Assembly (NCBI RefSeq): GCF_000002425.4
Contig: NC_037260.1
Coordinates: 15,421,372 to 15,485,371, forward strand
DNA from: Physcomitrium patens
Taxonomy: Eukaryota; Streptophyta; Bryopsida; Funariales; Funariaceae
DNA: 64,000 bases
Direction: 5' to 3'
The translations under genes were made by a program, and so were the position numbers. The notes under the pieces are model-generated. The model did not search any database, was not told where the DNA came from, and saw nothing but the letters and a program-made list of their open reading frames with translations. Below, piece after piece: positions 1 to 64,000 of the stretch (the stretch's first letter is position 1; every line of letters begins with the position of its first letter).

Positions 1-490
1 TATCATAAAGAACAAAATCAAAAGACATACTTCATTGAACTTGCTTAAAAAAGGTTGAATCAACAATCAATGTTGATTTCTTTACTTAAAGATGAAAATA
101 CTTTAGCTTCAAGAGAATTATTTTTTATTGATCAAAAATTATATCTTCTTCTTTTGATGCAAGATAAACATGGCTAAAAAGACCATCTAACAAACTTTAT
201 TGCTTTTTTGGTCAATAGATGATTTTAAAATCAAAACTTGATAAAGACATGCTGTAGTGTCCTTGGCAATAATTCAAAACACATGCTTACATGAAATATC
301 CAAAAAAATAAAATAAATAAATAATATTTTAAAAAATTAAAATAAAATAGAGTGAATAGGAAAAAAAAATGGTTGAGATAGAAAAGAAAAAAGTAGAAGA
401 AGACCAGAAAAGGAAAGTAAAAAAGAGAGAGAGAAAAGAAAAGCAGAAAAGGAGAGAATGAATAAGGAAAAAAAATTAAAAGCAGAAAAG
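1..490. other. AT-rich flank, no gene recognised
   Basis: This stretch is very AT-rich with purine-rich runs around 355-490. I see no splice-consistent coding signal and no similarity to the better-preserved repeats elsewhere in the window. Confidence 0.5.
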
Positions 491-2040
491 AAAAGATGAG
501 AAGAGAAGATGAGGGGAGGGGCTAGAGGCTGCCCCTGAACCTTGACAGCTTCTTTGTCGATAGGGGTCCAGGCCGCCCTGGATACTACTCCTTTTCTTCT
601 AGTTTTTTCATGTGAGGCGTTAGTTCCGACGGCTACAGAAATTTTTCCATGTGTTTTTTTTCTTGTCAGTGTGTTTGACCGTGGCAATGCTGCGATGGAA
701 AAATAGAGTTGCTGGTTCTACTTTTTCCTTCTGTGGCGGAGAAGGGCTACGGATCAAGCTAGTTGGCGCGGCGACCTGGTGGAAACGTCATTATTGACGC
801 CTGACCTGCGAAAGTGTTTGGAAAGCACCGTTTTGTTTTTTTTTGTGGTTTTTGTTCCATTTTCTTTGTGCAGTTGATGAATTCAAAGTTGGCGGTGCTG
901 TTACGATGTCCTTTGTCTGTAGTAAGACACCAATGCGAAGCGGCTCAAGGTTCGTTTAACTTGCAACGGTGGTTGTTGGGGGGCACGATGCGGTGGGTTG
1001 GAGTGCGTCATGCTGTAACGACAACCTTCGTGCTAGGGAGCGCATTGCATTGGCTGGTAACACAACGGGGTTCCTTGATTCACCTACAAATTGGTGAAAT
1101 CAAAACAATCTAATGCAGTGTTCCCATCTTCACAGTTAGAGTGTAGGATTAGTGATCCAGTTGTTGCCCATTGGGATTTATTAGCATTGGGGGTCCTTGC
1201 CGTTGTGTTCAAACTAGATGATCAGGCTTGCCCAAGTAGATCAGCCACCCACGGTTTGCTCAATCGTTGCTGAATTCTTGGCGCGCGACCGTGGTCACAG
1301 TTAGTGAATTTGTAAGTTGGGCGTTGATTTGTTTGTCTTGTGCATTGAAATACGAGTCAGCAACTTTAAACAGACAGCGGGGTATTATTGTTGTTGTCGT
1401 TCTCTGCGTGGTGGTGCTGTTTACCTCCTCTCCAGCATCCGAATTCAAGTTGCTGCTTGGTATAAGGTTCTAATAGTCAAAATAAATAAATAAATAAATA
1501 AACAGACACAGGAAGAGCGGAAGCTTGTTTGCGCTAGATGCCTCTTTGCAAATGGTGGAGCGGAGTTGGCTCACCGCTAACTTTCATATGTTCTACTTGA
1601 TGGAGGAATAAATTCCAATTTAGGTGGCTTCCATCAGGTTTCGGTTCTATGTGTTCACAACATTGGATTTTGTAGTGGAGGAAAAACTTGCATTACAATC
1701 TGCAATCGCAAGTAGATTCAACTACTGGGTTTGGTGGCGTAGTGGGCATAAAGTGAAGTTATGGGATTCAAGTTGAAGAGGGCAGTTTGTGGTTATATTG
1801 TTGTTGTTCACATAGTGAATGGAATTCGGTTGTTCCGTGCCTTCAACGACACTGTACATGCTGCAGCTCGGGTGTCTGATCTTAGGAAAGGCCTGCGGAC
1901 TATAGTGGCCGCTCATCCAGCAATCGGGTTAGCAAGCAGAGGTGGTGGAGCTTGACTCACTACTAGTCCAACAATGCGGCAAATTCCTCCAGCTTGGTGA
2001 GGACTCCCGGATGGTGATGTTGCTAGTAGGGTTGAAAATA
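490..2040. other. GC-moderate segment of unknown nature
   Basis: Base composition changes abruptly from the AT-rich flanks to roughly balanced composition and back again. Open frames of 60-100 codons exist on both strands, but none resembles a known family and several open only with non-ATG codons. A TAAA-type microsatellite sits at about 1480-1502. The segment could be a remnant of a retroelement untranslated region, a non-coding transcript or a dead gene; the sequence does not decide. Confidence 0.3.
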
Positions 2041-2500
2041 GTAGGTTAGAAGAATTTTAGTTTTGAAGAATTTTAGGATAAAATGGATGATTTATGTATG
2101 GATGAAAAATAAATTGGATGAAGATTTAATCAAAGATGAAATTTTTGGCATGGATAATAAGTTATTTGTAGATGATAACTTATATTTGGATGATTTTTTT
2201 TATCAATGGATGAATTTAATTAAATAAAATAAATATTAAACAAAAAATAAAAATAAAAATAAAAAAATTAAATTAAAAATTAAGAGAAGGAATTTCTTTA
2301 GACATGCATTTTATGAGTAATTTGGTATTGTGAGTGTGAATTAATGGTAGAAGATTTGCTTAATAATTTGGATGTTTTAAGAAGATTAAAGAGTGATTTA
2401 ATTAAAATTTAAATAAGAGCTACAACTTATTAAACTTGTTTAATTAATTTACTTCTTGAGAATTAGAATAAACTTCTAAGTAGTGGAGGTTTATTGTAGT
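2040..2500. other. AT-rich, low-complexity spacer
   Basis: Repeated short words around gatgaa/ttggatgaa give a low-complexity look between about 2050 and 2220, followed by A/T-rich DNA. No gene or element is recognised. Confidence 0.4.
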
Positions 2501-2509
2501 TCAAAAAAT

Positions 2510-3700
2510 GTAATCTTTTATTCATCTCCTACTTTGATGTGTACCAAGTTGTATGCTCCTTGTAGATCTATTTTTATATAGATCTTTATTTGCTTGAATT
2601 GATCAAGAAGTCCTAAAATCAAAGATAAAGGATTTATATTCTTGATGGTGGTCTTATTGAGCCTTTGATAGTCCACACACATTCGTAATGATCTATCTTT
2701 TTTTTCCCTTAAAAATCAATTAAATAATCATACAAACCATGCTTTAGAAAGATAATTTCTTTTTTTCTTCTCAAAACCATCTTGATAATCTTGGTATTGA
2801 CTTGGAATGTTGATTATAGTCTTTCCACGATTAAGACTGGATATGGTGTATATAACAAAAAATGGCTTTTCTTTTGTAGCATGCATGAAAGCTCTTGCAC
2901 CTATCAATAAAGATTTGATTATATTAGATTTATAGGTTTTTATTTAACTAGCAAAATCTTGAATTAAATTATAAAAAAATAAAGGTTACAAGAAATCTAA
3001 TCTATTTGAGGGTTATATTTCTTTAGCTACAATAATCCTAAAATGACTAGATTGAAAAGAAATCTAATCACATTAAATATTATTAAGCTATTATGACCAT
3101 TAATTGTTATATCAAAAAGAACAATTTTATGGATAATATCTCTAAAAGACAACAAACAACCATTTATTATTTTTACATACATGGATTGGATTTTCTTAAT
3201 TAAAAATATTTCTTATTTTTTTATTAGTTTTTGTCTATAAAACAAGTTGAGGCTTTTATACCTAATAAGATAAAGACCTTGTGATTTTTTGATCCTAAAA
3301 AAATTTCTACTATAAAATAAGATGAAAGATTTGAAAAGAGAATAGGACCTTTACTAAGTGTTGTACAAGCTTCCAGTGACATGATATCTATTGTAGCTAG
3401 AGAAACTGGCTTTTCAACATATTATCTACTTTAGCAACCATGTTTATCATTTTGTAATTGCATTGATTCTTTAGACAATATTGAGAAATAGGCTTAGGTT
3501 TTTCAAAATATAAGCACAAACCTTCTTGAGAACGTTGTGAAAAAGAGAAATTTTACTTAAAGAAAACACATGATTTTTTATTGTAACTAGATATGGACAA
3601 ACACTGCCTTTCATTCAAATGAATTCTACTACGTCATATGTCATGATAGCTTTTGATAGTTGTGAGTTCGAGCAATGCATCTTAATTGATGAATTAGTTA
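2510..3700 (-). mobile_element. Decayed Ty3/Gypsy chromovirus fragment (copy D)
   Basis: Seen: the plus strand around 2830-3060 closely resembles the reverse complement of the protease/linker region of copy B (about 31690-31810). Around 2515-2720 it corresponds to the RT start of copy C (about 58900-59110), and around 3450-3540 to the gag zinc-knuckle region of copy C (about 60000-60050). The order RT, protease, gag with rising coordinate places the fragment on the minus strand. It is broken and very AT-shifted, so it is old. Neither LTR was recognised for it. Confidence 0.6.
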
Positions 3701-5060
3701 AAAGTATAGTTTTAAGTCATTTTATTATATAAATATTAAAATTAGGAGTCTTTTTAAATATTTAAGTATTTATTAGAATTTAGAATTATTTATAAATTAC
3801 AAAAGTCTTATTAGAAGAAAAGTTATAAAAATAAAATCTTAGTAAGTCTTTGAAGAAATTATCTTAGTTGATTTAGTATTTTTACTTATTATTAAATATT
3901 AAGAATTAATTATTAAGATCAATGTCTTTATTGGCCTCCTATCTACATGTATTACTTATAAAAATCCTTTCAATGTTTTCTTAGTAGTTAGAAGAAGCAT
4001 GAAAAAAAACTTCATATCTTTTTAGTTAATTCTAAAAAAAATAGATTTTTAGTGGTTTTAAATTGATTTTATTACTATAAAAAATAATAAAAGTAGAAAA
4101 ATATAATCTTAAAGAAATATTAGCATTACAAAAATATTATAAAATATTTTAGGATTTATTTAGAATTTATTTAGAATTATTTAGAAAATTTTAGAAAAGA
4201 TTTCAAGATTTTGATAAAATTGAGTTTTACCATCTTGGAAGCCATTATGAAAAAATAGAAGAAGATTTGAAGGCCATACAAGGTTCTTAGTCTATTTGGA
4301 TGTTTTTAAACAATGTGATGAAGTCAAAAATGTAAAATTATGAATAATAGAAAATAAGAGGACTAGCAACTAGTATAGTCCTTGTAGAAAGAGAAGTGCG
4401 CAAGTCCCATGTGGATTGTAGCACCTTGAATAGATTTAGGAGGATAAAAATAATGCCTTATAACCTCTCTTAATAACTCATATATACTACATGTGAACAT
4501 TGGTGATGCTTGAATCCTTAATCTATAAGCAAGTTATCCTTAAGGTAAATTATTTTGACTTAACTTTTGAATTATTCACTTCTTATTTTTAAACTTTCAT
4601 AAATTACTTACAATAATTCGGATTTACACATTTCTTATGTCATTACAAAGATAATAAAATTTATTATATAGAAATATATTTTTTAATCTTTTATTTTATT
4701 TTTTACGAAGTAAAAAATCAATAAATAAATTATAGACTACTTTTCTTATATGCAATTGCTTGATTGCACTTATTTCACTTATTTTGTGTTGTTCTTTCTT
4801 TTATTCTTATTTATTGCATCTTCTACTTTATTCCACAAATTATAAGCAACTTTTAATTGAGGCCATCTTGTAATTTGGATCGAGGGAGAAATTTATCCTC
4901 AAAATAATATGTGGTGCTTGACATACATTTTTTTGCTCAAATAAATGCCATAGCTCTATACTTCATTAGATTTTAGTATATAATGACTCTTTCGAGAGCT
5001 ACTTAGCCCATACACATATTTATCAAATCTCACATCCTAAAATTTTTTGTAACATACTTT
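3700..5060. other. AT-rich DNA without identifiable content
   Basis: About 1.3 kb between two element fragments. It is dominated by A/T runs with no open frame of note. It may include further decayed element sequence, but I could not match it to copies B or C. Confidence 0.35.
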
Positions 5061-5560
5061 ATGAGCAGACAAAGCTTCGAAGTTGTATTACATGAAGTTT
5101 GCTTGAGAATGCACTTAACACCTGATTGTGGAAGAAAAAACAATGAACTTGCAATAAGATGATCTTAACTACTCTAATAGAATCCTAAAAAAATTCCAAA
5201 TAAATTATAACAATATTAATCAATCTTTAATTAAATCCAAAAGAAATTTTAAGAACTTACAAAAGTAATGTAAAGAAATAATAAATTAATCTTAATAAAA
5301 TATATATTAATGAGAACTTAGCCAAGAACTTCACATTAATGAGAACTTGGCCAAGAACTTCACATGCCATTTAAAATTTCTAGCATAAACTCCTATCTTA
5401 TTTGTGATGATAAAAGATAAATCATTATAAATGTTGTAAAAATTATCAAAAATTCAACAAGATTACTATCAAAAAAAGATATCTTCTATTTTTAATATTA
5501 TAATTTTTTTATCAATTAAATCAAGAAAATATCTATATTAAATTAGATTTATAAGAAGCA
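5055..5560 (+). repeat. Fragment of the TG...CA repeat that is also inside copies B and C
   Basis: The stretch from about 5060 to 5290 matches about 29110-29300 in copy B (shared words around TTGCTTGAGAATGC and GATTGTGGAAG) and, more distantly, the start of the 60577-61789 insertion in copy C. Only the left part of the repeat is recognisable here. A 29-bp duplication that includes GAACTTRGCCAAGAACTTCA lies at about 5307-5365. Confidence 0.5.
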
Positions 5561-8500
5561 TATAATTTGATATACATTAAAAAAGGAGATGAATAAAAGA
5601 TTGCATTTTAAACCAAGTATAGGCTTTTTTAATATAATATCATGCTTTTAGACTCAAATATATATATATATATATATATTAGCCACTTTTTAACATATAA
5701 TAAATGATATTTTTAAATACTTTTAAGATTATTTTATTATTTCTTATCTAAAAAATATTTTAATCTATTCTAAAAATATATAAAAATATAAACTTCATAT
5801 TTTTTTGTTAAAAAAATATTAAAAATATAAAATAATATGAAATAATAGAGATATGTATATTTCATATCATTTAGGTTGATTTCTTAAGATATATTATTTC
5901 AAATAATAATGCTATGATAGATCCTTAAAAAATTCAAACTATTATATATTAGAAGATTCTATAAATTATAGAATATTTTTAATATTTTTTTAGAATTTTC
6001 TAATTACCAAAAATTTACTTATTATTAAGAATATCTTTTAAGTTATAGCTCCACCTATATGTTTGATTTGTAAAGAAAAATTTGAGTAGAATAAAGAAGC
6101 TGAAGCTGTATTTGATTCTTCAAAGATATATTTTACTACAACACCAATCTTATGTTGTTTTAACTTCTTCAATGCATTTTTTATAGAAGTAGATATACCC
6201 AACTTTTCTTTAGATGCAATATTATTACAAATGAGAGCAAATAACAAACTTTATTCAATAGCTTTTTATTCAAGAAACATTTTAGTAATCAAGATCAATT
6301 ACAAGATCTATAACATAGAGATTGTAGATTCATTTTAAGAACAATAACATTATCTAAAAGATAAGTTACAACATTTTTTAATCAATTACAATCAATTATG
6401 TCTTTAAATTCTTTCATGCATGATATCAATAATAATTCTTTTGAATTTTATACTTATAAATTTGAATTTAAGCATAATCTATTTTATTTTTAAAAATTCT
6501 TATATATTCCAAAAGATGAAGCACAATCATCTTTTCTTTAAGTTTCTCAAAATTTATCAACTATATGACATTTTGGATGTAACAAGATCTTAGAATTAAT
6601 ATCAAGATACTTTTTATAGCTTCAAATGTAAAAAATAATTAAAAACTTTGTACAATCATGTGATATTTGTTCAAGATCAAAAATACTTTGTAATCAATGT
6701 AATGAACTTTTCCAATCATTATCTATACCAAAAGAACTATAGTCATATATTTGTATAGATTCTATCACTAATCTTCTAATCTTAAGCTCATTTGTTTTTA
6801 TATTTGTAATTGTACATTATTTCACTAAAATTGTATATTTTATATTGTATATAAAAATTATCACAAGTAAAAAATATCTAGATTATTTTTTGATGATATT
6901 TATTATTTTTAAAGAATATTATATTAAATAAAAAAAATCAATTTGTATCTAGGTTTTAAAAAATAATTAAGATATTGAAGGTAGATATAAAACTATCTTT
7001 AGTCTTCTATCTTCAAATTGATGGACAAACTATATATATAAATGAAGTTTTTAGAGTTTCATTTGAGACATAGTATCAATTACCATTAAAGAAATTGAAA
7101 AATTCTCTTGCTATTAGCAAATTTTTCTATAATAATATAATATATTCTTCTATTTAATAAATATTTTTTTATTCTAATTATAATTATGATCCATAATTTT
7201 ATAATCTTGTAATAAAAAATTAATAAATTTTTTAAATACTAAATACTATAATAAAAATATAATTAAAAAAATCTCAAAAAAAAATGTAGATATCTATTGT
7301 AAAGAATAACTTTAATTCTACGTTAACAATTAGATATAATTACTTTGTTGTAATATCAAGACTATTTGTTCTTGTCACAAGTTGGATTGGTATAGGCTTG
7401 GATTATTTTTCATTTATAAATAGATCAATTGAATTGCATATTGATTATATCGACCAAAGTCTATAATAATTTATCTTATATTCCATATATTTATTCTTAA
7501 GGCATATAAATTAAAGGATATATTGGAAAGAAGTCAAATACTACATCTTCCTATAGAAGTGTACAACAATCAAGAATTTGATATGGAAGAGGTTTTGGAC
7601 TCAAGGCAGTGCTAAAGTAGGTTGGAATATCTTCTACATTGGTATAAATATGATATTAGTAAACATACATTGGAGCCATTCTAGAATCTTGCAAATAATG
7701 CAAAAAAAAGTTGATACTTTTTATCAATGATATCCATCAAAATTAAGATAAAGACTTTAAAAATTTCATGCTATAAACCAAATTAAATTCAATGAAGATT
7801 ATACTTTATTTTCTATTCATTTTTATAAATTTTTTTTCAAATTGTATCATTAGAAAAATAAAAAATCAACAACGAATAAATTTAACTTAAGAACTATCAT
7901 TTATAGAGTTACTAAACTAGGCATTGATATTGTCACAACCTTCAAGACAGCTTAACAAAGATAAAGATCTTTAAAAAAGATGTCATGATGTATGCTATTT
8001 AATAGTTAAAACTTAGGTTATAATGCATGTTTATTATTAATTTAAGTTTATAATTGAATTGATATTAATATGATGTTTATGTAGTAGTTGTTGTTGTTGG
8101 TTGAGAACTAATTCAAATAATCATTAGATTGGTAGTTAAGAGGACTTTGTTGATTGAATTAAGCTAAGAGTTAGATTAATATTAGATTGAATAATGGAGG
8201 TGTAAAGATGGTGGCTTACTATTAGGCTAACTAAAGAAGAATCTTTATTTGACCAAGTATAGAGCAACCATTGGATCAAATGTAGAGAAGTTTTTGTTGC
8301 ACCAAGTATGGAGCAATTATTGAACCAATTGATGAAGAGTCTTTATTTGACCAAGTTCCAGCTTTTTATGAAATTGATCTTATAGAAACTTCTTGTGGTG
8401 GCCAAATGTGTGGCAACTTCTTATTAGATGGTTTTTATAGTTGAGATAGTTAAATATACTTAGAATTTGGAATTTAAAAAAAATGGTTAGTAGACATTAG

Positions 8501-9390
8501 AAGTTGGTTTTGAAAGTTTGAAGTATGTTTTTTTAAAATTTTTTAAGTGCTTAGAGGATTTAAAGATATTGAGATTACTTAGAAAAGTGAAGATATGTAC
8601 TATGTGCATATGATGTGTTATCTACTTGGACTTATAAAAAAATCATAGTTTGAATTATGAAATTTTATTTATTAAATATGATTAGAGAATATTTTTAAGA
8701 TAAGCTTTTAGATATGAATCTTTGATGAGGTATGTTAATAGTGTACAAAGTTTGAAAGCTTAAAGTTTTCTAAAATTTTTAAAAAATAAAGAATTAAAAT
8801 AAAAGGTATATAAATACTATGGTAGTAGAAAGAATAAACTTTAAAGATACATATTTCAATAGATACTTTAACTTAGACTATTAATTATTGAGAAGTGAAT
8901 GCTTACATAATTTTTTTAGCTTATTTCAAAATCTTACATGCATAGGATCTATGAACTATCACATATAAGTATTTATGCAAGCAATCTTTGATCATATGTT
9001 GCATATATTGAATTTTTGCATTATATGCGAACTATTTGTTATACAATTTGATCAAGTGGCATACATGTTAGAAACTTGCTTTATAAATTAAGCATGTGGC
9101 TTAAAAGTTGAACACACGTTAGATGATTTATAGAACATTGCCACATAGTTCCTTTGTTAGATAGTATATATAGAAGCAAGGAAGAGGCCTTTCTCATTCT
9201 TGTCAACTTTATTTTTGCTTCTAATGTAATTTTAAGAATTTTTAGCTTTTTATCTTTAGAAATAGGTATTCTAGTTTTTTTTATAAATATACATACTTTC
9301 TTATATTTTTTATATTAAATTTCTTTGAGACACATCTCATTTATTTGGTTATATTCTTTAAGTTCTTATTTTCATCAATATCTAAATCAA
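5560..9390 (+). mobile_element. Decayed Ty3/Gypsy chromovirus, 3' part with LTR remnant (copy A)
   Basis: Seen: about 5560-5700 matches the RT region of copy B at about 32240-32360. About 6040-6400 matches its RNase H region (about 32700-33010), and about 6480-7990 its integrase region. At about 8930-9390 there is an LTR remnant of the same family as 27745-28269, with TATATATAG near 9165 followed by a degenerate R start near 9200. The stretch 8000-8930 between integrase and LTR was not resolved. The copy is strongly AT-shifted and broken throughout, so it is old. Confidence 0.6.
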
Positions 9391-9996
9391 AGAAATATGT
9401 TATTTTTATAAATTTTTAAAGAAAAAATATATATTATTAATTTTTATTATTTATTATTTTAATATTATAATTAAAATACATTATTAAATAATATAAATGA
9501 TATTAGTATAAATTATTTCTTTAAAAGAAATCAAATCTATTATATTATGTTCTTTTTAAAATTTTGACATCTATTTGTTCTACCACATAGAAAATTAAAG
9601 AAACAATGGTATCAAAAAAACATATTTTACACATTATTATTACTTGAAAAATAAATTAGGTTGTATTTAATATTATAATAAATCTGATTTCTACCATTTT
9701 AATATATAATAAAGAAATAATATCATCAAACACTTCATTGTTTAAAACAACTATTATAAGCCAATGTATCATATTTACATCATCTACTAACTAATATAAA
9801 ATTTTGTATGTTATAGAAATGGGATTTTAACAACTATGACTAATCAATGAAAATTATTTTATGTTTCATTAAAAAAAATTCAAAACTGACATATTCTAAG
9901 TCTACATGTAATATTTTAATTGAATATTATTTTTATTATTTTTATAATTATTATGATATATAATATATAATATATTTATAATATTTATAAAAAAAA

Positions 9997-10134
9997 TTAA
10001 AGCCACATCCCAATTTTGTTAAAACCACACCCTCAAATCATTAATTTTGAAGAATGAGGAACATGGGAAAAGGGACAAAGATGGAGGATGGACAAAATCA
10101 ATCATGAGATGGTTATGTGGGGTGTGGCTTTAAA
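9997..10134. mobile_element. Small MITE-like element with terminal inverted repeats
   Basis: The left end (TTAAAGCCACATCCCA, from 9997) is the reverse complement of the right end (TGGGGTGTGGCTTTAA, to 10133) with one mismatch. The outermost bases read TTAA/TTTA, so a TTAA-type target duplication is possible but not proven. No coding capacity in 138 bp. The superfamily is not assigned. Confidence 0.5.
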
Positions 10135-11139
10135 AACTCCCTATTTATACTAAATAAATTTAATTATATTTTGTAAGAATTCTTATGCAATCTAAAAACT
10201 AAACACCAGTATGTGTTTTTAAGCTTTAGATGCTATTGCTAAAAAAAATTGAAAATAAATCACAAGATTATTTTAAAAGCTAACACCTTGCACTGATATT
10301 TTTGAAAAAAAATAAAATTTTAAATTTCATAAATAAATGAAAAAAAAAAGAAAAAAAGAAGAAAAAAAGACTAATCCATCCTTCGTAACATTGAAAAAAA
10401 TATATGCATTTATTTAATTATTTTTGAATCAGATATCATATCAAAGTCATCTGTTCAAGAAAATTTAAGAAAATATATGAATTAAGATAGTACATACTTG
10501 GTATATTTAATATAAAATCTAAAACGAGAATTTTTTGTAAAAAAAACTTTATCTAGTATCAAAGATATAAAGCGAAGGGACCAAGAATTTAAGAAGTTCA
10601 AGAAAATGAAGATATAAAATTAAAATCAAGACTGTGTACAAGACTAAGAACAAAACAAAACTTGGAATGTTTTAATTTTTTTGGAAATAAAACTAAAATT
10701 CTATTTTTCCTACTTCTCTATCTATACAATGACAAGTAAGTTTTTTAAAAGCTTCTTAAAGAGATTCTAAGACTTATAATCATCCTAGAGGACTATATAA
10801 TTTTCAATTGAAAGACTAGTCATTTTATTATATCTCTTTGCACTTAATCGTGTTAATATGTTGAACACAGGAATATTAGTGAGATGATTGAATGCAGGAA
10901 ATAATGAAGTGCAATAGGTATCTTATTGATAATTTAGACCAAATAGAATTTCAATGATTTTATTGAAAATATCAACTCATTTTTGCTTACCAAGTTGTGG
11001 GTGCACAATAATGTAGGACCTTTAACTGTTACCTAAATTTTAACAACTAAAAAGTGGGAAGGTTTCAAAAAGCCCCTACAGCAAGCTAAAACTACACCCA
11101 AAAGTATCTTATTTGGCATAAAGGATGAAAAGAGACGAG

Positions 11140-11204
11140 GCCTTGTGGGATTGCCATAAAAGAGCTATTCTAGCAGAACGCTCTATGACAAAAATTCAAT
11201 AGAA

Positions 11205-11236
<32 letters not shown>

Positions 11237-11390
11237 CATAAATTCTTTATTCTTTTATGTATTTTATCCTTTTTGAAACCTCTGCAAAACCTCATGGAAT
11301 TGCCATAAAAAAAGCTACCCTACTAGAAGGCTCCATATCTATGCTTCAATTGAATAATAAATAGATCATAAATCCATGGCCGTTTATGCT
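11140..11390. repeat. Two imperfect direct copies of an ~130-bp unit
   Basis: Both copies share ATTGCCATAAAA followed by AGCTA, an AGAA-type word and a TTCAAT word, then TCATAAAT. The first starts near 11140 and the second near 11280. The first contains the TA microsatellite 11210-11236, which the second lacks. The content is not recognised. Confidence 0.4.
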
Positions 11391-14300
11391 TCTTCTTTTT
11401 TTTAATTTTTTCTTGATGTATCCTTTGAAAGTATGGGACTTGGAAATGGAGCTAATCACTAGTGCCATCCATCATCCCCTTTTACAAAAAAAACAAAGCC
11501 ATTGACTATCATTTGCAAGGACTACGGAATGCATCCCTTGGCATGTACTTACTTAGAAAAAGGATGGGAACCATATTTGAACTATATTTGGACAATCCTT
11601 CTCATGCCCCATTTTGCAAATAAACTACTTTTTTGTACATGTCTTCATGTAGATATAAGAAGAAAACTCTAACATTAAGATCAACATGGATTATGTGTGA
11701 AATATTTTGGCAAGAGTACGCTTGTCAAAAATGGTCTCGATGCATGTCTTTGAAAAAGTGGCTCAAATAATTGAGAGTCTAAACAAATTAAAAATAAACA
11801 AATGAGAATAGGGCAAAGGTTGTTGTGTGCCACATATTAGGGCTAGCCTCTTGAGAAATCATAAAGGAATGTTGACCTCTGTTGCTTTAATTACTGAGTG
11901 ATAAGACACAATGTTACATAAAGTACCATGTTTGAGCTACATGGCATGAAAGAATAGAATCTTATTTCATTCCAAGTGAAAATTCTATGTTAACATTAAA
12001 TATTTTAAACTTCTTTGCATACATTGTGTAGAACTGTATGAAGATATTCATATAGAGGTTATTACATCCACATATTTATATGTTACACATAAAATGTATA
12101 CACACTAAACAAATGAATGCCAGTTTACCTTTGAAGGAAATTGATTTTTGAAGATGAAACTTCAAATTTCAAATTACAAATTTTAAAAACTTGATTTCTT
12201 ATATATATATATATATATATATAATTTAATTTATAGGTAGTTAGTATTTTTAAAGAATAATTTTATTGTTTTTTAAAAGAAAAATAAATAAATAATCAAT
12301 TTAAATTTTGTTGATAAATATATATGGATATATATATATATATATATATATAGGTTAAATTTATCAATTCAAATCTTATAATTTCAAATTCAAGTATTTA
12401 AAATAACAACTGTATGCTAAATTTTATGTTGTAGATATTATATGATCTTTAATAATCCTTTTTTCATTAAAATATTTTCCCAATTTTTGAAAGAGAAAAG
12501 AAACAAAAAATCAAATAATCAAACACTCCAATCATTTCAAATACTCCATGCAGAATCTATAAACAGTGGTGTTGTATGCTGTGGTTTTTCAAGTATGTGA
12601 TTTCAACTTCTTTTTTTTTTGTTCCTACAATATACATTTTCACCTTTAAGTAGTAGAAGATAAAAAAATAATAATAATAATAATAATAATAAGTAAACCT
12701 AACTATATTTCTGAAATTTTAAAAGTAGCATGATCATTACACAAATGTAAATCAAAACAATTCAAGCCACTAAATTAATATCTCTAGAATATCTCTAGAA
12801 AAACTGAATAAATTTTTCATGAAAATAATATTGATGCATGAAATTTCAAAAAAAGAAAAAAGGTGCTAACATGTACTTTCAAAAATAACTCAATATGTGG
12901 GTATATAATAGGAGTTTAAGATAAGATTAAATAGACCAAAATTGAAAATATCAGATTTCAGCATTATTTGCAATTCATTTAAAAAAATAGTTACATTGGA
13001 GGGAATATAGAATAATATTTATTCGGGGATTATGCAAGTTACTATTAAAATAGTTTTTTTAGGAATAACATAGTTGCTATCCCAATATTCAATTTTATTA
13101 GTGCCTCATGTGTCTTTTACATCAACACTAGATCAAACATTGGCCATTCATTTTAAACAATTATCAGTTCAAAAGATATGAAAGAAGATTTTCAGAATTT
13201 AAACAAAATAAGCATGGTACAATATTTGGTCAAGTGATGTACCAAGGCAAAAGAAATATGCAAGAATGTGCAAATGAAATAGACACTTCTCACTGAATGT
13301 ACACATTAAAACTGTACAAAGACAAAAAGGGCTCAACAATGAAGCACATTGGGATTAGAAAAATGTAATTTATTTTGGGCCTGTGCACATTACCATCACT
13401 TTCTCACATTTCAATCCAACATAAAGTTTCAATGTCACATGAAAGGAGTAGAAGACTCTGATAACACTTGCAATTAAACTTTCCATATTTGAACAAGTAA
13501 TTTTTAAAAAGAAACTACATTTCAAAATGTACAATCATTCACCCGTTTGACCAAGTTTGGCATAAATCAAACAATTTAAGAATAATAAACAAGACAAAAT
13601 AAAATCAAGTGTATACTGAGAATTATATAGAAATTGAATCTAAATAATAAACTTATACCTGGTATCCAGAATTTTCCTGCAAAATTTAATCTTTTTTTTC
13701 TTTTAAAATTTGAATGGAGTATTACTAAGATTCAAATTTCTAACTAAGAAATAAAATCTCCAATGATTATACCATGGAATTCAATGCATTCAATAGTAGT
13801 GGATAAACTCAAAATAAAGCTGTTGGTGATTTATTTGTTTGTTTGTGTGTATATATATATATATATATACATACATATATGTTGCACAATATCATATTTC
13901 TTTCACAAGTTTTTCATCCATCAACTGAAAGAAATATGTTTTTCTTAACATATAAGAATGACAAACTGTACTTGTCATTCAATTAAACATCTTGTACCTC
14001 CTTTGAAAGTTGAACTGCTCAATAAATATTCAAAGATTGTGTGTGTGTGAGTGTGTGTGTGGGTATTGATATATCAAAAGAATTGTACAGTGTTCAGAGG
14101 ATCCCATGGCAATTCTAACTTTTAAGCAGACCAGTTTTTAAGAACAAGATATTTGAGGATATAGAGTTAATCACTACAAACGAAGTGAAAGAAAAATAAT
14201 AACTTATGGTCAATTGTTACTTCAACAAAACCAAAAAAAAAATCACGCTCATTATGAATATTATATTACTCACATTTTTGATAACATAGGAAGTGTATAT

Positions 14301-16448
14301 AATTTTGAGGAAGGTTTAAACCTTTTTCATATAACTTTGTAAGAATGTTGTTGTAAAATGCATAAAGAGAAATGAATTCAACAAGAAGATATAAAAACTT
14401 CGAAATCAACTAAAATCTATTTTGTGTGAATTTTCTCTTCGTGAATCAATTTTTCATGTAATTAGAGCCTTGAATTTTAAAAGAGAATTATTTCAAAAAA
14501 CTTTTGGTAAACAATTCGCACTTGTAGTAGGAGAATTGCCGAGGTCTACTCTACATTTCAGTGTGGATTGAAATTCAAAGGCAGACTTTGGTAAAATACT
14601 TCTCCTTATTGTGCTTTGAAATTTATTGTTGTAAAAGAAATATATTACATCAAGGTTAAAAAAAAACAAAGTAAATCAAAGCCTGAAAAACAAAAATCTA
14701 TGAACTATATTTGATATATATATATATACATAAATGTTAATTTATTTGTCTCCATTGCTTGTGGGGTTGCTATATATTTCTTCCTGAAAACCTCTACTTA
14801 ATCAAAATAACCACAACAATATTAGACTCCAAGAACAAAGCCTAAGTGGTGTGAATAACTCCTTTGAAAAAACCTAAACAGATTTGCAGAGTTGCTCAAC
14901 TTAAGCAACATAAGTGGATTCTTTGTGAAACATGGGTTGATTTCAATACCTAATTTGTTGTGATTTTAAAAACATATGAGGTGATTGCGCTGTGCGGATT
15001 GTGGATTGCAGTCTCCAATGTGTGATTGAAAACATTGACTTTGTTTTTTTCTACTTAGTTCTTTTCAACTATACTCTATTGGGGGTACTGAACACTATCA
15101 CCAAGGATGGTCACTTCATGAACTTCTAACATTGCATAAATAAATAAAACACTTGCAAAATCTAATATATATATATATATATATATATCTAATATCGTTA
15201 AAAGAAATATTCGTGTATTACTTTTAGAAATATGATTGTTTTGTAAGGAAGATAGATAATTTGTTTTGGAATCATTTTGGTTTGATAGAACACGTTTCTA
15301 TAATTCTTGGTTGCAATAATTGCTTTATAATTTACTATTATATTACATATTTTTATATACCAATAATTTTTGCAAATGTATTACTTTTCAAAATAAATAC
15401 GTGTCTCATATTCTAAAATACAGAACCATAATATTTTTTGTTTTTTTTTGTAGGTGGTTTTACTTATTTTCTATCGATTGAAACTATTACGCATCAAAAA
15501 GTATTAAATTACATAAAGAGATGAAAGTATACATTCACAAATTTATTTTTAATAATTTCAATTATTTTCCCGCCACATCAATAGATAACGCTACATGTTA
15601 TCATTATTTTAATTGTCATAGAAATTCGATTGTTGAGACAAAGTTAAAATTTATTGTAAAGTATATTTCTTTGACTCATAATATCGTATATATATATTAC
15701 TAATAAATTTTGAACAACCACAATGCATAAAGCCCAACCCCCAAAAAAAGTTAAAAGTAATGAAAACAAACTGGGACTTTTACAACACAAGGCATTTTAT
15801 TCCATTCCTTCGTCAATAGTAGGAGTAGTAATAATAATAATATTGTCACCCCACTTGAGAAAGCAAGTAAAATCCAGAATTGAAAAATGAAAAAAAATAA
15901 AAACCACATGGGGCCCATTCAAAGGGAAAAGTACATAAACATGACAACAACGGATTTTGTTTATTAATATGGGCAGACACCCCCTCTTTATCATTCTCTT
16001 TCTCATGACCATAGTAATAATAATATTATTATTACTATTACTACACAAAATAAAATGAAATAAATAAAATGGAAGTTTGTATGGCGCTGTTTGAAAGTGT
16101 CTGACTGGGCAGCCAAGCGGGAACGCTGAAGCTCCTCTGCAGGACCGGACGGGTGACCCCCTCTCATTCCCTTCTCCATTAAATGACCAGCCAGATTGGC
16201 GGGACGGAGCACCCGACCCGCTCCTTTTGTCTCTTCTCCCCCCCCCCATTTCCTGCCATATCCCTTCAATGGCCCCCTAGCCCAGCCACGGGCACTGGAG
16301 CCCGTTGTCACTCGTGCCACACACTCACCAACCATGGATACCCCTACATCCAGTTCCACGGGAATCGGAGCCCGTTTGTACACGTACCCATGCACTAACC
16401 ATCCAATGTTACCCCTATGGCCCCCCTACACTACCCGTTGCCGCTCTC

Positions 16449-16456
16449 CCACGTGG
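16449..16456. promoter_or_regulatory. Perfect palindromic G-box
   Basis: CCACGTGG is the core plant G-box recognised by bZIP and bHLH (for example PIF-type) factors. It lies in the GC-rich island with the TGACGTCA motif 100 bp downstream. Function is inferred only from the motif and its context. Confidence 0.35.
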
Positions 16457-16548
16457 TACCTTTCCACCCTCCCACGCATGCTCACGCGATGGGAACGCGG
16501 ACGGGGACAATACGCATGGATCCTCAACCGGGATCGAATGCCGGGAGA

Positions 16549-16560
16549 GATGACGTCATC
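16549..16560. promoter_or_regulatory. TGACGTCA bZIP-type palindrome (C-box/CRE-like)
   Basis: GATGACGTCATC is a perfect 12-bp palindrome with a TGACGTCA core, the classical bZIP/TGA-factor site. Chance occurrence is unlikely next to a perfect G-box. No TATA box or gene start is evident beside it. Confidence 0.35.
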
Positions 16561-16807
16561 TTTTTGTCTGGCAGGGCGACCTGTGACCTCACCCAGCCAC
16601 GCTGGCACCCTTCGCTTTCCACCTCGGCAGGGACGTGGATGGCGTGGATGAATGTGGGTTATTGGATGAATAATGGATTGAGAGTCAGATGGGTGATGAA
16701 AGTAGCTTTATGTTTCTGCCATTAAACTGACTCCCACTGTGGCATGCATTTGACTTGGTGCTATTAATGTGGATTATTTGTATTTTGTATTGTGATTCAT
16801 TAATGCA

Positions 16808-16810
<3 letters not shown>

Positions 16811-16843
<33 letters not shown>
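16811..16843. repeat. CT microsatellite
   Basis: Uninterrupted CT dinucleotides at the downstream edge of the GC-rich island, with a TA tract at about 16881-16908. Such CT tracts are common near plant promoters, but here no gene follows directly. Confidence 0.8.
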
Positions 16844-16846
<3 letters not shown>

Positions 16847-16909
16847 TTATTGGATTTCTTTTCTCTTTTTTCTTTTCTGTTATATATATATATATATATA
16901 TATATATAC

Positions 16910-18191
16910 TAAGAGTGTCTTTATACAAATTTAATCATCACTTTTTCTCAAGACAGGTTTAATTTGTCAAAAATACTATTCATTCTTCAAAAATAATACA
17001 TATATTTATATATTGATGCATATAATGTGATTGCTGAAGTGAAAACATTCACACTGAGATATTTACTTGAACATTTGTACTTGTCACATTGGTCAGTAAT
17101 AAATGCTCATTGGTAAATGGTATATCAATGCAATTCCATTGTAGGGCCCAAGGAAGAGGTATACTACCCACATGTTACACACACACACACACACACAACC
17201 AGTACAAACAAACAAATCATTTTGGCACAATATTCACCCCCCATGAAGTCCATGTTGTTCACACACCAAGACTATGTTCATTAGAACAAAACAAACATAT
17301 ATATATAAATATATATATAAAGCTTTAAATAAACACTTGATTCTCTGGGAAACAATTATGGAATAATCATCCATCCTCAATAACTCATCTACATATATCA
17401 TTCATACAAAGTAATTCATCCATGATCACTCATCCATATATACATCCATCCATGGTACTGAAACCCATGATGGGCATGTGCAGTGGTGGTGAGTGTATGA
17501 CTGCCTGTGGAACAGGCTTTGACTTGGGCAGGGAAATGGTGTACTGCCCCTCACCTGCTTGGAACCTTCTTCCCCCTTTCATTCAACCTTCTCACCCCAT
17601 TTAAATATATGTATATGTATATATCCCTCTCTCTGTGTGTTTTTATTGGGATCCACATCAGTGTCCCCAAAGCTTTCACTTACATGAACCCATAAAACTT
17701 ATCAAACTTGAGTGACATGACACTACATGACAAAGGCACAACATACACACATGGATGGGTGTTGTTCTAATCCCCCCATTCCAAAACACTGAAGAGCACT
17801 TTTTCATGTTTGGATATTTAGGCCCAATTTGGACAGTTTAAGGTGGTTTTTAGGGGGGGTTTCACTAATAGCATTGATGGAGAAGAAACAACATTCATTG
17901 ACAACATCTAACCCTACATTTGCTCTACTTTGTAAGACCTTAACTCATGGAGAGTTGATGGAGGTGAGATAAGGAGATGTTGAGTTGGATTGGGTATTGA
18001 AGCTTGGACTCCACATGGGACATAATATGTGATGGTAGGGGAGGAGTGGCATATTTCAAGCATTGTACAAATCCGTTCATCAAGGCCTGTGCTCCTCGGT
18101 TGAGATCAAACACTTGACTTTTTGTATTCTTCCTACCCAATGCAATGCTCTTATCAACACCTTTCTTCAATTATTTATATGTGTGGGTATG

Positions 18192-18230
<39 letters not shown>

Positions 18231-18970
18231 TTGTTTTGAGTGAGTGATTGATTGCTTGACTGATTACTTGATTGACTGAAATGATCTTAAACCAGCAGAG
18301 AATGACATCAATATATTTTGCAAATTTTCACCAATTTTTTTGGCTATATATATATATATATATATAGTGACTCTGAAACCTTCCATCACTCCTTGCTTGA
18401 TGTAATCTAAAGTATGAGCACCTATGCTGTGTATAAATACACAAATGGAAATGTTTACATGTTTTCATACTTACACACACAGAAGAACACGGGGGATTGC
18501 ATATGAGTTTTTGAAGAGCCATTTGAGGATGAATCATGGACAAATCACAAAAAACTTGGCACGTCCTCACTAATCTCAAATCAATGCAAACTTTACAGAA
18601 TCAAATCCTACGTTTTTAGAGGAAAAAAGAGAAAAAAGAAAAAGAAAGGAGAGGAGACTTCTAATTCACTTATTTCGGTGTATACAAGAGTGTGGAATTG
18701 GGTTCCTTTTATCCTACCAACCACGCCAAGTAGGCACACAGCTACAAAAAACATAAAGCGGGAAATGAGATGCAAAATTATTCGCATCACAAGGGAGGAA
18801 CATGGCACCATTATTGAGGCAGCAGGAATGACTGGGAGGGCAGGTGGAGTGCAACGCCATCTCTTTATCTCGCCACCTGAGCTCGGGTCAATGCAGCAAT
18901 CCTCGGCACCCCTGATTGGCAACCCCCTCCGAGGAAGCATGCCACCCCTCAGGGGAGCCCTCGCAGCCCC
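16910..18970. other. Intergenic spacer upstream of gene 1
   Basis: No gene recognised. It holds a CA tract (about 17178-17198), TA tracts (about 18196-18222 and 18345-18366) and ordinary mixed sequence. The short open frames are unconvincing and conflict between strands. Confidence 0.45.
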
Positions 18971-18981
18971 CAACTTTTCGC

Positions 18982-18991
18982 CTATTTTAAG
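18982..18991 (+). promoter_or_regulatory. Putative TATA-like box of gene 1
   Basis: CTATTTTAAG sits at the downstream end of a GC-richer upstream block (about 18690-18980), about 510 bp before the proposed start codon at 19502. If used, transcription would begin near 19010-19020 and give a leader of about 490 nt. That leader contains several upstream ATGs, including a 70-codon frame at 19014-19226. Inferred from position and sequence only. Confidence 0.3.
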
Positions 18992-19501
18992 CTCGATGAA
19001 AAATTCCACTTGAATGTTGCAACAAAATGCAATGCAGGCCGCAGGTTGTCAGGTGGCGACGACATTCGTCGCAGGCCTGAGGCCAGAGTTATGGCTTTGC
19101 AGCTCTCATGATGGTCCAGCATCCGATATTGCTCAGTTATGGAAGAGCGGAGCTGAGCTGAGCTGCGCTGAGAGTCACGGGAAAGAGCCCACTAACCATG
19201 CAATGCCAGTGGGTTTTGGTTGTTGAGTTTTCGGTGGCCCTTGCCTGGTGCTTGTGTGTTTTTTGTTGCAGCTTGCAGCGTGAGAAGTAGTAGCGTTTTC
19301 TTGCGAGTCTTGCTGCATTGGAATGCCGATGGACAACTGGGGTCTCTCGTCTCTTCCTTACCGTGACCCGCCTGCTTTTGAAACGGTATCCGTTCGCACG
19401 TTTCCCTGAGTTCTGTCGAGGAGTTTAGAGCTTGCATGCGCTGAGAGTCACAGTGGAGAAAGGTGGAGTGTGTACTGGAGCTCAGGAGAGACGACGTCGA
19501 G

Positions 19502-22500
19502 ATGCTGTCGCAGCTGGGATGTGCGGATGAGGACAATGACGTGGACCCGCAGCTCGGATACCCACCGGCTTACCCCAAGCTGTGCCGCCATGCGCACGCT
19601 TCTGGATTGCCAATGCCTTATACCGAAGGTCCGCCTCAACGCTTCTTGCCCTACTGTCCGGAAACGGAGGACGTAAGTGCCATTTCTGCAATCTTTCTGT
19701 CTGTCATAACGTTGAGCTTCTTTGAGAATGGCCAGAAGTAATCAAAGTCGTCTTTGTATCCTAATTCCACTAGAATGCTCGAAATCTAACGGGGAGCTGT
19801 GTGCATGCACTGTGTACAATTTTATCGCACACAATATCACTACGTTTGAACCTTGTATCTGGGCGTCGAATCCCCTATTCTTTATGGCAACCGCAGAAGG
19901 AAAACTTCTCCTGCCGTTGCGTAGAAAATATAATGAAGTGGATGAAATGGAGCAGAATTTTGTGAGAAAGAAGTGAATCAGTAGTACTTGCTGAAACTGA
20001 ACAGTGTATCCTTTGGGGGTATGGGAAATTTTGGTACGAGCGTTGTCTTAGTTTCTTCAGTGCGAGCCTGATGTTGACGTTCCTGCTGCATGACAATCGC
20101 AGTCATATGCACCGCCTTTTGAAATCTGGTCCTCCGCTTCACTGTGATCGCTGCATTGCATTTTGAAGTAAACAAAAGTGGGGATATTAGCATTGAGCGT
20201 CGAGCATGGTTCGTCTAGCACTCTAGTTCCTCTTCCACGAGGCCGAAAATAGGAAAATCATGCAATGCCAGGCTACTGAGACTTGGTGTGTTCTCTGCTG
20301 TAATGGGGCAGTTCAAAGTCTGGGATAAAGTGTTTCCAGTTGTCGCTGGAAGGGAGAAAGGCTTACCCGATACACGAAAATTTGCTGAAGAGCTATGGCA
20401 GCAGCTCGAGCACCTCGGGTACGCAATTTCAATGCTTGTAATGCTCAGCTTGAAACGATTTGAATTCCCTGCTTTCTCATTCTATTGGTGCAATCCTCCA
20501 TCATACCACTGGTACTCTCCTCAAGGTTAATAAGTGCCAAGCTTGAGAGTCCCTCCTTTGCACGTAATAGAGTACGTAATACAATGTCGGAATTTTCCAT
20601 AACGGTTTCTAAACGAACCAGCAATGGAGTGCAGAAACGCAGGCTTTGATCCAGCTAAGTTCAGAGTCGACCCATATGGGAATGTGGTGCACTGGAACGC
20701 TGATCCCTCATCGCCGCTAGCATGGGATGTTGATCTTTGGTTCCCATATCCTAGTAAGCAATTTGAACATCAGCATCACACAAAAAGTTTCCTTCTTCCC
20801 TTGAGAATATTCAGTATAGATTTAAGGTTTGTGGAGTTCAATTGGGGCCACATCCGAATGAAATCTCATTTTACGTAGAACGAAGTCTGTCATTGAAGAT
20901 ATGTCAACGTTTTTGTCTCCAGGAGGAGGAAGAACAAAGTTGCCAAACTTACGAATAGTGCAATGGCAAGCATGTTTGCGGAAACGGAACCGCCTCGAAT
21001 TTTTAGTGCCATGGTGGGATTTGCAACACGGGTGCTCCATCAACCAATTCCTGTCCGCATTCGCAGCGAAGAATGCAGATTTTAGGTGATGTTTCTTTTC
21101 ACCAACAGATCCCACATTGTACGTCGAAACTGCCTCCTCTAAAGATTTTAATTGCTGGGGGTTCAACGTAGTAGCTTACTAGTGAGCTGCATCTATCACA
21201 TCTGTGCAGGAAGCGATCCTTTGCGTTGTTTTTCGCAAGGGGAGAGGACGAATCAGTGGCCAGAGAGCACGTAGGAGAATGTCGGCCGTGGCCCCAGCAG
21301 TTCCGCGAGAAGAAAGCACTCTGTGGATTAGCTGCAGCAGCTTTAGTAAATGCCCCTAAGAAGCACAATGCCGAAGGTCTTACTGGCGCTTCTACTCCAG
21401 AAGCTCTTACCATCTCTGATATTCCTCTCAGTCCGCAGGGTGCAGCTTCAGGTAACTTGCAGTGAATTTTGAATCGTTCCAGAGACACCATCTTTTTGTT
21501 CTGAACACAGTTTCCACTTGAGAAAATTCAATTTAGTTTCAAACTCTCCAATCTGCGTATCACAGTAAAGCAATGCGGTTTTCCATTGTGGCTTTTCGTC
21601 CAGTGTGTCTCATGTATTTCTTCTCATCTCAGAAACTCCATCCAAAAGACATTGGAGTGTGGATGAAGAAGTGGCTGTAAAGCGTGGAGTCAGCAAGTTT
21701 GGAGCTGGCAGCTGGAAAGAGATCAAAGAAGGCGATCCGACTCTTGCTAATCGATCTCCAGTGCAGATAAAGGAGAAGGTAATATCTCTTTGCTCAGATA
21801 TGTTTTACTTGGATTGGGCTCCAAACTCTGCTGCTCTTCAAATGTCAAGAGCGTCGCAAGAATACCACTGAACCACAGTCATCGTTTGTATTCCGTGCAG
21901 TTCCAGATGATGCGAGGGGTCTCACGGCGCAATGGCGTTTCTTCAACAGGACATGGCAAAAGTGATCTTTCGGGACGCCAGTCTGCAGCCACAACTGCCC
22001 TGCAAAAGGTACAATCTTCTCCCCTTTATTTATTTATTTATTTTATTTTAGTCTTTACACAATATTTTTATCCATTCACAAGCAATAGCATCATGCAAAG
22101 TTTTGATCGATACATTCTTATGGCACCTAAAGCTTGACATGGTTTTCCGGGACCTCGACGTTGACGCAGGAACTTCGTGTTAAAATCATGAGAGAAGAAG
22201 AAAGGCGGGAGAGAGAGGAGGAGTTAGTCCAGTTGGAGGAGACGGTGGTGAAGCTGAAGGTTGAGAATGAGAAAGAGAGGTTGAAGGCTCTGGAACTTGA
22301 GTCTTTGCTTAAGAAACATAAGCATCGTGTGGAAAAACAGCGGAAATTGGCAGAGAGCCAGTCATCGTATCGTCTCTGCCTGGAACGAGTGCTTCGTGAT
22401 ACCATGCATCAGTATGCTCTCTCCCCCTCCCCCTACTCCTCCCTCTCCTGCTCCCCTTCTTCCTCTCAATAATCCTTTTTTACCCCCACCTTCATCCAGC

Positions 22501-25500
22501 TTTGATCATATTCATTTTCCTTAAAGCAGCATAGCCGGGAATCCAGAGATTGTTCGCGAATCTAGTAGGGTAGTATAGTCATCCCGCTTATCAATTTCTT
22601 TGTAGACACCAATAAGGCTATGAAAATACAATGCAGATTTCTTTATAAGCTAATAACTGCCCGAGTGAGTCGCACTGCTTTCTACGGGTTTAGGGATCAT
22701 GGTCGTTTGGCAACGAGGGGTCACTTGCGTAGAATGTAGATTACCGTGGAGCGACAGGGATTGGCCGCGAAGGAAAAGGTAGAACAGCGAACTAGATTCA
22801 GCAATTTCACTGAAGGCTCACCTCATGTGAAACAACATTGTCTTGTTTCAAGTTTTTGCAGCGTTCAACTTTCCTTCGCACTTTGTTTTCTCTACAGCCG
22901 AGTGGCTATGCGGAGGGGCTGAATCAAATAGTGAGTTTAATAGGTGCTCGCTCTTGATGTTGAGCACATCTTCAATTTTAGTTCGCTGAGTGATTTTTGG
23001 TATCTTCGAAGGACCATGGCCTATAAGGAGCAGGCGCGATTAACTCAAGAAGCATGCAATGTCCTCACTTCCCGCCTCGATTCCCAGAAGATCGCATGTG
23101 AAGCCATGGAAAGTGATCTTCTTCAGGTGCATGCGCAGCAAGAAATCTTGGAAGCGGCCGCTGGAGGCATAGACGACCGCACCACGCTGCTGCTTAAGAA
23201 GCCGGTTACAAAGGGGCGGGACATTGTTGACGTTAGCAGCTGCGTCTGTCTTCGCGCGATTGACGAAGAAGACGACGAGGAAGAAGAGAAGCTCATCATG
23301 ACGGCCAACAAGTTGAGCGAAAGCGATACTGAAGACGAGGGTGAAGAAGAACTTAACCTTCGACGGGAGCATCAGCACGCCGCCGTAGGGAAGTCACTCG
23401 TCAAACACGCAATTAAAGGTATCTATAGGCTGCCTCAAGCTAAAGAGGTTTTGGCTTCTTAGAGCACGAGCTTACTTGCCCTCACATTGCAAGCTTTTGT
23501 ACAGTGGTCATTGAATTAACAACTGCCGATTATTTTCGAGTATTTATCGCAGTCGCAATTCAGGTTGATGATATGAAAGAAGAGGTGGACTCGTGCTCGT
23601 GGGATCTAGTACCTGTTGAGGCCAAATCTCCATGCCCAACTGTAACGTCGGCGTACTCAATGCAGTCCAGAATGGAAGTGAGGGGGAGCGGTGACATCGC
23701 CATTATTCCGAACTTACAATACGAAGCTGATAGTGAAAGTCTAGGTACACTACATCCTCATAATATCAGCATTAGACTGAATTAGATTATACTTTGGTTG
23801 AGTCGTCCAACATTCGTCGATGCCAATCATCCCCTGCTAAGTTCATGCGCTTGTATTTCTTGGCAGAAACTGAGAGCGACAGTGATTTTGCTGATGACGA
23901 ACTGAGTCCTGCGGGTCACGACTCCAAAGACGCTTGCACGGACGACGCTGTTTTGGTGAACGAGTTGTCTCAGTTTCATGAAGGGCCTACTTCTGAACTT
24001 AGAGACTTTTGTTCCCGGAATTCAAAAGCAGGTGAAAGTGATATAGGCGTAATTGACTTCGCTTTCGAGCACAGCCAAGATCCCTCATCCGAGCCGGCCC
24101 TCGACACTTCGATCCCAAGCGCAGGAGAATCGAAGTCCGATTCCAAACAAGAAGTGCAGAAGGATGTCATCATGGTGCAAACTCCGAGCTCAAATGGACA
24201 TGCGGCTCACGAATCCATAGACGCTTCACCTCTATTCAGGCAAGAGTATTTGGACGAGCTTCTTAAGCAAATCCGGTTCCAGATTCCGACTACGGAAGTG
24301 ACAGGAGATGGCCCGCTGCATGTGTCCGAGGGACATCTCGACGAGCTTCTGGAGAAGGTCTGTCTTTTCCCCTCCATTTGCAGTTCTGTGTGTGATTGAT
24401 CTAATCTCTTGAGCGATCATTTAATGGTGGGAAATGTTGCAGGTGTTGACGACGCATCTAAACAACATTCGCAGAAACGATGCCAGTAAGCAGCATCAAA
24501 GCTGTGACGTAGACGACGAGAAATTGAGAGAAATTGGAAAGTCAAATCTAGACAAATGGCTCCAAGTTCTTTTGTTCAAGGACACCGAGTCGGCAGGCAC
24601 TTCTCCTGGTCGTGAAACTCCTGACCAGACCAGCTCTACTACATTATCATCAATAAGTGTAGCAGCCATGCGTGAGAGCTTGGACCGCGCAAGACATCAG
24701 GCACGATGGCTAATTCCATTGGTATTACTTCAATTTGAATACGTGATCACTTGTCTCTGGGTCAAACTCTAATCGTGGCTCGCTTTCGTTGCGTTCAGGA
24801 GTGCGTGAGCAGAGACGACGAAAATGGAGAGCGACCGAAGAGCTTGTGGACCACCTTAGTCCGGAAGCTCAGCGTGAAGCATCATTCGGAGCACGAGAGT
24901 GTGTTCAAGCGTAACGAAAACTTCGGCGTTGAGCAACAAAACTCCCCTAGAATCTCACAGCATGGCGCAGATCTCAGCGATGCAATGAAATCGCCCCAGA
25001 GGCAATCTCCGAACGACTTGGCCACCGAGCAAATCTCCAGCAACGGATCAATTCTCGTGGAGAGCATGCGGTTCGATGCTTCGGAGATTGGCACATTGAT
25101 GGGATGGCCTGGAGGCATCCAACTACCCGGTATCACATCCAATTATCATTCCAAAGTCAATGCCATCGACTCAATCCCTCTCAACAGTGATCCTTCCGCC
25201 ATCTGGAAGACGGAAAGGAGAGTCGAAGATGGCGTACCTGTTCACGCGCTCGATTACGTCTACTCCTCGGAGAGACGGCACTACCCGCGATCTCTCTCAG
25301 ACGTGGACGAAGCCTCCGAAACCGAGAGTGCGGACAATTCAAACAAATCACCAAACACTGCGGTGACGGAGAATCATGACATCAGCAGGTCCAAGAAGAG
25401 CGTCTCCGTTAAAGTGGCGGGCTTCGTGGGATGGAAGAAAGCTTCGAAAAAAAGCGAAGCACCGAAACCATCGCACGATGAGCATGTGCTGTCCACGATG

Positions 25501-25506
25501 GAATAA
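19502..25506 (+). CDS. HNH-like and Myb/SANT-like domain protein (1124 aa, 13 exons)
   Basis: My exon model is 19502-19672, 20312-20418, 20635-20753, 20923-21085, 21210-21451, 21633-21778, 21901-22008, 22170-22411, 23012-23418, 23553-23744, 23867-24357, 24443-24721 and 24799-25506. All junctions are GT-AG and phases agree. The ATG at 19502 is the first in frame after an in-frame stop at 19442. Order of parts: acidic N-terminus; conserved HNH-like block, residues about 98-187 (DPAKFRVDPYGN, RGG, NL, PWWDLQ); Myb/SANT-like repeat, about 270-316 (W at start, GSWKEI); charged coiled coil, about 353-480, with a YKEQARL motif; then a long Ser/Asp/Glu-rich, probably disordered tail holding two LDELL motifs. 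I recognise the first 480 residues as a conserved plant family often annotated as HNH-endonuclease or homeodomain-like; its biochemical role is unknown to me. A nuclear, DNA-associated role is inferred. The exon 9-10 junction is the least certain. Confidence 0.8.
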
Positions 25507-27483
25507 GCTCTGCTTGCGAAGTTCAGCAGCTGATTTGTGTACATTATATTCGTGATCCGATGTAGTCCTCCTAATGATTCGATTCAATCGGATGGTTCCA
25601 TCGATCGCGACCAGGGCCTGGCCTGAAGGTGGCCGCCAAGTCGATCAAGAGGAATGAAGGATGATTGGAGCGTCTTCACCAGCACAGCACAGCAGAGCAT
25701 CTCCACTGGTGCTTGCGTTTAAAGAATGTGTCACACTAAAAAAACGTCAAGTAACGGGGACGCAATCGCCACCGAACACAATTCTTGCCTATTTAGAAAC
25801 TACGGCGATTGTAGCTGCTGCGCAAGGATTTCCGAAGCTGCATTCTCAGATCCTACACACAGGACGGCAACGGTCTATTGTAAAGGCTGTAGTTCGTGGA
25901 TGGGGATACTCTTATGTAGAAGGTTTACACGTCTCCCAGATTTATTCAAAAATGTCTTTCATGCAGATTTGTAAAGAATTCATGATACCCGGATTATTTG
26001 TGATTGTTCATGCCTGAGGCAGAGATCCGAATTGCCTGCCCGTGGAACTCGTCCCTGCCTTTCAGTAGACGCTAACCCTAAACCATTGAAACCCTAAAAT
26101 CGTGTTGAGCTCAAACTTGTATTTAGGAACAGCTCCGAGAAGCAGCGGCCTGGTTTATTTATCCCTTGTTGCTTTACACTAATCTTATGGGGACTACTTT
26201 TAGGAAAAATATTAAAAAATAGTAGAAAAACAAAACAAAAAAGTTAATGTCAAGTCTTTTGACGATTTGAAAACACAATTTATGTACATTCCATTTGGTT
26301 GACATGGATGGAGGTTTCTGTTGCTGCAAAAAAATTCTTGTCATCCTTATGTAATACATTTGGAATAATATAGTTCAATTTATGATTATGTGAGCTTATG
26401 GATTACAAGACAAAAGCTTTAGAAACTATTAAGATGTAAAGGACCTATTACTCATTGTGCTCCACAATTTGGTATATTTTGAAATATTGAGTGGTACAAG
26501 CTAAGATACATTATAATAATTTTTTCTCTTTATTTTGATATTTATTTACAAAAATATTATTTAATTCTTTTCTAAGAATTGTTAAATTGATCTATAGACT
26601 TATTAAATCAATCCACCTATCATCATTTGTTGAGGATTCAATCATTCTTTCATTGGTTTTTGATCAATGTGGATCTAATAGTAGAGAATTTTTTGATGAT
26701 GGTTAGAATGAGTGAGTTGATTTAGTAAATGCTTAGTTTTTTTTAATAATTTTTTTATTATCATCATTTTTATTTATAATTATTAATAAGTATAAAAATT
26801 TAAAAATTACATAATATAAAAGAAAATTTAAATTATATTTAAAGTTCATAAATATGTAAAAAATTGATATAATTTATATATATATTAGATTCAAAATATG
26901 TATATATGTTTAGGACTTAGAAAATAAAATCATGTATTATTTATTAATTATTATACAAATCTTCATTATCTAAAATTTACCATTAAAACAATATAAATTT
27001 AATGAATTACCACATAAACATCCTCTTTTCACCTTTATAAACATCCTTTCTATGCTATACCAATAATACATCATTGTTATAAGTTACATGTTACAAGTTT
27101 TTTAATAAGTTGGATATTAATGAAGCTAAAATGTATATAAAAAAGTATTGCAATCTTTAAAAGTTGTATAATATCTTTTCAAGCTAATGATCATTTTTAC
27201 CTCAAAGATTAAATCTAATACAAAAACATTCTAGATAGGGATTGAAAAAATAGACATGGAAGATAGGAGACAAGGAAGATGGGAGCGTCAAGATGGAAAT
27301 TGGAAGAACAAGAAAATAAGAATAGAAGATGGTTTAAGGTGAGGTAGAATTGATTTTAAATAGTTTAAATATGTGATTCTAAATGGTGCCAACAACCTTA
27401 GTCAATCAATGATTTTTGCAAACAAAAAACACAAGCACTATTTTTTTTTTATTAAAATATATATATTTGTAATGTTTTCATTT
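25507..27483. other. Gene 1 3' flank, then AT-rich spacer
   Basis: GC-moderate sequence continues after the stop of gene 1 to about 26110 and is probably 3' UTR. Beyond that the DNA becomes AT-rich, with poly-T and A/T runs. An ORF of 118 codons on plus at 25661-26017 has no recognisable family and is probably UTR. No other gene is seen. Confidence 0.45.
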
Positions 27484-27744
27484 AACTTAGGCTACAAGCG
27501 TGTTTCAAATTGCTATACACACATCTAAAGCTTGTGATTGGTTGTTCTAAATCTTACTTTCTTGTCTTGGTGTGGATCCTAATTCCCCCCCTCTTTCTCT
27601 TCCTAGTCCTACTATAGAGACAAAAAAGAAGGAAAAGAGGTCCAAAATCCATGCTATGAAAAAAAAAAAAAAAAAAAAAAAAAAGGAAATTGGTACTAAT
27701 TCTAAGACATGAAAGAGAGGGCCTAGATAACCCAAATAGTATCA

Positions 27745-28269
27745 TGAACATACATATTTATCTAGATAAGAAGTGCTAGGTAGCAGATAAATGTAGGTAG
27801 ATTTGATATTATCTTGTGGAAAAGCTTCTTAGAAGCTTTATAGACCTGTGTTTGATTTTATACATATTTATAATTAATTAGTAGGTTAGAAACTTAGTCA
27901 ACAAGTTACTCATGTGTTGCATATATAAAAAGTTTGTGACACAAGTTAACAATGTGGCACAATTAAAAGAAATTTGCTTCAAAAGTTAAGACATATGTCT
28001 TGCAAATTGAAAATGTGTTGGAGGTCCCATAGGATGTTACTACATAGCTCTTAGTAGATAGTATATATGGAAGCAAGAATGAAGCATTTTTCACTCTTGT
28101 TAATGCCTTTTTAGTCCTTAGACTTGTTTCAAGCCTTTTTAGTCTTCAAATCTTTGACAATAGTCATTCCAATTTCAATACTATACTAGTTTTGAATGAA
28201 TATCTATTCTTTTTGAGTTATATAAGAGTGTATTGAGATTTTGGTTCTTTAAGATTCATATCCTTGACA
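27745..28269 (+). repeat. 5' LTR of copy B
   Basis: A 525-bp LTR with TATATATGG at 28062-28070 and a presumed RNA start 31 nt later at 28093 (ACTCTTGTTAA). It matches the right LTR 35879-36377 along its length, including the CATACATATTTATCTAGATA block near the start. A degenerate self-priming site follows at 28272-28282. Confidence 0.8.
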
Positions 28270-28271
28270 AT

Positions 28272-28282
28272 TTGATAAGAGT
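28272..28282 (+). other. Degenerate self-priming primer-binding site of copy B
   Basis: TTGATAAGAGT lies 2 nt after the 5' LTR. The reverse complement of the presumed RNA start in the same LTR (28093-28103) is TTAACAAGAGT, and that of the related LTR at 56419-56951 is TTGACAAGAGT. Differences are limited to transitions expected from decay. The position relative to the LTR end is the same as in copy C. Confidence 0.55.
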
Positions 28283-29123
28283 GTTAATTCATTATTCTTG
28301 TCATGTTTTTAAAAGTAAATAAATTACTCTACTTCTATTATTGTATTTTAAAGGTTATGGACTATCTATCTTCAATTTAATATTTTAATTAATCATGATT
28401 TTTTTTCTTAAAGAGAGTGAACTACTTCTCTTTGTGGAAATTTTCATTTGATATTAGACGTTGCAGATTATTCTCTTCTAATTTAATTTGTAAATTTCTT
28501 TGAGTTATTTATAGAAGAAAAAATTATGGATGCTACTCTCAACAAAAGTGAGAATAGATTTGTAACTATTATAGATCTTCATGAACTTATCAACATTCTT
28601 AAAGTAGAAATCTCACATATCTCTAATGTCTACTATGGAAGTAGTATTCTAATACTTATAGAAGAAGTCAACAATAAAGTTTAAAGTATATGCTAAGAAA
28701 TTATGTAATTGAAAGAAGCAAATGGATTAAGTTTATACCTAAATCTAAGAAGACTTGCTACTATAAGTATGATGGAGGCAAAGATGAATATGCAGGAGAA
28801 GTTTGATGGAACAAGATCAAAGTTTTGAAGATTTCTAGAATAAGTAAAGTTTTATCTAAGGTTGTATCTTTCTCAATATCTTGATGGATTTACTCAAGTT
28901 GGATTTATAAATGCACTTCTCTCTGAAAATGCTCTTGATTTGCACCTTTGATGAAAAAAGATTTATAATTATTCTATGATTTAAATTCATTCTTGGAAGT
29001 CTTCACACTTACATTTAGAAAAAATAATCGAAAAAAAATAACAGAGATCAAACTTGTATTTTTACAATAAAGATCACGTTTAACCATCATATATGTTGCT
29101 GAATTCTAAAATCTTGCTTACGA

Positions 29124-30822
29124 TATCGTAATACATGAAGTCTTGCTTGAGAATGCTACAGGCACTTGATTGTGGAAGGTAGAATGGAAATTGCAACAAC
29201 AAAATCTTAACTCTAATAGAATACTAACTAAACTGTAATTAGACCATAATAATGTTAAGCAAGCTTTAATCAAATTCAAAGAAACCTCAAAGAAATTTCA
29301 AAGAAATAATAAAAAATCTTAAAAAATTATTAGAATCATCACAAATATATCTCAAATACATCTCAATTCAATCTTAATTTAATCCTAGTTAAAATCCTAT
29401 TAGACTTCATTCAAACTTTAGGCCAAAACTAATTAAATCTTAAACCCTAAACAAATCCTAATAAAATCCTAAATCCTAAATCAAACCCTAAATCCTAAAT
29501 CCAAAACTAAATCCTAACCAAATCCTAAACCAAATTCTATCCAAACCCTAAACCAAACCCTAACCAAACCCTAAACAAATCTTAAACTAAATCCCAATCA
29601 AATTCTAAATCCTAAATCAAACCCTAATCAAATCCTAAATCCTAAATAAAACCCTAATCAAACTCTAAATCCTAAACCAAATCTTAACAAAATCCTAAAC
29701 AAACCTTAAACCTAATCCCAACCAAATCCTAAATCAAATCCTAAACCCTAAACCAAACCCTAACCAAATCCTAAACAAATCCTAGTAGTTTTTATAACTG
29801 AATTAAACCTCAATAACTAATGAATAAATCATCGATCTTAACTCAAATTTTGCACAATTCTTAAAAAATAAGTTGAAAACAAGCACAAAAAGTTTTAAAA
29901 GGATCGAAATTATCAAATAGACGATAACCTCAAAAATGTGCTTGGGTATTGGCCGGCCTCCTTCTCCAACCTTGATGCTAATCTTCCAGAGCCAATATCT
30001 TTTCTTTTCACCATTCGATTGATCTCAAAATTCTCATATACATAGAAAAATAAGTCTATTATCCTCTAATACAAATTTCACTCTAATCCAACTAGTAAAT
30101 TGCAAGAAATCTTAAAAACCCTCATTGGACCTAAAATTCTACTTTTTGAGACCTTGACTCTTTTAAACCTCAATAACCCTCAATTCAACCGTTAGATTGA
30201 GCTCAAATTTATAGTACATATTAAAAAAAACTATAACCATGGACCTAAAAAATTTCACCCATAGATCTATTACAAAACTCTTCAAATCATCCAAAACGTA
30301 AACCCTATTTTATTTCATAAAACCCAAGTCATCCAAAACAAACCTTCACTTTGCGAAGCTCTTACAAAGTCATTACAACTCCAAATCACCCAAAACCAAT
30401 GCTCATAGAAACCTTATTCAATTTGCTATCAAACCCTTTTCTCCAATTTGCAAAAGAGTCCCGAAGTCGTTGTCGAGACTTGGTTTTGTGACTCAGGATC
30501 TGATTTCGGCCCTGGTTTGTAACCGGCCCTCTCTGGGTACCAATATCTAATTTTTCTAGGTAATTTTTACTAGAATTTACTCTTAACTTCTTCCTAAAGA
30601 TTTTTATATCATTTATTTTTTCAATCTACCTTATTTTGCCTTATTTTTGGCCCTACAAAGTAAGTAGAAGCTATTTTTTCTAAAAGAGCAGCATTACTAC
30701 TAAAAGTTTTACTACCTTCTTATCTTTTATCCATATTTTTTTAATTTTTCTTTTAACTTGGATTTTCTATAATAAGATCTATATTATCATCTTTCACCAT
30801 ATAGTCGTGTTATAACACGACA
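29124..30822. repeat. 1.7-kb TG...CA-like insertion inside gag of copy B
   Basis: The right end carries the perfect palindrome GTCGTGTTATAACACGAC (30804-30821) followed by A. The left end (from TATCGTAATAC at 29124) corresponds to the TGTCGTATTAC start of the 60577-61789 unit in copy C. The gag of copy B is interrupted here. The insert includes an interstitial telomere-like block (about 29390-29790). No coding capacity is seen. It may be a solo LTR or a large non-autonomous unit, and no clear target duplication is visible. Confidence 0.55.
29390..29790. repeat. Degenerate telomere-like AAACCCTA tract
   Basis: About 400 bp made largely of CCCTAAA/ATCCTAAA variants (complement of the plant telomere repeat TTTAGGG), many with C to T changes. 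It lies within the TG...CA insertion. The equivalent unit in copy C has only scattered CCCTAA words (about 61040-61210), so the tract is an expansion particular to this copy. Confidence 0.75.
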
Positions 30823-33308
30823 GTAATATGGATTGAAATAAAAAAGTTTTTATTAATCAGTTTTAATATGAATTAAAAGATAATATCAAAGATTTATTGT
30901 TGACAATGCCAAGAGCAAATGCATTGGAGAAATTTAATACTCAAGTTATTACATGCAACAATTGACTCTTTGAAAGATACGAAGAATAAAGATTTGGTTG
31001 AAGAAGTATATGTCAAGTCATGGCAAAAACTTCTAAGTTTGTAGGAGTTCATTCATCAAAATTAGAATCTATGCTAATTAACATGATATGTTTCAAATCT
31101 CTTATTGAGCAAGAAAAGACTCAATGTTGTCAAGAAATATTGTACCTATATTATGGAGAATCTAAACACACTAATCAATATTATCTAAAGAAGCAATACA
31201 ACAACAAAATGAAGAGCATGTTTGCCAAAGAAGACAATATATTAAAAAGTCAATTTTTCTAACTATAATAAAGATCATGTGACTAAAATCTTATGCGACA
31301 CCTAACAAAGGTTCTATCTTCTCTTCAAATCTTTCACCTTGTTTTATAATAGAAATTTATGTATGAGCAAAAAATCACAAAGTCTTAGCCTTATTAGATT
31401 CAAGAATCTCAGCTTATTTTATAGATGAAGACTTTGTCAAAAAAGAAGAAATATCTTTAGTTAAAAAAACCAAACTTTTATATGTAGAAGTAATAGATGG
31501 TCATTTGTTATCTTCTAAAGATGTTACCTATGAAACTATTTTTTTAGATTTAATAACTAATAATAAAAATAGCTTAATAATATTTAATATAATTAAATTT
31601 TCTTCTAATCCAATTATTTTAGGATTATTATGGTTAAAAAAATATAATCCTAAAGTAGAATAGATTTTATATGATCTTGATTATTTTTGTAGTTTAGTCC
31701 ATATTTTTGCTAATCAAATAAAAATCCATAAGTCTAATAGATTCAAACCTCTATTGATAGGTGCAAGATCTTTCATGCGTGTAGCAAAAGAAGGGTCAAT
31801 TTTTACTATATGCCATACTTATTATTGATAGAGAAAAGATTTCAAGTCGCTTCCTAAGCCAATACCAAAATTATTAAGGTATTTTTTTTAAAAAAAAATG
31901 TAGATATTCTTCCAAATCATTGTTCCATCAATCTTTAAGAAAGAACTCAAGCACCATTTAGACCAATCTATAGCCTATTACAAAACGAGTTGGATGCACT
32001 TAAAGAATATATTGACAAGAACTTTCCTAAGAACTTCATACGCTACTCTAAATCTCCAATAAAGGCTTCTATCTTATTTATGAAGGAAAAAAATACATCT
32101 CTACAAATGTGTGTGGATTTTCAAGGATTGAACAAGATTACCATAAAAAATAGGTATCTTTTATCTTTTATTTTAAAACTTTTTGATCAACTCAATCAAG
32201 CAAAGATTTATATGAAAATACATCTACAAGGAACATGTAACTTAATATGTATTAAAGAAGGAGATGAATAAAAAACTGTATTTTAAATAAGGTATGGATA
32301 TTTCAAATATAATGTCATGTTTTTTAGACTTATAAATGCATCAATTGCTTTTTAACATCTAATGAATGATGTCATCTATAATTTTCTTTATGACTTTATT
32401 ATTTGTTACTTAAACAACATCTTAATCTATTCTAAGAATATAAAAGAGCATAAACTTTATGTTTATTGTATATTACAAAAACTAAGATATACAAGATTAT
32501 ATGCTAAGATAAAAAATTGTGTATTTCACACTATTCAAGTTGAATTCTTAAGATATATCATTTCCAACAAAGGATTAATGATGGATCCAAAGAAGATTCA
32601 AACTATTATGGATTAGAAGATTCCAAAAATAATCAAAGATGTGTAATATTTTTTAAGATTTGCTAATTACTACTAGATCTTTATTAAGATTTTTTTTTCA
32701 AATTGTGGCTCTTTTTATACATATGACATGTAAAGACAAACTTAATTAGAGCAAAGAAGCTAAAACATCTTTTGAAGCCTTGAAAATATTATTTATTTTT
32801 ACACTAATCTTTTTAAGATATTCTTTATACAAATAGACGTATTAGACTTTACTATGAATATGGTGTTATTACAAATGAGAGTAGATCATAAGCTCTATTT
32901 AATAGCTCTTTATTCCAAAATAATTTTAATAACCAAGTTTAATTATGAGATCCACAACAAAGAGCTTATTGTAATCATGGATTTATTTCAAGAATGGTGT
33001 CATTATCTAAAAGTTGCTTCTAATCTAGTCATAATATATACAAATTATAAATACTTTAAATATTTCATGTTGGTATGTATTTTGAATCATCACCAAACTT
33101 GTTGTAACATATCTTTATGAAGATTTGATTTCAAGATTACTTATCAATTCAAAATAATAAAGTTTGTCAAACGTTCTATTTAGATATTCTTATCTTGTAT
33201 AAAAAAAAAGAAGAAAATATAACTTTTGATTAATAAAAATAAATAAATAAATAAAGCCAAAAAAATTTCATCTTTAAACAATGAAAAAAATTCTCATGGA
33301 CATAGACA

Positions 33309-33850
33309 TGTAAGCCAATAATTACCTGTATAAATAAGTAGAAGTAAATAGAAGTAGATAAAATTAAGTTAATTCTATAATATCTTCTATAGAAGCTTTC
33401 TAGAAGCTTCATAGATATTTCTTTGACTTTATAGGTGTCTATAATTGATTTTTTGGGTTAGAAAAGTGGTCAACAAGTTGGCCATGTGCCACACATGTTG
33501 TTAGCTTAAAGACCAAGCTAATTATGTGGCCCTCATATAGAAAAACTTGCCTTGTAAGTTAAGGCATGTGTCCTACAAAGTCAACACATATTGAAATTCC
33601 TATAGAACATTGCCACATAGCCCTTAGTTAGATAGTATATATAGAGACAAGAATGAAGCCCTCTTCACTCTTGTCAACTCCTTTTTTGCTTCTAGTTTAG
33701 TTTCAAGAGTTTCAAGTTTCCTTGTCTTTTGACAATAAGCCATTCCAATTTCTTTTTAATATACGTACTTCCTTATTTTTATTTTGTTATTCTTTCTTTG
33801 ACACGAATTTCATTGGTTTATACATCATCTTTTAGTTCATGTCCTTGACA
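33309..33850 (+). mobile_element. Solo LTR nested in copy B
   Basis: A 542-bp LTR from TGTAAGCC to CCTTGACA, with TATATATAG near 33638 followed by a CACTCTTGTCAA start about 30 nt later. It matches the solo LTR in copy C (56419-56951, minus) closely and the LTRs of copy B more distantly. RNase H sequence of copy B ends before it and integrase sequence resumes after it. No internal region accompanies it, so it is a solo LTR. No perfect target duplication was seen. Confidence 0.75.
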
Positions 33851-35878
33851 TCAACATTGATTATTGATTCAACCTTTTTCAAGCAAGTTTAATTGAATAT
33901 GTCCTTTTATTTTCTTGTTTATGTTATCAAAAATAATTCTTTTAATTTTCATGAGACTTTTAAGTTTGAATTCAAGAATAATATATTCTATTTCAAGGAA
34001 CAATTATATATTTTGTAAGCCAAAGAGTGATTATATGTTCTTCAAGCTTGTCTTAATTTTTCAACAATTAGATATTTTGGATACAACAAGACTTTGGAGC
34101 TAATATCTAAAGATTTTTTATTCCTTCAAATGTGGAAGACAGTAAAAGATTTTATATGATCATGTAATATTTTTTCAAAATCAAAAACATCTTGTTATCA
34201 ATTTTATGGACTTCTTCAATCATTATATATTTTGGAATTACTCTGGTCTTTTATTTTTATGGATTTTATTACAAATATTTTAATCTCAAGTTCATATGAT
34301 TCTATATTCATACTAGTAGATAATTTTATTATGATAATATATTTTTTTTATCATATATAAAATCTATCATTGGTGAAAAAATAATTAAAATTTTTCTTAA
34401 TAATATTTATTACTATTATAGATTATCCAAAGATACTATATTGGATAAGAAGACTTAATTTATATTAAAATTTTAAAAAATCTTTTTTAAGATTCTAAAA
34501 ATAGATATAAAGCTATCTTTGGCTATTTATTTCTAAATTAATGGATAAAAAAAGCATATATATTAAGTTTTAGAGTAATATTTAAGATGTACCATCAACT
34601 GCCAATAAGATGATTAGATAAATTTTTTTTATTGATAAAATTTGCTAATAATAATATAATATATTCTTCTATGCAATAAATAACTTCTTTTATTATATAT
34701 GATTATCATCCATGACTTGATGCTTTTGACTTCTCAAAAATTTATTATACTCTAGCAAAAGATTTGATAAATTATTTATTTGAGCTACATACAATAATAA
34801 AGGAATTACTAAAAAAAAGCTCAAAAATAACAAAAGACCAATGCGGATGCCTATTGCAAAGAGCAACCTTAATTCTATGTTGGTGACAAGATATAATTAC
34901 TTCATTATAATATCAAGACTAGTGATTCTTGTCATAAGTTGGATTATCATAAGTTTAGATCATTTCTTATTTGTAAATAAATCAATTTAGTTGCTTATTA
35001 GTTACATCTATTAAAATCTATGAAGCTCCATTTTATATTCCACATGTCTCATTTTAAGCCATATAAGACAATGAGTATTTTGGAAAGAAGATAAATGCCA
35101 CTTCTTTTTATAGGAGTAAATAATAATCAAGAATTCAAGATGGAAAAAGTCTTAAATTCAAGATGGAGCCGAAATAGGTTGAAATAACTTATTCATTGGC
35201 ATGTATATGATGTTAGTAAATGCATATGGAAGCCAAATAAGAAACTTAAAAATGTAGCAAAGAAGGTTGATACTTTTCATCAATGGTATCAATCAAAACC
35301 AAAATAAAGAATAATAAATCTTAGCTTTAAAAAAATATAGTTCAAAAAAAATTATATTTTATCTTTTATTTATATTTATAGCTTATATGTATTTATAGTA
35401 CTAAGAAGATAGAGAACCAACAATGAATAGATTCAATTCAAGAGCTATCATTTGTTGACTTATCAAACAAGACATAACAATTGTTACAACCTTCAAGACA
35501 ATGTAATCAAGATAAAGACCGTCAAGAATAACAAGTTGTTTTTTGAATAGATGACAAGATACAAGTCATTTGGTATCATGACCTTGAAAGAGATTCTCAA
35601 TGTTTGGTAATTTTATTAGAGGTAAAAATAAATTCTAATGGACTTATAAATATTTTGTTTAAAAATTTTTATAAAGGCCTTAACAACAATCAAATAATAA
35701 GGTAGTCTTTTCACCTTAGAATGGGATATTATTGATAGCAAAGAGGACCTATCAACCACCTTTGAAGAGAACAAAGATCAAACTATATAGCAAATACAAT
35801 TTGTAGCATCCTAAACTTCTTCAACATTTGATGATCCCTCCTCATAGAACTTGTCTCTAGAAGGAGAGGTAATATTAC

Positions 35879-36377
35879 TGACATACATATTTATCTAGAT
35901 AAAAAATATTGGATAGAAGATAAATGCAAATAGATTTAATATTATATTATGGCAAAGCTTCTTAGAATTTTTATAAATATGTACTTGAATCCATACATTT
36001 GTATAATTGATTTGTGTGTAAGAAACTTAGTTAAGAAGTTAGCCATGTATCACATATAGATAGCTTATAATACAAGCTAATAGTGTCGTAAGCATATAGG
36101 AAACTTGCCTTGAAAGTTAAAACACATGCCTTGCAAATTGAAAACATGTTGGAGGTCCTATAGGATGTTGCCACATAGCTCTTAATAGGTAGTATATATG
36201 AAAGCAAGATTGAAGCCTTCTTTACTCTTATCAATGTTTTTTTAATCCTTAGTCTTGCTTCAAGACTTTCTAGTCTTCTTGTCTTTGATAATAGCCATTT
36301 CAATTTCAATTCTATATTAGTTTTTAGTGAATATCTATTTTTTTTGAATTTTTGATTCAAGATTCATGTCTTTAACA
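35879..36377 (+). repeat. 3' LTR of copy B
   Basis: About 499 bp, colinear with 27745-28269 but visibly diverged and slightly shorter, which supports an old insertion. It starts TGACATACATATTT directly after the purine-rich tract and ends TTTAACA. Confidence 0.8.
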
Positions 36378-36453
36378 AACAAAGGCTTAAGATGTGTGTT
36401 TTGATATATAGGTGAGCATATAGCAATTTGAGATGTATTTGTTGCCTAAGTCT

Positions 36454-36679
36454 TAATTTTTTATCTATATAAGAAAATAAATAATTTAACTAAAACAATT
36501 GTTGAGGTGATTTTTGATACATTAACATCAAATTAGGTATAATTCACAACTTTATTATGTATAGTTAAATTAATTTATATTAAAACAATTCAAAGTATTT
36601 ATTGACTTAATAGTTTTTATTTTTTATTTTAATTAATACGTTTTTTTATACCTATAATTAAACAATCTAGTTTCTTTAT

Positions 36680-36718
<39 letters not shown>

Positions 36719-37344
36719 TTATTTATTTATTTATTTTCTTTTTTCTTTTAGATCTTTGTAATATACATATATAATACAATATATAATGCAATAACTTGCA
36801 TAATTTTATCTATTATATTCTTTTTATTTAACACATCTTCCATGTATATTGTGTATGAATTTGGATTTATCTAACAACATTTTCTAAAAAATAAATTCAT
36901 GTAAAAATGATAGTAAATTAAATCAATAAACTTGATTTATTTGTATTCATTCATTAATTTAAATTGTTGAGAAGATTTAAATTATTGTTAACACTTCATT
37001 CACAACCAAAAAAATATTTTACAACTTTTAAAGATTGCACTACTTTTTGGTTACTTTTTTATAATACATTTTCATCACAAAAACATCTTATCATGTACAA
37101 TTATCAATGATTTAAGGTTATTGCAATGGTTACACAATCATTTATACATTCCTCCCTTAAAATCTTTGTTACGACACTAACATACAGGTTATACTAGTGA
37201 TTCATTTTAATGTAAAGTCCTCAACATTTATTTTAGAGACTACACACTGCCTCTGGAATGATCAGTCTTTATTCAAAAAACATATGTAGCTATTTACAAA
37301 ACTATTTGTTGATGATTATAAAGGGACACCAACAAATGAAAGCC
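36454..37344. other. AT-rich spacer and NOT3 3' flank
   Basis: A TA microsatellite occupies about 36683-36714, followed by TTTA repeats. From about 37130 the sequence probably becomes the 3' UTR of the NOT3 gene, which is transcribed from the right. No other gene is seen. Confidence 0.5.
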
Positions 37345-40300
37345 TCAGACAATAAGCTCATCCTCAAGATAACAATACTCAAACGTAAACTCCGTCTTGA
37401 TTCGTTGACACCTGCACAGCAGACTGGATCATCACGACATCCTTAAGGAGTAATGCCTGACATATACGGATTCTCTACCAGACTGACATCGTATCACTAA
37501 AACTGAACAAAATTTACTGAAGAAAGCGAAGTCCGAGGAAAAACAACCATACCAGCCTTGTTGGTAATCATTGTGGACGACGTGAAAGTCGAAATACACG
37601 TAGGTACCAGTTTCATATTCATCCGTAGTGATCTTGGGCTCTTCATGACGTTGAAACCATGTGTTGTATTTTTTGTGATACCGCCATGATTGCTTTTTCA
37701 ACTCCCGAGCTGCTAAGTACTGCTGATATGTTCCCTGTAGTCAAACCCCAGAGAATCAATGCGAACAGCAAGTTTGAGTAGTATATTAGCAGTAGGATTG
37801 CCACTAATAGTGTATGTACTCATGCATCCTCAAAAAGAGAGATTCTCAGCACATACAATGGTTTTCTCAACTTCTGCATCATTCGAGTATGTTACATTCA
37901 ATTTAAGGTGAACAAAAATACTGGCCAAGTAACTTGGCAAAATGATGCCCAAATGTGCCTGCAAAGAAACATGATATGCAACATACCTGCTGATAATAAA
38001 AGGCATAGAAGAGCACATCCTTGTCTAAACGTTCCCAAAGGGCTGGATTATCGATAACTGGGGCTTGCATTTGCGGATAGGAAGCAGGAGTGATAGTTGG
38101 ATACCTCTGCAAAAATGACATCAGATTAACATTCGGAATCCCCAAATTATGGAGGCACAAGGATTGTGGGTTTATGGGCTTTGCCACATTTCTGAGACAA
38201 CCAACCATGAACATATACAAATGAACCAAAAAAATTAAAATTAAATGATAATAAATATGGACTCGCATCCACTTGACCCTACAGTCATCCTCCCAGAAAC
38301 TTAAAAACCTTCCAGGAAGGGACCGGGAATTTGGAATGGGCCCAGCAATAGTGACCCAGGGAAGAAGCAGATGCCTCTATAATGCCATAGAAAGGACTGC
38401 ATAACTACAAAAGCACATGAGACTGAATTAAAAACTCATCCATTGGGTAGAAAATCTAAGTCATAACAAGCCTTATCCAGTTGAAAGTTATGATTACAGG
38501 AGTATAGCTCTTGGGCCTTTCTGAATCCTTTGGCAAAGGTAGGTTCCTGTATGCATGTTCCAAAGCCTCGTGTTGTGCTACAAAATGTTCGCGGCCCAAA
38601 GCTGGTGTTAAATTGTCACCGATGGCGCCAAGGTCGGTCACATTCCGCCGTCCAATGACACCTGGATTCATAGAGGATTGTGGATGGTGGCTCTGCTGCC
38701 CTGATGCAAGATCAGCATCTCGAGATTGCTGACTGTAGTCCGCAAGTGTGCCCGGTGTCCCGACCTGCAGGGTAGATTTGTCATACCAACTGTCACCTTC
38801 TTTGGGTCCCTGCAACACACAACAGAGGTTTTTCGTTTCTTTGTAGACTCAAATTAATTTTTATCTTCTTGGAAGTCTCTTCCCTTATCACCATATAAAA
38901 ACTAACTTCCATTCATGATATATCTCATCAAGATACTTTATTCCGAATACCCTAAAAGTTCGAATCTTCAAAATTGTGCTTACTGGCATAGGAACATCAG
39001 GAAATTCATTATTTGCTTAAAGTAAGACCCACATCACAAGTTCATTTTTATTACATTTTGGTTTTTCACTTCAGCTTGATCATGTGAGGTTCTTCGTTGA
39101 CAGTTCAAGACTCAATTATTTCGTCAAAGGAGAATACTAACTGATCCCTAAGGCTTGATTTGAGTTCATTGAGGCTTCTCTATCATAAAACTCCTTCATC
39201 TAGTCCAATTTCATCTGCAAAATCAACGAGGACACCACTAGCATTCGCACCAGTAGGAACCCAAGCGGTAGATGGAAGAAACTGTAGGTAGCAGAAGCCA
39301 CCTTCTTTGTTAAGAGCTATTAATACAGAATTATTCCCAGATGAAGGCCACCAAACTGAAATTCCTAGAACACTTTTTTGTTTCTTAGTAGTGCCACATT
39401 GTTCCTCACTGACCATAGTTATTCTTCAGTGCCTCATATTGTAATCAGCCTTAATGCTTCACATCACTCCTCATTCCATATAGGGTAGTCATTGCTTCGA
39501 AAGAATGAGCATCAAATGAGAATCACGCACAATTGGCAAAAAATTGAACATCACTGTTTTGTTTTCGAGGCGCCACGAAAACATTACAACGACTGTACAC
39601 CTGAAGGACAGACAATCCAGCATGACAACCGAATAGGGAAGGGGCATTACAGAAACATCGAAGGTATCCGAATTTTTCAGGTCATCGTCACTCAATGTCA
39701 TGCCACTTCTGAAGGCTGATCCCAAAGATGAAACATCAGCAGCAGAATCTTCTGACGATTTAAGCAGCTGCGAGGGCATTTGTTGCTGTGCTGACTCCAC
39801 TCTTCTACCGCTTGTATCTATTGAACAAAGAAACAACGCTCTTATCATCTCAAGTTCAGGCAGCATTCATATACGAAGTCGCATGCTCGAATTCAAAAGA
39901 TTTAAATAAACACAAGCCAAGCATTCGGAAAATTCAACTCGGATACATGCACATATCACATCACTAGCAAAACTTGATTAGCAGTAAACATAATAAAGTC
40001 TGTTGAGAAACAAAAGCACACATCTCATTCCTGTACTTATGCAAGTAAAAACTTCCAAACTGATAAGAGAGCGATAGTGCAAACCATGTTCAGATGGAGA
40101 GGTAGCCGAGGATAAGGACACTTGTGTTAACTGTTGTGGAGAAGATATAGATAACCCCTGCGACAAATGTGTTGGTACGGGTGTGGAAGAAGGAGAAGGT
40201 GACTGTGGGCTTGTAACCAAACCAAGAGATGATTGCCTCTGAGTAGTTGCGTTTTGAGATGCTCCCAGCATCGAATTTTGCTGGTACAGAATTATATTCT

Positions 40301-43009
40301 GCTGTTGCTGCTGCGTTATGTGAAGCTGGGCCTGCAGCAACAATGGAACATAAGAGTAATTCTTCAGAACTTTATTATCTTATCAGATTGTTATCTCATA
40401 ACAATACCAGAATTCTATAGCGTACAGAGTGAATTCTTGAAAATCAGAAGCACAGAGAAAATATGTCAGAGAAGTTGTAGAACCTGCTGAAGAAGACTCA
40501 CCTGAGGAGCAGCAAGACCAGGAGGTTGCTTTAGCGAGGAGCTTGAAAGCTGAGGCCCACCTGTAAGCAGAGAAGCAGCAGAGTGGCCTTGCTGTGTCTG
40601 CTGGTACCGTTGTAAGAACTTTTGTTTCTGATCCGGCATAATCTCGGATCGCACATGATATGGTCCCTAAAAGGGAGAAAAATAAATAAATAAATAAGAT
40701 ACTTATTTTAGAAGACAAAGGAATAGCACATACAAGTGCAGTTTACTTTACAGTATACCTGCATGAGCAAGACAGGAATGAGCAGTAAAAGTCTAAGCAT
40801 ACTAAAGGCGTGACACTCATTAAACTAGTCCATGTTGGTAACCGTCTGAAGCTAAAGCACGCGGAATTAATATCATACAGGAATGGAAACAGAATTCAAT
40901 ATTTTGACAATGTCTGCATCGAGAAATCATGCACATATTTAACAAAACATATCTTACCGTTTCTTGTGAGTTGGCAGAATGCGGACGCCACTGTCCACCC
41001 GCTGGCATATTCCCGGCTGCAATATGTAAACTCACTTCAGCTCGCTAGCAACTTCACGTGTATATTCAACAGAAAAGAGGAATTGGAAGCCTGATAGATG
41101 CATACTTAATGATGAAAATATAGTCGAGAATGTTCAAAGTTGACTTTCACAACTAACCTGGAAACAAACGAGTGCCCGGTAGTCCAGTATCTGATGCCCC
41201 TATGCCATTGTCACCCAAACCTCCCGGTCCGAACACCCGGTTTCCACTACCTAGAAATATCAATTTTAATTCAGCACAGACACGTTGTGCACTTGCAATT
41301 CATACGTGAAAACATGGAGAGTCGAAGACAGCTAGTTGTAATTGGAATCAACAGTTTCCAGAGGTCTCTTGCATAAATAGTTCAATTCAGCTAAAAATTT
41401 AGATAAATATCACAAGGGAGTCGTTGACAATGTCGGACATGAGCTACCTAAAGTCCCAGAGAACTGCTGTGACAAACCGCCGCCTGTTGGATGTCGGTCA
41501 TCACCACCAGTAAGACCAAGTCTCTTGCTTAAATCCATTTGAGACACTAGAGGGCTTGCACTTCCAGATGCTGTGACAGGAGGAGGAGATTGTCCTCTGG
41601 TAGAATTTCCACCCAGTCCTGGTCCTACCCGCCGTCCTGATAGCGCACTTGTCTCATCCTCCTTAACTCGACCTTGCAGAACAGCAGGTTGCAGAGCAGG
41701 AGTTGTGGATAAAGACTTTACAGGGACAGGCCTTACAGGTGAGATGCCAGTCGGAGTACCTGAAGCATGCACAAACAAACGCGTTCAGAAAGGAAAGAAT
41801 AAAAAAATCATCCACAGAACAAATATTTGGCGAACTAATCAGCGCACTGACGAAGAAAAATGTCGATTGATTCCAGAGGATCTAATCCAAGAGGAAATTT
41901 CAGAGCTTCTAGACATAATTCACTTCCTATAAATTATTACTCACAGTGAATACCTGTAATATTCAAATTGCCAAGTTGTCGCGACAGAGATCCAGCTCCA
42001 GTAGAAGGGGAAGGAACCCCTGCACTCCCCACTGGGCTAACACTAAGTACAACTGCGGGAGAGCTTGACTTTGGAGTGCTGCTCGTGGGAGACATTGCTA
42101 ACGTAGGTGTGCCTCGTGTCCGGGTCCCTGGAGACTCAGCGGATGATTCTGAAGAGGTCACAGTATCATCGTTGCCGACCGGTTGTGACGATGGTGAAAC
42201 CAGCGGGGATATTCCAAGTGATGAAGACATAGCCTGCATGATGTCACATTCATTAATGACTGTTCCTGATATCAATCATAAAGAACAAAGCTCAAAGATG
42301 ACGGGTCTCTCAGAACTTCCAATTGCTGAAGATGAGCTATGCAGCAATCAGTCGAAGTGACTTGAGAAAACTAAAGATTGCATAGACTTTTAGGATGGAG
42401 AGAGCCCACTTACAGATTGGGTAACTGGCAGTATAATGGTTGGTTTCAATACAGAGCCAAGAGGAGGCACACCAACTCCAGAGGCTGCTGCAACTGCCGC
42501 CTGAATGTGGCAAAGAGAAAAAATATACACTCCAATGAAACACCATTTCCAGGTATCGAATTTACTCTTAATAAAGATAAGTCGGGAAGTGATGACGGAG
42601 TTAATATTCCTTGCTTGGAAATACAATTAAAAACAAGACCCACAACTGCTAACCTTCTCTTTAACGACAATAGAAGGAGCGACATTTGGTATTGCCTCAA
42701 GGTTTTCCAGTGCTTCAATTTTATCCAGAGGTAAATACTGGTATATGTCGTCAACATCCTCAAAAGCCTCAAAGTCCTCCTGACATCAAAAAGCACCCAT
42801 TAGCTTGGTAAGTGATAACCATACAAAGGTCAAGCCATAGAGAACACGCTAAGAAGTACCATTTCAGCTTTTGTGCTCCACTACCCACAAGCTTAAATGA
42901 AAAAATCGTAGCGTTCTCTCAAAAGTCCAAAACATGAAGAAAACGTCATCACTGTTTGCTTGATGAGCAGGGAAAAACATCCTTCAGGGTCACTGTCCTA
43001 CATTGGAAG

Positions 43010-43055
<46 letters not shown>

Positions 43056-45459
43056 GGAAACTAGATACATGCAGCCACTAAAAAAAAGTTGGGGCCAATG
43101 GTTCACAACGTCATGTACGTTTTGACATCTTATATGGCTCAATCGAGCGTGTAGGGCAAGAGAAAGCCCACCTGATTACGTTCGACATAATCCTCAACTA
43201 AATGTCTCACTTCTTGCACCTCGTCGGCGGAAAGTTCGTCGTTGTCCAGCAGACGCAACACTAGCTCCAATTTTATGATGTGCAATTTATGTCGGTTGAT
43301 TGATTCTTCAAGATGGGTCTGTCCAATCAAATGACAGAAAGAACGTCAAATTTGGCAGAAGCTCAGCGAATTTCGACATTCAAAAACAGATGGAAAGGAA
43401 AATTGCAAATTAATACCCACTGTCATAACAAACTACTCTGTGCACCCAAGTATACACATATCAAAGCTGACATATAGGAAACGGATACAATACCAAACGA
43501 GGAGGTCGAGCCTTTCCCTTTTTGACTTGAAGACCCTCCATCTCTGCTTCGAAAGAGTCGATTTGTGATTCCAACTCACTAACCTACCAACACAAAAATT
43601 CAACTTCACATTATGCGAAGAAGGTAATGGAAAGATAACAAACTGACTTCGACTGGCCCAGGACGAATTAGCCCATTGAACCAGCAAACAAAAAACCCAA
43701 AGAAACATCGATGGAAATATTTTGCAAAAAATATCAACAAATAAAGCATACCATATTGTTAAGCCAATCTCGTGACTCCCCTTTTGCTTTATCTCGAGGA
43801 TCCTGCTAGCAGACAAGCACATTTACCACTAACTAAATTATGAGGGCTGAGTTGATTATAGCAAGTTTTAATAAAAACGTGTCTCAACTATGAAAAACTA
43901 CGCTACGAAACCAGACCCCAAGCCACACGTACGAGGCGCGAGACAACTCATGACGAAAAAGTATCAAAACCAATGACATTAAACTAAACGGGAATGAAAA
44001 CAAAAACTCAACCAGACAACACCAAATTGACAACAACTATTGCTTGCAAAGAATTATTTAAAAATCTAACTCAGTAATCTTCACTGTTCACGCTTACACT
44101 CCCAAGCGGATGCAAGGTAATTTCAAAGGCAACTCCAGCTGAATAGTTCAGCAAGACGCACATTTGAATTCATGAATAAGCCAAATTATGAATGTGTAGC
44201 TCACTGTTATGAAATTCTGACATGGTAGCTCTTTTCGTCCAATTATCCATATGCTGAACTAAGATTATTCATAAGATCGTGCCACACGATATAATTCCAC
44301 CCTTGAATTCGTATACGCATGTCTCACTGTCGCAGAAAACTGCGAACTAGGTGTTGTAGAAGTAATTCTAGTCGCACATGCACAGCTTCAAGACCCAAAG
44401 AGATGATATCAATGTATTGAAGATTAGAGACTAACCGTTTTTGGTTGCTGGCCCAAGCCTTCTTTAGAAAAAGCTTTTGTCTTGGTTTCCTTTTCACACA
44501 CTTTAAATCGTTCCATTTCTCGCTCTATCTGCTTCCGAGCCTCAACAAGAGCCTGCATCGCACAGAAAGCACAAGGAATATCCAAATCGCACTTGATTAA
44601 TCCACCAACTGTATATTTGCAAATATTTTCAAATGTTATCATCAATAAATTTCAATAGTCCACACACACAAACAAAAAGAAAGAAAGGAAAGAAGGAAGG
44701 ACTGAGATGTGGAGTTGTAAAAAACGTTGATTCTTTCATTCTTTTCACACACATGCTTTACAAAATGATTTACAGTTTTCTTTTACTAAATTATTAAATA
44801 AATTGTTCTAAGTGTAGCAAGTAGCGTTGTCCAGAAGACACTGCGTTACCTTTTTGTCTTTGATCTCATTAGATTGAATCCACATCTTAATTTGATCACG
44901 ATAACGCTGTAGCTTCTTAATTTCCTTCTTTAAATCTGCCTCGAACTTCTCCTTCTGATTAACATTTTCAGTGTCGTAAACCTGCGATACCTCGACATGT
45001 TACGTCATTGTTGAGAACCGTGGAGAGATGTGTCAGCAAAATCAACCAACCACATTACCTGCCCATGACGTGAGTAAGGAAATTCCCAGTACTTCACCAT
45101 TGAGCAGCTTGTGAAAATCAGTTTCACAAGACTTACTAGGTCGCTAATTAATTTCCTCCACGCACTTGCCCTCAAGCCTCGTTCACGTAAGCAGACTTAA
45201 ACAGATAAATTCAGCCCAAACCAGGACATTATGGAACCCAGTAGGACCCACGTCCAACCACATTCATGCAGAACCAGCACCAAAAGGAATTAAAATAATC
45301 ATGTTGAAGCTCCCATAAAAATATACAAAATTCAGCTTCATAAGTAGGAATACCGAGCTCATTCACCTTGTTCCAGATACTGTCAAAAACATCAACACCT
45401 TCTTGCACTTTCTTGAGCACTTTGTCGATTTCTCCTTGTAATTTCCGTGTCGCCCCCAT
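37345..45459 (-). CDS. NOT3: CCR4-NOT transcription complex subunit 3 (978 aa, 20 coding exons)
   Basis: Scaffold subunit of the cytoplasmic and nuclear CCR4-NOT deadenylase. My exons, 5' to 3': 45459-45367, 44981-44850, 44552-44436, 43802-43752, 43583-43494, 43318-43172, 42779-42654, 42500-42414, 42233-41954, 41759-41448, 41250-41158, 41016-40958, 40666-40502, 40331-40085, 39817-39651, 39281-39192, 38809-38498, 38106-37987, 37734-37553 and 37411-37345. All are GT-AG with consistent phase. The N-terminal Not3 domain spans residues about 1-235 ([44 protein letters not shown]). A Ser/Pro/Gln-rich linker occupies about 250-750. The C-terminal NOT box is at about 840-975 ([40 protein letters not shown]). 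The start is a true ATG that fits the family exactly. Exons 15-16 are the least conserved, and the donor after exon 16 is weak. The seven-residue insert I remember from seed-plant NOT3 after IKDKK is absent. Identity is very secure. Confidence 0.93.
43010..43054. repeat. 45-bp poly(A) tract in a NOT3 intron
   Basis: An uninterrupted A run on plus (poly-T in the transcript) in the intron between NOT3 exons 6 and 7. It is not next to a splice site. There is no target duplication or body to suggest a retroposed tail. Confidence 0.9.
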
Positions 45460-45726
45460 GATGAATACCGCGCGTTTGTCACCAAGTGACCGAACTTATC
45501 ATGCAATGATTGTGACTTCTGATAATTAACTACAGCTGCAAAAGGTTGCCAGCAGGTCAAGTATCGCGTTCATCGAATGAATTTATGTTGATCCTGTGAA
45601 ACAAATTACAAAGAATCCGTAACGGTCATTGAAACTACTTCGGAAGAATGGCAATGAAATGGACATGTCCAAACAGAACGCTGAGCTAACCACTGAATAA
45701 CTCTCTTAATTTTCACTCAAAACAAC

Positions 45727-45768
<42 letters not shown>

Positions 45769-46740
45769 AGTTGATCGGGCAGTAGAATGCAAGTCTCTGA
45801 GATAACCCCAATCCTCCCGCCCAGAATTGTCCACTGTGATATTTCCAACCATTGTATCATCACCAAACTTGGAAAAATTAAGTACAACAATAAATAAAAA
45901 CCGAAATTAAGCACAAACGCAACAAACCTTCGTCGACCCCCGCAACTGTCAAGAACTAACATAACAAAAAATTGAAGATAATGTAGCTCAGAAAAGAGCT
46001 TCAAAACATCATCACACAATGAAATGCTTTCGAAATCTCTCAACCATGTTGTAAAACCAGAGCAACTATCTGAAATTCAACTGAACAGCTCTCTTCAACA
46101 CCTACAGCCATCAAAATCCTCCCAATTCGACAGAATTCACCTAAACGCCCCGATCATATTACCAAACACCCTCCCAATTCGACAAAAAAAAAAAGCCTTA
46201 GTTCTATCCTATTCTACCAAATCTATGCAATGAGACCGGAGTCGATCCAGAATAGCGATTGCATCTATTCAAACAAACAAACAAACAAAAAAAAAAAAAA
46301 AAAAAAAAAAAAAGCGGCAAGCATCCGAGAGAACCAAACTGCAGCGCGTGATGCATCACCTTCACGAGGAAATTAGGGCTTGGCTAAAAACAACTCACAG
46401 AATACGCAAAACAGAGCCTCCTCGGGCCAGTAAGATATCAACGGAAAGCTCACGATACGAGGAATGCATATTTGTAGGCACGCGGGGGCGATTACCGAAG
46501 CTGCATGCGCAATCGGGTCGAGAGGAAGCGTCAATGCTCTCGGCGATGCTCGGCAGTTTTTTTCAAACTTCGTGCGGTTTCGCTTCGTCGAGTCGTCGCC
46601 TTCGCAACAAACAAACTCGTTCCCTCTGCTGTTTTTGAACTTCTCGTTCCCCTCACGTTTCCTGTGGACATCATCCATGGGAACGTGGGACCACTATCGC
46701 CTGTGGGGCCTACTTGAGGAGACGATGAATAACATGATTT
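45460..46740 (-). promoter_or_regulatory. NOT3 5' leader and promoter region
   Basis: Upstream of the NOT3 ATG are a TA microsatellite (45728-45766), an A run (about 46289-46312) and a GC-richer block at about 46320-46720, which is the likely first non-coding exon and promoter. On the minus strand that block contains AGCCCTAATTTC, a wording common in plant 5' leaders, and the palindrome GTGATGCATCAC (46348-46359). A leader intron between it and exon 1 is likely, but I cannot fix its ends. No clear TATA box. Confidence 0.4.
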
Positions 46741-47153
46741 TTTTTTGCATTGCATTGGGTTGGGTTTATAATTTGGGTTACAAAATGGTAGAACTCAAGA
46801 AAGTTCTTACTTCCTTTCATTACTTATTATTGTAAAAATTTCATATGTTTATTTACTTTCATATATTGGGGATTTAATCTTATGTATCTTTTAACTCTAA
46901 CACCAAACCTTTTTATTTAGATTGAATTATTTCTTAAAAGAGTAAATGATTCAAATATATATATATATTTAAAAATAATTAAATATTAAATTTTGACTTG
47001 TTATAAAATTTTCATTATTTAATCTAATAATAAACAAAACATATAATTATACAATTTTGTTTACAATTTTTTTGAAATAAATTATAAAAAAAGAAAAATG
47101 TTTTATATTTTTTTATATTTAAGTGTTTCCGAGTGATAATTTAAGAGGATATA
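46740..47153. other. AT-rich spacer
   Basis: Sharp drop in GC after the NOT3 promoter block, with A/T runs and a short TA tract near 46960. Nothing recognised. Confidence 0.5.
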
Positions 47154-47605
47154 TTAGAAGCACACTCCAAGTTGCCATATGCACACCTAAGAAAATAAAG
47201 GCCTTTAATTGGTTGGTTTGCTAAATGAACTAGCAAGTGTAAGGGATCAAGGAATTCAGGGGTAAGACTAGGACTTACATTAGAACTAGAGACATGAATT
47301 GAGAATGAGGGAGAGTGCACTAAGACTCACACCAAGATGAGTGGTATTGAGATTGAGACTTGCACCAAAACTAAGGATAGGAAATAAAAACAATATTGAG
47401 ATTGGAGAAAGAAAGGGGGTTGGAAATGGCAACAAGACTAGGACTTGTGCAAAGGCGAAAAAAAGGGAAAAGAAGCACAAGACTTACATCGAAATTGGGA
47501 AATGTGGGAGGAGGTCTAGGACTTCTGCCATGATTAGAAAGAAGTCACGAAGCAACCAATTAGAGATCTTGGGTGTACATATAGCAAATTGGGGCGTGCT
47601 TGTAA
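47154..47605. mobile_element. MITE-like element with ~50-bp terminal inverted repeats
   Basis: The left end reads TTAGAAGCACACTCCAAGTT; the right end read on minus begins TTACAAGCACGCCCCAATTT. Similarity continues through a TGCYATATGYACACC block and a TAATTGGTTG block. The interior is purine-rich (words around GACTAGGACTT and GATTGAG) and without a convincing ORF. The same terminal words occur in the MITE split by copy B. Long inverted ends without coding capacity fit a MULE- or hAT-type MITE, but no 8- or 9-bp duplication could be confirmed. Confidence 0.6.
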
Positions 47606-48501
47606 CATGAACAGTACAAACACAAGGCATACACAATAATGTACATCAATTACATGAAAGAATCGAAAGAATTGAAATGCAATTGATATTTTGTGTGTGC
47701 ACATTTAATTTGGAATTTTCATATGAAAGCAAAGAAGAGTCTCCAAATATGGATTTGATAACAATGCAATAGTATCATGATAATAGAGCAGTTCTTCTCA
47801 GTGCTTTCATATCTTGATGTGGACACATATGAATCAATTATCTCGGCTGTAATACAAAAGGTGCAATCCAAGAGATTGTGAGACAACCAACCAGCAGAGA
47901 GTGCGTGACAACATTCTGTCATTTGTATCATCTCAACCTTGAAGTGTGGAGCTTTTCAATGGCGAAGGGTAGCAAAAGGATTACATGATCGCATTGCAAC
48001 ACCCGAACCTTTCTGAATGCAAAATCTGTAGAGGTGGTTAGTCTATCCTAGAACTAAAAAGAGGCATGATACCAATGGTTGACCTAGATTGGCCAGAGCT
48101 TGTTTGAGGTCCATGTGCTCACCCAGGGGAAGTGTTGATAGTACATCTAGAAATGTCTCAGCTGACAACATTTTTTCAGTGTTGAATCGAAGGTGCTCAA
48201 GGTCTCTCTATTTACTGGGTGCTGACAGCCAGAACCTTGAAACTAATCTCTCTCTTCCTACAAGCAACTAGAAGAGTGATTACGTGGCTCATTTCCATGC
48301 TGCGATTAGAGCATCAATGATTAAAAGTAATAAATATTTTAAAAAATCCAGAATTCCAGAATTCCAAACCCGTTGTGGATATCTTGAATTGAATAAAAGT
48401 GACCAAACCTTGAACTTCGACGCTGGCCAGGTGAATTTTCAGAAACCCTTGCATAGAGAACGAAGGGTCTTGTGCAGGAAGAGTATGTTTAGATTCCGCT
48501 T
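47606..48501. other. Spacer and probable 3' UTR of the mitochondrial carrier gene
   Basis: Mixed-composition sequence downstream of the carrier stop codon, which is read from the right. Open frames of up to 76 codons lack family resemblance. No RNA gene was recognised. Confidence 0.4.
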
Positions 48502-51500
48502 TCATGTTCTGTGAAGAACATACTTGACAACCTCATAAAATGAGACTACTATTCCTGTTGATGGTGCAGCGCGGCCAATGCGGGGCCCAACTCCTGCGAA
48601 TAAGCCACGCATTCCTCCTTTACTGCATCAACATAAGTATACACAAAAATAGCGTTAGAAACCCCATTGCGTCATTGACCTAATTTTTTACGATATAGGG
48701 AGGAAGACGAGCACCACGTTTGATAATCCCAAAGCAGGAGTATACACAACACAGCCAAGAACATGTCTGTCTACGAAAAAAAGGATTGATGTAATGTCCG
48801 TTCTTTTAAAATACAAAAACCTATGATATTTATGAAAAGCAACATACTGCCAGACTTCAGAAAGGGTTTGCCGAAGAGTCGATGACATAGCTTTAGCAGG
48901 ATCTTTCTGTGTAACACAACCACAAAATGAGCATTAAAATACACACAGAAATACGTATACACACACACACACACAACAATATGTATCACATATTCGCAAC
49001 AAGTGAACGAACTATGGCCCCCCCGTGCCTTAAATTTCACAAAGTTGAAATTTCTCAAATGTAACAATTATGGTAGATAGATAAATACCCACTAACGTAC
49101 CTCAATTTGACGCCAGGTTTTCACTACATCAAGAGGGCAAGTGGCAGCTGCTGCGATTCCACCTGCAAGCATGCCTGCAGCAAAATTGGCTCCCAATACC
49201 CTTCCTATGTGTGGGTCAGGGCCTGCAGTTTCAAGGGCAAAGCCTCGTACCTGCACATAAGTAAGAGTTGTGTTAAGGAACTGAAAGAGCCTAGAACTTG
49301 GCAATAGAAGCCGGTGGAAAAAGTCCGTGCTTAGACGAATCATGTTTAGACTACTCAATCGTAGTTCAATTATTGATTTCTGTACTAAAGATACTCTCAA
49401 GATATTCACCCCAGGCTCATCACTGATGCGTCATGTAACTAAAAAAAAAAAAAAGTGGAATTCGCAATTCGGATTGTACATGATTGGAATAAATACAGCC
49501 AAACCAAAAGTCTAAGATTCATCTGAACATTCTCGACAAACCTAGTGAACAAGCACAATACAAAAATAATAAACCTAACAACAGACCAACTGCTCTTCCT
49601 GTTTTGTGTATACAAAACAAGAATTGGAGACAAGTTACAAGAGTTGTAAGCTTACAGGCTCCAGAACACTCCAGCAAATAGCAGAAAATGGAACATCTCG
49701 AGCAAGCTGTGCTCCCACGCCTGTCCACATAACCCTAATTCCTTGCACTGCCAACAAATCGTTCGGTTTCAAGTGATGTTCACATCATGCGGGTTATCGG
49801 GGGGCAGAGAGCATAAAACATACATACATACTCAACGTTATCATGAAAGCAGCGACGAAGCAACCTACTCGACAGAGCTCTAGAAAGGAGAAGAAATCTT
49901 ACATCGACCTCCATCCGTTGCATATGTGTTATTTACACTACGTAAGACGGAGACTATCCCAGGCAATTTTCCAGTCCTTGGATCCACTTGAGCCTGCAAC
50001 GTTCCAAAGATTGAAATCGTAATTTGTACAAAAACACCACTGATATAGCCCAATCAAATGTTAATAGCCAGTTATTACAAAAAACTGCGCTCAATTAAAA
50101 TGTGTGAATAAGCATCCGATAACTAATAGGGCTGCTCATATTAAAACACCCTTGCTCCCAGATAAATACCATTTCACATTCTACGAGAAAAGAAAAGAAA
50201 AGAAAAGAAAAAAACGACAATGCGAAAAACAATAAAAAAGAGACCAAAAGATTAAGTATTATATTAACACAATTAAAAGGGATAGATAAACGGTTCAGGG
50301 ATATGATTATTTGTCCTAAGAACAACGTTGATATCCTCCACTAATTCAATTTTGAAATCATTGGAGCCTCATAGACAACCAAGGACAAAGGAGTTCATGA
50401 AGATGGTAAAAAAGCTAACCTGCATACGGGTTTTCGCAAGCTCAAGAGGTGAACATACAAGAACTGCGAGAGATCGTGCTAAAGCACCAGCTAGCATTGG
50501 TGCATACGGCTTCAAACCCAGAGAATTCTCATCGGAATATCGACACATAGTATCTTGAAGTAAGTCGTAACTTGGTAGATAGATTCCCACCTGGTGCAAT
50601 CATTTACAGTCATCAGCTATCTGCTTGAGAGAATAGATTTCAGAATAAAGCACGACACCAAAATTCCAGAGTATCATTGTAGAGAATCCAATGACAAATA
50701 ATCAAGTAATGGAGCAACTTACTGATGGCACAGCAATTGCGAGGGAAGCGTTGAGGCCTCTCCACAAGCGAATAAAGCCCTCCTGCATACAGAAACCTGT
50801 TAAAAGCTATCCAGTCATGTGCCAACGTCCAAAATTTTGGAAACCCAGATGCTATGTACCCAAAACATCGTAGTGTAAATAATAGCGTAAAACTGTCTTG
50901 TTCACTCACTGTCTTCAGTCAAAATGATTGAATCCTATTCATATCTATTAGGGGCCCGCATCAATTGCTTACAAAGTGAAAAATGAGGGCAGAAATAATG
51001 GTCCATACCTCACGAGCAACTCTTCGCATAACATCCAAAGTGCCCTTGTACTGTTGACCCGGAGGAGGGCAATTATAAGATACTCCTGCGACGGTGGTTC
51101 GAGGACATGCCGGGGGACACCTTCCATCCACACTCACCTGTTAAATTTTCCCAAAGCAGATTATCTCAATATATCACCCAGAATGAAAACTACCAACTCT
51201 AATATTCTAAACTTAAGTACCAACACACTGCAAACTAGCATAAAATCAATATAATTCCCCTAAAGGCTCCAACTTATGCAAACCGAGCGGAACGGAGATT
51301 CAACGAACTGCGCAACAATAAAGGCACGTTAAGGCACCCAGCTTGAATAAAAAAATTCAAAACAAAAATAGCTACCAGAATGTTATCTAAAATATCATAC
51401 CTTGAACGATTTTGAACCCTCCATTTCACATGCTGTCTGCTGATAAGATACTCCAGCTCCTTGCGCTTGGAGTCTTGTCTGCATAAACAATGAGTTTCAA

Positions 51501-52025
51501 GACTTAACAAACACGTTCAAAGCCAGACTAAAACACCCCACCACAATCAACACCTTGAAATCCTTGCCAATGGAAACAAGAAGTCACTGCTGAAATAAAA
51601 TGAGCAAAAGATGTTCCTTGGAATTTCAAGCTCCTAACAATCAGCACATTAGAAGTGGACAGAAAACCTAAATATATTTGATGCTGAGTGGCGCTAAATT
51701 TTCCAGAGAACGTTCGCTCCAAAAATAAAAATCAACAGTAGGTTTCAAGGTATACCTTGGCGACGTCTAAAGGATTAACAATCACGGCCGAAATTACTGC
51801 AGCTCCCGCAGCCGAAATGGCTTTCTCTCTCACATCGATATTTCTTAAAGGGGCGTTTTTCATGGCAGCGCGCCCCTCTTGCGACCCTAACACAGACCTC
51901 ATCCCGGCAAACAGTCCCGATGGATAAAACCCATCCTGAGTGTCTGAAACATGAGAAGAATCGAGTGCAATTGCAAGGCCTCGAAGCCGGAATGGATCAG
52001 TGGGTGGCACCATTGCCTCATTCAT
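48502..52025 (-). CDS. MTM1: Mitochondrial carrier of MTM1/SLC25A39-40 type (406 aa, 10 coding exons)
   Basis: Inner-membrane carrier; family members support mitochondrial manganese/iron handling (yeast and plant MTM1) and glutathione import (human SLC25A39/40). My exons, 5' to 3': 52025-51756, 51478-51401, 51137-51009, 50782-50723, 50590-50420, 49993-49903, 49747-49656, 49250-49101, 48906-48848 and 48622-48502, all GT-AG. Three carrier repeats show PLDVAK (residues 85-90), PLELAK (227-232) and PLDVVK (336-341). Family hallmarks are REKAISAAGAA, LARDVPFSAICW and GPRIGRAAPSTGIVVSFYE. The first matrix loop holds Cys107, Cys123, Cys127 and Cys139, comparable to the four-cysteine loop of SLC25A39. 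The ATG at 52025 (MNEAMVPP) gives a length near my recollection of about 413 aa for the Arabidopsis protein. The frame stays open upstream only to a GTG at 52118, with a TAG directly before it. An upstream exon with an earlier ATG cannot be fully excluded. Confidence 0.9.
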
Positions 52026-52286
52026 GAGCTTCTCATGCACGCCGATCAGTGACACTCTACCCAGCCTTTCATCGGTATTCTTCTGCCCAGTTAGAAATGG
52101 CCCTTTTCTTCCGAACACCTAACAAAACACTAACACCTCAGTGTCATAGAGTTGAAACCACGCGAAGCAGCTCTTTGAAATCCTCGACAGGATGATCTGC
52201 GAACACAAGATAGAGAAACGATTCAGCGAAAATGCCTGGCTAAACCTCGAACAAAATTGGACGAACTAATCTCCAATAAATTTAAA

Positions 52287-52324
<38 letters not shown>

Positions 52325-53300
52325 AACAAGGTGTTTGAGTTCTTTTCACTACACTCCTCCATACAGTGACCAATTGATCAAAACACCACTACTGATAATA
52401 CAAACTCTTATTAAACTACCAAGCCGAAACCCAATTCCAACCTGCTAGCGCCTGTCGATTACAATTTAAAACGGTGCACTCACATCAAAAGCACAGGAAA
52501 CGCTGCAAGACAATCGCATCACCCTAGATCATCACTCGTGCAATTAACGAGACAGAAATTCGCTAATCCATACAAAACAAGTCCTGTCATCACTAAAAGC
52601 AATCCAGAAGGTCATTTCAGTCACGACATTGAGATTCACTCGAGGCTCTAAAAATCACCATCTAAGGATCAACCCACAAAAACCCATGAAATTCCAAGGG
52701 CTCCAAAACTCCGCAATCAACGCACGGAATCCAACACCCACCGAAATCAGAATGCAATGCCAGCGAACCTGCAGCCCGAGAAGCGCACCGGCCCGAGTGG
52801 GCACAAGCACAAAGAAGCAAAGGGCAGAGGAATTAGGGCTACGGCGCAGCAGCAGTGCACGCGAAAAAGAGGCTTGAGGGGCACGCGATGCTCAACCCAC
52901 CGCGCTGGCCTCATGCTAGCCCCGCACTGTCCCCACGGTTTAGCACGCCGGTGTGGGTCTAGTGACCGTGGGGGCGTGGCATGGGGGTGTGCGTCCGCAT
53001 CTCCTCCTCCTATGTCTCCGACCCCTCGGCGTGGCCCCGTCCACGTCACTCTCATTCTGTGGGTCTGAGTCCACGTAGACAATGGACCAGGCCTGTTCTG
53101 AGGTGGGAGAGAAGTGAGAGAGCGACGTTCTGGGTTGGAAAAGGTAGTGAGAGAGCGACAAAGAGATGCCTTGGGGTTGGAATTGTGTGTGGGGTGTGAT
53201 TTCTTCGCTTTGCTTATGCCATGCATTCTCTACGTGGGTCACAATGAATTCTATGGCTTTCACGTCGGAGGGGGATTTAAAAGGAGAAGAGTAAATCAAT
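52026..53300 (-). promoter_or_regulatory. 5' leader and promoter of the MTM1-like gene
   Basis: A GC-rich block (about 52740-53270) is followed upstream by AT-rich DNA, so transcription probably starts near 53240. On the minus strand CTTTTAAATCC (about 53274-53284) is a TATA-like box, and next to it CCGACGTG (53261-53268) combines DRE-like and ABRE-like cores. A leader intron is likely, with a possible donor near 52769 and a good acceptor (TTGTGTTCGCAG) ending at 52194. It would contain the 35-bp A run at 52288-52322. Leader boundaries are inference. Confidence 0.4.
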
Positions 53301-55098
53301 GATTTTTTATTTTATTTTATTTTTTCTAAAAGGTAAATGTGGATCAATCTATCAAATCAAATTGTCATTTGGTTTTTTATTTAATTTGTAAAATGTTTTA
53401 TAGTTTAGGGGATTTTTAGGTTTTGATGAGAAGATAAAAGGCCGTACCTTCTTAATTTTTAATTAGTTAAAAATCAATTACGAGCCTATTAGAAAAAAGA
53501 GAAAAAAAGGTTTTTGTATGTTTTTATATTTTAAATGGTATAAATAGTGTTATCTTCCAAAATGTGTGTTTTCATGTTTGGAATCATAATAAAAAGAATA
53601 ATTCAATCTATGTCATGACTTAGTCTCACTTTACACCATTTCAAAAAGTCAAGGCTTCTAAAACAAGATTTTCTTTACCACGCAAGGAATCTGTATTAAA
53701 TAAATAAATAAATAAATAAACCATGGTCATTCAAAGTAGGCTTCTTTCTCTAAAGATTCTATTAGAAGTAGCTAATGTAGATTTCTTCACATAATGTTTA
53801 TTTGAAAAGTTAAACAACAATACAAATATATATATTTATTTTACAAAAGTTTTTTTTTATAGAATATCTACTTTAATGTTTTTTATTTTATTTTGGTGCA
53901 AATAATTAAAATTATATGTTTTCTGTGTGTTTTATTTTCAATTTATCATAAATTAGAATGTTCTGATATTTTAATCATTGACATGTTATTTTTATAAAAA
54001 TTTACCAAGTAAAATTGGCATATGAATTTATTATTATACTTAAAGCAGTAAGCTTTATTTTAGTGATAAGTATGTTTAATCTTTGAATCTTTGTTGTTCC
54101 TTTCTTTTGTCAAATAGGATCTGTTTATTAAAAATATTAATTAACTTTGGAGAAAGTTATATAAGGACATCCCAATACTTAAATATTATAAAACTTAATC
54201 ACCTGTACGTTATAATCTTATTTCTTATAATATCCTAAAGTATTGGCCAGTTTTATATTATACAACTTTAATCATAATAAAACATATAGATCATTACTTT
54301 TTTTATTTTAACATAAATAGAATATACTTAAAAATCTTAAAATATATGTATTTTTTTTAAATATTTCATAATTTTGAATCACATGTATTAGAATTTTCTA
54401 TTTGATTTTTTATTTAGTGTTTTTTTTATTTTTTAGTTATTTTTATGTAGCCTGATTTTATATGTATATGAAATACTCTATATGTTACTTTTATAATTAA
54501 ATAGTATTTTGATATTAAAAAATAAATTATGATACTGATTTAATTGTTTTTAATTTTAAAAAATAAACAAAATGTTTAACAATAATTCCTTTTTTAAAAA
54601 AATAAATGGTTTAATCTTTACTGTTACTATAAACATTAAACCTTTTTATTGATTGTATTGAAATTCTCTTTTGAATTTCATAGTTACAATATTAATTTTA
54701 TGCTACTTTGAAAAAATAGAATAAGATTGATGTCTAAAGCGTGATAAAAAAATCAAATACAAAAATAGAAGTGAAAATCAATGTTTAAGAATGTTTTGCA
54801 TGAAAAATAACAAAATAGAATAAAATATGTAGAATTAGCATAATTCGATTATATTGCACTAATTTATTTGATAACTACTATATCATTTTTATAGTAATTT
54901 ATTAAGTAAAAGTTATTATAACACGTGCACTCTATCCTTACACAAATACATTCAATGTCTTGAATCATAACAAAAAGTGAAAGAGTTAGCAAAAGAACAT
55001 CATTGCTAGGTAAACACCCCTCTTTTCCTGTGTGGACATTCCTTCATACCATGTATCCCTCTATACACATTGCAAAACTCTTATTTTCACTAAAAATA
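53300..55098. other. AT-rich spacer
   Basis: About 1.8 kb of A/T-rich DNA with a TAAA-type microsatellite near 53697-53721. There are no ORFs of note and no recognised repeat. Some GC returns just before the LTR at 55099. Confidence 0.5.
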
Positions 55099-55340
55099 GA
55101 GACTAAAGAACTCTTCAGCCTTGATTCCAATATATACTCTTATTTAGGAAGCTTCTCAAGCAACTTCTACCAACTAGGAAGCTTCTAGAAGGTTCTAGAA
55201 ACTTATCTCTAGAAGGTTCTAAGGACTATGTCCCTAACATCTTCTACTAACTAAGAAGCTTCTAGAAGGTTCCAGAGACTTGCTTCTAGAAGGTTCTAGA
55301 AACTTGTCTCTAGGAGGTTCTAAGGACTATGTCCCTAACA
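55099..55340 (-). repeat. 3' LTR of copy C (U3 preserved)
   Basis: On minus it starts TGTTAGGGAC right after the polypurine tract and matches the U3 of 62433-62828. Similarity fades shortly after the presumed RNA start (55104), so R-U5 is missing or replaced. It carries phased GAA/TTC heat-shock units at 55178-55200 (five units), 55212-55219, 55255-55272 (four) and 55284-55301 (four). A ~100-bp internal duplication is present. Confidence 0.8.
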
Positions 55341-55357
55341 TCACCCCCTCCTTTAGC
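55341..55357 (-). other. Polypurine tract of copy C
   Basis: On minus the sequence GCTAAAGGAGGGGGTGA directly abuts the TGTTAGGGAC start of the 3' LTR. This is the expected place and composition for plus-strand DNA priming in an LTR element. Confidence 0.75.
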
Positions 55358-55616
55358 TTCGAGGTCTTTGAGAAGCAATGATGTTATTAATCAGTACCAA
55401 CGCAAGAAAATGAAGATCTTGTCGCATAACGTCTGCTATGAACTCCAACTGTTGTTCACGAGGCAAGTGGTTCATCGACCCTTGAAGCCAACGATAGTGG
55501 CCCACTCCTTCAACTTCTGACCAAGCATGAACTTTCGTGTCCTCATTGTGAAATTGTCCTGTAAACACACCTTCTGGCTGACCATCGTAAGCAAGCTCGG
55601 ACTCAAATACAATCAC
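55353..55616 (-). other. Open stretch of unknown function after the chromodomain of copy C
   Basis: An open frame of more than 80 codons lies between the chromodomain and the polypurine tract and slightly overlaps the latter. Its start in the frame uses a non-ATG codon, so it is probably a C-terminal tail of pol, not a separate gene. Residue wording (many D, E, H and W, for example HAWSEVEGVGHYRW) is not recognised. Confidence 0.4.
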
Positions 55617-55874
55617 CAGTGATCGGTTACTCGGTATCCTCTATCGTCGTCGTGGTGTAGGCGTTTCTTCATCTCGGGGTCGCCTTCGTGAGCTAGTCGA
55701 TTGAGATAATCTGACTGGCATAGTATCTATCTCTTGGCTATCCATATTAGAAGACCAAACTATGGCTACTGAAAAAATTCTATTTTATCTTGGAAAAAAT
55801 AACTACATCAACTACGAATTTTGGTGGTGCTCTCCCCTTTTCTTATATTCTTGGGTGAGCAAGCTTTAGAAGGA

Positions 55875-56098
55875 AGCTATTGTCGAACCGGCTTAGGTTT
55901 ATGAGGATGTTGTCGATGAAACTCTTGTACCTTTTGCGGCGCATTGGCGAGATTTTCAGTTGGCTCCCACGTTCGCTCATCAATATCGTAGCCGCTCCAA
56001 TGAACAAGATACTCCAACTTGCCCCACCTTCGCCGTGAATCCAGCACCTTTTCAACCTCATATTCCTCGTGGTTCTCGATCTCAATATTAGGTGGCAG
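55875..56098 (-). other. Chromodomain of copy C
   Basis: The minus strand encodes an [11 protein letters not shown] start, a YLVHWSGY core with the aromatic residues of the histone-tail cage, and a TWEPTENL end, which is the classical chromodomain pattern. It lies C-terminal to integrase, as in chromoviruses, where it is thought to steer integration to chromatin with specific histone methylation. Confidence 0.85.
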
Positions 56099-56418
56099 AT
56101 ATTACACTCTTCCAGGAAAAGATGACTCTCGATAAGGCTCCAACAGAGAAATATGAAAGACTAGATGTACCTTCATAGAAGCCGATAATTCCAAACGGTA
56201 CGCCACTGGATTGATTTGCTTTTGGATGATAAATAGTCCCAATCTTTGATAGTCCAACTTATCACATGGTCGCTTGGTCTTGATATTCCATCGAAGAAGC
56301 CATGCTTTATCTCCAATTTTGAAAGTAGGTGCTTGATTCCGAAATTTATCTGCAGACACCTTCTGGATTCTTGAGCGGATTGTAATTGAAGCTTCAACGT
56401 ATTTTGAAGCTTTGATAA

Positions 56419-56951
56419 TGTCAAGGACAAAGACTCGATGAGGGAAAATATACAAAAAGGCTATCTCGATATAATAAGTCAAAATGTAAACAAGTAGGTA
56501 TATTAAAAGGAAACTGAAATGGCTATTGCCACAAGACAAGAAACTAAAGACTCTTGAACCTGGACTAGAAGCAAGAAAGGAGTTGACAAGAGTGAAGAAG
56601 CCTTCACTCTTGTCTCTATATATACTATCTAACTAGGGGCTACGTGGCGACGTTCTATAGGACCTCCAATATGTGTTGACTTTGTAGGATACATGCCTTG
56701 ACTTACAAGGCAAGTTTTTCTGCGTGTGGGCCACATAGTTAGCTTGATCTTCAAGCTAACAACATGTGTGGCACATGGCCAACTTGTTGACCACGTTTCT
56801 AATCCAAAAAGTCAATTAAAGACACCTATGAAGTCAAAGCAGCGTCTAGGAAGTTTCTAGGAAGCTTCTATATTAAATATTATAGAATTAACTTACTTTT
56901 ATCTACTTTTACTTACTTCTACCTATTTCTATATGTAATTATTAGCTTACA
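56419..56951 (-). mobile_element. Solo LTR nested in the integrase region of copy C
   Basis: A 533-bp LTR, on minus from TGTAAGCTAATAATTAC to GTCCTTGACA. It has a TATATATAG box and a CACTCTTGTCAA start (reverse complement at 56583-56594). Integrase catalytic sequence lies on its right and integrase C-terminal sequence on its left. It is the best-preserved member of the family that includes 33309-33850 and, more distantly, the LTRs of copy B. No internal region is present. Flanks (ATCA-like on both sides) do not give a perfect 5-bp duplication. Confidence 0.8.
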
Positions 56952-59900
56952 TGATTATGGCCGTGACAGATAGTTGTTTCGCAAATCCTTCAGCTGCTGG
57001 ATTGTTATTTGTTGACGGACTCAATAAATCAAGCTTCGGATGATACCCAAAGTTGGAAAAGAATAGTGTGTATTGAGTCGACGCATGGAGGGTGTTGTCA
57101 TATGCAAACTCAGCTAGCAGCAGATATGTGGTCCAATCGTCTTGCTGATAGTTGATGCTGCATCGTAAGTATTGTTCCAAGACTTAGTTCACCCGTTCCG
57201 TTTGGCCGTCAGTTTGAGGATGAAAAGCCAAAGAAAGCTTGATATCCACCTTCAGTATCTCAAAGAGAGATCTCCAAAACTTTGATACGAACTGGGTTCA
57301 TCAATCTGATACGATATCATCTGGTAGTCCATGATATCGATACACATTATCGAGAAAGAGCCTTGTTGTGACTTCACTAGATGATGTCTTCTTCCAAGGG
57401 ACAAAGTACACCATCTTTGTAAGCCAATCTACTACGACAAAGATGCTGTCAAATGAGTTCGATGATGGCAGGTCCGTGATGAAGCCCATGGAAATTGAAG
57501 ACCATGGTCGACGTGGAATCGGCAATGGCTGTAGGAGTCCATAAGGGCGATGCCGAGGATTCTTAAATCTTCAATGGATGTTGCAGGAGAGGACAAAATC
57601 TTTCACATCCTTCCACATTTGGGGCCACCAAAAATCTCGAGAAATAAGCTCTAAGGTTTTGTTGAATCCAAAATGTCCCGCAGTTGGAAAATCGTGGCGA
57701 GATTGAAGAACTCGGAGTCGTGCTGGTCCTTTTGGGATATATAACTGCTCTTCAAAGTATAAAAGATCTCCCTCCACCTTGAACTTGTTGTCATTGGCAC
57801 GCTGCTTAATATCAATGGCTACTGAATCTTCAATGGTCATGGTACGTACCTGATTCAGGAAGTCAGCATCAATTGGCACAATAGTAGCGCAAAGCTGAAA
57901 TTGCTCTGGCTTCAACAATGTCGTACATTGTTGATCAAACGCTGCTTCTCCAGCCTTTGGTACAAGATACGATCTCCTCGATAAGGCATCAGATAGTCCT
58001 TGCTGCTTTTCAGGTCGATAAGTGATAACAAAATCGAACCTAGATTGCAACATACTCCACTGAGCTTGACGTCGATTTAGAACTCGAGCTGACATGAAAT
58101 ACTCCAAATTCTTGTGATCTGTGTATACGGTCACTAGGTGTGTAGCTCCTTCAAGAAAGTGACGCCATTCTTGGAAAGAATCCACTATAGCAAGAAGTTT
58201 CTTATCGTGGATCTCATAATTGATTTCAGCAACAAAGAACTTTCGAGAATAGAATGCAACCAGATGGAGCTTCTTGTCTTCTCCTATTTGTGATAGTACA
58301 GCTCTCAAAGCAAAATCCGAAGCATCAGTTTCTAAATAAAAGGCCTTTGTAAAGTCTGGATGTACCAAGATTGGAGCCGCAGTAAATGCGGTCTTCAGGG
58401 CTTGAAACGCCTTCTCCGCTAGAGGTCACCATTCCAGCTTATCCGTGCATGTCAACCGAGTGAGAAGAGCAACAACTTGAGAGTAATTCTTGATGAAGAT
58501 CTGATAGAAGTTGGCAAAACCAAGAGAGCATTGTACGTCTCTAACCGTCTTTGGAACCTCTGAGGACACGATTGCTTCCACCTTCTTGGGGTCCATCTTC
58601 AAGCCTTACGTAGTTGCAACAAATCCCAAAAACTCCATCTCTATTTAGTGAAATAAACACTTCTCCAATTTGACATATAGTCCTCGCTCGCGTAGTTTCC
58701 CCAAGACCAAACGAATGTGCTTTTCATGCTCTGCCTTGTTTTTGGAGAATATCAAAATGTCATCTAAATAGATGACAACAAAATCATCAAGGTGCCCTCG
58801 GAAAATGTCATTCATCATATCTTGAAAGACCGGTGGAGCATTGGTAAGACCAAAGGGCATGACATTATACTCAAAATGGCCATACCTTGTACGGAACGTT
58901 GTCTTCCACTCATCTCGTTCCTTGATTCGTACGAGGTTGTAAGCTCTCCTTAGATCAATTTTTGTAAAGATCCTTGCATGTCCAAGTTGTTCTAAGAGAC
59001 CAAAAATCAAGGGTAACGGATAACATTTCTTCTTTATTACCTTGTTGAGGCCTCGATAGTCCATGCACATCCACAACGAGCCATCTTTCTTCTTCACAAA
59101 TAAGATGGGTGCTCCAGCTTACGATTTTGAATGACAGATGAAGTTCTTTGCTAGATTTTTGTCGATGTACTTCTGCAACTCCGCCAACTCCATCTGCGAT
59201 AGATTGTAGATTGGGCCAAAAAACGGTTGTGTTCCTTCCTACAAGTCTATGGCGCAATCATATGATCGGTGTTTTGGTACCATGTCGGCATTCTTCTTTT
59301 GAAACACGTCTTTAAAATCTTTATATTGCTCAGGTATACTTGTTGTCGAGATCTTCTCTTCGGTAGTTGGAGCCGCATAAATGACAAACGGTGTGCCTTC
59401 CTTGGACGATCTTATAAATGCTCTTGCTGTAATGAATAAGGATTTCTCTATTCGGGATTTTCTACTAGACTTGCTTTTGGGTGGTTTTGTGGGAAAGGTC
59501 ATCTTCCGCAACCTCCAATCTATGGATGGGTTATGCTTTTTCAACCAGGAAAGACCAAGAATAACAAGATTTGATGGGGTTCTAATAATATTGAAAATAA
59601 TATGACTACTATGGCCCTTAAACGTCACTTCTATAGGTTTTGATTCATGGGTGACACTACCAGACAATAAAGGTCGTCCATCTATAACCTCAATGTGAAT
59701 AGGTTTGGATTTTTGTACTAAAGGGATCTTATGACACTTCGTAAATTCTTCATCTAAGAAACAAGCAAATGCTCCTGAATCTAATAATGCTAAGTTTCTT
59801 AGTTTTTGAGGGCAAATAAGCAAAGAGATTGTAAAGCAAAGGGCAGATTGAGTGGAAAGAAAGGAACCTGGTTGTTGTTGCGATATTTCACTGTCCAGCC

Positions 59901-60576
59901 ACACGGTTCCTATTGTGGCTGGGCATTCTCGTTTTCCTGAACAAACTCGCCCGTAGACCTGACTATATGTCGGTTTTGCTTCTTGGGGCAGTTTCCAACT
60001 GTGTGGCCTTTTTTACCACAATACAAGCATAGACCTTCGTCCATACGCCGCTTTTTTTCTTCTAGGATAAGGGATTTTATACGTACTGCATCAATTTGCA
60101 TGTCTTCTACCTCTGAATGTGAATTCACACTGCTTGCCGATATAGTTGGGGCGTGGCAAACCATATGTTGTCTTGAACGTTGGTCTTGGCGGCGTTGGAA
60201 TAGGCAGTTATCGCACTTCACAGCTTGGCTAGTATCTTCATTGAGCGTTTGTGGATCAGGAAGAGTTAACAGCAAATCCTTCACATCATTCCTTAAACCC
60301 CAATAGAATTGACTCATCAACGCTTCTTCATCCCAATTGATGTCGCATGCTAATTGCCTGAAGTCCGATGCATAGACTGATGTAGAGCGCATCCCTTGTC
60401 GTAGTGACCGGATCTTTGTTGTAGCCCATCGAACCTTATCATGTTCTCGAAATGCTTTCGCAAACGCCTCCAAAAAGGTTTCAAAGTTGTTTAGTATGGA
60501 CGATTGTTTCTCAAACAAAGGAGCAAACTATGATAGAGCTTGCCCTGTAAATAAGGTTCCAACAAGCCCAATACTT

Positions 60577-61789
60577 TGTCGTATTACGTGCTTTCCTGCT
60601 CGAGAACGCGTCGGGTGTCTAGTTGTAGAAGGTAGTATGGAGATTCGCTAATATTCAAGCAGTTTATTGATTTTTGATTGTTGGAATATAAACAACTGTT
60701 AGAATATACCATAAATCTATACGGATGTCCTTCAACTGCTCGTCGAAATCCTTTTTGCCCCAACCTGTAGGTCTCTAGACGTTAAAGAGAACCTCGAACA
60801 ACCCAAACTGCTAATCTTTGATACCGCTTTATACTCGCGATCTTGTATCCACTGATTGTCTCGTTAGATTAACCCAATAAATTTCATTCACTCCGCATAC
60901 TCAATCCTATAGACACCCTTTTAATTCTTCATCACAGACGTAACTCGATTTCACAAAACAGTCAAGAACAATCACACCCACTTCATTAAAAATCCCGATT
61001 CCAGTACAACACTTCGACTATTCAGCAACGATTGCCTCAGTCTTCCCAAAACCCTATGAAGAAAAAAAACCTAATCTCTGTCTTTTTTTTCCGCCCCAAA
61101 GCATGAAGCTAGCTCTCCGATCCTTCTCCAAAAACTTATTCTCTCCCCTTTCATTTCTTAACCTATCTTCCCCTTTAACCCTAATTCTCCCCTCTTTCAA
61201 ACCCTAGCCTCTGAATTTCTTCAATCTTCCGTCTTGGATCCAGAATTGGCTCCTGTTGTCAGAGCTTTTTCCTCCGTTTTTATCTTTAAGAGATCTTTTT
61301 ACTGAAAACAACGTTCCCTGAAACGGCACAAAGAACAGGACAGCCTGAAACAGAATCGAAACCCCGTAATCGGGACCACATTGAGTCACCCGACCAATTC
61401 AGGTCTCATATTGGCTAAGAGGCCCGTAGTAAGACCTGGATGTTCCCGTAATTGAACCACATTGGGTTGCCCGACCAAGTCAGGTCTCATATTGGGTAAG
61501 AGGACCGTAATAGGACCTGGATTGGATGTCTTGAAATTGGATCCAATTGGCTCTTCAAACCAGGTTCACCCGTCGTTGAATTAGTCCTTTTCCTTTCTGT
61601 TGACTCCCGTTATTGGAATCGAACGGAGCATTTCAGTATGCCCCGGCTGACTGTAACGGGGTGACTGATCCTGGCCTCTCAGTATTTGCACTAGAATTGG
61701 TCGTTGCTCCCAATATTCGAAGTAACTGAACATTAATAAAAGTCCCCTTTCTTTATATTTTCACGATATACTCGTGTTACAACACGACA
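60577..61789. repeat. 1.2-kb TG...CA insertion in gag of copy C
   Basis: On plus it starts TGTCGTATTACG and ends GTTACAACACGACA, so both ends are TGTCG/CGACA inverted. The right end forms a hairpin (TCGTGTT, 2-nt loop, AACACGA). The interior has no coding capacity and contains two ~80-bp tandem units (about 61363-61520). Gag sequence lies on both sides. It is related to 29124-30822 in copy B and about 5055-5560. A large solo LTR is the likeliest reading; a non-autonomous DNA element is possible. Confidence 0.6.
61363..61520. repeat. Two ~80-bp tandem units in the 1.2-kb insertion
   Basis: Both units read CCGTAAT, then ACCACATTG, then CCCGACCAA, then TCAGGTCTCATATTGG and end in a TAAGAGG...AGACCTGGAT-like or GACCTGGAT word. 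The units differ at about one base in seven. No function is inferred. Confidence 0.65.
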
Positions 61790-62169
61790 ACGTGACTCCT
61801 CCGTTGGATAGCGTTCGGGTTGTAAAATTGTTATCAACCTAATTTGATTGACGAATCTTAGAAACTTGGTACGCGTACCATCGAACTTGTTTGGAAGGCT
61901 AACTTAGGGCTCCTTATGTTGTAGAACCAACGGTGCTTGTCGAACTTGAGGCAAAATTGCTTCTCCAAGTACAGAAATTTGAGGCTGGTGCAACCTAGAT
62001 CGTGCCATCCCAAATGCTCCATCATTATGAAGCCTTGCTACAATTCTTCTAATCTCTGCTGTTCTTTGCGATAACGTAGCGAGGGCATTTATGATAGCAT
62101 CCAACTTAGACTCCGAACTTTCCGTCATACTAATGTTTTGGCCTCCGGCCATTCTAAAAGAATGACAGA

Positions 62170-62350
62170 AATGACTCTACAAGAAGACAATATTGGTTTA
62201 GAAGAGGGTACTCCACAACCTCTAAAATGCCTCAAGAGCTTCAAAAAAAGGGATAACCCACTCTCTCCAAGAAGAATAAGACTTCAATATTGTAACAAAA
62301 GAAGTATCAGTTTAGAGGAGGGTAATCCGCAACCTCTAAAATGCTAGTAC
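62170..62350. repeat. Direct repeat in the leader of copy C
   Basis: Two copies of a unit ending GCAACCTCTAAAATGC or ACAACCTCTAAAATGC, each preceded by GTTTAGARGAGGGTA, lie about 120 bp apart between the gag start and the 5' LTR. Being in the leader, it could affect packaging or translation of the element RNA, but that is speculation. Confidence 0.55.
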
Positions 62351-62419
62351 ACTTCCAAGCTGAGGGATAATTTACACTCTAACGAGGAAGAAACTAACTT
62401 TGATATCTCAGGTGAGTGA

Positions 62420-62430
62420 AGTCTCGACAA
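62420..62430 (-). other. Self-priming primer-binding site of copy C
   Basis: On minus TTGTCGAGACT begins 2 nt after the end of the 5' LTR. It is the exact 11-nt complement of the presumed RNA 5' end AGTCTCGACAA (62570 down to 62560), which starts about 32 nt after the TATA box. Tf1 and sushi-type chromoviruses prime reverse transcription with an 11-nt piece of their own RNA 5' end in exactly this way. I find no match to the usual initiator-tRNA-Met primer site. Confidence 0.75.
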
Positions 62431-62432
62431 AC

Positions 62433-62828
62433 TGTCACGGACACAGAAATACAGACTCGAGATCTAACAAGAAGTTCGAGAAGAACTGGCAAGAACTAGA
62501 TTAATCAGATGAATATAAGAACAACACGAGAGAGGTGAGCTAGAGCTCCAAGAAATGTGTTGTCGAGACTGAAGAATTCTTCAGCCTCGATTCTAATATA
62601 TACTCCTATTTAGGAAGCTTCTCAAGCAACTTCTACCAATTATGAAGCTTCTAGAAGGTTCCAGAGACTTGCTTCTAGAAGGTTCTAGAAACTTATCTCT
62701 AGAAGGTTCTAAAGACTATCCTTAACATCTTCTACCAACTAAAAAGCTTCTAGAAGGTTCCAAAGACTTGCTTCTAGAAGGTTCTAGAAACTTGTCTCTA
62801 GGAGGTTCTAAGGACTATGTCCCTAACA
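62433..62828 (-). repeat. 5' LTR of copy C with heat-shock-element array
   Basis: On minus it runs from TGTTAGGGAC to CCGTGACA, 396 bp. U3 is 62571-62828, with phased GAA/TTC arrays at 62644-62661 (four units), 62673-62690 (four), 62702-62709 (two), 62748-62760 (three) and 62772-62789 (four), plus two units at 62614-62621. A TATATAT box lies at about 62595-62601, and the presumed RNA start is 62570. A ~100-bp internal duplication in U3 doubled the HSE content. Confidence 0.8.
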
Positions 62829-64000
62829 ATGTGTGAGGCACAAGAGGGTGTCCATGCAATGAAAGGAGGTCATCTATCTACCAATTTCATAAAAAAAGAG
62901 AGAAATTAGTAACTTTTAAGGCTTGTTGTTGATTGAAATATTTATATATATATATTTATATATATATATATATATATATAACCTTTTTTACATGGCTTAA
63001 TAATAGGAAGTTTTTTGTTACCAAAAAACAACTTTAAAGGGCCATGGTACAAAAGCCCTATGAAGGTCTCATCTTGCATGAGGAAAAAAACTCTTGTATT
63101 AAAGCTTTGGTCTTTGGAAATGTTGTAAAATGAAACGAGGTTATGAAATAAAGTAAAATCATAGTTTATTTGTAGCTTATTTTTTAAAATATTATAATTA
63201 TGAAAGATATATATACATATATAGAAACACATACATATTTATATTCAAGATATCACTATTTGGAAACAACTTTATTTTTACCTCATAAGAAAAAATTATG
63301 TAAACTTTTTTTTTCTTATGACCTTTAGCAAGATGTTTCTAAATGTGGAGCCAACCAAGTAAAATATTCGATTTTAATCAATCACACACTTTGAAAGTTG
63401 GGTATCAAATATACTTATAACCTACTGGAATGTATAGTAATTACATGAAGAAATCGTGTTCATTTTGGCAACAACACTGATTGTTGTGTTCACATGCAGT
63501 AGCTTTCTTTAGACCATTTAAAATTTAACTATCGTACGTGCAAAACGAATCATCTAAGAAATTTTGACTTACGATTTTTGTATTTGATTCTAAGTTTTTA
63601 TAGAGAATAAAAGATGTGCAAATAGACTAGGAAGATTGTTATTAAAAACCATGACTTCAGGGAGGATCGGGTCACACCACAAAGCATATTTGACATAGTT
63701 TATCTCAACCAAACGCATCTGCATCTAACCTATGGCACAATATTCTAAGCTGGACCTAAACCCTAAACCTCATGTAAGTCGATCACTAGGATGGACGTTG
63801 GACAACCTCCATATCCTGAAACCCCAGTGAGTATATTACTAAAATGTACGCAGGACAGACACTAACACGTCGCCCGAATGCGCACTCAAATCAGCACACC
63901 TTATCTAGATATACATTCAAAGGCTAAAAAGGTCTTCTAATGGACCAAGTAATTACAGGCTTAGAATTCAGGATCAATGAGCAACTAAGCCAAAATATAA
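62829..64000. other. AT-rich flank, nothing recognised
   Basis: A TA microsatellite lies at about 62943-62980. From about 63640 the sequence becomes GC-moderate again, which may be the edge of another gene or element beyond the window. No ORF or repeat could be assigned. Confidence 0.4.

Follow-up and report, generated by a model that had tools for sequence, protein, structure and literature searches.

Phased heat-shock-element arrays in the LTRs of a probable Tcn1-type chromovirus family of the moss Physcomitrium patens

Why would the LTR of a moss retrotransposon carry a dense, strictly spaced array of heat-shock-element (HSE) units upstream of its TATA box? The question arises in a 64,000-nt stretch of Physcomitrium patens DNA (hereafter the window), in which an earlier note had described runs of alternating GAA and TTC in the U3 of an LTR and had taken them for strong HSF-binding sites.

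Anatomy of the array and its element

We located 19 alternating GAA and TTC units in exact 5-bp steps at 62614–62789 (176 bp; no strand assigned), arranged in six runs of 2, 4, 4, 2, 3 and 4 units in plus-strand order. Runs of four occupy 62644–62661, 62673–62690 and 62772–62789, a run of three 62748–62760, and runs of two 62614–62621 and 62702–62709; all six were recovered where the earlier note had placed them, with the same total of 19. Within 62565–62828, 15 units fell in arrays of at least three, a score reached by none of 5000 first-order Markov shuffles (null mean 0.026), and no such arrays were found in this interval at other spacings (3, 4 and 6–15 bp). With the 5-bp spacing alone enriched, the description of the array as far beyond chance was borne out.

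The array lies in the 5′ LTR (62433–62828, minus strand; 396 nt, TGTTAGGG...TGACA) of an element whose strand was read from its open frames and Pfam domains. The LTR limits are common, within 7 nt, to 30 genomic copies including the window's; in 15 of these the sequence continues past the LTR into the primer site, and the other 15 end with the LTR. Because the element is on the minus strand, the array stands upstream of the TATA box TATATATTAG (62593–62602, minus strand) on that strand; the earlier placement relative to a TATA box was thus right once its orientation is corrected (62602 to 62593). An AT run at 62938–62980 was rejected as a TATA box, being a simple repeat outside the LTR of a minus-strand element. 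The predicted RNA 5′ end, AGTCTCGACAA at the start of R (62560–62570, minus strand), was placed by its complementarity to the primer-binding site and by its distance from the TATA box, which precedes it by 32–33 nt. Measured from this predicted start, the array lies 44 to 219 bp upstream, beyond the TATA box. The putative self-priming primer-binding site TTGTCGAGACT (62420–62430, minus strand) begins 2 nt past the LTR end and is exactly complementary to nt 1–11 of the predicted RNA. A palindrome straddles the predicted start (62563–62591 in the window and 108–136 in the related contig L001, as a BLAST inverted match; by eye also near the predicted starts of the relatives L155, L157 and L158), which leaves a near copy of the primer-binding site at the end of U3. 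The U3 limits proposed earlier (62571–62828, minus strand) agree with the position at which the family LTR begins (62828) and with the predicted RNA start (62570). This U3 holds a tandem duplication of ~99 bp, and the 5′ LTR also a 24-bp subrepeat; since the arrays are made of repeated palindromic units plus one tandem duplication, part of the unit count reflects copying rather than separate gain.

Downstream, Pfam matched minus-strand fragments of gag (Retrotrans_gag, 59910–60518), protease (RVP_2, 59239–59904) and reverse transcriptase (RVT_1, 58645–59097), followed by RNase H with the integrase zinc-binding domain H2C2 (57571–58368), an open frame with a Tf2-1-type SH3 domain (56102–56539) and, after a stop, a chromodomain (55880–56101; PF00385, E 1.2e-17). 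An insertion of ~1.2 kb (60570–61790, no strand assigned) splits gag at a place where L001 lacks it, and contains an 81-bp tandem repeat (61363–61522). The integrase region is interrupted by a nested minus-strand LTR of another family (L157 type, 85%; 56419–56953). Beyond a polypurine tract read from the sequence (AAAGGAGGGGG, 55344–55354, minus strand) lies the 3′ LTR (55099–55340, minus strand), which has no R-U5, as homology stops 6 nt into R; this end (55099) falls almost exactly at the predicted RNA start. Its 17 phased units form runs of 2, 5, 2, 4 and 4 over 55148–55301, including one run of five. The two LTRs were said to carry the same arrays; they are similar in phasing and differ in number (17 against 19 units) because of a gap of ~24 bp.

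With its split gag, nested LTR, stops in the frames and shortened 3′ LTR, the window copy is dead: it cannot be autonomous and is too damaged to move by itself. Divergence of its LTR pair depends on the alignment, at 12 differences in 240 sites by BLAST and 21 in 242 by MAFFT (K2P 0.094), and together with the rate of 9e-9 quoted in PMC7466625 it suggests an age of roughly 3–5 million years.

The order gag, protease, reverse transcriptase, RNase H, integrase is that of Ty3/Gypsy and not that of Copia, in which integrase precedes reverse transcriptase; within integrase, Pfam matched the zinc-binding and SH3 domains only. A chromodomain at the integrase C terminus, with the Ty3/Gypsy domain order and the Tf2-1-type SH3 domain, supported the earlier view that the U3 belongs to a chromovirus. 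Complementarity of the self-priming kind was found in the window (11 nt), L001 (12 nt), L155, whose pair is the window's own, and L157, whose pair has other letters yet still matches over 11 nt; in L158 the pair reported by the script is probably spurious, and a 10/11 match was seen by eye only. The available text of PMC6317226 predicts self-priming in most moss and club-moss elements of the Tcn1 clade, and in plant chromoviruses of no other group. The window element shares with that clade the chromodomain, the self-priming site and the moss host, and differs in its HSE array, of which the same text makes no mention. We therefore regard it as probably of Tcn1 (Tf1/Sushi) type, an assignment by features (chromodomain, self-priming, SH3 type, host).

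Recurrence in copies, relatives and genome

Searching the genome (470 Mb in 101 contigs) with the U3 gave 2353 first-look candidates, of which 40 were scored; 40 of 44 rows, one of them the window's own, match at 94–100% across 262 or more of the 264 bases, and four are partial. All 30 copies selected for U3 similarity, again with the window, carry 19–23 phased units per LTR (median 22), 12–19 of which (median 16) stand in arrays of at least three. At spacings of 3 to 10 bp other than 5, no array of three was found in any of these copies. Half of them (15/30) show the run pattern 2, 4, 4, 2, 4, 4, 2 under one parse, six copies being cut short or parsed otherwise. L149 and L150 have a further partial repeat.

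Because U3 similarity had guided that choice, further copies were sampled by their primer site, which gave 22 exact junctions within the initial 2.97 Mb of contig C1, a sample biased to less decayed copies. A perfect TTC-first four-unit HSE lies 100–600 bp upstream of 18 of the 22 (chance 1.6%). Counting either the 5′ or the 3′ LTR position, 20/22 elements have a four-unit HSE, and 2/22 have none listed in either LTR. The earlier note had proposed looking for family copies without phased units; that test returned units in every copy of the first sample and four-unit HSEs at the 18 junctions of the second. The array is a family trait. Across the genome, primer junctions with at most two mismatches number 3171, against 10 for the reversed pattern, a count that includes L155-type elements, which share the junction. 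Four or more adjacent nGAAn units, the ONSEN-type hallmark, were present in the LTRs of the window and of the family copies. Such arrays fit the published "4P" type in the available text of PMC5059998, and to that extent the term strong HSF-binding site appears apt as a prediction from sequence.

Relatives with a partly different U3 (L001, L155 and L158) also carry phased arrays. Twenty 10-kb stretches of contigs C1–C3 (200 kb) yielded 14 arrays of at least three units: five in U3s homologous to the window's (all L155), four in L158 and five elsewhere. Five were four-unit arrays, three in L155 and two in L158. The L158 arrays lie upstream of a Tcn1-like protease match, in a sequence unlike the window's U3; the TATA-like box and R-like start that follow them are the grounds for reading them as U3, and no LTR pair was found in the L158 stretch. 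Contig searches for relatives gave two, L002, which matches in pol only, and L001, which matches the window pol at 82%. L001 comes from a metagenome bin labelled cyanobacterium, to which it is evidently foreign. Its 128-bp U3 has arrays of 3, 3 and 2 units (six units in arrays of three were reached by 0/20000 shuffles), one of the three-unit arrays standing at a place without such an array in the window. Viral contigs scanned for the array (two contigs) and for the start-site motif (at least 120 contigs) included none that matched the two element pieces compared, and an RNase H protein scan of viral contigs gave no matches. Next to a replication-like gene, the phage-like contigs L003 (~6410) and L004 (~3608) have TTCTAGAA-type units in runs, perhaps iterons.

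A sister family, the L157 type, shares with the window family the type of TATA box and primer site. None of 10 LTR copies read showed a four-unit array: the longest run is two units in nine of them and three in the one that lies in the window. This LTR (84%, 33294–33850) carries its three-unit array at 33398–33410, seemingly a late gain. The L157 type is seemingly the commoner family: its query, twice as long, gave 9890 first-look LTR candidates, that of the window family 2353.

Genome-wide, the pattern TTCnnGAAnnTTCnnGAA, which covers TTC-first four-unit HSEs only, occurs 8121 times, against 114 for its reversal and 174 for the same units with 3-bp gaps. The reversal of the 3-bp-gap pattern, AAGNNNCTTNNNAAGNNNCTT, gave 1533 per strand, above the 174 of its forward form; another phased repeat must then be frequent in the genome, which makes that reversal unfit as background. 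Of the 8121, the listing covers 94 distinct sites from the first 2.97 Mb of C1. The sequence TTCTAGAA(GG or CC)TTCTAGAA accounts for 78 of them, and 81 have another listed site within 220 bp or at 3.3–6.4 kb (chance values 1.4% and 18%), as would be expected of LTR repeats and LTR pairs. Inside an element with an exact primer site lie 41 of the 94; the remainder may belong to related families, solo LTRs or decayed copies. From this listed part, rather than from a whole-genome classification, we infer that LTRs hold most four-unit HSEs of the genome.

In 27 copies (three of odd length being left out), variability at HSE-core sites was roughly half that of U3 sites matched for base and context (0.0148 and 0.0309, respectively; 102 of 10000 permutations were as low). 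The difference sits in A and CHH sites, T sites being equal (0.0095 and 0.0097), and the support from this test is modest. The U3 of one copy (L135) has 2 CG and 4 CHG among 100 C/G positions, against 6 CG and 11 CHG among 59 in its R-U5. LTRs of two ONSEN copies have neither CG nor CHG sites in the available text of PMC3907296, and the scarcity of such sites in U3 may help the moss element escape symmetric methylation.

The proposed promoter function and its rivals

We put at about 70% the probability that the array serves the LTR promoter of a Tcn1-type chromovirus family of P. patens as its upstream activating region; a regulatory role is a prediction well supported by form and recurrence. 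Host HSF trimers would bind the arrays cooperatively, and bound HSF would raise element RNA whenever HSF is active, in heat (the presumed drive) or other protein-damaging stress. In the available text of PMC5059998, four adjacent units are the strongest published type of heat-responsive element and go with heat induction in Copia elements. We count for this reading the phasing, the array's presence in 30/30 copies and at 18/22 primer sites, the genome-wide excess, the relatives' arrays and the lower HSE-core variability. Counted against it are the repression of the RLG1 family by heat (PMC7466625), the 2/22 elements without a listed HSE, the modest conservation test, the placement of 41/94 listed sites in primer-site elements, and the copying within the unit count.

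GAA and TTC are common triplets, and the window has two further three-unit arrays (33398–33410 and 58237–58249), so a match by chance in AT-rich DNA deserves mention; the shuffles (0/5000) and the genome-wide excess over two control patterns refute such an origin, leaving it next to no probability. A harder case to dismiss, though still improbable, is that the arrays are a non-regulatory by-product of tandem duplication of TTCTAGAA, a palindromic XbaI-like unit, and persist for replication or structural reasons. The 99-bp duplication and 24-bp subrepeat of the 5′ LTR and the partial repeat in L149 and L150 are what such copying would leave; however, enrichment is confined to the 5-bp spacing, phased arrays also occur in L001 and L158, whose U3 sequences differ, and the L157 type, with a like TATA box and primer site, lacks four-unit arrays.

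Somewhat more weight, while remaining unlikely, goes to the idea that HSFs bind the arrays and serve basal, developmental or ABA-linked expression, or that repressor-type HSFs do so, with heat bringing no rise in RNA. A survey of P. patens transposable elements found that heat induces one Gypsy family, RLG2 (529 complete copies), and represses another, RLG1 (5092 complete copies; PMC7466625). RLG1 has a chromodomain and is the most abundant Gypsy family of this moss; unstressed protonema expresses it and heat shock represses it (PMC7466625). The window family, with its 3171 primer junctions, is likewise abundant and could be part of what is called RLG1. That identification by copy number is weakened, though not dropped, by the commoner L157 type: none of 10 copies has a four-unit array, and its number is the better fit to RLG1. 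Heat and ABA, in turn, strongly induce RLG2 (PMC7466625), so heat-driven Gypsy elements do exist in P. patens. Both are Gypsy LTR families of the same genome as the window family, which may be one of them or neither and was compared with them by copy number; the term HSE is absent from the main text of PMC7466625. Public heat RNA-seq of P. patens exists and was used in that study.

Taking the activating-region reading further, we tentatively suggest, as a possibility that we consider doubtful, that a few HSE-bearing Tcn1-type families wrote most of the strong HSF-binding sites of the moss genome, so that in heat LTR arrays and hsp promoters compete for HSF. If this were true, thousands of arrays would act as stress-inducible retrotransposon promoters, as a genome-wide HSF sink and as heat-responsive control for nearby genes. 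Should HSF bind, a retrotransposon would own a large share of the strong HSF sites in a model plant, with a bearing on the dosing and rewiring of the heat response. A moss genome that holds both chromovirus LTRs with ~22 units and a sister family lacking four-unit arrays offers a natural experiment on array function.

Known heat-responsive elements and the surroundings of the copy

The available texts of PMC3907296 and PMC5059998 establish four-unit heat-responsive elements in LTRs, and their link to heat induction, for Copia elements; that of PMC10881000 reports the four-unit motif in one further family. The Brassicaceae Copia families ONSEN (ATCOPIA78), COPIA37, TERESTRA and ROMANIAT5 share with the window family an LTR promoter with 3P or 4P heat-responsive elements, and ONSEN also a 4P element that arose by duplication and LTRs without CG or CHG sites, of which the window-family U3 has few (PMC3907296, PMC5059998). 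In those texts, however, the elements of this group are Copia, have a single 4P element in each LTR, where the window family typically has four perfect four-unit arrays, and have a demonstrated HSF dependence, which for the window family is a prediction. The HSE-driven plant LTRs that we found in the literature, as far as its available text goes, are all Copia elements of flowering plants.

Outside Copia, heat-responsive plant Ty3/Gypsy elements are reported in the available text of PMC8656106 and PMC9780303. Moso bamboo PHRE1 and PHRE2 share with the window family their Ty3/Gypsy class and plant host, and their LTR activity under heat has been studied, while the term HSF is absent from the main text of PMC8656106 as available. 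In the accessible part of PMC12810828, Cryptococcus TCN3 (Ty3/Gypsy) and TCN12 (an LTR retrotransposon) carry putative HSEs in the LTR and are mobile mainly at 37 °C; they are fungal and have two and one putative HSEs, against 19–23 phased units here. Caenorhabditis Helitrons are comparable in that one transposon class holds over half of the C. elegans HSEs, and differ as DNA transposons of an animal with demonstrated HSF-1 binding (PMC6927752, available text). The earlier note knew of no precedent: among top-ranked matches in the openly licensed PMC literature, as far as their text was available, we likewise found no report of HSE arrays in a plant chromovirus, but the plant Ty3/Gypsy elements and the Cryptococcus LTRs narrow that claim. 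HSE-driven LTRs are already known in plant Copia elements, and a moss chromovirus with phased HSE arrays is a new variant.

Rfam and tRNA scans of the window gave no matches. Elsewhere the window contains a degenerate array of telomere-like CCCTAAA units (29471–29784) and CNOT3 exons. Joined into one query, these exons matched best an uncharacterized P. patens protein, at 99% identity in a local alignment spanning 37% of the query, which agrees with the moss host; a Sphagnum protein came next among named species, at 61%. The HSE-bearing 3′ LTR (55099–55340) lies ~3 kb upstream, in the same orientation, of mitochondrial-carrier-like exons on the minus strand, at 52118–51732 (Mito_carr below cut-off) and 49430–49092 (Mito_carr above cut-off).
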